Source: Candidatus Brocadia pituitae
GTDB lineage: Bacteria; Planctomycetota; Brocadiia; Brocadiales; Brocadiaceae
Assembly: GCA_017347445.1 (NCBI GenBank)
Contig: AP021856.1
Location: forward strand, 3,046,613 to 3,110,612
Direction of reading: 5' to 3'
DNA: 64,000 bases
Shown here: positions 1-64,000 of the stretch, piece by piece
Numbering within the stretch: position 1 is the stretch's first letter
Layout: each line of letters begins with the position of its first letter
Translations under genes and position numbers: made by a program
Notes under the pieces: model-generated
Databases searched by the model: none
What the model saw: only the letters and a program-made list of their open reading frames with translations
What the model was told of the DNA's origin: nothing

Positions 1-221
1 GTCTTTGCCTGCCATTCTGCATTAGCAAACTCACGCGCCCCCAGACCTGTTCCAAGGTCTGTAGGATGGCCATTCTCTCCATGACAGGTCTTGCAATGGC
101 TCATATACAATTTTGTTGCATCAATATCCCCAGCCCTTGAAATCGATGTCCCGGAAAAATAAGCAATTGCCCCTGCCATGACGGCCAACGATATTCCTGA
201 AAAAATCCCTCTCTTTTTCAT
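1..221 (-). CDS. c-type cytochrome, exported, partial (C-terminus beyond window)
   Basis: Reading leftwards from an ATG at 219-221 the first 73 codons are open and run off the window edge. The protein starts with a basic KKR stretch and a hydrophobic segment typical of a Sec signal peptide, then carries a single CKTCH haem-binding motif at about residues 43-47 followed by GENGHPTDLGTGLGAR. This is the layout of a small periplasmic class I monohaem cytochrome c, which would shuttle electrons in the periplasm or the anammoxosome lumen. A clear ribosome binding site (AAGGAGG) lies 8 bases upstream of the ATG. It leads the direction of the minus-strand group containing superoxide reductase and Hsp20 genes. 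Its redox partner cannot be told from sequence. Confidence 0.8.
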   Translation of the reverse strand, partial: MKKRGIFSGISLAVMAGAIAYFSGTSISRAGDIDATKLYMSHCKTCHGENGHPTDLGTGLGAREFANAEWQAK

Positions 222-342
222 CTCTTTTCCTCCTTAAAATTTGATAAAAAACACTACGAAACTATCTACCCTGATGGCCATAACGTAACTGAGCCACTTA
301 TCAGAGAATCAATCCTAAATTCACCGTATTCGCCGGCATATC

Positions 343-537
343 TTATTCCTCATACGTAAGAACCCGGATAATGCCCATAGTGCCGCCGTCATTGTTCGTG
401 GTGCTATCGCACACAGAAATCACCTTTTTAATCTTCCCCTGCTGAAGAAATTCATTTACTAACCTATCCAGTTCCACAAGCTCATTATGGACTTGAAAGA
501 TCTTGAGGGGCGAAGTAAACGTTTTCACCTTCACCAT
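343..537 (-). CDS. small conserved protein, Cse60-like
   Basis: A 64-aa cytosolic protein with AAGGAG 7 bases before the ATG. It has the pattern of small Cse60-like proteins: an N-terminal VKVKTFTSP strand, a central helix (LDRLVNEFLQQ), and a C-terminal DSTTNNDGGTMGIIRVLTYEE, where a Ser/Thr-rich loop leads to a hydrophobic final strand. The function of this family is unknown to me. It sits between the cytochrome and superoxide reductase genes on the same strand, 38 bases from the latter, so probably belongs to the same transcript. The family assignment is by eye and only moderately sure; that it is a real gene is supported by the ribosome binding site and the compact fit. Confidence 0.6.
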   Translation of the reverse strand: MVKVKTFTSPLKIFQVHNELVELDRLVNEFLQQGKIKKVISVCDSTTNNDGGTMGIIRVLTYEE

Positions 538-575
538 ACAACGACTCCTTCATAAAAATATGCACGGATATCAAT

Positions 576-944
576 TTATTTAGTCACATCCACCTCTTTT
601 GTGCCCTCCCAGATACCATGGAGGTTACAGCGGCTAAATACCCGAAGCGTTCTCTTTCCCTGATGATGCAAAACAACGCTTAGCGACACCTCCGGCTTGT
701 TGAGTTCAGCAGTAAAATCGACACGCGAGATATAGATGTGGCCGCAATACAGGTCTACAAACTGAATGAAGTGACCATTTTCCATTACGTGAGGCACCTC
801 TCCTACCTTTATGGTAACCGTAAATGGCTGCCCCACCTTGACAACTTCCGGTACGGAAATCACGGGCACATGTTTTTTTGCCGTGTCCGCAGGGCCGGCC
901 GCTAAGGTGTTGACCTGACAAAACAACGTACTCTCTGATGTCAT
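576..944 (-). CDS. superoxide reductase (neelaredoxin/desulfoferrodoxin-type)
   Basis: A 122-aa protein that reduces superoxide to hydrogen peroxide at a mononuclear Fe(His)4(Cys) centre, using electrons from rubredoxin-like donors. The expected ligands are visible: KHVPVI near residue 24, the PHVMENGHFIQFVDLYCG segment (two His, residues ~51-58), and the C-terminal CNLHGIW motif supplying the Cys and the last His (~residues 106-109). The N-terminal desulforedoxin domain of class I enzymes is absent, so this is the short class II type. GGGGAGGAAACA precedes the ATG. It lies 30 bases downstream of a ferredoxin gene on the same strand, a plausible electron donor by context. It fits an anaerobe that tolerates occasional O2 exposure. 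Confidence 0.85.
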   Translation of the reverse strand: MTSESTLFCQVNTLAAGPADTAKKHVPVISVPEVVKVGQPFTVTIKVGEVPHVMENGHFIQFVDLYCGHIYISRVDFTAELNKPEVSLSVVLHHQGKRTLRVFSRCNLHGIWEGTKEVDVTK

Positions 945-974
945 TGTTTCCTCCCCATTAAAATTATTTGAAAA

Positions 975-1175
975 TTAAATACTGCTTTTATACAGAGGCG
1001 CAGATACCCTCTTGATCGCTTTCACAGGGCATACCGGGATGCATCTTCCGCATTGGTTGCAGGTGTGCTGCATAATCTCTGCCTTCTCCGTCTTCATAAC
1101 GATTGACCCCACAGAACAAACGTGCAGACATTCTTCACAACCAACGCATTCAGCCTTATCTACAACAATAATCAT
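975..1175 (-). CDS. 2[4Fe-4S] ferredoxin
   Basis: A 66-aa bacterial-type ferredoxin with two complete cluster motifs: CVGCEECLHVC (residues ~10-20, with the partner Cys downstream) and CNQCGRCIPVCP (residues ~39-50). There is no signal peptide, so it acts in the cytoplasm or riboplasm as a low-potential electron carrier. It is located between the Hsp20 pair and superoxide reductase on the same strand with short gaps, suggesting co-transcription in a stress-response group. The ribosome binding site is weak. A role as electron donor to the superoxide reductase is inference from position only. Confidence 0.85.
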   Translation of the reverse strand: MIIVVDKAECVGCEECLHVCSVGSIVMKTEKAEIMQHTCNQCGRCIPVCPVKAIKRVSAPLYKSSI

Positions 1176-1237
1176 TTGAATGTCTCAAGGGGGGAATGAT
1201 CATGCATCCTTTTGCCCCCTGCAAAAGGGTAAAAGAT

Positions 1238-1648
1238 TTATTCGGCCTTGACTTCTATCTTCCGCGGTTTTATATGCTCTGCCTTGGGCAGGACAAGAGA
1301 CAAAACGCCATCCAACATCTTCGCTTCAATTTTATCACGATTAATTGCGTCTGAGATAACAAAATGCCGGTGATAGTGCCCAATCGCATATTCGTTATAC
1401 AACACCTTCTCGTCACGATACGCCTCTTGTGAAACCTCACCATTGATAACTAACTCGTTGTCACGGAGATCAATCGTAATGTGCTCCGTGTCTACTCCCG
1501 GCATGTCGATCAAAATTGTGAAATTGTCAGGTGTTTCATAAATATCAGACTGCGGGAAATACCAGTCACCCTTTCCCGTTAGAACGCATTTGTCAGGAGC
1601 AATCTTCTTTTTTTCAACTGTGGGATGTTCCCTTATTTCCATGGTCAT
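1238..1648 (-). CDS. Hsp20-family small heat shock protein (second of tandem pair)
   Basis: An ATP-independent holdase chaperone that binds unfolding proteins as oligomers. The alpha-crystallin domain spans roughly residues 35-130: SDIYETPDNFTILIDMPGVD, LVINGEV, and the A-x-x-x-GVLSLVLPK signature near the end, followed by a C-terminal PRKIEV tail (the IxI-like region). A GTG in frame lies upstream at 1663, but the AAAAGGAG ribosome binding site sits inside that extension, so the ATG at 1648 (or the next ATG at 1642) is the likely start. It follows the other Hsp20 gene with almost no gap, so both are probably made from one mRNA. The two paralogues are clearly diverged. Confidence 0.88.
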   Translation of the reverse strand: MTMEIREHPTVEKKKIAPDKCVLTGKGDWYFPQSDIYETPDNFTILIDMPGVDTEHITIDLRDNELVINGEVSQEAYRDEKVLYNEYAIGHYHRHFVISDAINRDKIEAKMLDGVLSLVLPKAEHIKPRKIEVKAE

Positions 1649-1662
1649 GGTTCTCCTTTTCA

Positions 1663-2112
1663 CTAGGCTTTCTGAATTACTACCTGCTTGGGTTTTGCCT
1701 CGGCGGCCCTCGGGAGCGTTACCAGCAAAACGCCGTTTTTGTATGAGGCCGTTACCTCTTCCACATCGGCTTTTTCAGGCAACATAATGGAACGCGCAAA
1801 TGTCCCATAGCTCCGTTCCCGGCGTAAATAGGTTGTTTTTACACCAAAGGCAACCGGTTTTCTTTCCCCCTTAATCGTTAAAACGTCGTCCATCACCTGG
1901 ATGTCCAGATCGCTGATCCTGATTCCGGGAAGTTCCGCACGAACGAAAACACTCGATTCATTTAACGACACAATAATCGGAGGGAATTCCATTGCTGCAT
2001 ACCCTTCACCGCGCGGTGCAGAGCTTAAAACATTTAACAAATCGCTCATTTCGCCCTGAATATGGGCAAGGGTATCAAGCGGACCCGTCCTTTCCCATTT
2101 TATAAGACCCAT
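1663..2112 (-). CDS. Hsp20-family small heat shock protein (first of tandem pair)
   Basis: A 149-aa small heat shock protein. The alpha-crystallin domain (about residues 45-140) is shown by PPIIVSLNESSVFVRAELPG, LTIKGER, RRERSYGTFARSIMLP and YKNGVLLVTLPRA. The N-terminal arm (WERTGPLDTLAHIQGEMSDLL) is the usual helical substrate-binding region. A GAGGGGGTG ribosome binding site precedes the ATG by 8 bases. It heads the Hsp20-Hsp20-ferredoxin-superoxide reductase-small protein-cytochrome string on the minus strand, and the 580-base gap upstream probably holds its promoter. No convincing heat-shock sigma promoter or thermosensor hairpin could be picked out. Confidence 0.9.
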   Translation of the reverse strand: MGLIKWERTGPLDTLAHIQGEMSDLLNVLSSAPRGEGYAAMEFPPIIVSLNESSVFVRAELPGIRISDLDIQVMDDVLTIKGERKPVAFGVKTTYLRRERSYGTFARSIMLPEKADVEEVTASYKNGVLLVTLPRAAEAKPKQVVIQKA

Positions 2113-2690
2113 AAATAGTCACCCCCTCTCCATCGCATAATGTACCAAACAGAAACTAAACTGCGCTTAACATAACAATACATAATCCTTCTATCTTTAT
2201 TTAAACGTTTTATCAATAGGAAATGTTTCGTTTGAAAAATGTTCTCCCGATTCGTTCTTTCTTTGCATTTGGTTCTTGCCTATCCAGGATTTTGGACATA
2301 TCGTTCTAAACTCCTGGATTTCTTTCTCTCTTCGGTTTTTTTCAAATCTTTCCGAAATCCTGAGGGACACGAATCATTTCTCTTGTAGTAACAGCGATTT
2401 ATCACGACCTTTCATCAATTGGTTTCCCGGAAAGACCCGTGAAAGAACAAGGGCAATTCTATATGAGAAATACAACACGCAACAAAGATGCCAATGGGTA
2501 GAAATCGCCGGCAGCGAAGAAATAAGCGGGCAAGGGTTTTTCATAACCCACCAGCATTTGTAATTTTTTCTGAACATAAATAGCATCTCATGATGTGAAC
2601 CGCGAAATAATCATAATATAGGCAAACCCTAAGTGATCAGTGGGCGCAAAGTAGTGGGCCTTTATTAGCCGTTTAAACAGTTTAAACGGT
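2113..2690. other. intergenic region between hsp20 and hicA
   Basis: No convincing gene. It must contain the promoter of the hsp20 group. Short open frames here lack ribosome binding sites and family resemblance. The right part holds a c-di-GMP-aptamer-like sequence on the plus strand (listed separately). Confidence 0.5.
2612..2690 (+). ncRNA. degenerate c-di-GMP-I (GEMM) aptamer-like sequence
   Basis: The plus strand carries GGCAAACC (2621-2628), a short stem capped by a GTGA (GNRA) tetraloop, GCGCAAAG (2644-2651) and GGGCCT (2656-2661) in the order and spacing of class I cyclic-di-GMP riboswitches. The same set occurs in the better copy at 3320. The second helix is not convincing, and there is no plus-strand gene downstream before the antisense hicA/hicB genes, so this is probably a relic or a displaced copy. 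Call is by motif only. Confidence 0.45.
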
Positions 2691-2706
2691 TTAAACAGTT
2701 TCAACG
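2669..2706. repeat. GTTTAAAC palindrome cluster at the 3' end of hicA
   Basis: Three copies of GTTTAAAC-like octamers separated by AG/GG form overlapping inverted repeats (CCGTTTAAACAG ... CTGTTTAAACGG-like). The hicA stop codon lies inside. It could fold as a terminator-like hairpin but no T-run follows. A related CAGTTTAAACGG occurs near 34792. Confidence 0.5.
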
Positions 2707-2909
2707 GTAAGTCCGGCTTCCCTGATAATCGCACGCAAGGTGCCTTTGGGGATGTCTTTTCCGGGATGATTGGGAATGGCAATCCGTCTGCGAGTGGTTG
2801 TATTATACCATATTTCATGGCTTCCTTTTGCATAACGATCAAATACAAAGCCCGCTTTGCGCAATTTGTGGATAACATCAATTGGTTTCAAAGAGAGGAG
2901 GCTGGTCAT
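2691..2909 (-). CDS. hicA: HicA-type mRNA interferase toxin
   Basis: A 72-aa YcfA/HicA-fold protein. Its dsRBD-like fold pattern is clear: a helix (IDVIHKLRKAGF), the catalytic-type GSHEIWYN motif with the conserved His (~residue 31), then IAIPNHPGKDIPKGTLRAIIREAGLT, the hallmark C-terminal half of the family. HicA toxins cleave mRNA and are neutralised by a HicB partner encoded next to them. The ATG overlaps the stop of the upstream hicB remnant (ATGA), the normal coupling. The toxin frame looks intact while the antitoxin is broken, so the toxin may be silent, inactive, or controlled by another HicB. Confidence 0.85.
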   Translation of the reverse strand: MTSLLSLKPIDVIHKLRKAGFVFDRYAKGSHEIWYNTTTRRRIAIPNHPGKDIPKGTLRAIIREAGLTVETV

Positions 2910-3159
2910 CCCTCTAAGGGGACGGGAATTTTTATTTCGAAGTTCCCTTTTTGTGCCAGTTTTGAAGTTAATTCTTTAGGAAGAGGGTCATTGTGTTCAA
3001 TGCAAGACTCGACGATTTTTCTGGCTACATCCTGGGCTATTTCCAGAGTTTTTGCAATTGTGCGACCCTGAGCAATAAGTCCTTGAATTGTCGGCTTGTA
3101 GCCAGACAGCCGCCTTCTTAGAGCGGTTCGATTGTTATAGGTATTAAGTATTCTGCCAT
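2906..3159 (-). pseudogene. hicB: HicB-type antitoxin, broken by a stop and a frameshift
   Basis: From the ATG at 3157-3159 the frame reads MAEYLIPITIEPL and then hits TAA where the family has Glu (the usual EEGGYLATSP region). After CLATS it needs one extra base to continue as PTIQGLIAQGRTIAKTLEIA and so on to the C-terminal KIPVPLEG and stop at 2906. The 254-bp span is one base short of a whole number of codons, matching a single-base deletion near 3100. Intact HicB is a partial RNase H-fold antitoxin and repressor; this copy could make only a 13-residue peptide. Two independent lesions make a single sequencing error an unlikely explanation, though it should be checked. Confidence 0.75.
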
Positions 3160-3317
3160 TGTATGACCCTGCGAGAAGAGCTTATCAAAAGGTAATACTA
3201 TGTCAAGATATACGGAGATGGTTTCATCTGTCTTGAAACATTGCATATTTATTACTTGACACTTACCTGTGAATTTGACAGAATGCCCGACAATTTAAAC
3301 AACACCGAAAGAAAGAC

Positions 3318-3440
3318 ACACGATAAGGGCAAACCCTGAGCGATCCGGGAACGCAAAGGAAAGGGTCTTTAAAACGGACACGGAAGTCCGGAAAGGCTGA
3401 AAAGTCTTTTGAGTACACCGTAAGGAATCTGCTGAAAAGA
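3318..3440 (+). ncRNA. cyclic-di-GMP-I riboswitch (GEMM-like) aptamer
   Basis: The leader contains GGGCAAACC (3327-3335), a stem CCC..GGG capped by a GCGA (GNRA) tetraloop, ACGCAAAG (3350-3357) and GGGTCT, the conserved core of class I c-di-GMP aptamers, where the tetraloop docks into the opposite helix. A second helical region with GGACACGGAAGTCC follows. It sits 110 bases upstream of a terminator and 200 bases before an exported repeat protein, the kind of surface gene these riboswitches control. The exact 3' boundary is approximate; the cyclic-AMP-GMP variant of the class cannot be excluded. Confidence 0.7.
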
Positions 3441-3442
3441 CA

Positions 3443-3498
3443 GCCTTACTGCCGAAGATGTTTCGTAAAAATCTTTGCAGTAGGGCTTTTTTGTTTTT
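3443..3498 (+). terminator. intrinsic terminator, expression platform of the riboswitch
   Basis: GCCTTACTGC (3443-3452) pairs with GCAGTAGGGC (3477-3486) with one G-U, an inner CGAAGAT/ATCTTTG helix extends it, and TTTTTTG follows. It lies between the aptamer and the start codon at 3548, so premature termination is the likely control mode. Confidence 0.75.
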
Positions 3499-3547
3499 AA
3501 CAAATTTTTTCCTGAGAAAAAATTTGAGAGAAAAGGAGATGGGTAAA

Positions 3548-3991
3548 ATGAAGAAGAACACGGTTCTTGTAGTGTCTGCAGCCCTGTTACTGACCATGGT
3601 ATTGGCAAATACGCTTGTGGTAGAGCACGAGCACAAAGGCAAACCTTCGAATGCAGAGGTCATGCAAAAGACCCACAAGCTCCAGATGCCTTTTATCGCC
3701 AATGAGGGGCAGCTTGATGAACGTGTGGCATTTTATGCCAGGACGTTCGGGGGCATGGTGTTTGTCACAAAGGACGGAGAGATTGTCTATTCGTTGCCGG
3801 CAGGCCGGGAGGAAGGGCGCCAGGGGAACAGCGGGGCGGAGGAGCAGGGGAGAAATGCTGTATCGGGGTGGCATGGACAAGCCTTGCTTGTCCGTGCGGC
3901 ATCTGAATTTGCGGCAAATGGATATGTGCCTCTTTTCCGGGCTGATAAAGCCAGTTGCCCCCGGATCGTGTTCTTGCAAAATCACTGTTAG
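3548..3991 (+). pseudogene. secreted SBBP/Vps62-like protein, N-terminal fragment
   Basis: Starts at ATG 3548 (AAAGGAG nine bases upstream). It has a signal peptide ([20 protein letters not shown]) and the N-terminal domain seen in SBBP-repeat proteins ([34 protein letters not shown]). The frame is then led into an inserted 185-bp palindrome-bounded element at 3866 and stops at 3991. Deleting 3866-4050 joins ...NAVS directly to NSNPGVLPAN in frame. The native product would be a large exported, probably surface or extracellular, protein under c-di-GMP control. As it stands this fragment alone would be a 147-aa truncated exported peptide. Confidence 0.75.
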
Positions 3992-4050
3992 CCGCATATC
4001 TCCCCGGGTTGCAAAAAGGCACGGACAAACAGAGTTTGTCCATGCCACCC
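3866..4050. mobile_element. 185-bp palindrome-bounded MITE-like insert
   Basis: The ends are inverted copies: GGGTGGCATGGACAAGC at the left and its near complement at the right, each itself an internal palindrome (GGACAAGC...GCTTGTCC). Length 185 is not divisible by three and causes the frameshift in the host gene; its removal restores the frame exactly. The same end palindrome occurs once more at 51655-51690. No obvious target duplication was found. Confidence 0.6.
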
Positions 4051-6720
4051 AATAGCAATCCCGGTGTTTTGCCTGCCAATTACAATGCAAATATCAAGCC
4101 TGTCATCCAGGCGGATTTGCTGCCTGAACCTTTGAGTTTGTTGAATACCGGCGTGTGTGCCGTCGGTACCATTTCAAAAGGTTTAAATAATGGGGTTCAG
4201 GTTGCAAACTTGAACCCGCAAGGCGGGAATGGGGCGTATAATGCAACCCCAACCACCCCTACAAAAACCGTTGCACTGAAAGAGGAATTTATCGGCGCAA
4301 AGATTTCTGGGATAAAAGGCGAAGACGAGTCTGTAACAAAGGTCAGCTATTTCAAGGGAAACGACCCCTCCAAATGGAAGAACAATATCTCCACGTATGA
4401 ATTGGTAAACCTTGGGGAGATTTATGATGGCATCGAACTGAAATTAAAGGCGCACGGGAATAATGTGGAAAAACTCCTTTACGTAAAACCAGGCGCTGTT
4501 CCAGAGCAGATTAAGATCAGCCTGAGCGACATGCGAGATTGCGGAGTGCAGAATGCGGAGTGCGAAACAGCAAATCCGAAATCCGAATTCCAAAATCTGA
4601 AATTACAAGTAAATGAACACGGCGAGCTTGTGGCGGAGACGGAGCTCGGGCCTGTAAAATTCACCAAACCCATTGCGTATCAGATGATTGATGGGAAGAG
4701 GGTGGAGGTTGCAGTGGACTACATACTGCAAAACACGAAATCCGAAACACGAAACTCGAAACGTCAAAATCCAAAACTTGTGGTGAGCGAAGTCGAACCA
4801 TCCAAAATCCAAGACGTTGAGGCAGAAGTTTCAAATCCGAAATCTAAAATCGCAAATCGTAAATTCGAGTACGGTTTCACCGTCGCCTCCTACGACCGCA
4901 CAAAAGACCTCGTCATCGACCCCCTGCTGGCATCCACGTACCTGGGTGGGTCTGGTGAGGATTATGCCTGGTCTATCGCCCTCGATACAAGTGGAAACGT
5001 ATATGTAACGGGGGTCACTTATTCATCGGACTTTCCGGCCACGAGCGGTGCATATGATACCTCTTTTAGTGGTGGTGGCAAAGTCTTTGTCTCAAAACTG
5101 GGCGGTGGATTAACCAGTCTGCTTGCCTCCACGTTCCTGGGTGGGAATTCTGATGATCGGGGTTATTCTCTCATCCTCGACACAAACGGGAACGTATATG
5201 TAACGGGGCTTGCTGGGCCAAATTTTCCGACCACGAGCGGGGCATATGATACCTCTTTTGATGGTGGTTATGATGTCTTTGTCTCGAAGCTGGATGGTGG
5301 ATTAACCAACCTGCTTGCCTCTACGTTCCTAGGCGGATCTAGTGAGGATTGGGGTTATTCTCTCTGCCTCGATACAAGTGGAAACGTATATGTGACGGGG
5401 TTTACTACGTCAACAGACTTTCCAACCACGGATGGGGCGTATGATACCTCTTTTAATGGTGGTTATGATGTCTTTATCTCGAAGCTGAACAGTGGATTAA
5501 CGAACCTGCTAGCCTCCACGTACCTGGGCGGGTATGATGCTGATATTGGTTATGCTCTCCGCCTCGATACAAGTGGAAACGTGTATGTAACGGGGGTCAC
5601 TTATTCATCGGACTTTCCGGCCACGAGCGGGGCGTATGATACCTCTTGGAATGGTGCTGATGCTGATGTCTTTGTCTCGAAGCTGAACAGTGGATTAACG
5701 AGACTGCTGGCCTCCACGTTCCTGGGCGGGTCTAGTTTTGATGAGGGTTATTCTCTTGCCCTCGATACAAACGAGAACATATATGTGACAGGGTATACTT
5801 ATTCAACCCACTTTCCGATGACGAACGGGGCTTATGATACCAATTATAACGGTGGTGAAATTGATGTCTTTGTCTCGAAGCTGGACGGTAATCTTTCCGC
5901 CTCTGCTGCAACCACACCTACACCCACCCCGTCTCCATCGCCATCACCGACGCCGACAATAACCCCAGAAGTAGATCCTCTTCTTGAAAAATACGCACCG
6001 ATTTTATATATGCACTCGAAGGAGCGTTTTCATCCCACAAATGTTAAGGTGATGTTAGATAATTCAGAATTATACGAAAAAAAATGTAAAAAAGAGAAGA
6101 AAACTGGTGCTTGTAAAAAATATGAAGGAGCACAAGTTCTTGACAACAAAGATAAAAAGCTTTCTTTAGCGCAATTAATGAATGAATATAATGATAATGT
6201 TTATTATCTTCAGCTAAAAAAGGAAGCAAAGAAAAAGGTGAAAAAGGATTGGAAAGAGCGTCAGACTGTTTACGCTCGTCAAACTAAAGACACTAACGAA
6301 GATGGTAAAGAGAAAACAATTCTGCAATATTGGTTTTTTTATGTTTACAATGATTGGGGTACATCGGATAAATTAGGTAATACACATGAGGGAGACTGGG
6401 AGATGATTCAAATTGAGCTTGGGGAAAATAAACAACCGGAGCGCATTTCCTTTTCCTACCACCATGGAGGAGTAACATTTGGATGGGATGACAAAGATGA
6501 AGATAATAAAGATAAAGTGAGTAAAGATGGCAATCATCCCCATGTGTATGTAACACTGGGCGGACATGGATGTTGGAATTCACCAGATGATCATACCTGG
6601 TATCAGAGAAAAGCTCTTGATTGCTGGAAGTGTACAGACAAGACAGATCGTTACGGGGATGTATTGCACCCAAATTCTATGTCTGACAGTGAAATTAGTG
6701 AAATACAATCTAGTGCTTAA
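3955..6720 (+). pseudogene. SBBP beta-propeller repeat / Vps62-like protein, middle fragment
   Basis: Continuation of the gene starting at 3548, up to the IS630 insertion. The true part begins after the insert at 4051. It shows the conserved pre-repeat domain (VTKVSYFKGNDPSKWK, IYDGIELKLKAHGNNVEKLLY). Five tandem SBBP repeats of about 64-66 aa (about 4925-5905) follow, each with LASTYLGG, LDTSGNVYVTG and DFP.T.GAYDT. Next come a Thr/Pro/Ser linker (5914-5966) and a Vps62-like domain (LLEKYAPILYMHSKERFHP, YWFFYVYNDW, HEGDWEMIQIEL, HPHVYVTLGGHGCW). The last codons run into the TA of the IS630 element. The SBBP region should form a beta-propeller-like extracellular structure; the role of Vps62-like domains in bacteria is unclear. 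Parts of 4515-4870 look like simple AAATCCGAAATC-type repeats. Confidence 0.75.
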
Positions 6721-7790
6721 TTGCATAAATTCATTATAGTATTTCTTAATTGCGAACCCTTAACCTCTCTCTTACGCCACACGAGAGGTTTTGCATTCGG
6801 TTGATAAGCTTCGATGAATGCCTCGATTGCACACCTCAATTGCTCAACACTTTTAAAGCTGGCGTTCTTCAAAGCTTTTCTCGAAAGAATACCAAACCAT
6901 ATTTCCACCTGATTGAGCCAACTTGCAGAAGTAGGTGTAAAATGGAATTTAACATTCGGGTGTGCTGCCAACCATTCCCCGTTTCGCTTGTGAATACAGT
7001 AGTTGTCGAGAATAACATGGATTTCCTTCTTGTCGCTATCCGGTAAATCCAAAAGCAGTTGATCCATGAATGCCAGAAATTCCACCCGTCTTTTTAATTC
7101 TGTTGTTTGCGTATGAATAGTTCCTGTTGCCACGTTGAGAGCTGCAAACAGGTTCAGCGTCCCATGACGCTTATAGGTACTTTTAAGACCATGTACGATT
7201 TTTCTGTTGCTTGTACATACATAGCCTTTGGTTCGCTCTAAAGCTTGTATACTTGGCTTTTCGTCAACAGAAATCACTATGGCATTCTCTGGCGGGGACA
7301 GGTATAAACCTGCGATATCGGCCGCCTTGGTCGTAAATTCCGGGTCAGTACTCACACACCAGCTTCTTTGCCGCGCAAGGCAAATGCCTTCCTTTCGAAG
7401 AATACGCCAGACGGCATCGTCTGATGCCCCCAAATGCTTTGCAAGGGAGGGACCATCCCAACTTGCCTGTCCTTTTGGCGGCTCAAGCTCCAATGTCTTC
7501 AAAACCTGATTGCGAAACTCCTTATCATATTTCGCAGGTTTGCCGGAACGAGGCAGATCGTACAAGCCTTTGATCCCGTTTGTACTAAAGCGACCACGCC
7601 ACTCAATAACAGTTTTCTGGGATGTCCCAAGGGCTGTGGCCACCTTATTCACCTGCTCTCCGGCAAGCAGCATGTTCATGATTTTAGCTCGTCCAACAAG
7701 CCTCCACTCTGCACTCCGACTATTAGCCCATTCGGCAAGAATCTGCCGATCTTGCTCCGAACAACAAGGTATTGGTGCTTTTCTTGGCAT
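6717..7790 (-). CDS. IS630-family DDE transposase
   Basis: A 357-aa transposase. An N-terminal helix-turn-helix region (VNKVATALGTSQKTVIEWRGRF, residues ~50-71) is followed by the homeodomain-like second HTH. The DDE catalytic core follows: VISVDEKPSIQALE (first Asp ~172), VILDNYCIHK (second Asp) and PTSASWLNQVEIWFGIL (Glu), the standard IS630 signatures. AAGGAGG precedes the ATG. The nested IS4-like element is inserted 22 bases upstream of the start codon, so the original promoter has been separated from the gene; expression now depends on readthrough or on the inserted element. The frame itself looks intact. Confidence 0.9.
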   Translation of the reverse strand: MPRKAPIPCCSEQDRQILAEWANSRSAEWRLVGRAKIMNMLLAGEQVNKVATALGTSQKTVIEWRGRFSTNGIKGLYDLPRSGKPAKYDKEFRNQVLKTLELEPPKGQASWDGPSLAKHLGASDDAVWRILRKEGICLARQRSWCVSTDPEFTTKAADIAGLYLSPPENAIVISVDEKPSIQALERTKGYVCTSNRKIVHGLKSTYKRHGTLNLFAALNVATGTIHTQTTELKRRVEFLAFMDQLLLDLPDSDKKEIHVILDNYCIHKRNGEWLAAHPNVKFHFTPTSASWLNQVEIWFGILSRKALKNASFKSVEQLRCAIEAFIEAYQPNAKPLVWRKREVKGSQLRNTIMNLCN

Positions 7791-7812
7791 GGCAGACCTC
7801 CTTCATATAGAA

Positions 7813-9455
7813 AAGACTTTTGCAAAATAGCTTTTGTTGGTGAGGGATGAATGAGTGCAGGCCGGTTGAGCAGGGAATTGTCTGGCCAGGAATGGATTTG
7901 GTGGGTTGTTGGGGAGGGAAAAGTCAAAAAGAACTGGGACTAAGGAAAATGTGGGCGTACCGATTCTGTGGCAGTGCTTTGAAAGGTGAGTTTTACGATA
8001 CTTTAAGCGCTTTGCTTGAGAAGAGGCCGTTGTGAGAATGTTCTAAAACACCTGATTTTGTCAGGTTGTTTGAGAAGGAGAGCCGCAGCCGAGGCAACAA
8101 GGCTCATCGATAAATGGGCAATAGCCATCTGGTTTTGAACAATCTGTAGTTTGTAATGGGTGGTTTGTTCAGCCTCCCGGTCACCAAGACGGCTGAAATA
8201 CTGTTCAACCGCAATGCGGAGCTTATGAGTTTCTTTGAAAAAGTCTGTGTCTCGTGGTACCTGAGAGCGTGCATCATGGGTAATGTCGAGATATTGTGTG
8301 CAGCCGTAGGCCTTGCCTTGAGTCAAGCGGGGATGTTGAATGAGACAACCCTTGGGGTAGTTCGCAGCGACCTTGCTGTCGGCCTTGAGCGGGCATCGGA
8401 ATTTGAGGCGGGTTCGTGGCCCTTCAGTCCATGAACCAGAGGATTTCATCTCCAGCCCGGCATCGCACAAAGGGCATCCATGATGCCCAAGGGTTTTGTC
8501 TGGTTGCCGGTTCCTGGGATTCAGGGGTATGAAGGCCTGGCTTTTCATGGTATTGACGATGAGGTTATAGAGCTCCCGGACATCATAGGCGGCATCAGCG
8601 ATAAAGAGGGCTCCTTTTTTGAATTTGAAAAGCCGTTTGAGTTTTTTGATAAGCTGCACAGCAACCTGGGCGTCGGTGGAGTTGTTTGGCAGGGTTTTCG
8701 TGACGAGCGGGACGCCTTCTTTCGACACAATGACATGAGTACGGTAGCCCCAAAAGAAGATAAAGTTGTCTTTTTTCCCCTGAACTTCCTGATAGGAATA
8801 GTAACCGAGCGTGGCTTGATGATTTCGTTTTGGGCGTTTTTCCTTGTTATGAGTGTTGCGTTTGGGATTCTTGAAGTTGTTTTCTCTGGTGGCGGCCATG
8901 ATGGGTTTTGAGTCTATCAGAAAGGTGTCAAGAGATACGACGCCTGCGGCAATGAGTTGGCGGTTGACTTCGGTGTGGATGTCCTCAAAGAGCGAGGTGG
9001 GTATCTCTTTAATGAATCGGTAAAACTGGCTTTCGTCAGGAAGTGCACCCATTTCGAAACCGCACCGATGAGTAAGTATCGGGTGAGAATCAAGAAATTC
9101 AATAAGCCGGGGAACGGATTTAATCTGTTCGATGTGTTTAATGATGAAAGCCTTGAGCATAGCATGTCGTGAATAGCCAGTACGCCCAACGCCATAGTTT
9201 TTATCGGGAAACTTTGAAAGAGAAAGAGACTGAAAGATCAGGTGATACTTACGGTAGAAGGCTGACATTTCAACGACGGCTTGCAGATTATAAAAAAGAG
9301 ACAACTGGAATTTTTGCATAGAATTTTCCCCCAATAATTGCTTTAAGTCATTTATTTACAAGAAGTTATATTATAGCAAGGCTGGAGGAAAAGACAAGAG
9401 AAAAATAAATATAAATTGCCTGTTAGTAAGAGGTTATGAATTTTGCAGAAGTCTT
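7813..9455. mobile_element. IS4-like insertion sequence with 16-17 bp terminal repeats and target duplication
   Basis: The terminal inverted repeats are AAGACTTTTGCAAAAT at the left and ATTTTGCAGAAGTCTT at the right (one mismatch). The 10-bp TCATATAGAA occurs directly outside both ends (7803-7812 and 9456-9465); because flank and end overlap in sequence the duplication could be read as 8-12 bp. A 10-12 bp duplication fits IS4-type elements. It interrupts the 5' region of the IS630 element. Confidence 0.8.
8003..9334 (-). CDS. DDE transposase of the nested IS4/IS5-like element
   Basis: A 443-aa DDE transposase; the real start is probably the ATG of MQKFQLSLF at 9319. Family features: an N-terminal domain (YSRHAMLKAFIIKHIEQIKSV), an LDTFLIDSKPIMAATRENN segment holding the first Asp (~residue 142), HVIVSKEGVPL, FIADAAYD with the second Asp (~residue 246), and an IAVEQYFSRLGDREAEQTTHYKL segment near 390 with the catalytic Glu and Y/R-rich region. 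It contains a Cys pair (CPLCDAGLE) around residue 305, typical of the insertion domain of this group. The frame is intact and the element ends are well preserved, so this insertion may be recent. Confidence 0.85.
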   Translation of the reverse strand: MGENSMQKFQLSLFYNLQAVVEMSAFYRKYHLIFQSLSLSKFPDKNYGVGRTGYSRHAMLKAFIIKHIEQIKSVPRLIEFLDSHPILTHRCGFEMGALPDESQFYRFIKEIPTSLFEDIHTEVNRQLIAAGVVSLDTFLIDSKPIMAATRENNFKNPKRNTHNKEKRPKRNHQATLGYYSYQEVQGKKDNFIFFWGYRTHVIVSKEGVPLVTKTLPNNSTDAQVAVQLIKKLKRLFKFKKGALFIADAAYDVRELYNLIVNTMKSQAFIPLNPRNRQPDKTLGHHGCPLCDAGLEMKSSGSWTEGPRTRLKFRCPLKADSKVAANYPKGCLIQHPRLTQGKAYGCTQYLDITHDARSQVPRDTDFFKETHKLRIAVEQYFSRLGDREAEQTTHYKLQIVQNQMAIAHLSMSLVASAAALLLKQPDKIRCFRTFSQRPLLKQSA

Positions 9456-9505
9456 TCATATAGAAATAAAAGGAGTCTACTATATTTAACTTATTTTTGC
9501 AAGTA

Positions 9506-10159
9506 TACACTAGTTCTAAAAAATATCCATACGCAATTGAAGAGATGACTTATTGGACCGACAAAGATAAAGAGTGGATATATTGGGAAGGATATTGGGG
9601 ACAACAGACAAAAAGCAAGATGAATGGAAGAGAAGATTTTGGACTCTCTGGTCCACAGAGTCCACCACACATAGATTACATAAATGAAGTTAAGGCAGGT
9701 AAAAAAAGCCAAGAAGGCCGTTGGCATAAACCACTTAAATGGGCAAATGCGCCACTTCCATCAGAATATTATGAGGTATGTAATTCAAAGAATAGTAAGG
9801 TTGTTGCAAATTATTTAGAAAGTAACTCAGGAAAGTATTCAGACTATTGTAATTGGACTAGTGATCTTCTTAGTTGCGATGACGTGTGCTCAAATCTCAG
9901 AATCATCTATTCAGAAGAAGATGTGGTATTTGATGTATTCTCGCTTGATGGAAAAGAGGTAGATTTGAAGATCAGCCGATATAAGAGAACAGGGGAGTTG
10001 TATGAAGTGGAATTTGAAGGACTGGAAATTCCCAAGAACGGCAAGGCGTCTTTCGCATTTTCTCCTGAACAAAATCCCAGTCTTGAAATAGAAATTGATC
10101 ACGACATGGATGGCCTCTTTGATAGTTACAGATTGCCAGATCATTTCGAGATCAAATAG
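9506..10159 (+). pseudogene. SBBP/Vps62-like protein, C-terminal fragment
   Basis: The 3' end of the gene that starts at 3548, cut off by the IS630 insertion; the native frame resumes at TAC-ACT-AGT (9506). The first 110 residues complete the Vps62-like domain (MTYWTDKDKEWIYWEGYWG, GPQSPPHI, RWHKPLKWAN). The remainder (NLRIIYSEEDVVFDVFSLDG ... EIDHDMDGLFDSYRLPDHFEIK) looks like a beta-rich C-terminal domain with an acidic D-x-D-x-D turn. There is no start signal of its own: the first Met lies inside the IS remnant. Removed of all inserts, the gene would be 1213 codons. Confidence 0.75.
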
Positions 10160-10676
10160 ACAATGAAAATTCTATTATTTTCACTTTCTAAAAAAGGCAA
10201 AGAGTACCCCGACAATCGCCAGAACTGTCCAAAGATGAATAGGAACATCCATATTAAAAGATTCTTCGGCCTATCGGCCTCAGAATGACATGTATACACT
10301 GTCATTCTGGATGAAGCGAAGCGGCATGAAGAATCTATACAGATTTTACCAAATATGCATTTCAAAAAGCTAAAGTAGTACAAAATTATACCAGCGTTAC
10401 GCTGACGCTTTCGGCAACTGACAATGTCGCCGTAAGCTCAAACGAACGCTCAGCAAGGTAGTATTTCGGATGCATGGTGGATAATTTGTACGATGTGGGG
10501 TGAATGAAATGGATGGAACGATTTTGACATTGGACAGATTCTTGCAGAATCGGTTGATGTTGGGCTTTGCTTACGCTCTACCCAACTTTATATCCAGCTA
10601 ACCCTACCTTCGCAATTCGAGGGGTAGGCAAACCGCTAAGCCAGTAAATTCAAGGGGTCATGCAAAAAGGTCGGCA
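10160..10676. other. intergenic, repeat-rich; possible surface-protein remnant
   Basis: It contains a nested inverted repeat (10259-10336: AGATTCTTC ... GAAGAATCT outside, CAGAATGACA/TGTCATTCTG inside). A short stretch at about 10388-10440 reads TSVTLTLSATDNVAVSSNER, like the Ig/HYR-type domains of surface proteins. Then come GC-rich short repeats up to the IS1634-type element. No intact gene. Confidence 0.45.
10259..10336. repeat. 78-bp nested inverted repeat
   Basis: The outer arms AGATTCTTC/GAAGAATCT and inner arms CAGAATGACA/TGTCATTCTG would form a long hairpin. It has the look of a small non-autonomous dispersed repeat; no second copy is in the window. Confidence 0.6.
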
Positions 10677-12538
10677 CTACAGCCCGATCTGACCTGATGC
10701 ATAAATCCTGGGTGGTGGTTGTTCAGGAAGCGATAACCCCAATTGTGCCAAAAGGAGCGAAACGTCCTTTTCTGGCTGGGTATAGCGGCTCATGACAATG
10801 TGACGGCCATCCGTTGTCGGTAAATGAACATCAATCATTTGCATGGTCGATAGTTTTTCCAAAATTGCTTCAGCCGTCAGCCCTGCGGCTCGCCCCCGGG
10901 CAAGATTTCGCAATGTCGTGTGAAGACAAAAAGCCAAAAAGGAAACAAAAATATGGGCTTCAATTCTCTTTTCCAATTGGTGCCAGATGGGACGGATGGA
11001 AAGCGATCCCTTCAAATCCTTAAATGCCTGTTCTATACGGGTCAAAAGCAGATACGATTCCCAGACGGTTTCAGGTGAAGCGGCCTGCATATTGGAACGA
11101 AGCAGATAGCGTCCCTCACGCAGCAACGTTCGCCGCAGGCGTTCACGATCCAGACTGAAATGAAACGTGTGCTCATTCACCGGTTCTTGCGGATTTGGCA
11201 GAGAGATGCGAACCAGCCCAAAGTCTCGCCCGGCTTCTTTCTTTAACGCCCCAATATGCATCAGCAGATCATCTCGAGTGATGTGCTTTCGATTGCGAAG
11301 TTCGTGCAGGCTTCTCCACAAACGCTTGAGTCTACGGCGACGCATGGAACGTTCCTTGGCTACCCGGTCATGGCTTTCCACATAAACATAAAACTCCGAC
11401 TCTTGCCGAAGTATTTTCACGCGGACGCTCTCACGCGCCTGTATCCAGGGCTGTTCGAGCAATGGTTTTTCAACACGGCTCAAATGTCCCTTGGGAGTGC
11501 CAACCAAATAATCAATCCCTCGCTCACGCATCTTTTCCAACATCTCCTCCGTTGGAATACCCCGATCCATCAGCCAGGTGCGCCGAAATTTCCCATACTG
11601 CTTTTCAATCCGATCCAGAAACTCCTCCAATGTTGCAGTATCTCTTGTATTCCCAGGATATACTTCGTAGGCCACGGGAAATCCTTCCGGTGTCAACACC
11701 AATGCCACTACCACTTGAACACAATCCGAACGTTTGTCCCGGCTATATCCAAAACGTTTTTTACTATCCGATCCCGCCGGTGGTGGGTCGCTTTCAAAAT
11801 ACGTGCTCGTCAAATCATACAGCAGCACATCATACTTCGCTCCAAACAGCTTGCCCCATTGCCCTTTTAAAAACCCAAACAGTTCGTCTCGATGCTCAAG
11901 CAGCAAATCCAAACAACGATACGGCTTATCCTTCGGTGCCAGCGAATAATCTTCCCCCAGCAGATCTCCCATTGCGCTCCGTAAATACCACTCCCGGTGA
12001 AAACGAAATTCGCTTCCCGGATCGATCAGCCGATAACAGACAAGCGCCTTCAGCATATTCAGCCAGCTTGTCCCTTTGCGGCTTGACAGCAAACGCTCCC
12101 TCCAAAAGATGTCCAGTTCCAGAAGATTCCACACATACAACCCCAACCAGCATGCTCCCCACTGCCGGGGACGGCACAATGCTATTTTGTCCAGCTGCAC
12201 CCGGATGGCCTCACAGGCCAGCATCGGCAATTCTTTCCGGTCGGCAGGAAACAATGCCAGCTGTTTTCCCTTGGGCTTTTCACCCCACAGTGCCTCTATC
12301 GTTCGAACCCATCCTGCCCGCTGGTTATCATTGAGCTCCCCCAAATAGAGAACTTGTCGCTGCACCACCCTTTGACCGCTGACCCGGCGGTTCTCTACCA
12401 CACTCCAATACCGGTGGGTTTTCCCATCTTTCGTCCGTGATTTTGCCCTGAGAAACATGCAAGCATTTTCGCAGTTTCCCCCTCATGCGTCAATGGGCTA
12501 GGTCGGCACTACAAGCCCTTTTGAAAATTTACCCCTTA
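10650..12538. mobile_element. IS1634-type insertion sequence (approximate ends)
   Basis: Outer ends AAGGGGT...CAAAA (left, ~10652) and its inverted counterpart (right, ~12537) are weak inverted repeats. In addition AGGTCGGCACTAC occurs as a direct repeat at 10668-10680 and 12500-12512, on both sides of the transposase. Boundaries are approximate. Confidence 0.55.
10677..12458 (-). CDS. IS1634-family (IS4-like) DDE transposase
   Basis: A 593-aa transposase. The N-terminus MFLRAKSRTKDGKTHRYWSV and VVQRQVLYLGELND are characteristic of the IS1634 group. The catalytic core shows YDVLLYDLTSTYFE (first Asp), LTPEGFPVAYEVYPGNTRDT, TWLMDRGIPTEEML (second Asp) and YLLLTRIEQAFKDLKGSLSIRPI (Glu, the YREK-type motif). 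Length and reading frame look complete. No ribosome binding site is evident. The stop codon lies inside one copy of the flanking direct repeat. The GC content is clearly higher than that of the neighbouring surface-protein fragments, a sign of foreign origin. Confidence 0.9.
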   Translation of the reverse strand: MFLRAKSRTKDGKTHRYWSVVENRRVSGQRVVQRQVLYLGELNDNQRAGWVRTIEALWGEKPKGKQLALFPADRKELPMLACEAIRVQLDKIALCRPRQWGACWLGLYVWNLLELDIFWRERLLSSRKGTSWLNMLKALVCYRLIDPGSEFRFHREWYLRSAMGDLLGEDYSLAPKDKPYRCLDLLLEHRDELFGFLKGQWGKLFGAKYDVLLYDLTSTYFESDPPPAGSDSKKRFGYSRDKRSDCVQVVVALVLTPEGFPVAYEVYPGNTRDTATLEEFLDRIEKQYGKFRRTWLMDRGIPTEEMLEKMRERGIDYLVGTPKGHLSRVEKPLLEQPWIQARESVRVKILRQESEFYVYVESHDRVAKERSMRRRRLKRLWRSLHELRNRKHITRDDLLMHIGALKKEAGRDFGLVRISLPNPQEPVNEHTFHFSLDRERLRRTLLREGRYLLRSNMQAASPETVWESYLLLTRIEQAFKDLKGSLSIRPIWHQLEKRIEAHIFVSFLAFCLHTTLRNLARGRAAGLTAEAILEKLSTMQMIDVHLPTTDGRHIVMSRYTQPEKDVSLLLAQLGLSLPEQPPPRIYASGQIGL

Positions 12539-12707
12539 AAAATCAACGGTCTCACGGCGATACCTGCCAAAAAATAACCGTTTTTGAGCGCGAATTGCGA
12601 AAGTCGGGCTAACACGGTTTACAAAAACCGGGAATGCATCCCGCCCGGCGATACCTTTTTCAAAGACAAGATTGTTGCCAATATCTAAGGAAAGTCCTGC
12701 ATGCATA

Positions 12708-13475
12708 CTATATGAGGCATTCTGCTGCGGCTATGGCAACTTTTATCACATTTTCCTCACCAGCCTTAAGCAACTCTTTTGTTATCTTTCCCGTGCCTGC
12801 CCTGTTTACCACGCCTGTTACGCAACCGCCTCTGAGTCCCATGGAAGCGGCAAGGGTCAGGACGGTTGACGATTCCATCTCGTAGTTCAGCACATGGAGC
12901 TTTTGCCATTCCTTCGTCGCCCCCTGAAATCTCCTCAGTACATATTTTGAAAATGAATCGTATCGCTCCTCACCCGGATAAAAGGTATCGGAAGAAGCCG
13001 TCACTCCCACATGGTACCGCGTCCTGGTATTCCTCGCCCCCTCAACAAGGGCATTCAGTATCTCATAATGAGCAACTGCAGGATATTCGATTGGCGCGTA
13101 GTGGGTGGATGCCCCGTCAAGCCGTACAGAGCCGGAGGTGATAATAACGTCGCCGATCTCAATAAACTCCTGGATGGCCCCGGTTGTCCCCACCCGGATG
13201 AACGTGTTGATGCCCAGTTGTGCCAACTCATCAATGGCTATTGATGCAGAGGGGCCTCCGATGCCGGTGGAGGTAACCAGGAGAGGCCGTCCCCTGATCT
13301 CCGCCAGATAGGTGCAAAACTCCCTTTTCCAGGCCAATTTTTTATTCCCCGTCCCATAAATCCCTGAAATGGTTTCTGCAATAATTTGGGACCGGAAAGG
13401 GTCTCCTGGCAACAGTGCAATCTTTGCGCCCTGTATCTTTTCGCTATCAAGGTCTAAGTGATATACGGTGTCCAT
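12708..13475 (-). CDS. udp: uridine phosphorylase-type nucleoside phosphorylase
   Basis: A 255-aa enzyme of the PNP/UDP family that splits uridine (or a related nucleoside) with phosphate to base and ribose-1-phosphate, in pyrimidine salvage. Motifs: the phosphate-binding ALLPGDPFRSQ near the N-terminus, VTSTGIGGPSASIAIDEL (~residues 67-84), IRVGTTGAIQ, and VLNYEMESS (~residue 197) with the nucleoside-binding Glu-Met-Glu. An in-frame GTG sits one codon before the ATG, and neither has a clear ribosome binding site. It stands alone between the IS1634-type element and the divergent nuo operon. Uridine versus purine specificity is judged from overall resemblance only. Confidence 0.85.
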   Translation of the reverse strand: MDTVYHLDLDSEKIQGAKIALLPGDPFRSQIIAETISGIYGTGNKKLAWKREFCTYLAEIRGRPLLVTSTGIGGPSASIAIDELAQLGINTFIRVGTTGAIQEFIEIGDVIITSGSVRLDGASTHYAPIEYPAVAHYEILNALVEGARNTRTRYHVGVTASSDTFYPGEERYDSFSKYVLRRFQGATKEWQKLHVLNYEMESSTVLTLAASMGLRGGCVTGVVNRAGTGKITKELLKAGEENVIKVAIAAAECLI

Positions 13476-13836
13476 CACTTATTTATATAACAACTGCACT
13501 ACCATGTCAATTCCATTATAGAGAAGGATCTATAATTTACTATCAAAAAAAATGTGAATTTCCATAACAATTTAGTGGAGGGGCGAAGCATTTGCCATAA
13601 TTGGCATAAATGTGTTCATACTCAAACCAGCAAATGCTTCGCCCCTCCACAGCAAGGCAAACGTCGCTATTGTTGGAATTTTCAAAAAGCTAAATTGTTA
13701 CGATTTTTCATGAATAGCAGGGTGGATCTCTATTAAGTTTCCAAGTCACTTGGGGTGAACTTATTGAATTTATCTTTTTGTTATCATGCAAAGGATTATC
13801 TTGTGTAAATCTCTTTGACTTTTTAATAAATATCTC
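13476..13836. other. intergenic region with MITE copy and nuo promoter
   Basis: Divergent spacer between udp and nuoA. It holds a MITE-like element (13564-13701) and the nuo promoter (13815-13842). Nothing else was recognised. Confidence 0.6.
13564..13701. repeat. MITE-like element, module A
   Basis: The ends AACAATTTAG (left) and CAAAAAGCTAAATTGTTAC (right) are inverted. Inside is a hairpin of GGGGCGAAGCATTTGC and its complement GCAAATGCTTCGCCCC (13580-13648). Related copies at 56251-56399 and 58119-58259 have similar ends and the same core. Confidence 0.7.
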
Positions 13837-13842
13837 TATAAT
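13815..13842 (+). promoter_or_regulatory. sigma70-like promoter of the nuo operon
   Basis: TTGACT (13815-13820), 16-bp spacer, TATAAT (13837-13842). The expected transcription start (~13849) is only about 3 bases before the nuoA ATG at 13852, and no ribosome binding site exists, so a leaderless mRNA is predicted. Confidence 0.75.
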
Positions 13843-13851
13843 CGCATAGTA

Positions 13852-14205
13852 ATGATACACTATTTACCTATACTAATTTTATTTATTGTTGCTGTGGGAT
13901 TTGCTGTAACCAATATAGGGCTTTCGGCAGTTTTAGGAAGGCAGAAACCCACCGCAGAAAAACTCTCTCCTTACGAATGCGGCATTGATCCGGTAGGTTC
14001 AGCACGTGAGCGTTTTTCAGTAAAATTTTATCTCATTGCCATGCTGTTTGTTATTTTTGATATTGAAGTGGTCTTTCTTTATCCCTGGGCAGTGGCATTT
14101 AAGTCGCTCAAGCTCTTTGGTTTTATTGAAATGCTCATTTTTCTGGGTATACTGCTGGTCTGCTATTTTTATCTCTGGAAAAAAGGGGGGCTGGAATGGG
14201 ATTAG
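13852..14205 (+). CDS. nuoA: NADH-quinone oxidoreductase subunit A
   Basis: A 117-aa membrane subunit of complex I with three hydrophobic helices (residues ~5-25, 60-80, 88-108). The family signature is [36 protein letters not shown] (residues ~42-77, with the conserved Cys loop and the [11 protein letters not shown] motif), here quoted in parts: [26 protein letters not shown]. NuoA lies at the junction of the membrane and peripheral arms near the quinone site. It is the first gene of the nuo operon and overlaps nuoB by 10 bases. The start codon follows the promoter so closely that translation may begin on a leaderless transcript. Confidence 0.95.
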
Positions 14206-14663
14206 AAAGCCACCTCGGTGACAACATTCTCACAACGACTTTGACCGCCATGGTGAACTGGGCGCGCGCATCTTCTCTCTGGCCAATGCCATTCGGGCTG
14301 GCCTGTTGTGCCATAGAAATGATGGCGGTGGTTGCACCCCGCTACGATCTTGCGCGGTTTGGCGCAGAGGTCTTCAGGTTTTCACCGCGACAGTCAGATC
14401 TGATGATCGTCGCTGGCACGCTTACCTACAAGATGGCCTCCGTGGCGAGAAAAATTTACGACCAGATGCCGGAGCCGAAGTGGGTGATTGCCATGGGCGC
14501 CTGTGCAATCTCCGGTGGCGTATACAATACCTACAGCGTCGTTCAGGGGCTGGATCAAGTCGTACCCGTGGATGTATACCTTCCCGGATGTCCGCCCAGA
14601 CCGGAGGCACTGATCCACGCTATTATGGAAATACAAAAAAAGATTAAAAAGGAAACGTTGTGA
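14196..14663 (+). CDS. nuoB: NADH-quinone oxidoreductase subunit B
   Basis: A 155-aa subunit carrying the N2 [4Fe-4S] cluster, the last iron-sulfur centre before quinone. Ligands are seen in [10 protein letters not shown] (two adjacent Cys, ~residues 36-37), MGACAISGG (Cys ~101) and [11 protein letters not shown] (Cys ~131). The Arg/Asp-rich [19 protein letters not shown] segment is conserved near the quinone channel. The start overlaps nuoA, implying translational coupling, and nuoC follows after 6 bases. Fully intact and of normal length. Confidence 0.96.
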
Positions 14664-14669
14664 CTGCTT

Positions 14670-15170
14670 ATGAAGAATGAAGACCTGGCCGCATTGATAA
14701 AAACAAGGTTTCCTGAGGCGATTGTGGGCGCAAATATCTTCCGGAATGAATTAACCCTTACGGTACAAAAGGACACTCTTGCTGAAGTTGCCCGATTCCT
14801 GAAAGAAAACGAAGACCTTGATTTTGATTTTCTATCGGACCTGTGTGGAGTTGACCGGGCTGAAACCGACGACGTTTTTGAGGTAGTATACCACCTCTAT
14901 TCTCTCTCAAAAAATCACCGTTTGCGTCTCAAGGCGCCGGTTCCATCAGACGCTCCAAGCCTGCCAACGGTAACCGGTGTGTGGAAAACGGCAAATTGGC
15001 ACGAAAGAGAAACCTACGACATGTTTGGCATCACGTTTCATGGACATCCCGACCTGAGAAAGATACTCACCCCTGATGACTTTGAAGGACATCCATTACG
15101 GAAAGATTATCCTCTGGACGGACGGCAACCGGCAACACTCCGGGATAGTTATCGAAAGGGTGGAGAGTGA
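14670..15170 (+). CDS. nuoC: NADH-quinone oxidoreductase subunit C
   Basis: A 166-aa peripheral-arm subunit (30-kDa subunit family) that braces NuoD and NuoB. The family signature is complete: FEVVYHLYS, LRLKAPVP, PTVTGVWKTANWHERETYDMFG and GHPDLRKILTPDDFEGHPLRKDYPL, here near residues 75-150. It is a separate gene, not fused to NuoD. Its TGA stop overlaps the GTG start of nuoD (GTGA). The operon context is uninterrupted. Confidence 0.95.
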   Translation: MKNEDLAALIKTRFPEAIVGANIFRNELTLTVQKDTLAEVARFLKENEDLDFDFLSDLCGVDRAETDDVFEVVYHLYSLSKNHRLRLKAPVPSDAPSLPTVTGVWKTANWHERETYDMFGITFHGHPDLRKILTPDDFEGHPLRKDYPLDGRQPATLRDSYRKGGE

Positions 15171-16360
15171 CCGTGACCTCAGCAGCAACAACAACGACCC
15201 AGCTGATGACGATCAATATGGGCCCGCAGCACCCCAGCACACACGGTGTTTTAAGACTTTTGCTGGAACTGGACGGAGAGGTGATTGTCAAGGCAGTTCC
15301 TCATGTGGGATTCCTCCACCGGGGTGTAGAAAAACTCGCTGAATACAGAACCTATCATCAGTGTATCCCCCTCACCGATCGGCTGGATTACGTAGCCCCT
15401 TTCTCAAACAATCTGGCATACGCCCTTACAGTTGAAAAACTGCTTGGCATTGAAGCCCCGGAAAGGGCACAACATATCCGTGTGCTTCTTTGCGAACTCA
15501 CGAGAATTGCCTCCCACCTGTTGTGGCTTGCAACCCATGCGCTTGACATTGGCGCGATGACCGTATTCTTCTATTGTTTCAGAGAGCGGGAGGCGATCTA
15601 TGATATCTTTGAGCTGGTTGCAGGGGCGCGGATGCATACTTCTTATATCCGGGTGGGCGGCGTGTCACGCGAATTGCCCGGAGGGTTTACTGAAAAAGTC
15701 CATAAATTCGTCATGGAATTTCCCGCCCGGCTCAACGAATACGAGACGCTTCTGACGGAAAATCCCATATGGAAAAAACGTACGGTTGGCGTGGGCATTA
15801 TTTCAGCCGAAGACGCCATTGATTACGGACTCAGCGGGCCGAGCTTGCGCGGATCGGGAGTCAACTGGGATATCAGAAAGGCAGAACCCTATTCCCAGTA
15901 TGACAAATACCATTTTACCGTCCCTTTGGGTAAGAATGGCGATGTGTACGACCGGTACCGTATCCGAATCGAAGAGATGCATCAGAGCAACAGGATCGTT
16001 CATCAGGCGCTCAACATCCTCCCCAAGGGAGATTGTCTGGCACGGATACCAAACGTTACCCTGCCCCCGAAAGAGGACGTTGAAACAAATATGGAGGCGA
16101 TGATCACTCATTTTAAACTGATTACGGACGGTATCCATCCACCAAAGGGAGAGGTTTACGCCAGCATTGAGGCGCCGAAAGGTGAGTTGGGTTTTTATCT
16201 GGTAAGCGATGGCTCCAGTCATCCTTACCGTCTCAAGATACGGCCGCCTTCGTTTGTTAATCTCGAGGCATTACCCAAGATGGTAGAGGGTCGCCTGCTT
16301 CCCGACGTTGTTGCGACGATTGGAAGCCTTGATATCGTCTTAGGAGAAATTGATCGTTAA
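15167..16360 (+). CDS. nuoD: NADH-quinone oxidoreductase subunit D
   Basis: A 397-aa 49-kDa-type subunit forming the quinone pocket with NuoB; it is the homologue of the [NiFe] hydrogenase large subunit without metal ligands. Motifs: MGPQHPSTHGVLRLLLELDGE (quinone-binding His-containing loop, residues ~18-38), HVGFLHRGVEKLAE, and the C-terminal DVVATIGSLDIVLGEIDR ending. The GTG at 15167 overlaps the nuoC stop; a second GTG two codons on is possible. The hydrogenase Cys pairs are absent, as expected. Intact. Confidence 0.96.
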   Translation: MTVTSAATTTTQLMTINMGPQHPSTHGVLRLLLELDGEVIVKAVPHVGFLHRGVEKLAEYRTYHQCIPLTDRLDYVAPFSNNLAYALTVEKLLGIEAPERAQHIRVLLCELTRIASHLLWLATHALDIGAMTVFFYCFREREAIYDIFELVAGARMHTSYIRVGGVSRELPGGFTEKVHKFVMEFPARLNEYETLLTENPIWKKRTVGVGIISAEDAIDYGLSGPSLRGSGVNWDIRKAEPYSQYDKYHFTVPLGKNGDVYDRYRIRIEEMHQSNRIVHQALNILPKGDCLARIPNVTLPPKEDVETNMEAMITHFKLITDGIHPPKGEVYASIEAPKGELGFYLVSDGSSHPYRLKIRPPSFVNLEALPKMVEGRLLPDVVATIGSLDIVLGEIDR

Positions 16361-16373
16361 CACACGATTTACC

Positions 16374-16883
16374 ATGAATACGAAGCAAAACGAGTCGGTA
16401 CAAAATAAGACCCTGAATCTTGCTAAGATAGAAGAGGTGCTGGAGAAATATAAAAACGCCAGAGGGGCGCTAATCCCTGTTTTACAGGCTGTACAGGGAC
16501 ACTACGGGTATCTGCCGGAACCGGTTGTTGACCTGATTGCGGAAAGATTACGGATAAGCGCGCATGAAATCGTTGGAACAGCAACTTTTTATGCACAATT
16601 CCACTTAAAGCCACGCGGACAGCACATTATCAAGGTTTGCTGCGGGACTGCATGTCATGTGAAAGGGGCAAAAAAAGTGCTGCAAAAAATCAGTGAAACC
16701 CTGGAGGTTTCGACCGGTATGACAACGAAAGACAATGTTTTTACCCTGGAAGAGGTTGCCTGTCTGGGCGCTTGTTCCCTGGCGCCTGTCATGATGATGG
16801 ATGAAGATCTCCATGGAAAACTGGCACCCGATACGGTTGGCGCAGTTATAAAAGAGATAAAAGGAGCGGGAATTTCCTCATAA
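16374..16883 (+). CDS. nuoE: NADH-quinone oxidoreductase subunit E
   Basis: A 169-aa thioredoxin-fold subunit with the N1a-type [2Fe-2S] cluster. Ligands: VCCGTACHVKGA (C-x4-C, ~residues 88-99) and EEVACLGACSLAPVMMMDEDLHG (C-x3-C, ~residues 130-137). The N-terminal half (IPVLQAVQGHYGYLPEPVV, ATFYAQF) is the usual helical domain. A TTG in frame at 16350 overlaps the nuoD end, but ATG 16374 matches normal family length; neither has a good ribosome binding site. Works with NuoF in NADH oxidation. Confidence 0.94.
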   Translation: MNTKQNESVQNKTLNLAKIEEVLEKYKNARGALIPVLQAVQGHYGYLPEPVVDLIAERLRISAHEIVGTATFYAQFHLKPRGQHIIKVCCGTACHVKGAKKVLQKISETLEVSTGMTTKDNVFTLEEVACLGACSLAPVMMMDEDLHGKLAPDTVGAVIKEIKGAGISS

Positions 16884-16892
16884 AACGAAGTG

Positions 16893-18728
16893 ATGGACAC
16901 CATTGAACAGCAAAAACTAAAGGCTCTCAGACCAAAGATCATCATTGGTATGGCATCCTGCGGCATAGGAGCCGGCGCCAAAAATGTACTAAAAAGCATT
17001 GAACACGAGTTGGCAAAGCAGAAACTCGAGGCAGACATCGTGCATACTGGCTGTATCGGTATGTGCGCACAGGAAGTGCTCGTTGACGTGCTTTTCCCTG
17101 GACGCACCCGTGTCACGTACGGCAATGTAAAAACCTCGATAGTTCCTGAAATAATAGGAGAACATGTCGGGAAGGGAGAGGCGGTAAAAAAATTGGTTAT
17201 GGCACAGATGTATCTGGATGATAAAACCGCTTCCCCATACGACGGGTTGCCTTTTTTTGACGACATCGAGATGAACAAGGGCCAGAAAAAATACATCCTC
17301 CGGAATTGCGGATATATTGACCCTGATAGTATTCATGAATATATCGCGCGCGGCGGGTACACGGCACTCGAAAAAGTGCTCAAGACCATGACGCCGAAGG
17401 CGGTGATTGATGAAATAAGCAAATCGGGTCTCAGAGGCCGTGGCGGCGGTGGTTTCCCAACGGGTGAAAAATGGGCATCGTGCGCCAAGTATTCCGCTGA
17501 CGAAAAATTTGTCCTCTGCAATGCCGACGAAGGCGATCCCGGGGCCTTTATGGACAGAAGCCTTATGGAGGGAGACCCCCACGCCGTCTTAGAGGGTATG
17601 ATCATTGCCGGATATGCTATCAACGCCACGAGCGGCTACATCTATGTGCGTGCAGAATATCCTCTGGCGGTGAAACGATTAAAACATACGATCGAAGAGG
17701 CCAAAAAACTCGGATTTTTGGGCAAAAACATCCTGAACAGAGGCTACGATCTGGAAATTCTGATAAAAGAAGGGGCGGGTGCCTTTGTTTGCGGTGAATC
17801 AACCTCACTACAAAATTCCATTGAAGGCAAGCGGGGCATGCCACGTACGAGGCCCCCGCAATCGGTAGAGGCTGGATTATGGGATAAACCCACGTGCCTT
17901 AATAATGTAGAGACCTTTGCCAACGTGCCCTTTATTCTCAACAAAGGAGCCGACTGGTTTGCCAAAATCGGCACCGAAAAAAGCAAAGGAACAAAGATCT
18001 TTTCCCTGACCGGCAAAATAAAGAATGCCGGCCTCGTGGAGGTGCCAATGGGCACGACGATCAGGCAAATAGTCTTTGATATGGGCGGTGGAATTCCAAA
18101 GAGGAAAAAATTTAAGGCGGTGCAGATCGGAGGGCCTTCAGGCGGATGTCTCCCAGAATCCCTGCTGGATTCTCCGATCGACTATGAGTCGCTTTTGGGA
18201 GCCGGTGCCATGATGGGATCCGGAAGCTTTGTGGTTGTCGACGACACTACCTGTATGGTGGAGCTGGCCCGCTTCTTTATGAATTTCTGCGCCCTTGAGT
18301 CCTGCGGGAAATGTCCACCCTGCAGGATTGGCACTACGCTGATGCTGGAGATCCTTACCCGCATTACTACAGGCGGTGGAGAAGAAAAAGACCTGGAGGT
18401 GCTGGAGCAGATGAGTGACGAAATGAAGGTAATGTCCCTCTGTGGTCTTGGACAATCCGCTCCAAATCCGGTAAAATCTACTCTCCGGTATTTCCGGGAC
18501 GAATATATGGCACATATCCGCGACAAAACGTGTCCAACTGCCACCTGTGTCGCCCTGCACAAGTACGAGGTTACTCCGGAAAAATGCACCAAATGCCAAG
18601 CATGTATTCGTAACTGCCCGGTTAAGGCAATCAGCGGCAGCACAACTGAGGTTGCTTTTATTGATAAGAGCAAATGCATCAAGTGTAATCTCTGTTATGA
18701 TAAATGTAATTTTCTGGCAATAAAATGA
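16893..18728 (+). CDS. nuoF: NADH dehydrogenase subunit F, extended HndC/HydB-type
   Basis: At 611 aa this is about 180 residues longer than classical NuoF. Order: an N-terminal thioredoxin-like [2Fe-2S] domain (residues ~15-105, with ASCGIGAGAKN and HTGCIGMCAQEV), the FMN/NADH-binding core (~135-440, with GLRGRGGGGFPTGEKW and VCNADEGDPGAFMDR-type FMN loop, here LCNADEGDPGAF), the SLBB domain, the N3 cluster ESCGKCPPCRIGT (~470), and a C-terminal 2[4Fe-4S] ferredoxin domain (CTKCQACIRNCP, CIKCNLCYDKCN, ~565-608). This is the architecture of diaphorase subunits from NADP-reducing and bifurcating hydrogenases and some formate dehydrogenases. A GTG lies one codon before the ATG. The stop overlaps nuoG (ATGA). 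Confidence 0.93.
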   Translation: MDTIEQQKLKALRPKIIIGMASCGIGAGAKNVLKSIEHELAKQKLEADIVHTGCIGMCAQEVLVDVLFPGRTRVTYGNVKTSIVPEIIGEHVGKGEAVKKLVMAQMYLDDKTASPYDGLPFFDDIEMNKGQKKYILRNCGYIDPDSIHEYIARGGYTALEKVLKTMTPKAVIDEISKSGLRGRGGGGFPTGEKWASCAKYSADEKFVLCNADEGDPGAFMDRSLMEGDPHAVLEGMIIAGYAINATSGYIYVRAEYPLAVKRLKHTIEEAKKLGFLGKNILNRGYDLEILIKEGAGAFVCGESTSLQNSIEGKRGMPRTRPPQSVEAGLWDKPTCLNNVETFANVPFILNKGADWFAKIGTEKSKGTKIFSLTGKIKNAGLVEVPMGTTIRQIVFDMGGGIPKRKKFKAVQIGGPSGGCLPESLLDSPIDYESLLGAGAMMGSGSFVVVDDTTCMVELARFFMNFCALESCGKCPPCRIGTTLMLEILTRITTGGGEEKDLEVLEQMSDEMKVMSLCGLGQSAPNPVKSTLRYFRDEYMAHIRDKTCPTATCVALHKYEVTPEKCTKCQACIRNCPVKAISGSTTEVAFIDKSKCIKCNLCYDKCNFLAIK

Positions 18729-21361
18729 ATATCATAAACCTTGTTATTGATGACAAACCCATTAGCGCACCTGAAGGCACGAATGTCTTTCAGGCAGCCC
18801 TGGACAATAATATTTATATCCCCGGCCTGTGTTATCATCCAAAACTCTCACAATTCGGGGGTTGCAGGCTCTGTTACGTGGAGGTCACAGAACGGAAGAG
18901 GGGCGGCCACCGGTTCGCCTGTGCCCACCCGGTATCAGAAGGGATGATTGTGAAGGTAAATACCCCAAGAGTGCTCAGGTACCGCAAGTCGGTCATGGAA
19001 TATCTACTGGCTCATCATGAACTCTCCTGCCCGACCTGTGATAAATCCGGAGAATGCGGGCTGCAAAATATTACCTACGAAATGAATTTGGCGCCCGGCA
19101 GATTCAGGACGGTGAGAATGCACCACCCGGTAATCCGGGATAATCCCGTCCTGGAATTGAATCGCAACCGGTGTATTTTGTGTGGCCGGTGCGTAAGCGC
19201 CTGTAAAGAGATCGAAGGAGTAAGCGCCATTGATTTCCAGAACCGCGGTTTTAAAACGGTCATCGGCACCGCCTTTGACAGGCCGCTGGAATGCAGTTTC
19301 TGCGGCGGATGCGTTGCCGTGTGCCCGACCGGCGCATGGCAGGACAGGACACTGGGGTTCAAAGGCAGGTCGTGGGAATTCACCAGCACGCCAACGATTT
19401 GTCCTTACTGTTCCGTTGGCTGTACGATCGTTGCAAACACAAAGACGGGGAGCGTGCGCCGCATCGTATCCGATGACCGTCTGGGAATAAATGAAGGCAA
19501 TCTCTGTGTTAAAGGAAGATTTGGCCACGAATTTATCCATTCTCCCGAACGGCTGAAAACTCCGTTCATCAGAAAAAACGGAGAATTCTACCCGGCAACC
19601 TGGAACGAAGCCATTGACTATGTATCGAAACGGTTCCAGCAGATTATTGGTGAACATGGCGGACCATCGATTGGCGGGATTGGTTCAGAAAGATGCACCA
19701 ACGAGGACAACTACCTCTTCCAAAAATTCTGCCGGTCCGTTCTGGGCACAAACGTCATTGACAACATATCGAACATGAAATCACCCTATCTCAACCGGCT
19801 GATGTATCAAACTGTCGTGCATGGCATGGCAACACCGTCACTCAAAGAACTCGAGCGTGCGGACATCCTGTTCTTTTTTGGAACTGATGTGACGGAGGCC
19901 CATCCCGTGGCCGCCAGCATGGCGCGAAAAGCCATCCGGCTGAACAATGCGAATCTCATTATTGCCAATATCAGAAACGTCCAGTACAATAGCACCGCCA
20001 AAAATGACGTCCGTTTACCGTATACCTTGGGAAGCCAGTCCGCCGTAATGAACACTTTGATGAAGGTCATGCTTGATGAAGGCCTGGTTGATGTAAAAAA
20101 GGCAGAAACTGCGACAGATCATTTTCATGAGTTCTGCTCCGCGCTGAACACCGTCTCAGTCGCAGAGGCATCTCAGCACATGGGAGTTCCTGAGGAAACG
20201 ATCAGAAACGCAGCAAGAATTCTGGCAAGGCCGGGAAGGTGCCATATCATCTGCGGCAAGGATATTGAAGAAGATCCGTCCGGGGAAGTTACGATACAAT
20301 CCGTCTTGAATTTCTGCGCATTCATCAATGCCGCACGGGGCGGTGAGGGCAAGGCTTCGATCCTGTTTTCAAGAGCTCACAACAACTCTCAGGGCGTGAA
20401 TGATGTGGGAGTTGTTCCTGAATTTCTTCCCGGATATCTTGATATCTACAATGCATCGCAGAGGGAAAAGGTCGAAAAAATATGGGGAAAAAAACTGCCG
20501 GAATCTCTGTTCAGAAAAGAGACCATGAATATAATTGACCTTGCGCTCAATGGTAAATTAAAAGCATTCTACGTTATGGGAGAGAATCCTATCGTGACCT
20601 ACCCCTATGGCAAGGACATCCGGGAGGCATGCAAAAAGCTCGATTTTATGGTTGTCCAGGATACCTTCCTGACGGAAACTGCGCAATTGGCAGATGTTGT
20701 TCTCCCAACGGTAACCTTCGCCGAGAAGGAAGGGACGTTCACCAATATGGGGATGACCGTGCAGCGGCTGAACAAGGTAATTCAACCTGCGGGAGAAGCC
20801 AGACCAGACTGGGAAATTCTCTGCGAACTAGCGAAAAGGATGGGGCGTCCTTTCTCTTATCTTTTCGCAAAAGAGATTTTACAGGAAATCGGAAGCGTAT
20901 CACCCGTGTACGCCGGCATTCAGTATGACCGCTTGAAAAGAAAGGAATTTCACTGGGCATCTTCCTTTTCTCACAAGAAGGCGCCAACAAAGTATACCTT
21001 TGAGATTGCCAGGCATGAACGCCCCGCTGTGGCAACGAGAAAGGATTTTCCGTATCTCCTGCTGACCGGTGCCAGCCTGAACCACCACGGCACTTTTTCC
21101 CGGCATGCAAAGGCGCTGACTGAAATCGCCCCGGAATGTTTTGTGGAGATATCGAAAAATGCTGCGCACGAGGCTGGTGTTCAAAGCGGAGATATGGTCA
21201 CCGTTGAATCCATGCAAAACAAGATAAAACTAAAGGCAAGGGTCACGGACACGATACCCGAAGGGATCGTTTTTATTCCGGAAGATTGTGAATGGATACC
21301 AGTCAATCTGCTCCGCAATAAGGTATATACCCCTGTTAAAATTTATAAAGAATCGGCGTAA
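18725..21361 (+). CDS. nuoG: NADH-quinone oxidoreductase subunit G, formate-dehydrogenase-like
   Basis: An 878-aa iron-sulfur/molybdopterin-fold subunit. An N-terminal [2Fe-2S] domain (CYHPKLSQFGGCRLC, residues ~36-51) is followed by a His/Cys cluster (HHELSCPTCDKSGECGLQ, ~97-114), two [4Fe-4S] motifs (CILCGRCVSACK, CSFCGGCVAVCP, ~142-203), and a molybdopterin oxidoreductase domain with a further cluster (CPYCSVGCT ... NLCVKGRFG, ~226-264). The C-terminus has the molydopterin-dinucleotide-binding fold (LLTGASLNHHGTFSRHAKAL, SGDMVTVES). The region where formate dehydrogenases carry catalytic Sec or Cys reads IDNISNMKSPYLN, without either, so formate oxidation by this subunit is unlikely. It starts within the nuoF stop. 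Confidence 0.92.
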   Translation: MNIINLVIDDKPISAPEGTNVFQAALDNNIYIPGLCYHPKLSQFGGCRLCYVEVTERKRGGHRFACAHPVSEGMIVKVNTPRVLRYRKSVMEYLLAHHELSCPTCDKSGECGLQNITYEMNLAPGRFRTVRMHHPVIRDNPVLELNRNRCILCGRCVSACKEIEGVSAIDFQNRGFKTVIGTAFDRPLECSFCGGCVAVCPTGAWQDRTLGFKGRSWEFTSTPTICPYCSVGCTIVANTKTGSVRRIVSDDRLGINEGNLCVKGRFGHEFIHSPERLKTPFIRKNGEFYPATWNEAIDYVSKRFQQIIGEHGGPSIGGIGSERCTNEDNYLFQKFCRSVLGTNVIDNISNMKSPYLNRLMYQTVVHGMATPSLKELERADILFFFGTDVTEAHPVAASMARKAIRLNNANLIIANIRNVQYNSTAKNDVRLPYTLGSQSAVMNTLMKVMLDEGLVDVKKAETATDHFHEFCSALNTVSVAEASQHMGVPEETIRNAARILARPGRCHIICGKDIEEDPSGEVTIQSVLNFCAFINAARGGEGKASILFSRAHNNSQGVNDVGVVPEFLPGYLDIYNASQREKVEKIWGKKLPESLFRKETMNIIDLALNGKLKAFYVMGENPIVTYPYGKDIREACKKLDFMVVQDTFLTETAQLADVVLPTVTFAEKEGTFTNMGMTVQRLNKVIQPAGEARPDWEILCELAKRMGRPFSYLFAKEILQEIGSVSPVYAGIQYDRLKRKEFHWASSFSHKKAPTKYTFEIARHERPAVATRKDFPYLLLTGASLNHHGTFSRHAKALTEIAPECFVEISKNAAHEAGVQSGDMVTVESMQNKIKLKARVTDTIPEGIVFIPEDCEWIPVNLLRNKVYTPVKIYKESA

Positions 21362-21386
21362 ATGATAGATACGCGAGGGTGATGGT

Positions 21387-21671
21387 ATGGCAAAAAAAGG
21401 ACAAACATATTTTTGTGAGATTTGCAGACAAAAAGTCGTTGTTACGAGGGAAGGCTTCGGCGTGTTGGTATGCTGCGGGCAGGAGATGCGTTCCGTTGGA
21501 GACCGGGGAATGATGGCCACATGGACAGCAGTCCATCACAAACCCGAAGACGGAGTAAAATTCCAGTGTGACGTATGTGGGCAGCAGATCGATGTTATTG
21601 TTGAAACCACAGGCATCCTGGAGTGCTGCGGTCAAAGGATGCACCGGATTGAGGCGAACACAGCTAAATGA
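21387..21671 (+). CDS. tandem desulforedoxin-domain protein inside the nuo operon
   Basis: A 94-aa protein made of two desulforedoxin-like rubredoxin-fold repeats. The first has YFCEICRQKVVVTREGFGVLVCCGQEM, quoted in parts CEIC...VCCGQEM (residues ~8-31), and the second CDVC...ECCGQRM (~57-82). Each provides C-x2-C plus an adjacent Cys pair for one Fe (or Zn). The ATGA overlap with nuoH, and only 25 bases from nuoG, place it firmly in the nuo transcript. Desulforedoxin domains normally pass single electrons, for instance to superoxide reductase. Its presence among complex I genes is unusual; a role as assembly factor or electron outlet is inference. Probable start ATG 21387 (GAGGGTGAT upstream). 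Confidence 0.85.
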   Translation: MAKKGQTYFCEICRQKVVVTREGFGVLVCCGQEMRSVGDRGMMATWTAVHHKPEDGVKFQCDVCGQQIDVIVETTGILECCGQRMHRIEANTAK

Positions 21672-22663
21672 ACAAAGAATTCCTGGTATATCTTGTTATT
21701 GCATGCGTTAAAATCTTTCTGGTATTTGGTATGATCCAGCTTATGGTCATCTCCATGATCTGGCTCGAACGGAAGATTATGGCACACATGCAGGTGCGGC
21801 TGGGGCCGATGCGTGTCGGACCTCATGGTCTATTGCAGCCCATTGCTGACGGCATCAAGCTCCTCCTCAAGGAAGACATTATTCCGGAAAAGGCGAGCAA
21901 GCTGCTTTTTATCCTGGCTCCGGCAATGGCCATGATTCCCGCAATGCTTACCTTTGCCGTCATTCCTTTCGGAGATACCGTAACCATTCTCGGGCACAAG
22001 GTAGACCTGGTAATCACCGACATTAATATCGGGTTTCTTTACATTTTCGGTGTATCTTCCTTAGGTATTTATGGTATCGTCATGGCTGGATGGGCATCAA
22101 ACAACAAATACTCACTGCTGGGCGGCATACGGTCTTCAGCGCAGATGATCAGCTATGAACTAACCCTTGGGTTGTCACTCATCGGGGTAGTTATGCTAAC
22201 AGAGTCGCTGAGTCTGGTGGATGTCGTCAATGCCCAGGCAAAACTGTGGAATATTATTTTACAACCCGTTGGCTTTTTTATCTATTTCACAAGTGCTATA
22301 GCGGAGGTCAACCGGTGTCCTTTTGATCTCCCCGAGGCAGAGTCAGAGCTTGTGGCGGGATACCATACCGAGTACAGCAGCATGAAATTTGCCATGTTTT
22401 TCATGGCAGAATACGCCAACATGATCACCGTATCCGCCATTGCGGTAACCTTTTTTCTGGGCGGATGGCAGGGACCGTTTTTACCACCGGTCGTCTGGTT
22501 CATGCTCAAGTTGTCCGGGTGTTTATTTTTCTTCATCTGGATACGGTCGACGTTTCCACGGCTCAGATACGACCAACTCATGCATTTCGGCTGGAAGTTT
22601 CTGTTGCCGCTTTCGTTGTTTAACATATTAATCACTGGACTTGTCATGATAATAAAAGGATAA
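21668..22663 (+). CDS. nuoH: NADH-quinone oxidoreductase subunit H
   Basis: A 331-aa membrane subunit with about eight transmembrane helices that anchors the peripheral arm and forms the mouth of the quinone channel. Conserved blocks: MIWLERKIMAHMQVRLGPMRVGP (residues ~30-52; quoted parts WLERK, QVRLGP), LLQPIADGIKLLLKED (~55-70), RSSAQMISYELTLGLS (E/Y-rich loop, ~155-170) and EVNRCPFDLPEAESELVAGYHTEYS-type loop (~216-240; quoted parts NRCPFDLPEAE, AGYHTEYS). Start overlaps the desulforedoxin gene stop; nuoI follows after one base. Confidence 0.96.
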   Translation: MNKEFLVYLVIACVKIFLVFGMIQLMVISMIWLERKIMAHMQVRLGPMRVGPHGLLQPIADGIKLLLKEDIIPEKASKLLFILAPAMAMIPAMLTFAVIPFGDTVTILGHKVDLVITDINIGFLYIFGVSSLGIYGIVMAGWASNNKYSLLGGIRSSAQMISYELTLGLSLIGVVMLTESLSLVDVVNAQAKLWNIILQPVGFFIYFTSAIAEVNRCPFDLPEAESELVAGYHTEYSSMKFAMFFMAEYANMITVSAIAVTFFLGGWQGPFLPPVVWFMLKLSGCLFFFIWIRSTFPRLRYDQLMHFGWKFLLPLSLFNILITGLVMIIKG

Positions 22664-22664
22664 T

Positions 22665-23090
22665 ATGATTTTGCCCTTATTAAAAGGCTTGACGCTTACC
22701 CTCAGCCGATTTCTCAATCCAAAGACGTGCGCAACAGAACTCTATCCTGAAGAACGGCCAAAACTTTCCTCAAGATTTCGGGGATTGCCGGAATTACAGA
22801 TAGGAAAAGACGGGCGGGAAAAGTGTGTTGCCTGCGGATTGTGCGCCAAGGTTTGTCCCTCGCAGTGCATTTCCGTTGAGGGAGCTGAGGATGAAACGAA
22901 CCGAAGATACCCGAAAACCTATGAATTGGATGCATTCCGTTGTATTTTCTGCGGGTTTTGTGAGGAGGCATGTCCGGTAAGGGCTATCATCCTGCGGGAT
23001 ACTTTTGAACTAGCAACGTATGAAAATAAAGAAGTCTTTGATAAGGAACGATTATTAGATCTCACAAGGAAGCGAAATTTGCCGCGGTAG
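22665..23090 (+). CDS. nuoI: NADH-quinone oxidoreductase subunit I
   Basis: A 141-aa peripheral-arm ferredoxin-like subunit with N6a and N6b [4Fe-4S] clusters: CVACGLCAKVCPSQCI (~residues 54-69) and CIFCGFCEEACPVRAI (~92-107). The N-terminal LTLTLSRFLNPK amphipathic helix contacts NuoH. It links the NuoG chain of clusters to N2 in NuoB. After it the operon is interrupted by a 304-base repeat-bearing spacer before nuoJ. Confidence 0.95.
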   Translation: MILPLLKGLTLTLSRFLNPKTCATELYPEERPKLSSRFRGLPELQIGKDGREKCVACGLCAKVCPSQCISVEGAEDETNRRYPKTYELDAFRCIFCGFCEEACPVRAIILRDTFELATYENKEVFDKERLLDLTRKRNLPR

Positions 23091-23394
23091 GTCTTACCCG
23101 TCGTGACAATAGCACCTTCCAAAGATACGTTTGACATTTTTGGCAAAATTTATGAATGAATTAGGCTGTCTTCGACAACGACTTTTAGATGCACTGCGAT
23201 GTCAGCAAAAAAACACAACCCCCTTGCCCCCTTTTCTAAGGGGGATTCAGGGGTTTGTTTGGTTGCCATGATACAAACTTTGAAATTCCTGTACATCAAA
23301 ATTAACCCTGTCAGGGTGTAAAGACCCTGACAGGGTTGACACACGAACTTCGTGTTTCGGATTTTGTCTTTTCCGGCTTACTCGGTTTAGGGAT
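23091..23394. other. repeat-bearing spacer between nuoI and nuoJ
   Basis: No gene. It holds a C-rich/G-rich inverted repeat (23218-23254, CCCCCTTTTCTAAGGGGG core, related to 26231-26296) and a strong hairpin CCCTGTCAGGGT / ACCCTGACAGGG (about 23308-23338) without a T-run. It could slow or attenuate transcription between the two halves of the nuo cluster. Confidence 0.6.
23308..23338. repeat. hairpin in the nuoI-nuoJ spacer
   Basis: A 12-bp perfect stem CCCTGTCAGGGT with complement around a GTAAAG-type loop. No terminal U-tract, so attenuation or mRNA stabilisation rather than full termination is more likely. Confidence 0.6.
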
Positions 23395-23904
23395 ATGTCA
23401 GAATATTTATTTTACATTGTAGCTGTGATTACGGTGACTACGGCGGTTTATCTTATCTTTGAGAAAAACCCCGTCTTTGGCGCTTTATACCTTATTCAGA
23501 CGATGGTCTCGCTTGCCGTCCTCTATATACTGCTTGAGGCGCAGTTTGTTGCTGCCGTTCAGATCATCGTATATGCCGGCGCCATTATGGTGCTCTTCCT
23601 CTTCGTTATTATGCTGTTAAACCTTGACATAAAAGAGGAGGCAAGGAATCCCTTACCCTTCCAAAGGATACCCGCGATTCTGATGGGGATTGCATTGTTC
23701 ACCGTCATCTGCATCGTTATCAGATCGAAACTCCTGCAGGGGAAGCAGGATCAGTACACAACGGCGTATGTCCAAAGCATCGGAAATACAAAACTCATTG
23801 GGAATCTGTTATTCACAGATTACTTGCTGCCGTTCGAGATAACCTCCATTTTGTTATTTGTAGCTGCTATTGGCGCTATTATGCTGGCAAAGAGGAAATT
23901 ATAA
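23395..23904 (+). CDS. nuoJ: NADH-quinone oxidoreductase subunit J
   Basis: A 169-aa membrane subunit with five predicted helices. Family features: [49 protein letters not shown], seen here as [32 protein letters not shown]-type core (residues ~27-78). This contains the pi-bulge helix (TM3) that couples quinone chemistry to proton movement. A C-terminal helix ([25 protein letters not shown]) follows. No ribosome binding site is obvious before the ATG. nuoK starts two bases downstream. Confidence 0.93.
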
Positions 23905-23905
23905 G

Positions 23906-24208
23906 ATGATTACCATTACGCATTATCTGGTATTGAGCGCAATCCTGTTTACTGTGGGCGTTACTGGCGTCCTGATACGAAGGAATGCCATAATCATTTT
24001 CATGTGCATTGAGCTTATGCTCAACGCGGTGAATCTGTCCTTTGTGGCATGCGCCCATTACCTCAATTCCATGCAGGGACAGTTGTTTGTCTTTTTCACC
24101 ATGACCGTTGCCGCCGCCGAAGCTGCCGTTGGCCTGGCAATCATTGTGGCCGTATTCAGAAATAAAGAAACCGTAAACATTGACGATATCAATATCATGA
24201 AGTGGTAG
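23906..24208 (+). CDS. nuoK: NADH-quinone oxidoreductase subunit K
   Basis: A 100-aa, three-helix subunit. It has the two buried glutamates of the proton pathway: [15 protein letters not shown] (~residues 34-48) and [18 protein letters not shown] (~69-86). The reading frame is open further upstream, but the ATG at 23906, two bases after the nuoJ stop, gives the normal family length. nuoL follows after 7 bases. Confidence 0.94.
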
Positions 24209-24215
24209 GAATTCC

Positions 24216-26144
24216 ATGCTCAATCTCGTATCTCTGATCTTGTTATTCCCGTTAATCGGGTCGGCTATTAACGGCCTTGCAGGTAAAAGACTGCGCAAGG
24301 AAACGGTTGGCTATCTTGCCTGCGGGGCAGTTGGCCTGTCGTTCTTTGTTTCAATCCTCGTGTTTTGCGGACTTCTTCTTCTGCCGCCTGAAGAACGCCT
24401 GTTTGAAAAACGTCTCTTCTCCTGGATCGAATCCGGTTCATTCCGGTCGCTGGCAGCTTTGCAGGTAGATCCATTGTCTACCCTTATGATTCTGACCGTT
24501 TCCGGTGTCGGATTTCTTATTCACATCTACTCAATTGGCTACATGCATCACGATAAGGGTTACCACCGTTATTTTTGCTACCTAAACCTGTTCACCTTCT
24601 CCATGCTTTTGCTGGTACTCAGCAATAATTTCCTCCTCATGTTTATTGGATGGGAGGCAGTTGGGCTATGTTCCTATCTGCTCATTGGATTCTGGTTTGA
24701 AAAAAAATCGGCCTCAGATGCAGCGAAAAAGGCTTTTGTTGTGAACCGGATCGGCGACTTTGGCTTTGCCCTTGGCATCATGCTTATCTTTCTGAACTTT
24801 CACAGTATCGATTTTACGGAGATATTCAGCGCTGCCTCTCATGGAAATTTTGAGACAGGCAACTTTGCTATAACTATGATCACCCTTCTTTTATTTATGG
24901 GAGCAACGGGTAAATCAGCCCAGATACCTCTGTATACCTGGTTACCCGACGCCATGGAGGGTCCTACACCAGTCAGCGCACTTATCCACGCGGCAACCAT
25001 GGTAACGGCTGGCGTTTATATGATCGCCCGGTGCAATGTCCTGTACACGCTATCTCCGTTTACCATGACCGTGGTAGCCAGTATTGGTGCAGCAACGGCG
25101 CTCTTTGCAGCATCCATTGGCCTTGTGCAAAATGACATCAAGCGGGTGCTGGCGTATTCTACGATCAGCCAGCTCGGCTACATGTTTCTGGCCTGTGGCG
25201 TGGGCGCATTCACGGCGGGAGTCTTCCACCTGATGACCCATGCCTTTTTCAAGGCCTTGCTGTTTCTTGGCTCAGGAAGTGTCATTCACGCCTTGTCCGG
25301 TGAACAGGATATGCGGAAGATGGGCGGACTGAAATCACACATCCCCACCACGTACAAGACCTTTTTGATCGGCACAATAGCTATTGCAGGTATTCCACCA
25401 TTTGCAGGATTCTTCAGCAAAGATGAAATTTTATTAGAGGCGCTCATCCGTGGAAATTTTATCTATTGGTCGATCGGAGCTATCGCAGCCCTGTTAACGG
25501 CTTTCTATATGTTTCGTTTGCTTTTTATAACTTTCCATGGGGAATCCCGGGTGGACCACCATGTCATGGAACACATCCATGAATCTCCCAAGAACATGAC
25601 TCTTCCCCTGACCACGCTTGCAGGGCTTTCCTTTGCCGGTGGATTTGTTGGTATTCCCGGTGCAAGTGCGATAAACCATTTTTTGTCTCCTGTATTCGGC
25701 GGACACGGTCATGCTGAAATTTCAGGGGCAGAGACTGCAGAACACCACGGTGCAGGGCTTCCCTATCTGATGATGGTTATATCAACGGCTATCGCCATTG
25801 CCGGAATATTCCTTGCGTACCAGATGTACGTCAAAAAACCCGGACTGCCCAAAAGACTGGCAGAACGGTTCCGGTTTATCCATAAGCTCCTCTTGAACAA
25901 GTATTATGTTGATGAAATCTACGATGCTGTTTTCGTAAACCAAATCAAAAAGATATCGACCCAAATATTGTGGAAAGGGGTAGATGTCCGGGTAATCGAC
26001 GGATCGGTAAATGGCATCGCCCGTCTTGTGGGGGGAATTGGTAATATCTTTCGTCTCTTGCAAACGGGATACATACGGAATTACGCCTTTTATATAGTCA
26101 TCGGCTGTATCTTTATTGTTGTGCTTGCTGTGTTTGGCAGGTAA
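24216..26144 (+). CDS. nuoL: NADH-quinone oxidoreductase subunit L
   Basis: A 642-aa antiporter-like proton-pumping subunit at the distal end of the membrane arm. The core motifs are there: [19 protein letters not shown] (residues ~145-163, conserved Glu), [10 protein letters not shown]-type loop here as [23 protein letters not shown] (~249-271; Lys/His pathway), and [18 protein letters not shown] (~310-327). The C-terminal long lateral helix and final TM are present (residues ~545-640). A His-rich loop lies near residue 505. Followed by a 215-base spacer with a palindromic repeat before nuoM. Confidence 0.95.
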
Positions 26145-26359
26145 GTAGCGTGGCAATATCCACTGGAAAATTTATTTTAAGCATTTCCGTTTAGGAAATT
26201 CAAACTTTTTCAGTTATGCTATGAATAGACACACCCCTGCCCCTCTCAGGAGGGGAATTTGAGAAGCCCCCTCCGGAGCGGGGATTCAGGGGTGGGTAAA
26301 AAAGGTCGTTGGGTCTTTATTTTTAAAACCTCGCCTCATTTAAAAAAACCGAAATCTCT
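26145..26359. repeat. nuoL-nuoM spacer with CCCCT/AGGGG inverted repeats
   Basis: 26231-26296 is a run of short inverted blocks (CACCCCTGCCCCTCTCAGGAGGGG, in parts; GCCCCCTCCGGAGCGGGG; ATTCAGGGGTGGG) resembling the repeat at 23218. No gene and no clear promoter. Confidence 0.5.
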
Positions 26360-27919
26360 ATGCCTATACTTTCACTTATAACTTTTCTGCCGGTCATCGG
26401 GGTGTTTTTTATCCTTAGTATGGATTCAAGGAGAGGGGAACTGATCAGGATTACCACCCTGCTGGTTTCCATTGTGGTATTTGTCCTCTCCCTTCCCTTG
26501 TACTTCAATTTTGATCCCCGTGGGCATGAGATGCAGTTTGTCGAAAAACTTCCGTGGATACCCTCCTTTGGAATCCACTATCACGTCGGAATAGACGGAA
26601 TAAGCCTTTTCCTCATACTTTTAACGACCTTTATAACGCCTATCGCCATCCTGGCCTCATGGCATATTACAAAACACCTAAAGGAATACATGATCGCCAT
26701 GCTTGTGCTTGAGACGGGCATGATCGGCGTATTTATCTCGCTGGATCTATTTCTGTTTTACGTATTTTGGGAACTCATGCTGATTCCCATGTATCTCCTC
26801 ATCGGTATCTGGGGAGGACCAAGAAGGATTTATGCGGCGATAAAGTTCTTCATCTATACCATGTCCGGCAGCGTCTTCATGCTCCTGGCAATCATTGCAC
26901 TCTACTTTTTAAATCACCGGGCCACGGGTGAATATACGTTTAACCTTCTTGAGTTTTACCGGCTCGAACTCTCGTTTGCTGTTCAATTCTGGCTGTTCCT
27001 CGCCTTTGCCTTTGCCTTTGCTATCAAAGTCCCAATGTTTCCCTTTCATACCTGGCTCCCTGACGCCCATGTGGAAGCGCCCACTGCCGGCAGTGTAATC
27101 CTGGCAGGGGTGCTCTTAAAGATGGGAACGTATGGCTTTGTGCGATTTTGCCTGCCCCTGTTCCCGGCCGCTAGCCATGTATTCATCCCGGTAGTTTCCT
27201 GGATGGCGATTGTTGGCATCATCTATGGCGCGTTGGTCTCTATGGTGCAGGATGATCTGAAAAAATTGGTCGCCTATTCCAGCGTGAGCCATTTAGGCTT
27301 TGTTATGCTGGGTATCTTTGCCTTTAACATTCAGGGCATTGAAGGTGGCATTACCCAGATGATCAATCACGGCCTTAGCACCGGGGCGCTCTTTCTTGTC
27401 GTTGGAATGCTCTACGAAAGAAGGCACACACGGATGATCGCAGATTTTGGAGGACTAACCAAAAGGATGCCGGTTTTTGCAACGCTCTTTTTGATTGTTA
27501 CGTTATCTTCGATAGGATTACCTGGTTTGAACGGTTTCGTAGGAGAATTTCTCATCCTCTTAGGTGCGTTCAAGTCACGTATCCTGTATGCATCGATTGC
27601 AACATCGGGCATTATCCTTGCTGCCGTATATATGCTCTGGATGTTTCAGCGGGTTATGTTTCATGAAATCATCCACGAAGAAAATAAGACCTTAAAAGAT
27701 ATAAACAAACGGGAGTTTGCTATCTTACTTCCCCTGGTCCTGATCATCTTCTGGATCGGCATCTATCCTAACTCGTTTCTCAGAAAGATGGATGCTTCGG
27801 TAAACCACTTGTTAAAACAGGCTGGCGGAGAGGTACAAACGGCATCTCATCTTCAAACACAAAATGTACCGGTAACGCCGCAGATTGATATCGTTTCAGA
27901 AACCGAAACAGCATGGTAG
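26360..27919 (+). CDS. nuoM: NADH-quinone oxidoreductase subunit M
   Basis: A 519-aa antiporter-like proton-pumping subunit with about 14 helices. Conserved elements: FYVFWELMLIPMYLLIGIWGG (residues ~134-154, key Glu), VPMFPFHTWLPDAHVEAPTAGSVILAGVLLKMGTYG (~228-263, quoted parts PFHTWLPDAHVEAPT, LLKMGTYGF), DDLKKLVAYSSVSHLGFVMLG (~296-316; Lys and His) and NGFVGEFLIL (~391). It ends in a short soluble tail. Between nuoL and nuoN, both separated by repeat-bearing spacers of ~200 bases, unusual for this otherwise compact operon. Confidence 0.95.
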   Translation: MPILSLITFLPVIGVFFILSMDSRRGELIRITTLLVSIVVFVLSLPLYFNFDPRGHEMQFVEKLPWIPSFGIHYHVGIDGISLFLILLTTFITPIAILASWHITKHLKEYMIAMLVLETGMIGVFISLDLFLFYVFWELMLIPMYLLIGIWGGPRRIYAAIKFFIYTMSGSVFMLLAIIALYFLNHRATGEYTFNLLEFYRLELSFAVQFWLFLAFAFAFAIKVPMFPFHTWLPDAHVEAPTAGSVILAGVLLKMGTYGFVRFCLPLFPAASHVFIPVVSWMAIVGIIYGALVSMVQDDLKKLVAYSSVSHLGFVMLGIFAFNIQGIEGGITQMINHGLSTGALFLVVGMLYERRHTRMIADFGGLTKRMPVFATLFLIVTLSSIGLPGLNGFVGEFLILLGAFKSRILYASIATSGIILAAVYMLWMFQRVMFHEIIHEENKTLKDINKREFAILLPLVLIIFWIGIYPNSFLRKMDASVNHLLKQAGGEVQTASHLQTQNVPVTPQIDIVSETETAW

Positions 27920-28050
27920 GAATAAACGCAGAAAAAGCACAATATCAAATTCTGAATTCCGATGTTATTTTATGCAGGGTGAAATGAATAAGAAAGATTG
28001 CAGTAAAACAAGCTTTTATAAGTTAGGCCTTCAGAGACTTTTTATTTGTC

Positions 28051-28081
28051 TGTAGTGGCAATTCATGAATTGCCACTACAG
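28051..28081. repeat. near-perfect palindrome between nuoM and nuoN
   Basis: CTGTAGTGGCAATTCATGAATTGCCACTACAG reads the same on both strands (quoted as arms TGTAGTGGCAATTCA and its complement). It could form a long hairpin in the mRNA or be a binding site; no T-run follows. Confidence 0.7.
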
Positions 28082-28111
28082 ATTGAAATTTCTTAACATT
28101 CAAGGGATTCT

Positions 28112-29575
28112 ATGACACCTGCTTCCATAATGACGTTTAATATCCTGAGCATATTGCCAATCCTGATCCTGTCAGGGTTCGGTATGATAGTACTCTTCGT
28201 GGACATCTTTTCCTCAAGAAGATGGAGGGAAAAGAATCTGCTTGCCTATGTATCGTTGTTAGGAGTCATCCTTGCTGCAATCTTTGCCAGAAGCTCTACC
28301 GGAACAACCCTCTTTTCATTCAATGAAACCTTTACCATTGATAACTATTCCCTGTTTTTCAACTTCATCTTCCTGCTGAGCACCGGACTCACGATCCTGA
28401 TCTCACACAGTTACATCAGACGCGAAGAGATCAATCACGGAGAATATTATGCCCTTATTCTGTTTTCCACCATCGGGATGATGCTCATGGCTGCCGGTGC
28501 AGATCTGCTGAATATTTATATCGGTCTGGAGGTCATGTCCGTGAGTATTTACATCCTGACAGGGTTTAAACGTTCAAAGCTTATCTCAAACGAGGCGTCT
28601 CTGAAATATTTCCTCCTTGGAGCGTTTGCCACGGGCTTTTTGCTCTATGGCATCTCGCTTATCTACGGTTCTACCGGTACAATCAATCTGAAACAGGTCG
28701 CCGGTTTTATTGCCAGTAAGGGAGGCATATCAGACCCTGTATTACTCATGGGAATGGGATTGATTATTGTTGGGCTTGGCTTCAAGGTAGCTTCGGTACC
28801 GTTTCACACATGGGTGCCCGACGTTTATGAAGGCGCACCCACTGCAATCACGGCCTTTATGTCGGTAGGGCCAAAAGCCGCTGGTTTTGCCGCCTTCCTC
28901 CGTATTTTCATGACGGCTTTCGGTTCGACACATGGCGAATGGCAAAAGATAATCTCCATACTTGCCATTCTGACCATGACAACCGGAAACGTCATTGCCA
29001 TTGCCCAAACGAACATCAAGCGTATGCTTGCATATTCCAGTATTGCGCATGCAGGCTATCTCCTTATTGCCCTGGTGGCCGCAAATAATATTGGCGTACC
29101 GGGCACATTATTCTATCTGCTGGCGTATACCTTTATGAACATCGGGGCATTCGCCATTGTTATCGTATTAAGCCGTAAAGGTGATGAATGTATCCAAATC
29201 AATGACTATGCCGGGCTGGGATTTAAGCATCCGTTTCTTGCCATAGCGATGACCCTTTTCATGCTTTCCATGGCGGGTGTACCGCCCATGGCTGGTTTTG
29301 TAGGAAAATTTTATATCTTCAGCGCTGCCATAAAGTCGGGCTATATCGGACTTGCCATCATTGGGGTAATAAACAGCGTTATCTCTGTGTATTACTACTT
29401 AAGAATCACGGTAATTATGTATATGAAGGAACCCGCCAGAGAATTTACCCCTCTTACCATTTCACCCCTGATCGTTGCTGCTATTGTCATCTCTATGGTT
29501 GGCACGCTTCACTTGGGTATTTTCCCATCAAAAGTTATGGAAATTGCTCAACAGGCCACGTTGATATTGAAATAA
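28112..29575 (+). CDS. nuoN: NADH-quinone oxidoreductase subunit N
   Basis: A 487-aa antiporter-like proton-pumping subunit, the last gene of the operon. Motifs: NIYIGLEVMSVSIYILTGFKR (~residues 130-150, Glu), KVASVPFHTWVPDVYEGAPT (~225-244), NIKRMLAYSSIAHAGYLLIAL (~300-320, Lys/His) and GVPPMAGFVGKFYIFSAA (~388-405). Complete in length. The start ATG lies 192 bases after nuoM. It converges with the DUF2959-type lipoprotein gene downstream. Confidence 0.95.
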   Translation: MTPASIMTFNILSILPILILSGFGMIVLFVDIFSSRRWREKNLLAYVSLLGVILAAIFARSSTGTTLFSFNETFTIDNYSLFFNFIFLLSTGLTILISHSYIRREEINHGEYYALILFSTIGMMLMAAGADLLNIYIGLEVMSVSIYILTGFKRSKLISNEASLKYFLLGAFATGFLLYGISLIYGSTGTINLKQVAGFIASKGGISDPVLLMGMGLIIVGLGFKVASVPFHTWVPDVYEGAPTAITAFMSVGPKAAGFAAFLRIFMTAFGSTHGEWQKIISILAILTMTTGNVIAIAQTNIKRMLAYSSIAHAGYLLIALVAANNIGVPGTLFYLLAYTFMNIGAFAIVIVLSRKGDECIQINDYAGLGFKHPFLAIAMTLFMLSMAGVPPMAGFVGKFYIFSAAIKSGYIGLAIIGVINSVISVYYYLRITVIMYMKEPAREFTPLTISPLIVAAIVISMVGTLHLGIFPSKVMEIAQQATLILK

Positions 29576-29650
29576 ACGTCATAATTTAACACTTATGGTT
29601 AGGGGGTGGATATCCATCGCATATTGCCGACCACAGGGGATAGGCGCTAC

Positions 29651-29675
29651 CTTTTTCAAACAGCCAAATTGTTAC
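29651..29675. repeat. MITE-like end with module B remnant
   Basis: CTTTTTCAAACAGCCAAATTGTTAC matches the common MITE end with a few changes. It is preceded by GCCGACCACAGGGGATAGGCGCTACC (29626-29651), the module found also at 36770 and 61397. The other end is missing. Confidence 0.55.
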
Positions 29676-29711
29676 AGACATGCTTTCCCTGGAGGTGGGA
29701 CACAGCAGGAA

Positions 29712-30416
29712 TTATAGTCCCACCCTGGATGACAAGGCATTGGTAACACGATCCACATCATCTGCTAGCGCCTGAAGTTTTGTCATAACGATTTTTGCAT
29801 TTTCGTTTGCCTTGGTAATATACGGCTTCATTGATACTATTCCCCGCGTGGTAAGATCATTGCCAAGCGCTGTTTTTATATCGGTCAGATCGCTTATGAA
29901 AGGTTGGTAGGTTGTCTGGATTTCCTGTGCCAGGCTGACAACGTGATAAAAAGTTTTACTTAATTCATTCCGCCGCTCCGCTCCCTGTGCGCGCAATTCT
30001 GTATTCATGATGTCTGTCAGCTCTTTTTCCCAGGTATCAAAGTATTCTCTCCCTTTTGTAGTCATGTTTTCGACATGTTTGCTCATGCTGAGAGAATTAT
30101 CGGTTGTGCGGTTCAATTGTTTTACAAAATGCTGATACGGTTTGTACAGATCCCCATCTCCGGTTTTCCCGACCTGGTTCAGCGCAACAACGGTTTCCCT
30201 TATCTGATTGATATTTTTTAACAGTTCTTTGTGGAATCCCTCAATACCCGATACGGCCTTTTGTTTTTTTCCCGGACCAGTTGTAGCACAACCGGGGAAA
30301 AAAGCCTGGATTCCCAAGAGAATAGTAAGGAATATTGCTAGACCCACCGTATTTCCTGCGATAAATCCTCTTCCCTGATTATCGTTCTGCAACCATCCAC
30401 TGGCGTATTTTATCAT
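29712..30416 (-). CDS. DUF2959-type lipoprotein
   Basis: A 234-aa protein. The start chosen is the ATG at 30416, which has CAGGAGTAAGG just upstream; an open extension beyond it has no signal. A hydrophobic stretch (residues ~22-40) ends in FFPGC, a lipobox-like site, so a lipid-anchored protein is likely. The rest is alpha-helical and polar: GIEGFHKELLKNINQIRETVVALNQV, quoted in parts, a Thr-rich YFDTWEKEL, and a C-terminal helix (KLQALADDVDRVTNALSS). This matches the DUF2959 coiled-coil family, of unknown function. It stands alone, convergent to nuoN and divergent from recJ. Confidence 0.75.
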   Translation of the reverse strand: MIKYASGWLQNDNQGRGFIAGNTVGLAIFLTILLGIQAFFPGCATTGPGKKQKAVSGIEGFHKELLKNINQIRETVVALNQVGKTGDGDLYKPYQHFVKQLNRTTDNSLSMSKHVENMTTKGREYFDTWEKELTDIMNTELRAQGAERRNELSKTFYHVVSLAQEIQTTYQPFISDLTDIKTALGNDLTTRGIVSMKPYITKANENAKIVMTKLQALADDVDRVTNALSSRVGL

Positions 30417-30517
30417 ATCCTTACTCCTGTAAAATGATATTGAAAAAACAATATGATATAGTATTTTTACGTTCGTTATCAAGGAAAAACAAATTGGTGC
30501 AAAATAATTAAATTTTC

Positions 30518-30545
30518 TTGAAAGACTTAAAAATCAAAGTACAAT
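30518..30545 (+). promoter_or_regulatory. sigma70-like promoter of recJ
   Basis: TTGAAA (30518-30523), 16-bp spacer, TACAAT (30540-30545), about 70 bases before the recJ ATG. Confidence 0.6.
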
Positions 30546-30614
30546 GAAGAAATCACAAAACGAGATTTATACGTTCTCTGTTACTACCATTTTTTCGCAT
30601 AAACAACATACACC

Positions 30615-32351
30615 ATGATTAAAAGGTGGGTATTTTTCCCTCCGAACCAGCCGCTGCAAACGGAGATTGCCGGTAAACTCAAGATATCGCCCTTATTAGC
30701 CCAAGTGCTTATCAATCGTGGAGTTGCCGATGTCGCATCTGCCAGAAGCTTCCTCCAGCCACAAATTGCTGCACTCGGAGATCCTTCTTTACTTCCTGAC
30801 ATTGAAAAGGCATCCATTCGCATCAACGACGCCATACGCAAGGGAGAAAAAATTGTTATCTATGGCGATTATGATGTTGACGGACTGTCAGCTACCGCGC
30901 TCATGTACCGATGCCTGAAATTGCTGGGGGCAGAGGTGGGTTATTACATTCCGGAGCGACTGGAAGAGGGATACGGTTTAAATGCTGATGCGATTCGAAA
31001 GCTGAGGGAAAGCGGGGCAGACGTCATCCTGACGGTTGATTGCGGTATCAATGCCTGCAAGGAGGCGGATATTGCACGCACGTGCGGTATCGATCTGATC
31101 ATTACCGACCACCACCGCCCCGGACAGGAAATACCCAATGCCTTCGCCGTAGTCAATCCGAAACTACATGACTCACACCATCTGTTTCGCGACCTCTCCG
31201 GCGTGGGTATTGCCTTTAAACTGGCGTGGGCTCTTGGACAATTTTTTTCGCCGCAGAAGAAGGTGTCTCCTGCCTTTAGGGATTTTCTGCTACATGCAGT
31301 AGGGTTGGTGGCCCTTGGGACAATTGCGGATGTGGTGCCCTTGGTGGGAGAAAACCGCATCATTACGAGGTATGGCCTGAGTGCATTGCAACACACGGAA
31401 ATCCCCGGATTACGTGCCCTTCTCGATGTAGCAGACCTCTCCGGGATAAATCTCGATGCCTTTCACGTGGGATATCGTTTGGGTCCCCGTTTAAATGCCC
31501 CGGGGCGCATTGGGAAGGCAGGAATCGTGGTTGAACTGCTGACGACATCCAGCAAGGAGCGGGCCACAGAAATTGCTAATTTTCTGGAACAGGAGAACAA
31601 GAGGAGGCAGGAAATACAGGTTGATATTATGGTGTCAGCCAGAAAAAAAATATTGCATGAATTAAACCTGGACGAAACTACCGCAATTGTACTGGCGGAC
31701 CAGGCCTGGCACCCCGGGATTATAGGAATTATCGCTTCGAAAATGGTAGAAGAATTTAACCGTCCTACGGTGATGATTGCCGTAACGGACGACATCGGCC
31801 ACGGTTCCGCACGCTCCATCCCCTCGTTTCATATCCTGGAAGCACTGGAAAGTTGCAGGAACAAGTTGCTTTCTGTGGGTGGTCATGCCCAGGCGGCAGG
31901 TTTAAAGATACACCCGGATAATATTGATGAATTTCGCGATATGCTCAATAGGGCTACCTCTCAAAGGCTTTGCAAGACGGACCTGGTGCGTGTCCTGAAC
32001 ATTGATGCAGAGATCACGCTCTCCATGTTGTCAAAGGCCGTCGTAGCAGAACTGGCGCGTCTCTCCCCTCACGGCGAGGGAAATCCAATCCCCTTATTCG
32101 CCGCCACAAACATAAAGATCGTTGGACAGCCGCGCCGCATAGGCGCTAAGGGACAACACCTGAGTTTCTATGTCAAACAGGGAGACGTTGCCGTCAGGGC
32201 TGTTGCCTTTGGCATGGGAGAACAGATAGACCGGCTGAAACAAAACGGAAGAACGTGTTCCCTCGCCTTTACGGTAAAAATCAACACCTGGATGAACGGC
32301 GAGCAGCTTGAGCTGGAGGTGAAAGACCTTAAATTTGATAATGAAGAATAA
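30615..32351 (+). CDS. recJ: single-stranded-DNA-specific exonuclease RecJ
   Basis: A 578-aa 5'-3' ssDNA exonuclease of the DHH superfamily, used in RecF-type recombination, mismatch and base-excision repair. Motifs: IVIYGDYDVDGLSATALMY (motif I, ~residues 80-98), ILTVDCGIN (II, ~137), LIITDHHRPG (DHH, ~157), VGLVALGTIADVVPL (IV, ~228), and the DHHA1 region with SVGGHAQAAGLKI (~residues 417-429). The C-terminal OB-fold domain is present. A sigma70-like promoter lies upstream. Monocistronic. Length is usual for the family. Confidence 0.95.
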   Translation: MIKRWVFFPPNQPLQTEIAGKLKISPLLAQVLINRGVADVASARSFLQPQIAALGDPSLLPDIEKASIRINDAIRKGEKIVIYGDYDVDGLSATALMYRCLKLLGAEVGYYIPERLEEGYGLNADAIRKLRESGADVILTVDCGINACKEADIARTCGIDLIITDHHRPGQEIPNAFAVVNPKLHDSHHLFRDLSGVGIAFKLAWALGQFFSPQKKVSPAFRDFLLHAVGLVALGTIADVVPLVGENRIITRYGLSALQHTEIPGLRALLDVADLSGINLDAFHVGYRLGPRLNAPGRIGKAGIVVELLTTSSKERATEIANFLEQENKRRQEIQVDIMVSARKKILHELNLDETTAIVLADQAWHPGIIGIIASKMVEEFNRPTVMIAVTDDIGHGSARSIPSFHILEALESCRNKLLSVGGHAQAAGLKIHPDNIDEFRDMLNRATSQRLCKTDLVRVLNIDAEITLSMLSKAVVAELARLSPHGEGNPIPLFAATNIKIVGQPRRIGAKGQHLSFYVKQGDVAVRAVAFGMGEQIDRLKQNGRTCSLAFTVKINTWMNGEQLELEVKDLKFDNEE

Positions 32352-32721
32352 ACCCGATCGATATTCCAAAGAAATGGCAACAGGCTGCAAAGAAGATGAA
32401 GCACGGCGCAAAAACGGCTCTTATCATCGGCAAGATCAACCGCGGCATAGGGTGCATTCCCAATTTTTTAGTAGCGTTGTCAAGTAGAGACCTGACGAAA
32501 GCCCTCCCGGGTAGAGTTGTCATGCATCAAGGTTTAGTTTTTTCAAAACTATTTTTACCATAATCGGAAGACTTTTTCTTTAGTCAAGTCTCTCTTTCTC
32601 TGCTCTACCAAATTGTTACATACTGCAGCATAGTTTTTGCATTCCCGCCCGCAGAGCGGGTGGTTTAGTGCAGCAATCATAAGCAATGTTTGTATCAGGG
32701 TTCCTTGATCAGGAAGTTCCC
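32352..32721. other. intergenic region after recJ
   Basis: No gene recognised. It holds MITE-end-like fragments (GGTTTAGTTTTTTCAAAAC at ~32529; CCAAATTGTTAC at ~32607) and a small CCCGC/GCGGG hairpin at ~32644-32660. Confidence 0.5.
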
Positions 32722-33255
32722 TTACGGCGTAAACTTAAAAGACCGTATCATATTCTCAAAATCACCCTTCACCTTATCAAACGAATCGGTTGGAGCCCAG
32801 TATACCAGATCGTAAACCTTGTCTTCCATCCTGATGACATACGAATCGATCTGCAACCGGCAATGATCCAGTTCCCCCTCTAAAATCATATGGAGTGCAC
32901 GTTGATTATCCACAAGCACCGAGTCCTTCGAGACGACTTTCTTGTTTGTGATTCCCAGGAAAAGATGTCTGTTGAGCATCTCCAGTGAAAACCCTTTGTT
33001 TTCTATATCACTGGAGATGACGGCAATCATGGCATTATATTGTTTGTGCCATAATGCTATATCTTCTTTATCTGCCGGAAGTGGTTCCCACCCCTTCTCA
33101 GCTTCCGGCAGCTTCATTATGAAGTTTTTGTCTCGCGGGGAAAAGGTGCCCTGTTCAATTTTTATGGCAGCACAACCAAGAAAATCAATGATGATAAACA
33201 CAAAACCTAAGGTGCCTAACCAGCGAAGTATCAGTTCGTTTCGGAGATGGCTCAA
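32722..33255 (-). CDS. putative lipoprotein, unknown function
   Basis: A 177-aa protein starting with TTG (AAAGGA eight bases upstream). A hydrophobic N-terminal segment ends in FLGCAA, a lipobox with Cys at residue 28, so it is probably lipid-anchored and exported. The mature part (GTFSPRDKNFIMKLPEAEKGW, then IALWHKQYNAMIAVISSDIENKG, VYDLVYWAPTDSFDKVKGDFENMIRSFKF) ends in the pattern D-F-x-x-M-I-x-S-F, common to PsbP/DUF-type small domains that begin with a mature protein and end in this helix. Exact family not recognised. It stands alone on the minus strand. Confidence 0.7.
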   Translation of the reverse strand: MSHLRNELILRWLGTLGFVFIIIDFLGCAAIKIEQGTFSPRDKNFIMKLPEAEKGWEPLPADKEDIALWHKQYNAMIAVISSDIENKGFSLEMLNRHLFLGITNKKVVSKDSVLVDNQRALHMILEGELDHCRLQIDSYVIRMEDKVYDLVYWAPTDSFDKVKGDFENMIRSFKFTP

Positions 33256-33595
33256 CTATATGTTCCTTTTGTGTTGAATATTATTCAAAAACAATCTTCG
33301 GCACGATAGAAGCTAATTGTCAACAATCGTTGTCAGGAAACGACCCTCGCATATAAAATCAAAGGAAGCCTATCACTTTACATAAGATAAGTCAATATTG
33401 TAGCATCTTGATAAGACATTTTCATGCTAATGGAATTAGGATACGTTTCAGCTCCAGATTATTAGGCGAGGGAATTGAAAGCGCACATACGTTTTACCCG
33501 GATAACGAAAAAAAGACGAAGGCATGGATTTATGGGAGAACTGAAGTAACAGAACAAAAGACTGTGGATATTGATCATTTTTCACAGCCTTTTGC
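33256..33595. other. intergenic region, nothing recognised
   Basis: It must contain the promoter of the lipoprotein gene on the minus strand (a TTGACA at ~33318 has no good -10) and the 3' end of the KOW-domain gene. No repeat copy or RNA gene seen. Confidence 0.4.
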
Positions 33596-34723
33596 TTATC
33601 TCTCAATCATCTCGACATTTGCCCGTGGTACAACGATAGTGGAACCATCAGAAAATTCAATCTCGAGTATGCGCACGGAGGCCTCTGTTTCTATTGTTTG
33701 AGGGGAAAAGGGAAGCGCCTTAATCCTGCCAATCTTGCCAAAATAGGGTACTCGGATAACCCTGACGGTATCTCCGATCTCCATGCCCCTGTCAGCGGGC
33801 TTATCTGTTTCTGCTCCGGATGGCTTACTGGTTTCATAGGGGATGACAATCTCAGGCCTTACGACACCCGCCCGAATCTGGGTGGCGCCGTTTATAGAAG
33901 CCTTTGCGCCTGCGCGTGATTGTAGCAGATCGAATGTTTTTTGCGCTATGGGTATCTGTCCAAAACCCTCCGTTAAGATAAGGGTGAGCCCAATCTCTTC
34001 CGACCCGGTAATCGCTACTCCCAGGTCATAGCCTAGCAGTTTTTTCAGATCTTCATCATTAAATCCGCCGATAATGATCCCCCTGACGCCAACCCTTCTT
34101 GCCTTCTCAAGGGCATCGTGCCGGACAAAGGCGCCGCCGACAATAATCTTATCCTTGTGGGCAGGTAATATGCGGTCATCGGCAAGCGTGTCTTCTGGCT
34201 TATCGACAGCAAGTACGAGTTCGCCAACAGTTTCACCGCCCACCCCAAAGATCCCCTGAATAAGAGTTGCGGTCGTCTCGATAACGACACCCTCCTTTTC
34301 TAAGATCTCTGTAACCGTGCCGTCCACGTATGCAGACACTTGAATTGGTTTTGGGGGTTCCCGCAGAAGGATTTGCCCCGTTACCGTTGATATCGTCTCA
34401 ATCGTTCCTGTGATGGGTGAAAGCAAAACCGCCTTTAACATCTTGACCCATGGTTTGGTTTCGGCAATGATTTCATCCTTCTGGACAGGATCGCCTTCTT
34501 TCTTCAGCATATATTCCCTGAGGTCTTTGGGTTGGATGCCTAGCCGGTTCACGGCATTAATGGCATGAACCTTGCCAGGCAGATGGGTCCTGGCCACTAC
34601 ATCCTCTGCCCTCAGGACATCGCCCTTTTTTACGACAACGTCACCCAATAAGGGCAGGACGCGATGGCTCGCGACCTTTGTCTTTTCGGCTATACGTAAA
34701 CCCGGTGTATAAGCGTGAGTCAT
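33596..34723 (-). CDS. KOW-motif protein paired with a MutL-type ATPase
   Basis: A 375-aa soluble protein. The N-terminal half looks like a barrel-sandwich hybrid region (RVLPLLGDVVVKKGDVLRAEDVVARTHLPG; LLSPITGTIETISTVTGQILLREPPKPIQVSAYVDGTV, quoted in parts), reminiscent of RnfC or biotinyl-type domains. A central region (DKIIVGGAFVRHDALEKARRVGVRGIIIGGF) has a Rossmann-like pattern. The C-terminus has a KOW motif (GMEIGDTVRVIRVPYFGKIGRIKALP, ~residues 315-340). The gene lies ~130 bases downstream of the MutL-type ATPase on the same strand, so the two are likely a functional pair, perhaps in an enzyme activation or cofactor system. I know no established function. Confidence 0.65.
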   Translation of the reverse strand: MTHAYTPGLRIAEKTKVASHRVLPLLGDVVVKKGDVLRAEDVVARTHLPGKVHAINAVNRLGIQPKDLREYMLKKEGDPVQKDEIIAETKPWVKMLKAVLLSPITGTIETISTVTGQILLREPPKPIQVSAYVDGTVTEILEKEGVVIETTATLIQGIFGVGGETVGELVLAVDKPEDTLADDRILPAHKDKIIVGGAFVRHDALEKARRVGVRGIIIGGFNDEDLKKLLGYDLGVAITGSEEIGLTLILTEGFGQIPIAQKTFDLLQSRAGAKASINGATQIRAGVVRPEIVIPYETSKPSGAETDKPADRGMEIGDTVRVIRVPYFGKIGRIKALPFSPQTIETEASVRILEIEFSDGSTIVVPRANVEMIER

Positions 34724-34854
34724 AGGATAATAAAAAGACTTCCTGATAAAATGTGTTACCTTTTAAATACAAACCTACGTAAACCGTTTCAGCAGTTTAA
34801 ACGGCTTTGGTAATGGGTGTTATCTGCGAAACCTGAGTTTCTCATGTTTTTCTT

Positions 34855-36642
34855 TTATGCCGGATACGCCTCTATGGCCTTTGTCCATCGCTGGAGTTGT
34901 TCCCCCCTTGACGTCTTATCCTTTGCCAGGGTTATAGGCCTTCCGCGGGTATCAATAACGATGCCTACAACACCCCCAAATACCTTTTTTGTCATGGGTT
35001 TGCCCTTTCCTGCGCCAACATCAAAATTCTTTGCTGGCAGGATCTCAATTTCAGCCATTTGATCAATACCCAGGGGTAAAACACGTAATTCCCCGTATGG
35101 GAGCGAATCTTCTGTCTTTTTACCGTCGGGCATCGTTATCTTGTATGAGATACATTTTTCTTTAGGTTTTCCAATACTGCCTTTCGCGAGAGAAACGCAG
35201 GTCCCCAGATGAATCAGGCAGTCCTTCTCAAACACCTCTGTGGCAGCCTGTTCATTTACCGTCGAAAGAACCCCCAGGTGCGGCATCATGAAGATACTAT
35301 CAACGGCAATCCTTGTTATGCCCTCAGGCTGAAAGGCATCAATCATCATGAGCATGGCCTGTGACCTGCGCGGTGCATGGGAAAGCACACCTCCGCTTCC
35401 CACTAACAGGTCTAATTGTAACATATCTACCAGCGTCTCACCTTCCATCTCCTGTTTAAATGCCTCGGATATATCGCGTTCCCGCTGTACCCCCTTCAGC
35501 CCTACGGCCAGGGATTTGTGCTGGCAAAAAGAGACACGAAGGGCCTCACGGGATATGGCCTGCTCAATCTTCAGTTCTTCTACTGTCTGAGGGATAGTTG
35601 TGGGGCGGATCATCTTATTCTTGATCCTGTTTCTAAGATCGGATTCTTCGATATCAAATGGCACCCACCGGAGAATATTCTCAAGCCCTGCCTCGGCCAG
35701 CACGTTGGAAATGCTATAACTCATTCCAAGATTGGCGCTCACCGTGCGGTTAAAGATTTCACCGTATACCGAGAAGACGTCTGTGGTGGCGCCTCCGATA
35801 TCCACCCCCACCACATTTATAGTACCCTTTTTTGCAATAGCTTGCATAATGAGACCAACAGCCCCGGGTGTAGGCATAATGGGCGCCCCCGTCCAGGACA
35901 TAAGTTTTTTGTAACCGGGCGCCTGCGCCATAACGTGTTCAAGGAAGAGCTTCTGGATCTCCTGCCGGGCCGGGAAGAGATTTTCGCGTTCAAGCGTGGG
36001 CCGGATATTTTCCGTGACGCTCAGCGCGGTTTTACTGTTCAATATCTCTCTTATTTTTTCGCGGGCATCCTTATTGCCAGCATAAATAACCGGGAGTTGA
36101 AAGGTCATACCGAGCCTGGGCCTTGGGTTGGCAGCAGAGATATATTCGGCCAGTTCTACAACATGGGTAACAGTGCCTCCGTCCGTACCGCCGGAAAGGA
36201 GGATCATGTCTGGCCTCAGATGCCGGATGCGGTCGATCTTTTCGTGGGGGAGTCGCCGGTCGTTTGATGCGATAACATCCATAACGATTGCACCCGCTCC
36301 CAGTGCCGCGCGCTGAGCACTTTCTGCTGTCATGGTCTTTACGGCTCCTGCCACCATCATCTGCAACCCACCGCCTGCGCTGCTTGTGGAGAGATAGATG
36401 TCGACACCTACATTTCCCCTTGCAGGGGTAATAATCTTTTCGCCGTCCAGAATTTTTCTGCCGGAGAGTTCTTCGACCTCAGCAAAGGCATTTAAGACGC
36501 CGCGGGTCACGTCCTCAAAAGGGGCTTCCACCGTGGTTGGAGACTCTCCGCGAAATGTCTGCCGGTACACCCCGTCCTTTTTTTCAATCAGGATAGCCTT
36601 TGTGGTGGTGCTGCCACAGTCTGTTGCAATGATAACATCCAA
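34855..36642 (-). CDS. MutL-type (glutamate mutase accessory) ASKHA ATPase
   Basis: A 595-aa protein. The start taken is TTG at 36640-36642 (AAAAAGGGGAT upstream); the open frame further upstream lies in a MITE. The N-terminal DVIIATDCGSTTTKAILIEK is the ASKHA phosphate-1 loop, followed by ASSAGGGLQM-type sequence (STSSAGGGLQMMVAG, ~residue 85), ILLSGGTDGGTVTHVVELAEY, VIYAGNKDARE, and VVGVDIGGATTDVFSVY (~residue 305, second ATPase motif), with VGSGGVLSHAPRR (~460). MutL-type proteins accompany B12-dependent glutamate mutase, but no mutase subunit is in the window, and similar genes occur without it. It forms a unit with the KOW-domain gene. Confidence 0.8.
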   Translation of the reverse strand: MDVIIATDCGSTTTKAILIEKKDGVYRQTFRGESPTTVEAPFEDVTRGVLNAFAEVEELSGRKILDGEKIITPARGNVGVDIYLSTSSAGGGLQMMVAGAVKTMTAESAQRAALGAGAIVMDVIASNDRRLPHEKIDRIRHLRPDMILLSGGTDGGTVTHVVELAEYISAANPRPRLGMTFQLPVIYAGNKDAREKIREILNSKTALSVTENIRPTLERENLFPARQEIQKLFLEHVMAQAPGYKKLMSWTGAPIMPTPGAVGLIMQAIAKKGTINVVGVDIGGATTDVFSVYGEIFNRTVSANLGMSYSISNVLAEAGLENILRWVPFDIEESDLRNRIKNKMIRPTTIPQTVEELKIEQAISREALRVSFCQHKSLAVGLKGVQRERDISEAFKQEMEGETLVDMLQLDLLVGSGGVLSHAPRRSQAMLMMIDAFQPEGITRIAVDSIFMMPHLGVLSTVNEQAATEVFEKDCLIHLGTCVSLAKGSIGKPKEKCISYKITMPDGKKTEDSLPYGELRVLPLGIDQMAEIEILPAKNFDVGAGKGKPMTKKVFGGVVGIVIDTRGRPITLAKDKTSRGEQLQRWTKAIEAYPA

Positions 36643-36680
36643 ATGTATTATCCCCTTTTTATGATAAATAATTATTTTTT

Positions 36681-36852
36681 GTAACAATTTAGCTTTTTGA
36701 AAACCCGTACCTTCATGTAGAATCAATAGAAAACGGTATACGTAGCGCGGGTGGTTTATCCCCCGACCAAACGCCGACCACAAGGGACTTCGTCGTGAGC
36801 TCAGTCGAACGACCGGCGCTACTTTTTCTTTTTCAAAAAGCTAAATTGTTAC
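36681..36852. mobile_element. MITE-like element, intact, module B
   Basis: 172 bp with 23-bp perfect terminal inverted repeats (GTAACAATTTAGCTTTTTG... and complement, 36681-36703 and 36830-36852). The interior holds GCCGACCACAAGGG and GGCGCTAC blocks. TATTTTT occurs beside both ends, with one extra T on the left, a possible target duplication. The element's last base is also the last base of the stop codon of the 123-aa gene. Confidence 0.8.
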
Positions 36853-37223
36853 TATTTTTCTAATTCCTCAATAATCCTTTTGATGCCTTCTCTCTTTTCA
36901 AGAATACCCTGAAGCAGGTCATATTCTGCAGGAGCAAACAAAAAGGTCAAAAAAGGTCTGAAAAACACCATCATTTGACTTCCAACATAGTTGAGTGGTT
37001 GTGCACCCTCAAGAAACAATGTGGCGGGGACGGCAAGCCGCCTTTTTTTCATGATCATCGTAAGTTTTTGAATCAGAGCCAACTCTGGTTCGTTCAGCTC
37101 CCTGTTTTTATGTGATGCGCCCAGACTGAAGGCATGCTTAAACCCGCGACGGATAGACGATTCGTCCAGCTTCGGAAAGCATGAGCATATTTTTGACAAA
37201 ACTTTATGCATATACATGGGCAT
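36852..37223 (-). CDS. conserved hypothetical protein, 123 aa
   Basis: A basic, helical cytosolic protein. N-terminal half: CSCFPKLDESSIRRGFKHAFSLG and ELALIQKLTMIMKKRRLAVPATLFLEGAQPL; C-terminal half: MVFFRPFLTFLFAPAEYDLLQGILEKREGIKRIIEELEK, both quoted in pieces. The FFRPF motif and the final amphipathic helix look conserved in anammox genomes by memory, but no function is known to me. No clear ribosome binding site; the ATG at 37223 is followed by in-frame ATGs at residues 3 and 5. The stop codon touches a MITE, so the original C-terminus may have been read slightly differently. Confidence 0.6.
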   Translation of the reverse strand: MPMYMHKVLSKICSCFPKLDESSIRRGFKHAFSLGASHKNRELNEPELALIQKLTMIMKKRRLAVPATLFLEGAQPLNYVGSQMMVFFRPFLTFLFAPAEYDLLQGILEKREGIKRIIEELEK

Positions 37224-37465
37224 GGAAATCTTATCAAAACAGGGTTGTTTTTGTCAAAATCAAAATACTCACAACAACCTCGTTTGCGTATATTTTCCTT
37301 GTAATTTTTCATCCGTCTGCCTATAATAAAACACGTATGTAACGGCAATTTGCCGCGAGCAAAAAGAGAGACAGAGGACACTGAAAAATTTGTATTGGTG
37401 TCGCTGTAAGCCCGATGCTGTTGCCTGATAGCCGGTATTTATATCAATAGTTATGGAAATTTTAA

Positions 37466-38818
<1,353 letters not shown>

Positions 38819-38966
38819 CGTAGCGAGGTTGCAAAACCAGAAATCAACATTCTCGGCAAATCTCTGATATTATGCTTCAAACAAGAACCACATTCCACAT
38901 TTCTAAACGCTATCACCGGTCGTGATTTTTTGTGGTTTTAGCTGATACTTGCTGACATTAAATTCC

Positions 38967-38994
38967 TTGACAAAAAACAGGCGGTACTTATAAT
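38967..38994 (+). promoter_or_regulatory. consensus sigma70-like promoter of htpX
   Basis: TTGACA (38967-38972), 16-bp spacer, TATAAT (38989-38994): both boxes are perfect consensus, ~110 bases before the htpX start. It predicts strong constitutive transcription. Confidence 0.8.
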
Positions 38995-39104
38995 ATTTTT
39001 CAGTTATTGCAGATATGGAAAAGGTTCATAAATAGTAAATTTTTACGATACGTTTTCGGTGTCTTCTAAAAAGTCCTTTGACAGATCAATGGAGATGGTT
39101 GTCT

Positions 39105-39950
39105 ATGAATTATTTTAAAACAACGATATTGCTTATAGCCTTAACGCTCTTGCTCGTTTGGGTAGGAAGCATGGTCGGCGGACGCCAGGGCGCTGTTTTT
39201 GCCTTTGCTATTGCCATGGGTATGAATTTTTTCAGTTACTGGTTTAGTGACAAGATCGTCCTTAAAATGTACGGAGCCAGGGTCGTTTCAGATCAGGAAT
39301 CACCAGATTATTACGCTATGGTCAGAGAGCTTACTGATCGGGCTGGAATGCCCATGCCGAAGATCTATATCATCCCAACGAATGCTATGAATGCCTTTGC
39401 AACAGGGAGAAATCCTGCTCATGCTGCGGTTGCCGTTACCGAGGGGATGCTCAATTCGTTGAAACGTGAAGAATTGAAGGGAGTGCTGGGGCATGAACTT
39501 TCTCATGTCCGGAATCGGGATATCCTGATTTCTACCATTGTAGCAACGATCGCAGGTGCTATTATGTTACTCGCCAACATGGCCCGATGGGCGGCGCTCT
39601 TTGGAGGTTATGGCGGCAGGGATAATGAAGAAAACCGGGGCAGTGGCTTTGCCATGTTGTTTTTGGCCATTTTGGCCCCTCTCGCCGCACTTGTCATTCA
39701 AATGGCAATTTCCCGTTCACGGGAATACGCTGCCGACAAGGGCGGAGCGTTATTAACTGGCAATCCCTTGGGACTGGCCAGCGCCCTTGAAAAATTACAG
39801 CAGGCATCTGCGGTCAGGCATATGAATGCAAATACTGCCACGGCACATATGTTTATTGTGAATCCATTAAGCGGACGCTCGCTTCTTGCAATCTTTAGTA
39901 CTCATCCGCCAATTGAAGAGAGGATCAAAAGGCTCAGGGCCATGGCGTAA
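39105..39950 (+). CDS. htpX: HtpX-type membrane zinc metalloprotease
   Basis: A 281-aa M48-family protease of the inner membrane that degrades misfolded membrane proteins. Two N-terminal helices (residues ~5-25 and 30-50), the zinc motif [14 protein letters not shown] (HExxH, ~residue 130), the third ligand region [17 protein letters not shown] (~residue 213) and two further helices (~148-168, ~185-205). The ATG at 39105 has GGAG ten bases upstream; an in-frame TTG at 39078 is less likely. Own strong promoter. Fits the stress-tolerance theme of the window with the Hsp20s. Confidence 0.93.
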
Positions 39951-40061
39951 GAAAAGATGATGAAATCTGAGCGCATATTATGGCATCCGTCTCTGCTGTA
40001 AGTTGCAACCATCAGCCTGCAATTAGTTTTGTTTCATTGCGCAGCACGCCTGCAAAGAAAT

Positions 40062-40088
40062 CTCCTTACGGTAAGGTGCGGTAAGGAG
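40062..40088. repeat. hairpin after htpX
   Basis: CTCCTTAC and GTAAGGAG form an 8-bp stem around a GC-rich loop that itself contains GGTAAGG. No long T-run, so a weak terminator at best. Confidence 0.5.
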
Positions 40089-40232
40089 GGGTGGAATTTG
40101 TGAAAATCAAAGACGTTCATAAAATGATGCTATGAATGAAGTTAAAAAGTTTTTTATATTTCCATGAGTTTGAACTGTTGCCCAAACAGATGGTGTTTTT
40201 ACAAAGATGGCAATTTACTTGGAGGAACGTGA

Positions 40233-40544
40233 ATGGTGCACTATACGTGTGATATGTGCGGAAGACCATTGTTGGCAGATGAGGATGTCCGGTATGTGGT
40301 AAAAATCGAGGTATACACTGCATGTGATGCAATGGAAATGGACGAAGACGACGATATGGATGCAGAAATTTGGGAACTGGAAGAAGGCAATGGCCAGGAT
40401 GATGCATCATGCCACGCAGAGGGATTTGAAGACGCAGATTACAAGACGTTCCGCTTTGACTTATGCACCAAATGTCACAAAAAATATTTACAAGACCCGT
40501 TGTTTTTAAAATCATGGAATAAAACCAGGTTTTCAGAAAATTAA
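40233..40544 (+). CDS. small zinc-ribbon-like acidic protein
   Basis: A 103-aa protein with TTGGAGG seven bases before its ATG. Two Cys pairs, CDMCGRPL (residues ~6-13) and CTKCHKKYL (~78-86), would hold one zinc as a split ribbon. They flank a very acidic centre ([24 protein letters not shown], in parts) and a conserved FRFDLC. The pattern resembles small planctomycete proteins of unknown function. It stands between htpX and leuC, separate from both. Function not assigned. Confidence 0.65.
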
Positions 40545-40627
40545 CCTCCTTTTATATAATCTCGATATTTTTCCGTGCTTGCGTCTCGAGAAGACAAGAG
40601 CAAGTAAATTATTATTACAAAAAAAGT

Positions 40628-41896
40628 ATGGGAATGACAATAACCGAGAAGATCATTGCGGATCATTCCGGACTCAAAGAGGTGCATCCTGGACAATTCG
40701 TATACGCAAATGTGGACATTTGTCTTGGCAACGATATTACTGCGCCTATTGCCATTGAAGAGTTTGAAAAGACTGGCATATCAAAAGTTTTTGACCCGGA
40801 AAAGATTGTATTGGTCCCCGACCATTTTACCCCCAGCAAGGATATAAAGTCTGCACAGCAATCAAAGATCCTGAGGCTTTTTGCTGAAAAACATCATTTA
40901 AAACATTACTTTGAGATTGGCCGAATGGGTATAGAACATGCCCTCCTGCCCGAACAGGGAATTGTGGGGCCAGGCGATCTTGTCATTGGCGCTGATTCTC
41001 ATACCTGTACCTACGGCGCCCTCGGTGCATTTTCAACGGGTGTAGGAAGTACCGACCTTGCCGCCTGTTTTGCCACGGGAAAGGTGTGGCTTAAGGTGCC
41101 CGAAGCGATGAAATTTGTTTTTCACGGCAAGGTAAAAAACTGGACCTCCGGCAAGGATCTCATCCTTTACACGATTGGAAAGATTGGTGTGGATGGCGCC
41201 CTCTATAAGGCAATGGAGTTTACCGGCAGTGCCATATCACATTTGCCGATGGACGATCGCTTTGCCATGTGTAATATGGCCATCGAGGCCGGGGCAAAGA
41301 GCGGCATCATCGCCCCCGACAAAAACACGGAAGGATATATCAAAGACCGGTTTAAGAGAAAACCTGTGATTTACCAGAGTGACCCCGACTGCAACTACGC
41401 AAGAATACACGAATTTCATGCCGATGAAATATCACCTCAGGTAGCCCTTCCCAACTTGCCGGAAAACACAAAACCCGTGGAAGAGGTTTCGGGGATTAAA
41501 ATTGATCAGGTCGTTATCGGTTCTTGCACTAATGGGAGAATTTCTGATCTTAGGATAGCTGCCAGAATCCTCAAAGGGAAAAAGGCGCATCCATCTCTTC
41601 GGCTCATTATTTTCCCGGCAACTCAGGAAATTTACAAACAGGCTTTACAAGAGGGCCTGATTGAGACGTTTATTGATGCTGAGGCGGTCGTTTCCACCCC
41701 GACATGCGGGCCATGCCTCGGCGGACATATGGGAATTTTGGCGGAGGGAGAGCGGGCGCTTTCCACAACCAACCGTAATTTTGTTGGCCGCATGGGACAC
41801 CCGAAAAGCGAGATCTATCTTTGCAGTCCCGCTGTTGCAGCTGCTTCTGCAATCACGGGAGAGATTACGCCACCGGATGAAATCATAAAGAATTGA
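40628..41896 (+). CDS. leuC: 3-isopropylmalate dehydratase / homoaconitase-type large subunit
   Basis: A 422-aa aconitase-superfamily subunit. It isomerises 2- to 3-isopropylmalate in leucine synthesis, with a [4Fe-4S] cluster held by three cysteines: [11 protein letters not shown] (~residue 122), [15 protein letters not shown] (~299) and [13 protein letters not shown] (~358). At 422 aa it belongs to the shorter, archaeal-like LeuC/HacA subfamily rather than the 465-aa proteobacterial type, so a homoaconitase-like role cannot be excluded. leuD is found only 4.3 kb downstream, beyond the activase gene, all on the same strand; the stop overlaps the activase start. Confidence 0.9.
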
Positions 41897-44800
41897 TGGA
41901 GAAAGCGAGTGAAACCATGTCTCAGAAAAAATATATAGGACTTGATATTGGTTCTGTAAGCGTAAAGGCGGTATTAGTCAACGGCCATAAGGAAATCCTG
42001 GAAAATCATTACGTCCGTTCACACGGTCAACCGGTAGAAACATTCATCCTTGTCTTGCGGGACATATTCAATCGGACGCATATTGATGACATCGACGGCA
42101 TAGCAATTACCGGTTCTGGTGGTAAGCTTGTCTCTGAATTGATGAACATTGCCTTTGTCAACGAGGTTGTCGCCCATAGCCAGGCAACAACAACCTTATA
42201 CCCTGAAGTGCACACCATTATTGAAATTGGCGGTGAAGATTCAAAACTTATGCTGATCGAAAGGGATACAGCCTCCGGGCAAACAAAGGTTTCCGATTTT
42301 TCCATGAATACCATGTGTGCCGCAGGGACGGGTTCGTTTTTGGATCAGCAGGCTACCCGGCTTGGCATTGCTATTGAAAAAGAATTTGGAGAGCTTGCGT
42401 TAAAATCCAAAAATCCTCCGCGAATTGCCGGACGCTGTAGTGTCTTTGCCAAGACCGATATGATACATCTGCAACAGGAAGGCACACCCGTGCACGATAT
42501 CGTGGCCGGACTTTGTTACGCCATGGCCAGGAATTTCAAGAGCAATATTGGCAAGGGAAAGGAATTTTCCAAACCCATCGTTTTTCAGGGGGGTGTCGCA
42601 GCAAACGTTGGAATGATTAAGGCATTTGAGGATATTTTAGAACTCAAACACGGAGAGCTCCTGATACCAAAATATTTTAATGTCATGGGGGCAATTGGTA
42701 CGGTATTCACCCTTATGGACAAGGGTATCCATTCGCCTTTCCGTGGTTTAAAAGAGGTTGAAGAATATTTAAGAAATCGTGGTGCAAAGGCTTCGAATCT
42801 TGAACCCCTTCAGGCGGATAATTATAAGATCGTTGAAAAAACGCATTCGATTGCAGGTGGCGAAAAAATCGAGGCATATGTCGGGGTTGACGTGGGATCG
42901 ATCAGCACAAATATTGTTGTTATTGATAAGCATAAAAATGTCCTGGCGCGGCGCTATCTTATGACGGCGGGAAGACCGCTTGAGGCTGTAAAACAAGGGT
43001 TATATGAGGCTGGCCAGGAGGTGGGGGACAAGGTGATCGTCTGTGGCGCGGGAACAACAGGTTCCGGGCGTTACTTAACGGGGGATTTTATCGGCGCAGA
43101 TATAGCGAAGAATGAAATTACCGCTCATGCAACAGCCGCCGCAAATGTAGACAAGAGCGTGGACACCATCTTTGAGATCGGCGGACAGGATTCCAAGTTT
43201 ATCCGGTTAGAAAACGGAGCTATCGTGGACTTTGCCATGAATAAGGTGTGCGCCGCAGGAACCGGCTCATTCCTGGAAGAACAGGCCGAAAAGCTGAGCA
43301 TAAGTATTAAAGGAGAATTCAGCAAACGGGCGCTTTCGTCATGCTGTCCGTCCCATCTTGGCGAGCGATGTACTGTGTTTATGGAATCCGACCTGAACCA
43401 CCATCAGCAGCGCGGGACGTCTAAAGATGATTTGCTTGCAGGGCTGAGCTATTCTGTTGTGTTAAACTTTATTAACAGGGTCGTAGAAGATAGAAAAATC
43501 GGAAATTCGATCTTCTTTCAGGGAGGAGTGGCAGCCAATCGCGGGGTAAAGGCTGCATTTGAAAAGGTGACCGGGAAAAAGATCAGTGTCCCGCCTCATC
43601 ACGATATCATGGGCGCCATCGGATCCGCAATTATCGCCATGGAGGAAAAGACGTGGGAAAAATCCCGCTTCAAGGGGTTTGACCTCCGGCATAAGAGATA
43701 TGAGTTGTCTTCCTTTGTTTGTAAGGATTGTTCAAATATCTGTGAGATCAGGAAGGTCACCATCGATGGAGAAAACCCGCTTCACTATGGAAGCCGCTGC
43801 GGTAAATTTGATGATGAACGGACGCTGAAAAAGGGGAAACACCTCCCCAGACTCTTCCGTGAGAGGAAAGACGCACTTTTCAATACGTATAAAAAAAATA
43901 AACCCGATCAACCCGTTGGGAAAAGGATCGGAATACCGCAGGTTTCTACGTTTTACGATTTCTATCCGATGTGGAAGGCATTTTTCACGGAATTAGGTTT
44001 TGCGGTAATTACTTCCAGCGATACCAATAAAGACATTATCTATAATGGGGTGGAGGTGATTACTGCAGAAACCTGTTTTCCCATTAAGGTAGCACACGGG
44101 CACGTCATTGATATGCTGGAAAGGGATATTGATTATCTGTTCCTGCCCAGTGTGATTAATTTAACGCACAGCAGCCCAAAACTTACTCACTCATACGCAT
44201 GTCCTTATGTGCAGTGTATACCGTATCTTGTTCGTTCGGCAATCGATTTTCAGGGGAAAAAGTTTGAGGTTTTGTCTCCCGTCATTCATTTTGAATACGG
44301 AGAGGAATACCTCAATAAGACCCTGCGTGAGATTGCGAAAAACTTGGGAAGAACGGGAATGATTGCTGAAACGGCCATAAAGGCTGCACATGAGGCGCTG
44401 CAGAATTTTAACAAAACGCTCGAAGCGAGAGGAAGAGAGATCCTGGAGAAATTGGGGGAAAATGAAAAGGCCTTCGTGCTGATTAGCCGATCCTATAATG
44501 GCTGTGATACAGGCATGAACCTGGGGCTTCCGGAAAAATTGCGGGATTTAGGCATCCTGACCATCCCGCTTGATTTTCTGAAGCTGGATATCGAAGAAGT
44601 GTCTCATGATTATCCGAATATGTACTGGAAGACCGGCCAAAAATTCCTCGCTGCAGCCCGGATAATAGCAAAAGACAAAAGGCTCTATCCGTTATATATC
44701 ACAAACTTCGGCTGCGGTCCTGATTCCTTTATATCCAAGTTCTTTGCCAAAGAACTAGCAGGGAAGCCATGTTTAACCATAGAGATTGATGAGCATAGTT

Positions 44801-46197
44801 CTGACGTTGGGGCAATTACCCGGTGCGAGGCATTCATTGATAGCCTGAAAAATGTCAAACCTTCCGCCGGGAGGACAAAGTTAAGGGATGAAGTGCCGAT
44901 CCGTACTTTGGCTGAGAAAAAGAAGCGGACGATATACGTACCCTATATGTGTGATCACGGCAGGATGATTGCTGCTTCCATGAGGGCTAACGGGGTACTG
45001 GCAGAGGCATTGCCCATGGCAAATAAACAGTCGGTGGATATTGGAAGAAAATTCACTTCGGGAAAGGAATGTTATCCTGCAATTCTTACCACCGGGGATA
45101 TTGTGAAAAAGGCGATGAGCCCTGATTTTGACCCCGAGGCAAGCGCTTTCTTTATGGCGACGGCATCCGGTCCCTGCCGGTTTGGCCAGTACAATAAATT
45201 CCAGCGAATGGTGCTTGATGATCTTGGGCTTCCCCAGGTACCTCTTTACACGATGGACCAGGGAGATAATTATGATGAAGATACGAAGAACCTCGGCACC
45301 CACTTTCGCAAGCTGGCATGGAACGGCATTGTGTACATAGATCTCTTGCAAAAATTGCAGAGAGAGACGAGGCCCTATGAAGTCCATAAAGGAGAAACTG
45401 ACGTTCTCTATGAAGAATATGTGAAAAAGGCCGAGGTTGCGCTCGAAAAACATCTGAATTTAGTTGATTTCGCCCGTGAAGCCAATGAAGCATTTGCAAA
45501 GGTAAAGGTAGACCGGAGCAAGCCAAGACCGTTAATTGGAATCATTGGGGAGACCTATGTCAGATGCAATGAGTTCGCAAACAACTTCCTCTCCAGAAGT
45601 ATTGAAAAGCTGGGAGGAGAGGCTTATATCCCGCCTTTTTCCGAATGGATTAATTATATTGCGCACTGTCGCAGGGAATCATGTCGTTTTGAAAGGGATT
45701 ATAAGGGCCTCTTTGGTGAAATCATTTCAGACGTAGTTCAGAGATATGATGCCTATAAGCTCACCAAGGTTTTTAGGGGGACCATCAGGCACTTCCTGAA
45801 AGAGGCACCAATTAAAGAGCTTATTAAAAAGGGAAAGCCATACATCGATGATTCTTACAAAGGCGACCCGGTGCTGAGCATGGGGAAAGCAATTGAATAC
45901 GTAGAGGAAGGACTTGACGGCTTAATTAATATTATTCCATTCCACTGCATGCCGGGTACGGTGGTCAATGGAGTGCTGGAAAGGTTTCAGAAGGATTTTT
46001 ACGGTATGCCGTGTTTGAAATTGTCATTTGATGGTCAGGAGCAATCAAACGAGGAAACACGGCTGGAGGCATTTATGCACCAGGCGTATCAGAGGATGGA
46101 AGGCAGGCTGCACTCAAAGAAACAGGGTACAGCAAACCACTGGCGGCGAAAGGATGCAAAGAGCGATAGGGAATTGGTGGCGGGAAGGAGATTATAA
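41896..46197 (+). CDS. giant double-ASKHA (R)-2-hydroxyacyl-CoA dehydratase activase
   Basis: A 1433-aa fused protein. Two BadF/BcrAD/HgdC-type ATPase domains come first (residues ~14-290, IGLDIGSVSVKAV, MCAAGTGSFLDQQA, GRCSVFAKTD; and ~325-590, VGVDVGSISTNIV, VCAAGTGSFLEEQA, ERCTVFMESD). Each has the Cys that ligates the bridging [4Fe-4S] cluster of HgdC. Then a cysteine patch (CKDCSNICEI, ~610), a DUF2229-type region (KRIGIPQVSTFYDFYPMWKAFF, ETCFPIKVAHGHV, SYACPYVQCIPYLVRS, ~680-780) and an HgdB-like C-terminal half (GKECYPAILTTGDI, ASGPCRFGQYNKFQRM, ~1055-1100) follow. The family injects electrons by ATP hydrolysis into dehydratase partners. Lying between leuC and leuD with a start overlapping leuC is notable. 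Start ATG at 41896; in-frame TTG 41893. Confidence 0.85.
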   Translation: MEKASETMSQKKYIGLDIGSVSVKAVLVNGHKEILENHYVRSHGQPVETFILVLRDIFNRTHIDDIDGIAITGSGGKLVSELMNIAFVNEVVAHSQATTTLYPEVHTIIEIGGEDSKLMLIERDTASGQTKVSDFSMNTMCAAGTGSFLDQQATRLGIAIEKEFGELALKSKNPPRIAGRCSVFAKTDMIHLQQEGTPVHDIVAGLCYAMARNFKSNIGKGKEFSKPIVFQGGVAANVGMIKAFEDILELKHGELLIPKYFNVMGAIGTVFTLMDKGIHSPFRGLKEVEEYLRNRGAKASNLEPLQADNYKIVEKTHSIAGGEKIEAYVGVDVGSISTNIVVIDKHKNVLARRYLMTAGRPLEAVKQGLYEAGQEVGDKVIVCGAGTTGSGRYLTGDFIGADIAKNEITAHATAAANVDKSVDTIFEIGGQDSKFIRLENGAIVDFAMNKVCAAGTGSFLEEQAEKLSISIKGEFSKRALSSCCPSHLGERCTVFMESDLNHHQQRGTSKDDLLAGLSYSVVLNFINRVVEDRKIGNSIFFQGGVAANRGVKAAFEKVTGKKISVPPHHDIMGAIGSAIIAMEEKTWEKSRFKGFDLRHKRYELSSFVCKDCSNICEIRKVTIDGENPLHYGSRCGKFDDERTLKKGKHLPRLFRERKDALFNTYKKNKPDQPVGKRIGIPQVSTFYDFYPMWKAFFTELGFAVITSSDTNKDIIYNGVEVITAETCFPIKVAHGHVIDMLERDIDYLFLPSVINLTHSSPKLTHSYACPYVQCIPYLVRSAIDFQGKKFEVLSPVIHFEYGEEYLNKTLREIAKNLGRTGMIAETAIKAAHEALQNFNKTLEARGREILEKLGENEKAFVLISRSYNGCDTGMNLGLPEKLRDLGILTIPLDFLKLDIEEVSHDYPNMYWKTGQKFLAAARIIAKDKRLYPLYITNFGCGPDSFISKFFAKELAGKPCLTIEIDEHSSDVGAITRCEAFIDSLKNVKPSAGRTKLRDEVPIRTLAEKKKRTIYVPYMCDHGRMIAASMRANGVLAEALPMANKQSVDIGRKFTSGKECYPAILTTGDIVKKAMSPDFDPEASAFFMATASGPCRFGQYNKFQRMVLDDLGLPQVPLYTMDQGDNYDEDTKNLGTHFRKLAWNGIVYIDLLQKLQRETRPYEVHKGETDVLYEEYVKKAEVALEKHLNLVDFAREANEAFAKVKVDRSKPRPLIGIIGETYVRCNEFANNFLSRSIEKLGGEAYIPPFSEWINYIAHCRRESCRFERDYKGLFGEIISDVVQRYDAYKLTKVFRGTIRHFLKEAPIKELIKKGKPYIDDSYKGDPVLSMGKAIEYVEEGLDGLINIIPFHCMPGTVVNGVLERFQKDFYGMPCLKLSFDGQEQSNEETRLEAFMHQAYQRMEGRLHSKKQGTANHWRRKDAKSDRELVAGRRL

Positions 46198-46245
46198 AAA
46201 CATGCAAAAAGATGTTTTTTGCCAATACGATAGTATGAGGATACG

Positions 46246-46737
46246 ATGAAAGGTAAATGCTGGAAGTTTGGACATAATATTAATACGGACGAGATCATCC
46301 CGGCGCGGTATTTAAACACCACCGATACAAAGGAGTTGGCAACTCATTGTATGGAAGATGCCGATCCCGATTTTATGAAAAAGATTAAGGCGGGAGATAT
46401 TATTGTGGCAGGAGACAATTTTGGATGTGGTTCCTCCCGCGAGCATGCCCCCATTGCCATCAAGGCGGCACGGATTTCCTGTGTTATTGCGAAATCCTTT
46501 GCCCGTATCTTCTTTCGGAATGCCATTAATATCGGCCTGCCTATTTTTGAGTGTCCAGAGGCAGCAGAGCAGATCCGGGAAGGAGATGAAATAGAGGTCA
46601 ACCTTACCTCCGGAGAGGTACTGAATCACACCTCAAAAAAGAGATTTAAATTCGAACCTTTTCCCCGGGAGATGCAAGAAATTATTCAGGCCGGGGGGTT
46701 GATGAATTTTGTTAAAAAGAAGATAAATGTTGCTTAA
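46246..46737 (+). CDS. leuD: 3-isopropylmalate dehydratase-type small subunit
   Basis: A 163-aa swivelling-domain subunit that partners LeuC. Motifs: FGHNINTDEIIPARYLNT (residues ~8-25) and VAGDNFGCGSSREHAPIAIKA (~53-73), IAKSFARIFFRNAINIGLP (~80-98). GAGG lies 5 bases before the ATG. It follows the activase gene by 48 bases on the same strand, so the three genes form one probable operon leuC-activase-leuD. The length matches the short type paired with 420-aa large subunits. Confidence 0.93.
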   Translation: MKGKCWKFGHNINTDEIIPARYLNTTDTKELATHCMEDADPDFMKKIKAGDIIVAGDNFGCGSSREHAPIAIKAARISCVIAKSFARIFFRNAINIGLPIFECPEAAEQIREGDEIEVNLTSGEVLNHTSKKRFKFEPFPREMQEIIQAGGLMNFVKKKINVA

Positions 46738-46887
46738 ATTCTAAATCACAAGCACTAAATTCCAGGCAAAACGCAATAAACAAAATTCCCATGACAAAAT
46801 GGTTTGGGGTTTTGGAGTTTGGAGTATGTTTGTTGTTTGAAGTTGTTACTTAGAATCTCGGATTTAAAATCTTCCCTTGCGGAAGTC

Positions 46888-48096
46888 ATGGCCGATAACA
46901 TGCAAACCTTAGAAATCAAAAAAGATATTCATTGGGTTGGAGTATTAAATGCGACCCTCAGGGCATTCGATATCGTATTTCAAACCCGGTTCGGAAGTAC
47001 GTACAATTCCTACCTTATTCTTGCAGATAAACCTACGCTCATTGATTGCGTTCATGAAAAATTTACTTACGAATATCTTGAAAAACTCCGTTCGTTAATT
47101 AACCTCAAAGACATCTGCTACATTGTGATAAATCATACCGAAATGGACCATACCGGGGCGCTGGACATGCTCTTAAAAGAAACACCAAACGCCCAGATTT
47201 TGTCCACAAGGACGGCAGCCCTTTTCCTGAAAAATATTTTACACAGGGAGGTACGGGGAAAGGTGGTTGAAGACGGTGAAATGGTCAGCCTGGGTAATAA
47301 ACAATTAAAATTTATTCATGCGCCATACTGGCATTGGCCGGATACGATGTTTACCTATCTGGAAGAAGACCACGTACTCTTTCCGTGTGATGGTTTTGCA
47401 ACCCATTTTTGTGATGAACGACTCTTTGATGACCGGGTTGATGATTTTATGGAAGATTTTCGGTATTATTTCGAACACGTCATGGGACCTTACCGAAAAA
47501 AAATTCTTGAGGCAATAGAAAAGATAAAAGACCTGGATATTCGCCTCATTGCTCCAAGTCACGGCCCTGTCCTGCGGACAGATCCATGGAAATACATCCG
47601 TGCCTATAAAGACTGGAGTACGGCAAGAAAAGATCCCTATAAAAAACTGGTTTTGGTTTTTTATGCATCGATGTACGGAAATACAAAAAAGATGGCGGAG
47701 GCAGCAGCAAAGGGCGCCTCTACGGTAAATACCGAGGTCAAACTCTTTGATGCCAGCAGTGTATCGCCAGAATTCATGCGGTGCGAGATTGAATCTGCCG
47801 ATGGTATTCTGATAGGCTCGTCGACAATAAATGGTGATGCATTAAAACCTTTGTGGGATATTACCAACATTCTATTTAGTGTGAACGTAAAGCTTAAGAA
47901 ATGTGCTACCTTTGGCGCCTATGGATGGAGTGGTGAGGCAACAAGGCTCCTGGAAGAGCGTCTAAAGGGTCTGAAACTCACCATTGTTCAACCGCCCCTG
48001 AAGGTCCTTTTTACACCGACTGAGGAAGACCTGAAAAAATGTTCCATCTTTGGATATGATTTTGCAAAATCACTGGTAAGCAATCCAATGCCATAA
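46888..48096 (+). CDS. flavodiiron protein (O2/NO reductase)
   Basis: A 402-aa A-type flavodiiron protein that reduces O2 to water (or NO to N2O). The N-terminal metallo-beta-lactamase-like domain has the diiron ligands NHTEMDHTGALD (H-x-E-x-D-H, ~residue 81), the next His in FIHAPYWHWPDTMFTY (~147), and the Asp in FPCDGFATHFCDERLF (~165), then PSHGPVL (~227). The C-terminal flavodoxin domain begins at LVLVFYASMYGNTKKMAEAA (~255) and binds FMN. Start ATG 46888 (MADNMQTLEIKKD) follows a Gly-rich ribosome site and fits the family; upstream open codons are not homologous. Pairs logically with the superoxide reductase as O2 defence, or NO detoxification in an anammox cell. Confidence 0.9.
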   Translation: MADNMQTLEIKKDIHWVGVLNATLRAFDIVFQTRFGSTYNSYLILADKPTLIDCVHEKFTYEYLEKLRSLINLKDICYIVINHTEMDHTGALDMLLKETPNAQILSTRTAALFLKNILHREVRGKVVEDGEMVSLGNKQLKFIHAPYWHWPDTMFTYLEEDHVLFPCDGFATHFCDERLFDDRVDDFMEDFRYYFEHVMGPYRKKILEAIEKIKDLDIRLIAPSHGPVLRTDPWKYIRAYKDWSTARKDPYKKLVLVFYASMYGNTKKMAEAAAKGASTVNTEVKLFDASSVSPEFMRCEIESADGILIGSSTINGDALKPLWDITNILFSVNVKLKKCATFGAYGWSGEATRLLEERLKGLKLTIVQPPLKVLFTPTEEDLKKCSIFGYDFAKSLVSNPMP

Positions 48097-48253
48097 TTCC
48101 GGAAATCGGGAGAAGCGGCTTGCAGGCTCTTAAAGATACTATTGTCGGTACCCCTTGAAACTCTTTAAGATTAGTGTGAGTGTCGTGAGTTGAAGACGAA
48201 AATTAAAGTTGCGTTGCCAGCAGCGTATCCTTTCAAATGCGGGATAAAGGAGA

Positions 48254-50668
48254 TCATTTCTGAACCTTACTTTCAAATCGTAGATAAATTTCTTTGGTTT
48301 TTTCATCAACCGTGACGTTAAAATTTTTAGAAAGACGCCTTTTGTGTCGAACCAAGGATGCCTTCAGAAGAGAAGGGCAGGTGATGGCGGTAAACACGAT
48401 CACCATAATAATAGAGGAGAACACAACATCATTCAATACCCCAATATCGCTACCTATTCCGGAGAGAATCAATGTCCCTTCAAGCTTCATTGCCATCCCT
48501 ATTCCTATGGCCATGCGATTTATACCTTTCCCAATGGGGCAGACACTGCAAAATAGCTTTCCCACAACAGCTGCGCCCGTTATTGCAAGACCGAGAAGTG
48601 CCGCCTCCATATTCAAGATACTCTTCAAATCCACCTGTGCCCCTACCCGCACAAAGAGTATTGGAACAAGAACCATATAATATGGCCGAATAACTCGTTC
48701 AACGGTGCTGTATTCTTTGTCATCAGAATCTTTAAATTTTACATTTCTGAGCAACAAGCCTGCAGCAAATGCCCCTATTACGCCATGGAGTCCAATCGAA
48801 CCGGAAATAAAGGCAAACAGGAGTGATACCGTTATCACGATAGAAATCTTTAATCCCTCTGCCGCTCTGCTCGTTAAGAAATTGCCGAATTTCTCTCCGT
48901 ATTTTAAGGCTATTATCAGGACAACCACTAAAAAAGAAAATGCAATGCCGGTAGTCACCAATAGATTCGTCACAGATACTTCACCCTTCGTAGCAATTCC
49001 ACTTGCTATGCCAAAGGTCAATATGACAATAATTTCGGTAAGAAGGGTTGCGCCTGTTATAATTCTACCTTCGATGGTGTTCATTGCCTTTAATTCAGTC
49101 AGGATTGCAAATAATAACCCCGTGCTTGTATTGCAAATAATAATAGCCAAAAGAAGTTTTGAACTAAATGCAGAGTCGGAGAGGAAGAAATGGCCTACGA
49201 CAAGACCTAACCCGGCCGGTGCTATGATACCGCCGAGGCTTACCAGAAATGAGGAAGCCCCCACCCGCAATAGTGCCCTGATATCTGTATGAAGCCCTGC
49301 CGTTAAAAGAAGTAACAATGTCCCAAAATAGGATATCATCTTCAAGAAAGGCATTGTCGTCAGAAAATTAAAAAACTCAGACCCAGTTATAAAAAAGAAA
49401 TTACCCAGAATTATCCCCACGATTAATTGTCCAACCACCTCAGGCAGCGTCACCAAACTAGCCAACCAACCACCTGTTTTGGCTGCAATAAGAGTAATTG
49501 CAACTGCGATGATGACACTAAGAGTCGGATTAGTATGCCATATTTCCCATGAGGGTACTAAATCTTCGGACTCTTTTCCTGTCTCTGTTGGAGATTCGGG
49601 TGAGGACATTTCCTTTTCGGGTTCTTTTGTTGCCTCAATACGTACGTTCTGTCCCCCTTTCATCGCCGAAAAAGAAGGTTCCTCTGCGGGAGTGAAAGTC
49701 GATCTACTCTCATCTGTTGTCTGGCGAGAGGTATCTTCCACTGCAAGCGTCTGAGTTCCTTTAGACTCTGTCGGTAGGAATTCTCCTCCAGCAATAGTTT
49801 CATCCTGAATTTCAGGCGTGGTCATTGACTTTGGTGTGCTTATTCCTTGGGTCTCTTGCAGGGTCTCTGGAAAAGGGGTGTCTGTCTGGCGCTGCTCACC
49901 GCTCAGATATTTTTCCAGGTAACCCTTTTTATCCGCAAAGACTGGAAACAAGGATTCTTCCCCGGCCAACGGCGGGCGAGACTTGTTATCCTCCAGATGT
50001 CTTTGAGTCACGCTTTCCTTATGGACAGGAGATTGTTGCTCATCAACAAACGTGGTCGCAGAACCTGGTACAGTTGGTATTGAACTGAAATCCGTTTTTT
50101 GAATGTCAGCAGATATTTCCTTCTCTGTGACCTTCGAAGGGGAGCCTTCAACAACGAAAGTGCCCTCATGGTTACCTTTTTCATCCACAACAGAAGGAGG
50201 TTCCTGTGTTGTGACAGCCTCGTGAGATTCATTATTCCCGATCGGAGTTTGTGTGCCTTTCTCCACTCCAACGAGGGATTGTTCCCCGGTAACAGACGTC
50301 ATGGCATCTTCGGTGTGAGAAACAGCCGTGCGGTTATCATTTTCTCCTGCATTTGAAGGCGTCTCGTTCTCAGCGACATACTGCTGATGCACCCTGTCCA
50401 AATATTCCTCATGGAGATCTTCTTTCTTTGCAATCTCCAAATATCTCTTTATGTATTTCTTTGGAGAAAGCATTTCGTCAATAGTGAATGACCCGGTTTG
50501 CCCTTTAATCTTGCTAGGAACTGGCCTGAAATCTTTATTAGATACTGAATATTCGGCTTCGAATGAAGGTGAGCCAATTGCACTAAAGCAATAGAAGGAA
50601 AATGTCACAAAAAACAAGCTGTATAAATATAGTACTTTCATAAAAGAGTTTCTTGCGATTATTAACAT
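48254..50668 (-). CDS. Kef-type cation/proton antiporter with large low-complexity extension
   Basis: An 804-aa membrane protein. It begins with a hydrophobic segment (VLYLYSLFFVTFSFYCFSAIG) acting as signal or anchor, followed by ~340 residues of Thr/Glu/Ser/Pro-rich low-complexity sequence (many TQTPIG, EEPSFS, TGEQS-like units). From about residue 375 there are 12-13 helices of the CPA2/Kef family (LPEVVGQLIVGIILGNFFF; SLGGIIAPAGLGLVVGHFF; GLHGVIGAFAAGLLLRNVKF), ending in a short cytosolic tail without RCK/TrkA domains. Exchange of K+ or Na+ for H+ across the membrane is inferred from the family. AGGAGG lies ten bases before the ATG. The long extracytoplasmic extension is unusual. Confidence 0.8.
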   Translation of the reverse strand: MLIIARNSFMKVLYLYSLFFVTFSFYCFSAIGSPSFEAEYSVSNKDFRPVPSKIKGQTGSFTIDEMLSPKKYIKRYLEIAKKEDLHEEYLDRVHQQYVAENETPSNAGENDNRTAVSHTEDAMTSVTGEQSLVGVEKGTQTPIGNNESHEAVTTQEPPSVVDEKGNHEGTFVVEGSPSKVTEKEISADIQKTDFSSIPTVPGSATTFVDEQQSPVHKESVTQRHLEDNKSRPPLAGEESLFPVFADKKGYLEKYLSGEQRQTDTPFPETLQETQGISTPKSMTTPEIQDETIAGGEFLPTESKGTQTLAVEDTSRQTTDESRSTFTPAEEPSFSAMKGGQNVRIEATKEPEKEMSSPESPTETGKESEDLVPSWEIWHTNPTLSVIIAVAITLIAAKTGGWLASLVTLPEVVGQLIVGIILGNFFFITGSEFFNFLTTMPFLKMISYFGTLLLLLTAGLHTDIRALLRVGASSFLVSLGGIIAPAGLGLVVGHFFLSDSAFSSKLLLAIIICNTSTGLLFAILTELKAMNTIEGRIITGATLLTEIIVILTFGIASGIATKGEVSVTNLLVTTGIAFSFLVVVLIIALKYGEKFGNFLTSRAAEGLKISIVITVSLLFAFISGSIGLHGVIGAFAAGLLLRNVKFKDSDDKEYSTVERVIRPYYMVLVPILFVRVGAQVDLKSILNMEAALLGLAITGAAVVGKLFCSVCPIGKGINRMAIGIGMAMKLEGTLILSGIGSDIGVLNDVVFSSIIMVIVFTAITCPSLLKASLVRHKRRLSKNFNVTVDEKTKEIYLRFESKVQK

Positions 50669-52002
50669 ACTAACCTTACCTCCTGCCTACCAAATAGACC
50701 AAGTGCTGTGCAGTAGTAATTACATGTAAGGAATTTCAAACTTTTATAATTCCCCTCTATCGGTAGGACAAGCGTCCCCACCTGTCATTGTGATATCAAC
50801 CGGGGACGGCTGACCTACCTTATAGTATTGCTGCATAAAACTTCCTTTTTTGTAAGTTTTTTATAATCCCTTTAGCCCTTTTTTCTAAGAAGAATTTTTT
50901 AAGTCCCCATTAATAAAGTGGGATACAGGGGGTTGTTTCCCTTACTTGACAGACTTTGGTTGTGGCATAGCCACACCAGGGGATAAAGGGGTGTGTAAAT
51001 CGGCCGCAACACACCCCCCGGACCATGTAGAGCGACTAGTCTGGCCGCTTCACAATGAGAGGAGACTAAAGTAGCTGCCAAAGGCAGCCTAATTCAAGTA
51101 TAAAGTACGATTTCTTTAAACAAGTATACATACGTTCATATAAATGTCAAGAATAGTATACATAAGTATGTTTGCACAATGCTGTTAAACTCTAATATAA
51201 AACAAATGAAGGCCGCATATTGTTTCTTACTTGTTTCATTCTCCGAAATATTTTATCAGTAAACCATTCCGATGCTTTCATCATGATACTGCCAACGGTG
51301 ATGCTTCGGTAATACATGGCGCCGCAAGCCGCACCAAATCCCCTTAGCAAAGCTAGTGGGTGTAGGGGGTTGTGAAAATACTTGCTAAAAAAAGAAGTTT
51401 TTACAGGGTACTATGATAGATACTAGCAAGAGGTTTCAACGGGTAAGCATGGGAATTCACTACAGGGTATGGTTTTTGAAAGGATAATGGAAAACAATCC
51501 TCTTGGAACAAGACCAAATCCAAGCCTTAAACCGGCTCTTTTGTTCAAATCGTATTTTTTCGCAATGAAATAGTCACAAATGATTTTACTAAAAGAAGAA
51601 ATATCGTAAGACTTTAAATTATTGAAAATTGATGCATGTATTTTCGGGCATCATGGGTGGCACGGACAAGCAAAGTTTGTCCGCACCACCCTACATAAAC
51701 TGCAATATGTTTTCAAAAAACTCAATTGTTACGAAATATTGATTATGATTACTTCTATAGAGGCAAGCGTTCCTAAATGTCCATAATTGAGCGACATCCC
51801 GAATGTGACAAGAAATATTGCCGCGAAGAATTGCTGGAATGACGTAATTGCTTCTGAAATCCTGTGCCTTTTTTTTCCTGCAAAAAAACGGCAACATGGG
51901 AATGGTTGATGATGGCGTCTAACAAGCCTGCCGAAAACTAGTCGATGAGGGAAACGTCGAATGATAATACGCTTTCAGGAACAAAAATTTTCCATCAGTG
52001 AC
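50669..52002. other. 1.3-kb gene-poor region with repeats
   Basis: No intact gene recognised. It holds a GGTAGG...CGTCCCC / GGGGACG...CCTACC nested hairpin (50762-50819), CCCC/GGGG-rich blocks (50904-50937), GCTGCCAAAGGCAGC (51075-51089), and the module-C palindrome at 51655-51690 followed by a MITE end. On the minus strand 51190-51350 has a 50-codon open stretch (ACGAMYYRSITVGSIMMKASEW, in parts) that might be a gene remnant. It includes the likely promoter of the antiporter gene. Confidence 0.45.
51655..51730. repeat. module C palindrome with MITE-like end
   Basis: GGGTGGCACGGACAAGC ... GTTTGTCCGCACCACCC (51655-51690) is the same palindrome that bounds the insert at 3866-4050. It is followed by TTTTCAAAAAACTCAATTGTTAC (quoted in part), the MITE end shared with modules A and B. 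Confidence 0.65.
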
Positions 52003-52443
52003 TTAAGGAATCATAAAAATATTTACCTGCCGTGAATTATCATCGACATACGTCTCGCCGGGCACTTTTTCCAATTCTGCCCGTATCGTATAAGTGTCTT
52101 CTTTTAGCCCACTGGTATCCCAGCTATAAACGATTCTTTTTGAAGACAAGCCATCCAGGGTTTCTGCCTCGCGCCCAATGAGTTGTTTTGTTGTAAGACA
52201 GGTTATCGTCAAGATCGTTGTCACCTTTGTTGTCTTCTCGTTGCCAATAACAACATCAACATTAACCTTATTCCCGATAGTTTCAAGCAATGGGAGATTC
52301 ATCGATACGATCATTACCCCATGCACTATGGGCTCGTATTTTTTCTTCTCGTCAGCCAGACTATCCGGCACTCCACAGAATATGAAATATCCAAAGACAT
52401 AAATCAAACAGAACTCCCAGCCATTTATTTTGTATCTCTTCAT
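52003..52443 (-). CDS. secreted Ig-like protein downstream of nxrA, unknown function
   Basis: A 146-aa exported protein. A signal peptide (residues ~1-31, ending ...PDSLADE) leads to a single beta-sandwich-like domain: IVHGVMIVSMNLPLLETIGNKVNVDVVIGN, TTILTITCLTTKQ, RIVYSWDTSGLKEDTYTIRAELEKVPGE, NSRQVNIFMIP (parts quoted). The SWDTSGLKEDTYTIRA strand pair is typical of CARDB/Ig-like domains. AAGGAAGGAAGG precedes the ATG. It lies 140 bases after nxrA on the same strand, behind a hairpin. It may be an NXR accessory or scaffold protein, but this is only suggested by location. Confidence 0.65.
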   Translation of the reverse strand: MKRYKINGWEFCLIYVFGYFIFCGVPDSLADEKKKYEPIVHGVMIVSMNLPLLETIGNKVNVDVVIGNEKTTKVTTILTITCLTTKQLIGREAETLDGLSSKRIVYSWDTSGLKEDTYTIRAELEKVPGETYVDDNSRQVNIFMIP

Positions 52444-52526
52444 ATTGGCCTTCCTTCCTTTAACGAATACTTCATAAACAGATTCACCAAAATATAAAGG
52501 ACAAATCGGTTCTTCAGCCGCATTCT

Positions 52527-52564
52527 GTGAGCTAACAGGTGTGAATATCCCCTGTTAGCTCACT
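52527..52564. terminator. perfect hairpin downstream of nxrA
   Basis: GTGAGCTAACAGG and CCTGTTAGCTCAC pair around a 10-base loop. The T-run (TTTT) is on the plus strand side, so for nxrA (minus) it is a strong hairpin without U-tract: possibly an mRNA-stabilising or processing element, or a bidirectional terminator. Confidence 0.65.
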
Positions 52565-52583
52565 TTTGACGTATTGAAAAAGT

Positions 52584-55500
52584 CTATTCCTTTTCTATCT
52601 TTATTAAGTCGCCATTCAGGTACCTCCTCATGAAATCATTCTCGTTCCCTGCCGTATAACCTGTCTTTGCAGGATCCCATAACCCTTTACCACCCATACC
52701 CCCATCCTCAGCCTTGGTAATCTTTACCAGCGTCTCTTTCGGAGTAGTATTAATGCCGTGGTTATCAGCCTCATACCCAAAAATGAACTTCATGCTTGTC
52801 TTTGATTTATGGAATAAGCTATCCAGTTGATGCATTGGCATTGACCAATCCCGCGTGATACTCTGCTGGGAACCATAACGGAAACTGGATTGATATCCTG
52901 TACCAGCCGACAGCGCCCTGCCATCAGGCCTTGACTCGTGAGCCTTTACGCTTCTTTCCGTTGAAATCCATGCAGAATGCTTCATCATGGTTACTCCATA
53001 GGGGTACGCCGGATTATATTTGCACCGCAACATGAGCCTGGCCACCTTGTAAAATGGATCGCTTGGTTTCCAGCCTTCGTATGGCCTGTCAGCGGGGTTT
53101 GCGTCAACATACACATAATCACCATCATTGATACCCATATCCATAGCTGCTTGCGGATTTAAATGGATCTGATGCTCACCCACACCGGGCATTCTCTTGT
53201 CCATCCTATAGGGATCGCCAAAGTTATTATTCCAGATAAAATTCCAGTCTGTTACCGCCCATTGTGAATGCACCGTATGTCTTGACTTCGGTGTTACGCA
53301 ATAGAATTTATAGCCTTTTTCCCATAGGAAATTCTTCGTCTGCTTGACTTCTGCCCATGACTTCTTGATATTCCTGACAGTCCTTTCATCCCAGTGTTCC
53401 GCACTCTCAGGGATTCCATAATCATCCGGACGGATATAGGGATTTGTGCTGGCGATAACGTTAGGCAGATACGGGGTAGCCTCAGGCCCTTCACGATGGA
53501 CTATGAAATTCTCACCATACTCAATGATCTCAGACTCATCATTGTAAGCCTGCAACCTTCCCGTTGGAGTATAGAATGGCAGACCTTCATTTACCTGTTC
53601 CCAGAATGGATGCCTTGGGTAAGTCCTGTAGAGCAGCAGGGCAACGCCCGGTTCCCCATATTTTCCGTTTACAATATCCTCAAAAGTATAACCTTTTGAG
53701 GTCGTACTCCCGTCCAGCAATCTCTGGATATACACTTCTGGACGGCCTTCCAGGGCGAACTTCCAGTAATCCCTGAACCTCATATCCCTGAGCAATTCTC
53801 CCAATTTCGCTGCCATACCTGCAAGAATCATGACATCGTCTCTTGAATCATTAACAGGCCTTATACCGCCCTTCCATATCTGAAAAAATGGATTAGAGCA
53901 TGAGCTTGTAATCTCATGGGTTTCAAACTCCACCCAAGAGTTTGCCGGAAATGCAAAATCTGCATACTCGATTGAGCCCGTGATTTCAATATCGGTGGAC
54001 ATAATTTGTTCGATGTTGGGATTAACATTCTTCAGCATTTGATACACATGCTTTGCATTGTTAACCAGATTCACATTGGTAAACCACATAATCTTGGTCG
54101 GTGTCGGCATATGCGTTTTACCCGTAAAGCATTTACGGCCATACTTGGGGGTGTTAACAATCAACGGCCTGTCATTATGATTCCAGTATGCCACCTCTTC
54201 ATCATACGCACGGCCCTTTACCTTCAGATCCGTTGCAGGTGCACATGGGTCAAGATTTGGATTAAATACATCCTCAGCAACCCATCCGTAGAAGCCAGGG
54301 CCACTCCACTTGGATGCCTGAAAATTGCCGGCCTTGTAATTACCAGACCATGTATGGGAACCAGAACCTTTATAGCCTACATTGCCTGTTAACATAAGAG
54401 GTAAATACGTCGATCTGTTAAATAACGTTGCGTGGAACCAATGGTTGATACCCTCACCGTAATGAATTGCCACCGGTTTTATGGTCGCAATATCATGTGC
54501 CAGCCTTTCAATGAGCTCTTTCGGTGAATTGGTTATTTCAACTACCGTGTCAATATCATAATCTTTGAGATGTATCTTATACATCTCAAAGAGCGGCATG
54601 ACCTCGATCTCCTTGCCATCGACAGTCTTTACCTTAAAGATGCCATCAAGTGCAGGATCGATCCCTTTAGCCACCAATTTATCACCGACATCATCTCTGG
54701 TAATCGGTTTTGGGCCATTCGTCTTTGCATCCCACACCACAAAATCACCAATCGCCTCCCTTTGATCGTCATGCAACCCGTGAATCTTATAACTTGGACC
54801 ATGAGAAATATCTTCCAACGTATAATCCGGGAAGATATCCTTTGCCTGCAATCTCTTCAGGGTATCCGTCCGCACAAGCAAAGGGAAGTCGGTAAACTTC
54901 TTCACATAATCTGCATCGTATAACTTCTCATCTATTAATATCCTGGTTAAACCCAGGAAAAGAGCCGTATCGGTATTGCACCGGATCGGTATCCAGTAAT
55001 CTGCTTTCTGAGATGATGGGCTGTATTCTGGTGTGATGACAACCAGCTTCCCACCTCTTTCCATTACCTCCGTAAGCCAATGGGCCTCTGGCATCTTATT
55101 TTCAATGAGATTCTTTCCTGTTTGGATAACCAATTTTGAAAATCGTATGTCGTTCATATCAACATCTGATGTCTGCAACCCGTGAACAAAGGGATGACCA
55201 GGGGCCTGATCTCCATGCCAGGTATAGTTCGACCAATTCCTCCCGCCCAATGCCTTATCCGGACCTAATCCCCTATTATGACTGTCAACTAAGGCAAGGG
55301 TATTGTTAAACCGGTACATACCATACTTACCGATGACGCCCAAAAGTCCCATTCCGCCACGCCCCTTGAAGGTACGTGTACCTGCGCCCTTCATGGCATC
55401 CACCATCTCTTTTGGATACCCCTGCTCTATCAGTTTTTTTGAACCTTCTTCACCGCTGTATTTCCTGGTAATATGGATAATTCCCTTTGCGGCATATGTC

Positions 55501-56033
55501 CAGGCATCGTCCCAGGACGCCTTTAAAAGTTCGTCCTGCCCCCTGGCATCAAACAGATATTTTGTTTTATTTTCCGGTGTCAATTCCGGAAATCCGTCAT
55601 CTGCCCACTGTTTCCAACCTTTTCTGATAAGCGGGTACCTTAACCGGTAAGGCCCGTATACCCTGCGATGGAAGGTAAATCCTTTGAGGCACATCCTGGG
55701 ATTCCAGTTTCTCGTGGCTTTGTTCCCATACAGGTCTGCATAATTCTGATGATCGTAGTTTTGTTCAACCCTCATAACCACTTCATTTCTTACGAATGCC
55801 CTCACCCTGCAGGCATGGGTATCATTCGGAGAACACGTATAGGTAAATGAACGATCATATCGATATTGATCCCGGTATACGCTCTCCCACGCGCGGTCAG
55901 GGTAAGCATCTAATGGATTTCCTACCTCCACGGCAGGTTTCAAGAGCCTGAACGCCATCGCTTTATCGGCAAGGGTAAAGGTTGCTCCCGTTGTTCCGGC
56001 TATCTGAAGGAACGTCCTTCTGGTAAGCTTCAT
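52584..56033 (-). CDS. nxrA: nitrite oxidoreductase alpha subunit (NxrA)
   Basis: A 1149-aa molybdenum bis-MGD enzyme of the DMSO reductase type II family that oxidises nitrite to nitrate, giving anammox bacteria electrons for carbon fixation. The N-terminus MKLTRRTFLQIAG is a Tat signal, so the protein is exported to the anammoxosome/periplasmic side. The FS0 cluster region is TYTCSPNDTHACRVRAF (residues ~64-80) with NPRMCLKG (~110). The pterin domain shows GRNWSNYTWHGDQAPGHPF (~260), VITPEYSPSSQKADYWIPIR (~325) and NTDTALFLGL. The ATG at 56033 has AAAGGAGTAGG upstream. No nxrB or nxrC gene is adjacent, unlike the usual cluster. Highly expressed in known anammox bacteria; the promoter here is consistent with that. 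Confidence 0.92.
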   Translation of the reverse strand: MKLTRRTFLQIAGTTGATFTLADKAMAFRLLKPAVEVGNPLDAYPDRAWESVYRDQYRYDRSFTYTCSPNDTHACRVRAFVRNEVVMRVEQNYDHQNYADLYGNKATRNWNPRMCLKGFTFHRRVYGPYRLRYPLIRKGWKQWADDGFPELTPENKTKYLFDARGQDELLKASWDDAWTYAAKGIIHITRKYSGEEGSKKLIEQGYPKEMVDAMKGAGTRTFKGRGGMGLLGVIGKYGMYRFNNTLALVDSHNRGLGPDKALGGRNWSNYTWHGDQAPGHPFVHGLQTSDVDMNDIRFSKLVIQTGKNLIENKMPEAHWLTEVMERGGKLVVITPEYSPSSQKADYWIPIRCNTDTALFLGLTRILIDEKLYDADYVKKFTDFPLLVRTDTLKRLQAKDIFPDYTLEDISHGPSYKIHGLHDDQREAIGDFVVWDAKTNGPKPITRDDVGDKLVAKGIDPALDGIFKVKTVDGKEIEVMPLFEMYKIHLKDYDIDTVVEITNSPKELIERLAHDIATIKPVAIHYGEGINHWFHATLFNRSTYLPLMLTGNVGYKGSGSHTWSGNYKAGNFQASKWSGPGFYGWVAEDVFNPNLDPCAPATDLKVKGRAYDEEVAYWNHNDRPLIVNTPKYGRKCFTGKTHMPTPTKIMWFTNVNLVNNAKHVYQMLKNVNPNIEQIMSTDIEITGSIEYADFAFPANSWVEFETHEITSSCSNPFFQIWKGGIRPVNDSRDDVMILAGMAAKLGELLRDMRFRDYWKFALEGRPEVYIQRLLDGSTTSKGYTFEDIVNGKYGEPGVALLLYRTYPRHPFWEQVNEGLPFYTPTGRLQAYNDESEIIEYGENFIVHREGPEATPYLPNVIASTNPYIRPDDYGIPESAEHWDERTVRNIKKSWAEVKQTKNFLWEKGYKFYCVTPKSRHTVHSQWAVTDWNFIWNNNFGDPYRMDKRMPGVGEHQIHLNPQAAMDMGINDGDYVYVDANPADRPYEGWKPSDPFYKVARLMLRCKYNPAYPYGVTMMKHSAWISTERSVKAHESRPDGRALSAGTGYQSSFRYGSQQSITRDWSMPMHQLDSLFHKSKTSMKFIFGYEADNHGINTTPKETLVKITKAEDGGMGGKGLWDPAKTGYTAGNENDFMRRYLNGDLIKIEKE

Positions 56034-56210
56034 ATTTCCTACTCCTTTCTCAAATAAATTGAATGATAATATTTTGGGCCTCTGACATATACGGTTTTTC
56101 AACGATCATTCTGACAACCTCCTGCATTCATACTCACACACACCCTTAATCCCTGGCGTTGTTTCTTCAGCAGCAAACAATGCAGCGTTAAGAAAAGCTC
56201 ACCTGAGCTA

Positions 56211-56238
56211 AGTATACTATCGTTTACTAATATGTCAA
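56211..56238 (-). promoter_or_regulatory. sigma70-like promoter of nxrA
   Basis: On the minus strand TTGACA (56238-56233), 16-bp spacer, TATACT (56216-56211). The start site would be ~56204, giving a ~170-base 5' leader to the ATG at 56033. Confidence 0.75.
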
Positions 56239-56250
56239 CACATAAATATT

Positions 56251-56399
56251 GGCAACAATTCGTTTTTTAAATAATTCCCACAATGGTGATGTTTGCTGTG
56301 CAGAATAGGGGCGAAGCATTGCACTAATTGGCATACATGCATTCATACCCATACTGGCAAATGCTTCGCACTTACTTTTTCAAAAAACCAAATTGTTAT
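56251..56399. repeat. MITE-like element, module A
   Basis: The left end GCAACAATTCGTTTTTT and right end CAAAAAACCAAATTGTTATC are imperfect inverted repeats. The core GGGGCGAAGCATT ... GCAAATGCTTCGC (56307-56371) matches the element at 13564. It sits just upstream of the nxrA promoter. Confidence 0.65.
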
Positions 56400-56433
56400 C
56401 AACATCGTATGAATAATGCTGATTCATAAAATC

Positions 56434-56466
56434 AAAAAGGCCAGCTCTGTAAAGCTGGCCTTTTCT
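56434..56466. terminator. bidirectional intrinsic terminator after the FNT channel gene
   Basis: AAAAAGGCCAGCT, a CTGTAA loop, and AGCTGGCCTTTT. On the minus strand it is followed by TTTTTGATTTT, so it ends the FNT gene transcript about 110 bases after its stop. Confidence 0.85.
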
Positions 56467-56576
56467 GCACTGAGACTTTTGCTAACGCTAAAGGGGTGAC
56501 GTTAGGAAGTCCTTTGTGCACAAATTTTATGTTAACATTATGCCCGTTGTTCCCTTATCAGGAATCTGTTTTTGAA

Positions 56577-57470
56577 TTACGATTTCATCTTTATTTTTAT
56601 ATCTTTAATTTCTTCAGGAGACTTGTCTTCTTGTGATAACGCAGCACTTCCGGAGCCACCTTTTATGGATCTGGTCTTCCTGTCTCCTTTCTCATCCATA
56701 ACAGTAGCAAACCAGTAGAGAAAGGTTACAAAGAAACTGCCACCTACGATGTTACCAAGGGTCACTGGGACAAGATTCCAGCCAAACATCTTACTCCAGG
56801 AAATTACTGCCGGGTCATGAGGCAGTAAATTTGCAATTGTTAAAAAAGTCATGTTCGCCACGCTGTGCTCCATCCCGGTCGTAACAAAACAGAATAAAAC
56901 CCACCAACACATTATTATCTTGGCGCTATCGCTGGTGACCCGAAAGCAACTCCATATACCCAGACATACGAGCCAGTTGCAAAAGATACCCCTGAAAAAC
57001 AATTCCCACCATGGCGCATTCATCTTATAGGCGGCCGCCTTGTTCAAAAAGGTATGCCATGGATCAGGGGCGAACACACCGGACATATAAATTATAAGTG
57101 CAAAGATCATGGAGCCGCCTAGGTTGCCTAAGTAAGTCCAGAACCAGCCCAGCATTGCATCACCAAATGAGACTGTCCCCCTGAAAGAACCTTTTAATAT
57201 CAGGAGGTTATATCCGGTAAATAACTCAGCTCCACCAATAACTACTAATATTAAAGCGATAGGAAATACCGCACCACCAACAATTTTCCCTATTCCAGGA
57301 TTTATCGCTGCAACGGGAGCGGCTGCAATAACCATGAGAAGGACGCCAAATCCAATAAAAAAACCAGCCACCACAGAAAGCGTCAGGAAGCCTGTCAGGC
57401 TATGCTTCATAGCAGTGGCCTTTTTTAATGATACCGCTGCAATTGCATCTACGTTTCCAGTATATAACAT
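56577..57470 (-). CDS. FocA/NirC-type formate/nitrite channel
   Basis: A 297-aa FNT-family membrane protein with six helices. Features: FLTLSVVAGFFIGFGVLLMVI, ALILVVIGGAELFTGYNLLIL (residues ~72-92, the family's GGAELFTG motif), FCNWLVCLGIWS (~165), and CFVTTGMEHSVANMTF (His-containing selectivity region, ~200), then LGNIVGGSFFVTFLYWF (~245). A charged cytosolic tail (KGDRKTRS...) follows. GAGAGGAG lies 8 bases before ATG 57470; the in-frame TTG at 57488 overlaps the ribosome site. Being next to nxrA in an anammox-type genome, nitrite import is more likely than formate; the family transports both. Confidence 0.88.
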   Translation of the reverse strand: MLYTGNVDAIAAVSLKKATAMKHSLTGFLTLSVVAGFFIGFGVLLMVIAAAPVAAINPGIGKIVGGAVFPIALILVVIGGAELFTGYNLLILKGSFRGTVSFGDAMLGWFWTYLGNLGGSMIFALIIYMSGVFAPDPWHTFLNKAAAYKMNAPWWELFFRGIFCNWLVCLGIWSCFRVTSDSAKIIMCWWVLFCFVTTGMEHSVANMTFLTIANLLPHDPAVISWSKMFGWNLVPVTLGNIVGGSFFVTFLYWFATVMDEKGDRKTRSIKGGSGSAALSQEDKSPEEIKDIKIKMKS

Positions 57471-58074
57471 TACTTGTTCTCCTCTCAATTGTTGTATACA
57501 TCGTTTTTAAATAACGACATTCTTTCCTCCTCTTCCTCGATATAACAACTCATTTCAACGTAATAATTTATTTTGCACACCCCCTTTCTATTTCAAAAGA
57601 AAATACCTTTTTCAGAAAAACCCCTTTCGGCTTCGTATGGTGAATACACAAGAAAGTGCGCATGTCTTGCCACCAATGGGTAGGGGATTCCACCTTCCCC
57701 AGACAATCTCATCTGAAACATCCACAAGCTCCTATATATATAAATATTATTATGTATCCTTTCGTATACTTACACGAAATACATGCCACTTTTGCAAAGA
57801 AAATTGATTCGTTGATCTTTTTTTATATAAGAGGTATCAAACTGGTGTACTTATGTAAACGATGATTTATTTACCAAGATATGCCCTGATGAAATACCTG
57901 GCCTATCTTGTTTTTTCATTGTGCAATAGTAATTTCACATTTGAATGCCACCTGCAAAATCAAATATTATATAAACAGGCGGATACTGGCTAACAGTACT
58001 ACTGAATAGATACATGAATTCATTACAACTATTCTTTCTGGTTTTCCATCGGTACAGAAAAAAACAGATAGTTT
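57471..58074. other. intergenic region between FNT channel gene and otsA promoter
   Basis: AT-rich with no gene recognised and no ribosomal or transfer RNA. It must hold the promoter of the FNT gene (no clean -10/-35 pair found). Runs into the otsA promoter at 58075. Confidence 0.45.
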
Positions 58075-58102
58075 TTGACCTATCGGTTTTTTCCCTTATA
58101 AT
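58075..58102 (+). promoter_or_regulatory. sigma70-like promoter of otsA
   Basis: TTGACC (58075-58080), 16-bp spacer, TATAAT (58097-58102). A MITE-like element follows directly in the leader, before otsA. Confidence 0.7.
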
Positions 58103-58118
58103 GACAAATGAGATAGCA

Positions 58119-58259
58119 ATTTAGTTTTGGAAAAAGCAAGGGCAAAGCATTCGCTGGTTTGCGCATGAACAGATGTATACCAGCGATAGCAAATGTTTCG
58201 CCCAAGACTACGCGGCAAGCAGTACCATTATCTGAATTTTCCATAAAACTAAATTTGCG
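58119..58259. repeat. MITE-like element in the otsA leader, module A in reverse
   Basis: Ends GCAATTTAGTTTT(G)GGAAAA and TTTTCCATAAAACTAAATTTGC are inverted repeats. The core is an imperfect reverse copy of GGGCGAAGCATTTGC...GCAAATGCTTCGCCC. It lies between promoter and start codon, so it is transcribed as a folded leader. Confidence 0.65.
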
Positions 58260-58320
58260 GATGAGAAAGATAAGTTTACAGCGTTTGGAGTGACTGCCAG
58301 CGCCTGCATGGGTGTGTCAA

Positions 58321-59799
58321 ATGAATATGATTTATACAAAAGAGTCAACAAAAGAACTTATTTCGAATAAACTGAAAGAGTATAAGCTTGTCGTTGTTTC
58401 AAATCGCGAACCCTACATACACAACTATGCAGGCGAAGAGATTAAATACTTTATCCCGGCAAGCGGGATGGTCACAGCACTTGATCCTATCATTCGGGCT
58501 GAGGGGGGGACATGGATTGCTCATGGCAGTGGTGATGCCGACAAGGAGGTAGTAGACAGCAAAGATCGTATTGCCGTTCCCCCTGATAATCCCCAATATA
58601 CCCTTCGGCGGGTCTGGCTCACCCATGAGGAAGAGGAGCGGTTTTATTACGGCTTTTCCAATGAGGCGTTGTGGCCGCTGTGTCACATTGTGTACGTCAA
58701 GCCCAAATTTCAGGAAACAGATTGGCTCGCCTACAAATCAGTGAATCAGAAATTTGCCAACGTTATTCTGGAAGAAGTCGGAAACGACAAGGCCTTTGTT
58801 TTCATTCAGGATTACCATTTTACCTTGCTCCCCAGAATGCTGAAGGAAAGCAAACCTGACCTGCTTATAGCACAGTTCTGGCATATTCCGTGGCCAAACC
58901 GGGAGGCATTCCGTATCTGCCCATGGGGTCAGGAAATTCTGGAAGGGCTTTTGGGAAATGATCTTCTGGGATTTCACGTACAGTACCATTGCAATAACTT
59001 TCTCGATACCATTGACAGAAATTTAGAATCAAAAATAGATTATAGTAAATTTACCGCCACAAAAGGAGGTAAGGTCACTCACGTTCGCCCGTTTCCCATC
59101 AGTATTGACTTCGATGAGTTGAGTATGCAGGCACAGAGTCTGGAAGTTGAAAATGAAATGATGCGTCTTAGGAAGGAACTGGGTTTAAAGAACCAAATCA
59201 TAGGCGTGGGCCTGGATCGTGTTGATTATACCAAGGGCCTGCCAGAAAGATTCACAGCGATTGACCGGTTCCTTGAAAGATATCCTGAATACAAAGGAAG
59301 ATTTACCTTCATCCAGGCAGGCACAATCAGCCGTATACAAATCGACGACTACCGCAATTATAATGATATCATCTATGACCTTATGGTAGAGATCAATCAC
59401 AAGTATCACAGCGGGAGATGGACGCCCATTCGGTTATTAAAATCACACTTTAACCGTATAAGCGTTCAAGCCCTGTACCGTTTATCAGACATCTGTATTG
59501 TGAGCTCATTGCACGATGGCATGAATCTGGTTGCCAAGGAGTTTATTGCCACCCGTTTCGACGAGTCCGGCGTTTTGCTCCTCAGCCGTTTTACCGGCGC
59601 CGCCGAAGAACTCACGGGCAGCATTCAAATCAATCCGTACGCGACCGATACGTTTGCCGATGCAATAAAGACCGCCGTTGAAATGTTTCCCGATGAAAAA
59701 AAGAAACGGATGCAGCGCATGAGGGAACAGGTGCAGGAACACAATGTTTACAAGTGGGGACAAAGCATTGTGAATGAACTTATCAAATTACAGCAATGA
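58321..59799 (+). CDS. otsA: trehalose-6-phosphate synthase-type glycosyltransferase (GT20)
   Basis: A 492-aa GT-B enzyme that joins a nucleotide-sugar glucosyl to glucose-6-phosphate (trehalose-6-phosphate), or to glycerol-3-phosphate in the glucosylglycerol variant. Motifs: VVVSNREPYIHN (N-terminal loop, ~residue 25), FIQDYHFTLLPRML (~162; catalytic His region), HIPWPN (~188), GVGLDRVDYTKGLPERF (~296-312; phosphate/UDP Arg/Lys) and HDGMNLVAKEF (~393). GTG at 58312 and ATG 58327 are alternative starts. The stop overlaps the phosphatase gene (ATGA). Acceptor specificity cannot be decided by eye. Confidence 0.88.
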   Translation: MNMIYTKESTKELISNKLKEYKLVVVSNREPYIHNYAGEEIKYFIPASGMVTALDPIIRAEGGTWIAHGSGDADKEVVDSKDRIAVPPDNPQYTLRRVWLTHEEEERFYYGFSNEALWPLCHIVYVKPKFQETDWLAYKSVNQKFANVILEEVGNDKAFVFIQDYHFTLLPRMLKESKPDLLIAQFWHIPWPNREAFRICPWGQEILEGLLGNDLLGFHVQYHCNNFLDTIDRNLESKIDYSKFTATKGGKVTHVRPFPISIDFDELSMQAQSLEVENEMMRLRKELGLKNQIIGVGLDRVDYTKGLPERFTAIDRFLERYPEYKGRFTFIQAGTISRIQIDDYRNYNDIIYDLMVEINHKYHSGRWTPIRLLKSHFNRISVQALYRLSDICIVSSLHDGMNLVAKEFIATRFDESGVLLLSRFTGAAEELTGSIQINPYATDTFADAIKTAVEMFPDEKKKRMQRMREQVQEHNVYKWGQSIVNELIKLQQ

Positions 59800-60641
59800 A
59801 ATACGCATTCGACCATCTTCAGACGATTAACGAACTGCTCCGGATACATAAGAAAATCATCCTTTTAACCGACTTTGACGGTACCCTGACGCCCATTCAG
59901 GAACACCCTGACCTGGCTCTCCTTTCAGAAGAGATGCGTCAAATTCTCTTAAAATTTTCTCAAAACAGGACATTCTTTCTTGGCATCATAACGGGACGTT
60001 CACTCCGGCAGATAAAAAAACTGGTAAATATTCCCAAAATACTTTACGCTGCCAATCACGGAATAGAACTGGAAGGACCGGGTATACAATTTAGCAGTTC
60101 TGAGGCCAAAAAGGCACGGTACAATCTCTGGCATGTTTATATGCAGCTTTTTAAATCCCTGAGACACCTTGAGGGGGTATATCTGGAGGATAAAGGATAC
60201 ACCGTTAGTTTGCATTACCGAGTGGTTAAAAAGGCGCGTGACAGGGAATTCGTAACGAAGACCCTTGACAGTATTATCAAACCTTACCTTGAGAAAAACA
60301 TCCTCTCCCTGAGTACGGGAAAGATGGTTTATGAGATACGCCCGCCGGTAACGTGGAACAAGGCCACGACGATTCAATGGTTGTTGACCAATTATTTTCC
60401 CTTAGAATTCAGCGGGGATGCACTTCTTGTTTATCTTGGTGATGATCAGGCGGATATCGAAGTATTTACTGCTTTAAGCGGACAAAGACTGATGGTCTTT
60501 GTCGGAACCCCAACCGATACCTCCGCAGCTGATTACTATGTCAACTCCCCCGAAGAGGTAAAGGCGTTTTTGGAACTTCTGTATAAACAAAAGGATGAGG
60601 ACTACGATGACCTCCTTACCGAAGTCAAGAGAGCCATTTAA
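59796..60641 (+). CDS. otsB: trehalose-6-phosphate phosphatase-type HAD protein
   Basis: A 281-aa HAD phosphatase that removes the phosphate made by the upstream synthase. Motif I LTDFDGTLTPI (~residue 24), motif II IITGRSLRQI (~residue 66), the cap region GIELEGPGIQF, and motif IV VYLGDDQADIEVFTALSG (~residue 210) are in place. The start overlaps the synthase stop (ATGA), the usual coupled arrangement. A DUF5752-type gene follows with a 35-base overlap. Together they make a compatible solute unit with its own promoter. Confidence 0.9.
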   Translation: MKYAFDHLQTINELLRIHKKIILLTDFDGTLTPIQEHPDLALLSEEMRQILLKFSQNRTFFLGIITGRSLRQIKKLVNIPKILYAANHGIELEGPGIQFSSSEAKKARYNLWHVYMQLFKSLRHLEGVYLEDKGYTVSLHYRVVKKARDREFVTKTLDSIIKPYLEKNILSLSTGKMVYEIRPPVTWNKATTIQWLLTNYFPLEFSGDALLVYLGDDQADIEVFTALSGQRLMVFVGTPTDTSAADYYVNSPEEVKAFLELLYKQKDEDYDDLLTEVKRAI

Positions 60642-61329
60642 ATTCTATACGCAAATCCATATCCCTGAACTTACCGGGCTCAAGGCTGGCAATCTGCAGG
60701 AATTGCTCGACCGCATAAAAACCGTTCCCGGATCTGTTATTTACTATCATACCCACCGTTTTCTCCAGCAGCACCAATATCTCTCACCAGAGCCCCCCAA
60801 TGACTTTGCCTACTGGATTACGAGCATCATAGGCGAAGCGGAGCTTGGGGAGGCATTGTATAGTATCGATACCATTCAATATACAACCATCCGTGAGCTT
60901 CGGGACGAGATTATTAGCACAATAGAGAACTACATAGAAAAACACCCCCGAGCGCTACAGAGATTTACGATACCCGGAGAAGAGTTCCATTTTATAAAAT
61001 CGGTCAGCTTCGTTTTCCAGACACCGTATACTGCATCAGACCTCAAGGAGTTTCAGGCTGCACTGCAGAGAGTAACGCTTGAGTCTATCTATTTTCACAT
61101 GTTTGAGGCGAGGCTTCGGATAGGGAAAGGCATCAATGATTTTTCCAACTGGCTTGAAGGCAGTTTGTCAGAGAACAAGCTGGCAAATAAAATCGCCTCC
61201 CTTGATCCGTATACCCATACGATGGAAAATCTCCGGATTACGCTTATAAAGTTGATTGAGAAAAGAATTGTTGAGTCTATGGAGAAACCCTCTGACGCTA
61301 AAAGTGAGATTGCTCTGCCTAGGCCATAG
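60607..61329 (+). CDS. DUF5752-type protein of the trehalose cluster
   Basis: A 240-aa soluble protein that resembles a family often next to trehalose synthesis or glycoside genes: PFKFYTQIHIPELTGLKAGNLQELLDRI, VIYYHTHRFLQQHQYLSPEPPNDFAYW, AELGEALYSIDTIQYTTIRELRDEI, and FHFIKSVSFVFQTPYTA, quoted in parts. The YYHTH...HQYLSPEPPND His-rich block suggests metal or sugar binding. Start ATG 60607 has GAGG six bases upstream; an earlier ATG at 60595 is less well placed. It overlaps the phosphatase gene by 35 bases. Function unknown; a regulatory or enzyme role in the same pathway is inferred. Confidence 0.75.
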   Translation: MTSLPKSREPFKFYTQIHIPELTGLKAGNLQELLDRIKTVPGSVIYYHTHRFLQQHQYLSPEPPNDFAYWITSIIGEAELGEALYSIDTIQYTTIRELRDEIISTIENYIEKHPRALQRFTIPGEEFHFIKSVSFVFQTPYTASDLKEFQAALQRVTLESIYFHMFEARLRIGKGINDFSNWLEGSLSENKLANKIASLDPYTHTMENLRITLIKLIEKRIVESMEKPSDAKSEIALPRP

Positions 61330-61396
61330 TATTGCGAAACCGCAAGCAAGCGAATTAAAGGTTTATAGAAAACCTCAGACACGTAATCAAAATAGT

Positions 61397-61425
61397 AACA
61401 CGTAGCGCCGATCCCTTGTGGTCGG
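61397..61425. repeat. module B copy downstream of the trehalose cluster
   Basis: GTAACACGTAGCGCCGATCCCTTGTGG (quoted as GTAGCGCCGAT and CCCTTGTGGTCGGC) is the reverse of the GCCGACCACAAGGG...GGCGCTAC module at 36770. It adjoins a GTAAC end but the second end is not recognisable. Confidence 0.5.
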
Positions 61426-61622
61426 CATAGGTCGTACGGATTCCGTTGACACCCTACTTAATTATTGACTCAGTGTTGAAAAATAGTTAAGATTCCCCTA
61501 TGGCCAGGATTGCTCGTATGGTAGTCCCGGCCGCATGCTATGTCGGCAGAATTCTGCTATGCCCCAATCACGCCCTTTAATGCCGGACGCAAGAGAAATA
61601 TATTTACCCAAGAGAAATCGCC

Positions 61623-63077
61623 TTGTTTGAACAAACCTTCAAAAATATAGACGACATCCTCCACAAAGACGCCGGTTGCGGCAGCGAACTGGACTATGTG
61701 GAGCAAACCTCGTGGATTCTCTTTCTGAAATATCTGGATGATTTTGAGAAGGACAAAAAAACCGCGGCAGAGCTTGCCGGTAAATCCTATGAAGGAATTA
61801 TTGACAAACAATACACATGGGAAATCTGGGCAGTTCCCAAAGGCAAAGACGGCAAGATCGATCATCATAAGGCTCTCACCGGCGATGACCTGAAAGACTT
61901 TGTTGACCACAAGCTGTTTCCCTACCTGAAAAAGTTCAAAACGTCAGCCGAAAGCGCCGACACCATCGAATACAAGATCGGCGAAATTTTCAACGAGCTG
62001 AAAAACAAGATTCAGAGCGGCTATAACCTGCGCGAAGTCATTAATCGTATTGATGAACTCCGCTTTCGTTCCCACGCTGAAAAGCATGAGATGTCGCACC
62101 TGTACGAAGACAAAATCAAGAACATGGGCAACGCGGGCAGAAACGGCGGCGAATACTACACGCCCCGTCCGCTCATAAAAACCATCGTGAAGGTGGTTGC
62201 ACCCACCATCGGCAACAAGGTGTATGACGGCGCGGTCGCTTCGGCTGGCTTCCTGGCGGAGGCGTTTGAATACTTGAAAACGAGCAAGAACCTGACCACC
62301 AAAGACGCGGAGACGCTCCAGAAAAAAACCTTCTACGGCAAGGAAAAGAAGTCGCTTGCCTACATCATCGGCACGATGAACATGATTCTGCACGGAGTCG
62401 AAGCGCCCAACATCGTGCATACCAACACGCTGGCGGAAAACCTGGCCGATATCCAGGAAAAAGATCGCTACGACATCATCCTTGCCAATCCACCGTTTGG
62501 CGGCAAGGAACGAGCGGAGGTACAGCAGAACTTCCCCATCAAAACAGGCGAAACCGCTTTTCTGTTCCTTCAGCATTTCATCAAAATCCTCAAAGCGGGC
62601 GGAAGAGCTGGTGTGGTGATCAAAAACACCTTTCTTTCCAATACTGACAATGCGTCCGTATCTTTGCGCAAACTGTTGTTGGAAAGTTGTAATCTGCATA
62701 CCGTGCTGGATCTGCCCGGCGGCACCTTTACCGGTGCGGGCGTGAAAACCGTGGTGCTCTTTTTTGAAAAAGGCGCGCCAACACAAAAGGTCTGGTTTTA
62801 TCAGCTCAATCTGGACAGAAATCTCGGCAAGACCAATCCGCTGAACGAAAACGATCTGGCGGAGTTTGTGCGCTTGCAGAAGACCAAAGCCGATTCGGAA
62901 AACTCCTGGTCGGTGAGTGTGGCTGATGTGGATAAAACCACCTATGACCTGTCGGTGAAGAATCCGCATAAAAAAGATGAAACCGCGCTGCGTGACCCGC
63001 AGAAGATACTGGACGAGATGCAACGGCTGGATAAGGAAAGCGCGAAGATCATGAAAGTAATCGGAAGGTTGCGATGA
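61623..63077 (+). CDS. hsdM: type I restriction-modification methyltransferase subunit HsdM
   Basis: A 484-aa N6-adenine methyltransferase subunit. The N-terminal HsdM helical domain (FEQTFKNIDDILHKDAGCG, YVEQTSWILFLKYLDDFE) is followed by the SAM domain: GEYYTPRPLIKTIVKVVAPTIG, motif I KVYDGAVASAGFLAEAFEYL (the family's GSAG is ASAG here), and motif IV ILANPPFGGKER (NPPF catalytic, ~residue 290), then LKAGGRAGVVIKNTFLSN. The start is TTG at 61623; the nearest upstream stop is at 61578, so a few N-terminal residues may be missing or a non-standard start used. An hsdS gene would be expected next but is not present before the edge. ATGA overlap with the downstream Bro-N pseudogene. Confidence 0.85.
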   Translation: MFEQTFKNIDDILHKDAGCGSELDYVEQTSWILFLKYLDDFEKDKKTAAELAGKSYEGIIDKQYTWEIWAVPKGKDGKIDHHKALTGDDLKDFVDHKLFPYLKKFKTSAESADTIEYKIGEIFNELKNKIQSGYNLREVINRIDELRFRSHAEKHEMSHLYEDKIKNMGNAGRNGGEYYTPRPLIKTIVKVVAPTIGNKVYDGAVASAGFLAEAFEYLKTSKNLTTKDAETLQKKTFYGKEKKSLAYIIGTMNMILHGVEAPNIVHTNTLAENLADIQEKDRYDIILANPPFGGKERAEVQQNFPIKTGETAFLFLQHFIKILKAGGRAGVVIKNTFLSNTDNASVSLRKLLLESCNLHTVLDLPGGTFTGAGVKTVVLFFEKGAPTQKVWFYQLNLDRNLGKTNPLNENDLAEFVRLQKTKADSENSWSVSVADVDKTTYDLSVKNPHKKDETALRDPQKILDEMQRLDKESAKIMKVIGRLR

Positions 63078-63319
63078 AGAACAATTTAACAGTTATTTGA
63101 AGATTGCAAAATTTGCCATCTATACAATAAAGAAACTGAAATCTGGTTTTTTCGGTGGTGGACATTGTTCAGGCTTTGACACAGGAGCCTGATTCTCAGA
63201 CCACCAGAAAGTATTGGAACAAGCTGAAAGAAAAGCTCTCAAAGGAAGGTAGTGAGTCGGTGACAAATTGTCACCGACTGAAATTGGAAGCGGTTGACGG
63301 GAAGAAATACTATGTCTAA
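63074..63319 (+). pseudogene. Bro-N domain protein, two compensating frameshifts
   Basis: The ATG overlaps the hsdM stop. The frame reads MKNNLTVI and then an extra T at about 63098 shifts it (TGA follows). Reading past it gives EDCKICHLYNKETEIWFF and a missing T in the run at 63146-63152 returns to the first frame: SVVDIVQALTQEPDSQTTRK, YWNKLKEKLSKEGSESVTNC, ending KKYYV and TAA at 63317-63319. This is the N-terminal DNA-binding domain of BRO/Bro-N proteins found in restriction loci and phages, truncated before the C-terminal domain. Both lesions are in homopolymers, so a sequencing or assembly error must be excluded. Confidence 0.6.
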
Positions 63320-64000
63320 AAAGACTCTAAAATTTACGGTCAGTCAGTTAATAATAAACAGTTCGCACTTTGATTTAGCTACTTTCAGTGACTTAAAAGA
63401 TGCTGATTTAGATACTCACAAAGTTGTTCATAAAGAGGGAGAGAAAGAAGAAATTTTATCTATAAAAAAATTTACTAAAACCATTGAGGAGGAAAGATTT
63501 ATTACTGTTTATTCCAATGAAGGCAGAAAATTTCCTTATACAGATAAAGTAATTAATGCTGATTTAGAAGAACACGATAATCCTAGATCTGCAGAAGAGA
63601 TTGAATTGGATGATCAATTTTTTGTGTTGATTGATGTAAAAACTCAGAGAATATTCATGTCTGATCAGAGAAAAAAAACCATATTTATTAAATGGCTTGG
63701 TGATAAAATAAAAAAACATATAGAAATAAAATCCATCATTAGTGAAAAAGAATTTATACAAAAAATAAAAACAATTAATAAAATATGTTTTACGGTTGTT
63801 CGTAATATATTTAATTTTCAAAACGGAGATATTTTATCAAACAAATTGCTGCAGGATATTTATGGATTTGATGCAGAAGAAGGACATATAGAACTATCTT
63901 ACAATGATGCAAGAATCACGGATAAAATAGTTAATAAACTCAAGGTATTAATCGGACGAAAGGTAGAATTTAAAGATATTACCGTGATAGGGAGAAGCGA
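63312..64000 (+). CDS. AT-rich unknown gene in the type I RM locus, partial
   Basis: An open frame from ATG 63312 runs to the window edge without a stop (229 codons). The start overlaps the end of the Bro-N pseudogene (ATG within TATGTCTAA). The protein begins MSKKTLKFTVSQLIINSSHF, has an acidic middle (SAEEIELDDQFFVLIDVKTQ) and continues as KICFTVVRNIFNFQNGDILS. It has no signal peptide or helices of membrane type. The base composition is much more AT-rich than hsdM, indicating separate origin. I do not recognise the family; cargo genes inside type I RM loci often act in phage defence, but that is only context. Confidence 0.55.
   Translation, partial: MSKKTLKFTVSQLIINSSHFDLATFSDLKDADLDTHKVVHKEGEKEEILSIKKFTKTIEEERFITVYSNEGRKFPYTDKVINADLEEHDNPRSAEEIELDDQFFVLIDVKTQRIFMSDQRKKTIFIKWLGDKIKKHIEIKSIISEKEFIQKIKTINKICFTVVRNIFNFQNGDILSNKLLQDIYGFDAEEGHIELSYNDARITDKIVNKLKVLIGRKVEFKDITVIGRS

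Follow-up and report, generated by a model that had tools for sequence, protein, structure and literature searches.

The leader ahead of a surface-protein gene in the genome of a Candidatus Brocadia, an anammox bacterium, raises the question of whether c-di-GMP could control this gene through RNA and, if so, in which direction. An initial annotation had read the leader as a class I c-di-GMP aptamer followed by a terminator, in a planctomycete host, and had proposed a covariance search as a check. The locus was studied in the window (the whole 64-kb stretch of DNA analysed), in the genome from which the window comes, a single contig of 4.08 Mb, and in related genomes. The planctomycete host was borne out, as genomes assigned by name to Candidatus Brocadia contain the same leader element and the hydrazine synthase family PF18582 is present in the window's own genome. 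Hydrazine synthase alpha was found there twice, at 857532 and 3029406, with identical scores.

The aptamer and its predicted ligand

A cmscan search of the window with 4227 families gave a match to RF01051 (c-di-GMP-I, GEMM-I) at positions 3318–3456 of the plus strand. The match covers the full model (1–87) with 47.8 bits (E = 3e-6), compared with a gathering score of 35 bits, and the proposed covariance search thus returned the class that had been suggested. No other family exceeded its gathering score anywhere in the window. The aptamer core (3327–3357, plus strand) consists of GGGCAAAC, a P2 stem with a GCGA (GNRA) loop, and ACGCAAAG; GGGCAAACCC, the GCGA loop and ACGCAAAG are located where the initial annotation had placed them. 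Five of the six P2 pairs are standard and the remaining one is a U·C mismatch. The P3 loop carries a 65-nt insert, and the 3' strand of the aptamer (3438–3453, plus strand) provides the 3' side of P3 as well as the C with which the ligand is expected to pair. Together, GGGCAAAC, ACGCAAAG and CUGCCG cover the positions that we take to be the ligand contacts G20, A47 (kept in the core) and C92, in Vc2 numbering placed with the RF03167 consensus.

The 183-nt leader folds with −62 kcal/mol (z = −4.8 against 200 shuffles). Minimum-energy folding did not recover the aptamer fold and missed P2, even with the aptamer alone as input; this method models neither the ligand nor tertiary contacts and was left out of the evidence for the aptamer fold. 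Across copies of the element, P2 covaries by double changes, one pair appearing as UA, GC, CG or AU and another as CG or AU. An ordinary terminator that happens to follow aptamer-like letters might give a score as moderate as the 47.8 bits of this lone element, but such a chance resemblance is already contradicted by the E value, the roughly 46 relatives in the genome, the covariation in P2 and the conservation in orthologues described below, and its probability is negligible.

The window copy has a G at the position that discriminates between c-di-GMP and cGAMP, presumably position 20 (placed by Vc2 numbering and the RF03167 consensus), so that its predicted ligand is c-di-GMP, not cGAMP. The same base is a G in 47 of the 49 copies analysed. 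A GEMM-Ib type of aptamer that senses cGAMP instead might be considered, since Geobacter GEMM-I aptamers often bind cGAMP (PMC8835794) and a few copies in the genome have an A at this position (L072, L079 and the partial copy L086); with a G in the window copy and in nearly all the others, however, cGAMP is a very improbable ligand, and GEMM-Ib specificity was rejected for the window copy on the ground of G, not A, at position 20. For the three A-type copies, the predicted ligand is cGAMP or else both dinucleotides. Assignment of the window copy to c-di-GMP-I-GGC (RF03167) was also rejected, because it reads GCAAAG where the model consensus is GCGAAG. Many sister copies obtain their highest score from RF03167, yet none of those examined by sequence has the variant G. 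The c-di-GMP-II family (RF01786) had no match in the window and none in the own genome, where the search was run without a positive control. Considering that the genome has 16 GGDEF and 6 EAL matches, c-di-GMP is presumably both synthesised and degraded in the cell.

Upstream of the aptamer, a consensus scan detected a candidate sigma-70-like promoter on the plus strand (TTGACA-17-CAGAAT, 3256–3284, 10 of 12 matches). Chance alone would yield about one such site in the scanned stretch, so that by the scan this site is at chance level; the segment is identical in a paralogous copy, L088. Some 0.7 kb further upstream, positions 2611–2700 of the plus strand hold a relic of a second aptamer that comprises the 5' half only (pattern match at 2618–2651 with two mismatches; 21.9 bits, under the cut-off), with neither a 3' half nor a terminator seen. 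This relic adjoins an apparent fragment of a HicA-like toxin gene on the minus strand.

The shared strand and the direction of switching

The initial annotation had also placed a strong terminator before the gene, and an intrinsic terminator is indeed found at 3442–3492 of the plus strand, made up of a 17-pair hairpin (3442–3487, −22.5 kcal/mol) and a tract of six U (3487–3492). The hairpin overlaps the 3' strand of the aptamer over 3442–3456, and its 5' arm, AGCCUUACUGC, is this very strand. In the Rfam alignment, GAC..CCUUACU of the aptamer 3' strand falls in P3 and is followed by GCCGAA; the first C of GCCG would be the base that pairs with the ligand. Since the 5' arm of the terminator is the 3' strand of the aptamer, the two structures are mutually exclusive, and their competition for one strand predicts a transcriptional ON switch.

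The 5' arm of a terminator lies within the aptamer 3' strand in 36 of the 44 complete copies in the genome, where 1.7 of 44 would be expected by chance from shuffled downstream sequence and 0.7 from random genomic sequence. Eight of the 44 have no shared terminator, indicating that not every target operates by strand sharing. Two copies, L060 and L120, have UUCC in place of UUAC in the shared strand, and each carries matching changes on the P3 5' strand as well as on the terminator arm.

Alternatively, the ligand could promote termination, as in Clostridioides difficile, whose class I c-di-GMP switches are OFF switches (PMC11477304). Such a mechanism would require a separate antiterminator, and none was seen in the leader, in which terminator and aptamer contest one strand; an OFF switch is thus highly unlikely. 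In the pilM riboswitch, an established ON switch, the terminator likewise sequesters the ligand-pairing C (PMC9262584). For an ON switch, the predicted course of events is as follows. At low c-di-GMP, positions 3442–3452 would pair with 3477–3487 to form the terminator, and transcription would stop before the surface-protein gene. At high c-di-GMP, the bound aptamer would retain the shared strand, including the C that pairs with one ligand guanine, and the terminator would be blocked, allowing the gene to be transcribed. We conclude that the leader very probably works as a transcriptional ON switch of the c-di-GMP-I riboswitch class, and that it belongs to a group of about 46 such elements in the genome.

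The controlled gene and the condition of the window copy

The controlled gene, which starts with the ATG at 3548, had been described as an exported SBBP/Vps62-like gene that is now broken. Both points hold: PF25778, PF06739 and PF06101 match within 3548–6720, and three pieces match residues 20–116, 183–1174 and 1187–1224 of the orthologue from Candidatus Brocadia sp. WS118. The N-terminal piece (3548–3991, plus strand) contains a probable signal peptide, as judged from its sequence, and the start of DUF7948 (PF25778; WS118 residues 20–116). The middle piece lies in another frame (3955–6720, plus strand), comprises DUF7948, five SBBP repeats and a Vps62-like domain (PF25778, PF06739, PF06101), and matches WS118 residues 183–749 and 937–1174 with 65–89% identity. 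Beyond it, the gene is interrupted by two minus-strand transposase-like ORFs (6717–7790 and 8003–9334), and the C-terminal piece past the insertion (9497–10159, plus strand) has 38 residues with 95% identity to WS118 1187–1224. The gene is thus broken twice, first by a change of frame that may be a genuine mutation or an error of assembly, then by 2.8 kb (about 6720–9497) with two transposase genes.

Near-identical copies of the two transposase-like ORFs occur elsewhere in the genome, that of 6717–7790 beside riboswitch L055 (DDE_3) and that of 8003–9334 beside L063. The same kinds of insertion sequences interrupt or follow several riboswitch-controlled genes (6717–9334 in the window; L055, L063 and L070). 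Palindromic repeats of the form GGCATGGACAAGC...GCTTGTCCGTGC and strings like AATCCGAAATCCGAA were also noted within the SBBP coding region, at 3868–4050 and 4545–4870, and the first of these sets (3868–4050) coincides with the reading-frame break.

The arrangement of aptamer and gene is conserved. In WS118, an SBBP orthologue that is intact, with a frame open for at least 1224 residues, is preceded by an aptamer (59.3 bits) and a terminator, as is the orthologue in B. carolinensis (aptamer of 53 bits). Two further SBBP-family genes, L130 and L132, from other genomes of the genus, are directly preceded by an aptamer in the same orientation. The paralogous copy L088 in the own genome is 98.8% identical to the window over the probable promoter and the 5' half, and 94.8% identical over the terminator and the gene start, with a far longer P3-loop insert. 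Most other sampled SBBP genes have no aptamer, so the link between SBBP genes and the riboswitch is recurrent, not universal. The riboswitch at L120 is divergent, lying on the strand opposite its SBBP gene, and for that reason was left out as a controller of that gene.

The window copy itself is imperfect, having the U·C mismatch in P2, a G·A mismatch in P3 and, at about 3350, an A before ACGCAAAG at the site of a nearly invariant G that 46 of 49 copies carry. Compared with the other copies in the genome it scores low, and to judge from these letters the switch may be weakened by the P2 mismatch and the change of the conserved G. Selection on it is likely to have weakened too, considering the broken gene behind the aptamer. 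These imperfections raise the possibility that the switch is decaying, such that it would bind ligand poorly, its terminator would be nearly constitutive and the broken gene would be mostly silent. The two breaks in the downstream gene, the perfect P2 of the B. carolinensis orthologue (CCCGGA/UCCGGG) and the further aptamer relics in the genome are consistent with this, but the ligand-contact bases, the GNRA loop, the terminator and the probable promoter are all intact, the P3 G·A mismatch is found at the same position in several sister copies, and the score remains over the cut-off. Decay is a possibility to be taken seriously, though we consider it the less probable state of the window copy, and an ON switch, perhaps a weakened one, remains our preferred reading.

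The genome-wide set and known systems

By cmscan of individual loci, 46 aptamers in the own genome exceed the Rfam cut-off, and a pattern for the 5' half gave 50 matches compared with none for a reversed-pattern control. The pattern matches beyond the cmscan set are copies with long inserts and relics, including the one in the window at 2618. A whole-genome family search found the window copy only as a short match of 25.9 bits, probably due to its P3 insert; since cmscan of the locus gave 47.8 bits, the whole-genome search must undercount copies with long inserts. Brocadia genomes have 19–56 copies each, other Brocadiaceae 1–28 each, and other planctomycetes mostly at least 0–5 per genome, ten candidates having been scored in each. 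The form with a shared terminator was seen in Brocadia as well as in some of the other Brocadiaceae genera, and canonical aptamers without it were found in some genomes of other genera (for example L021, L027 and L029). For comparison, G. sulfurreducens has 17 GEMM-I riboswitches (PMC8835794), and C. difficile has 12 class I and 4 class II c-di-GMP riboswitches (PMC11477304).

Genes downstream of these riboswitches include those for giant Laminin_G/Big_5 proteins (L050), Big_5 surface proteins (L064), cadherin/Big_9 (L056), PKD/PASTA/RHS (L087), a Kelch propeller (L085), an autotransporter (L068), prepilin-like genes (L052), a glycosyltransferase (L059), a polysaccharide epimerase (L080), a cell-wall amidase (L060), a trypsin-like protease (L073), caspase-PEGA (L084) and sigma-54 activators (L072 and L081). 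A dCache protein with PAS-GGDEF-EAL (L066) is also among the predicted targets, which suggests feedback. With some 46 switches, many of them copies of one cassette, adhesins, pili, polysaccharide enzymes, proteases and regulators would come under c-di-GMP, and their positions before adhesin, pilus, polysaccharide and signalling genes indicate that c-di-GMP probably controls much of the cell surface via RNA. At L050 (6600–6793), two tandem aptamers without a shared terminator precede a gene for a 2091-residue Laminin_G/Big_5 protein, and at L053 a similar gene has a single aptamer; the aptamers at these two loci may act on translation.

The cassette is alike across copies, whereas the upstream flanks (150 nt) are mostly unlike, with 17 similar pairs among about 1200. 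Duplication together with flanking DNA was rejected as the general route of spread on this count, and can explain a few recent copies only. P3 loops range from almost nothing to more than 200 nt, with repeats inside some. Dispersed repeats such as GGGGCGTATTGCAATACGCCC palindromes were seen in P3 loops (L088, 540–780; L041 and L047, near 1560), and the aptamer halves that flank them have apparently not been lost. As far as sequence comparison can tell, this pattern agrees with movement of the cassette from one gene to another.

PilZ, a common protein receptor for c-di-GMP, has four matches in the own genome, and with so few, RNA may be the main c-di-GMP receptor. Our confidence is evenly divided over the broader proposal that in Brocadia a single riboswitch–terminator cassette has spread to about 46 sites, the largest c-di-GMP riboswitch set that we could document for a single genome; that RNA, not protein receptors, is the main c-di-GMP output, controlling granule-forming surface proteins, pili, polysaccharide and the cell's own signalling enzymes; and that the spread of the cassette was not tied to the genes downstream of it, left relics and allowed repeats within the P3 loop.

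Anammox bacteria function as granules and biofilms, and the control of their aggregation is poorly known; the predicted switches could have a role in it in vivo. Some 46 of them, most predicted to be ON switches, provide a direct and testable map of how c-di-GMP would reach the surface proteins of a genus that is uncultured and employed in wastewater treatment, and the dispersed, near-identical cassette offers a case for studying how riboswitches move between genes. The part of a review that deals with c-di-GMP in anammox granular sludge describes a correlation with matrix production and names no c-di-GMP receptors in such sludge (PMC11224092). A literature search, thin on subscription journals, found no paper on such a riboswitch set in Brocadia, Kuenenia or anammox.

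The window element is a member of a known riboswitch class with a known type of platform. It shares with RF01051 all core letters, P2 with its GNRA loop, P3, the G at the discriminating position and a place before a surface-protein gene, which is usual for the class; it differs in the 65-nt P3-loop insert, one mismatch each in P2 and P3 and one changed conserved G, and its genome differs in holding about 46 copies. RF03167 is the best-scoring model for many sister copies, but its consensus has ACGCGAAG where the genome copies have ACGCAAAG, and the window copy is matched by RF01051 only. The pilM riboswitch of Geobacter metallireducens has the same ON geometry, with a terminator that sequesters the ligand-pairing C, but senses cGAMP, whereas the discriminating G of the window copy predicts c-di-GMP (PMC9262584). 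As in the C. difficile regulon, riboswitches would be a main link between c-di-GMP and the adhesins and pili; the C. difficile class I switches are OFF, however, whereas Brocadia has a set about three times larger, of one class and predicted to be ON (PMC11477304). It is the size and uniformity of this set that appear to be undescribed so far.
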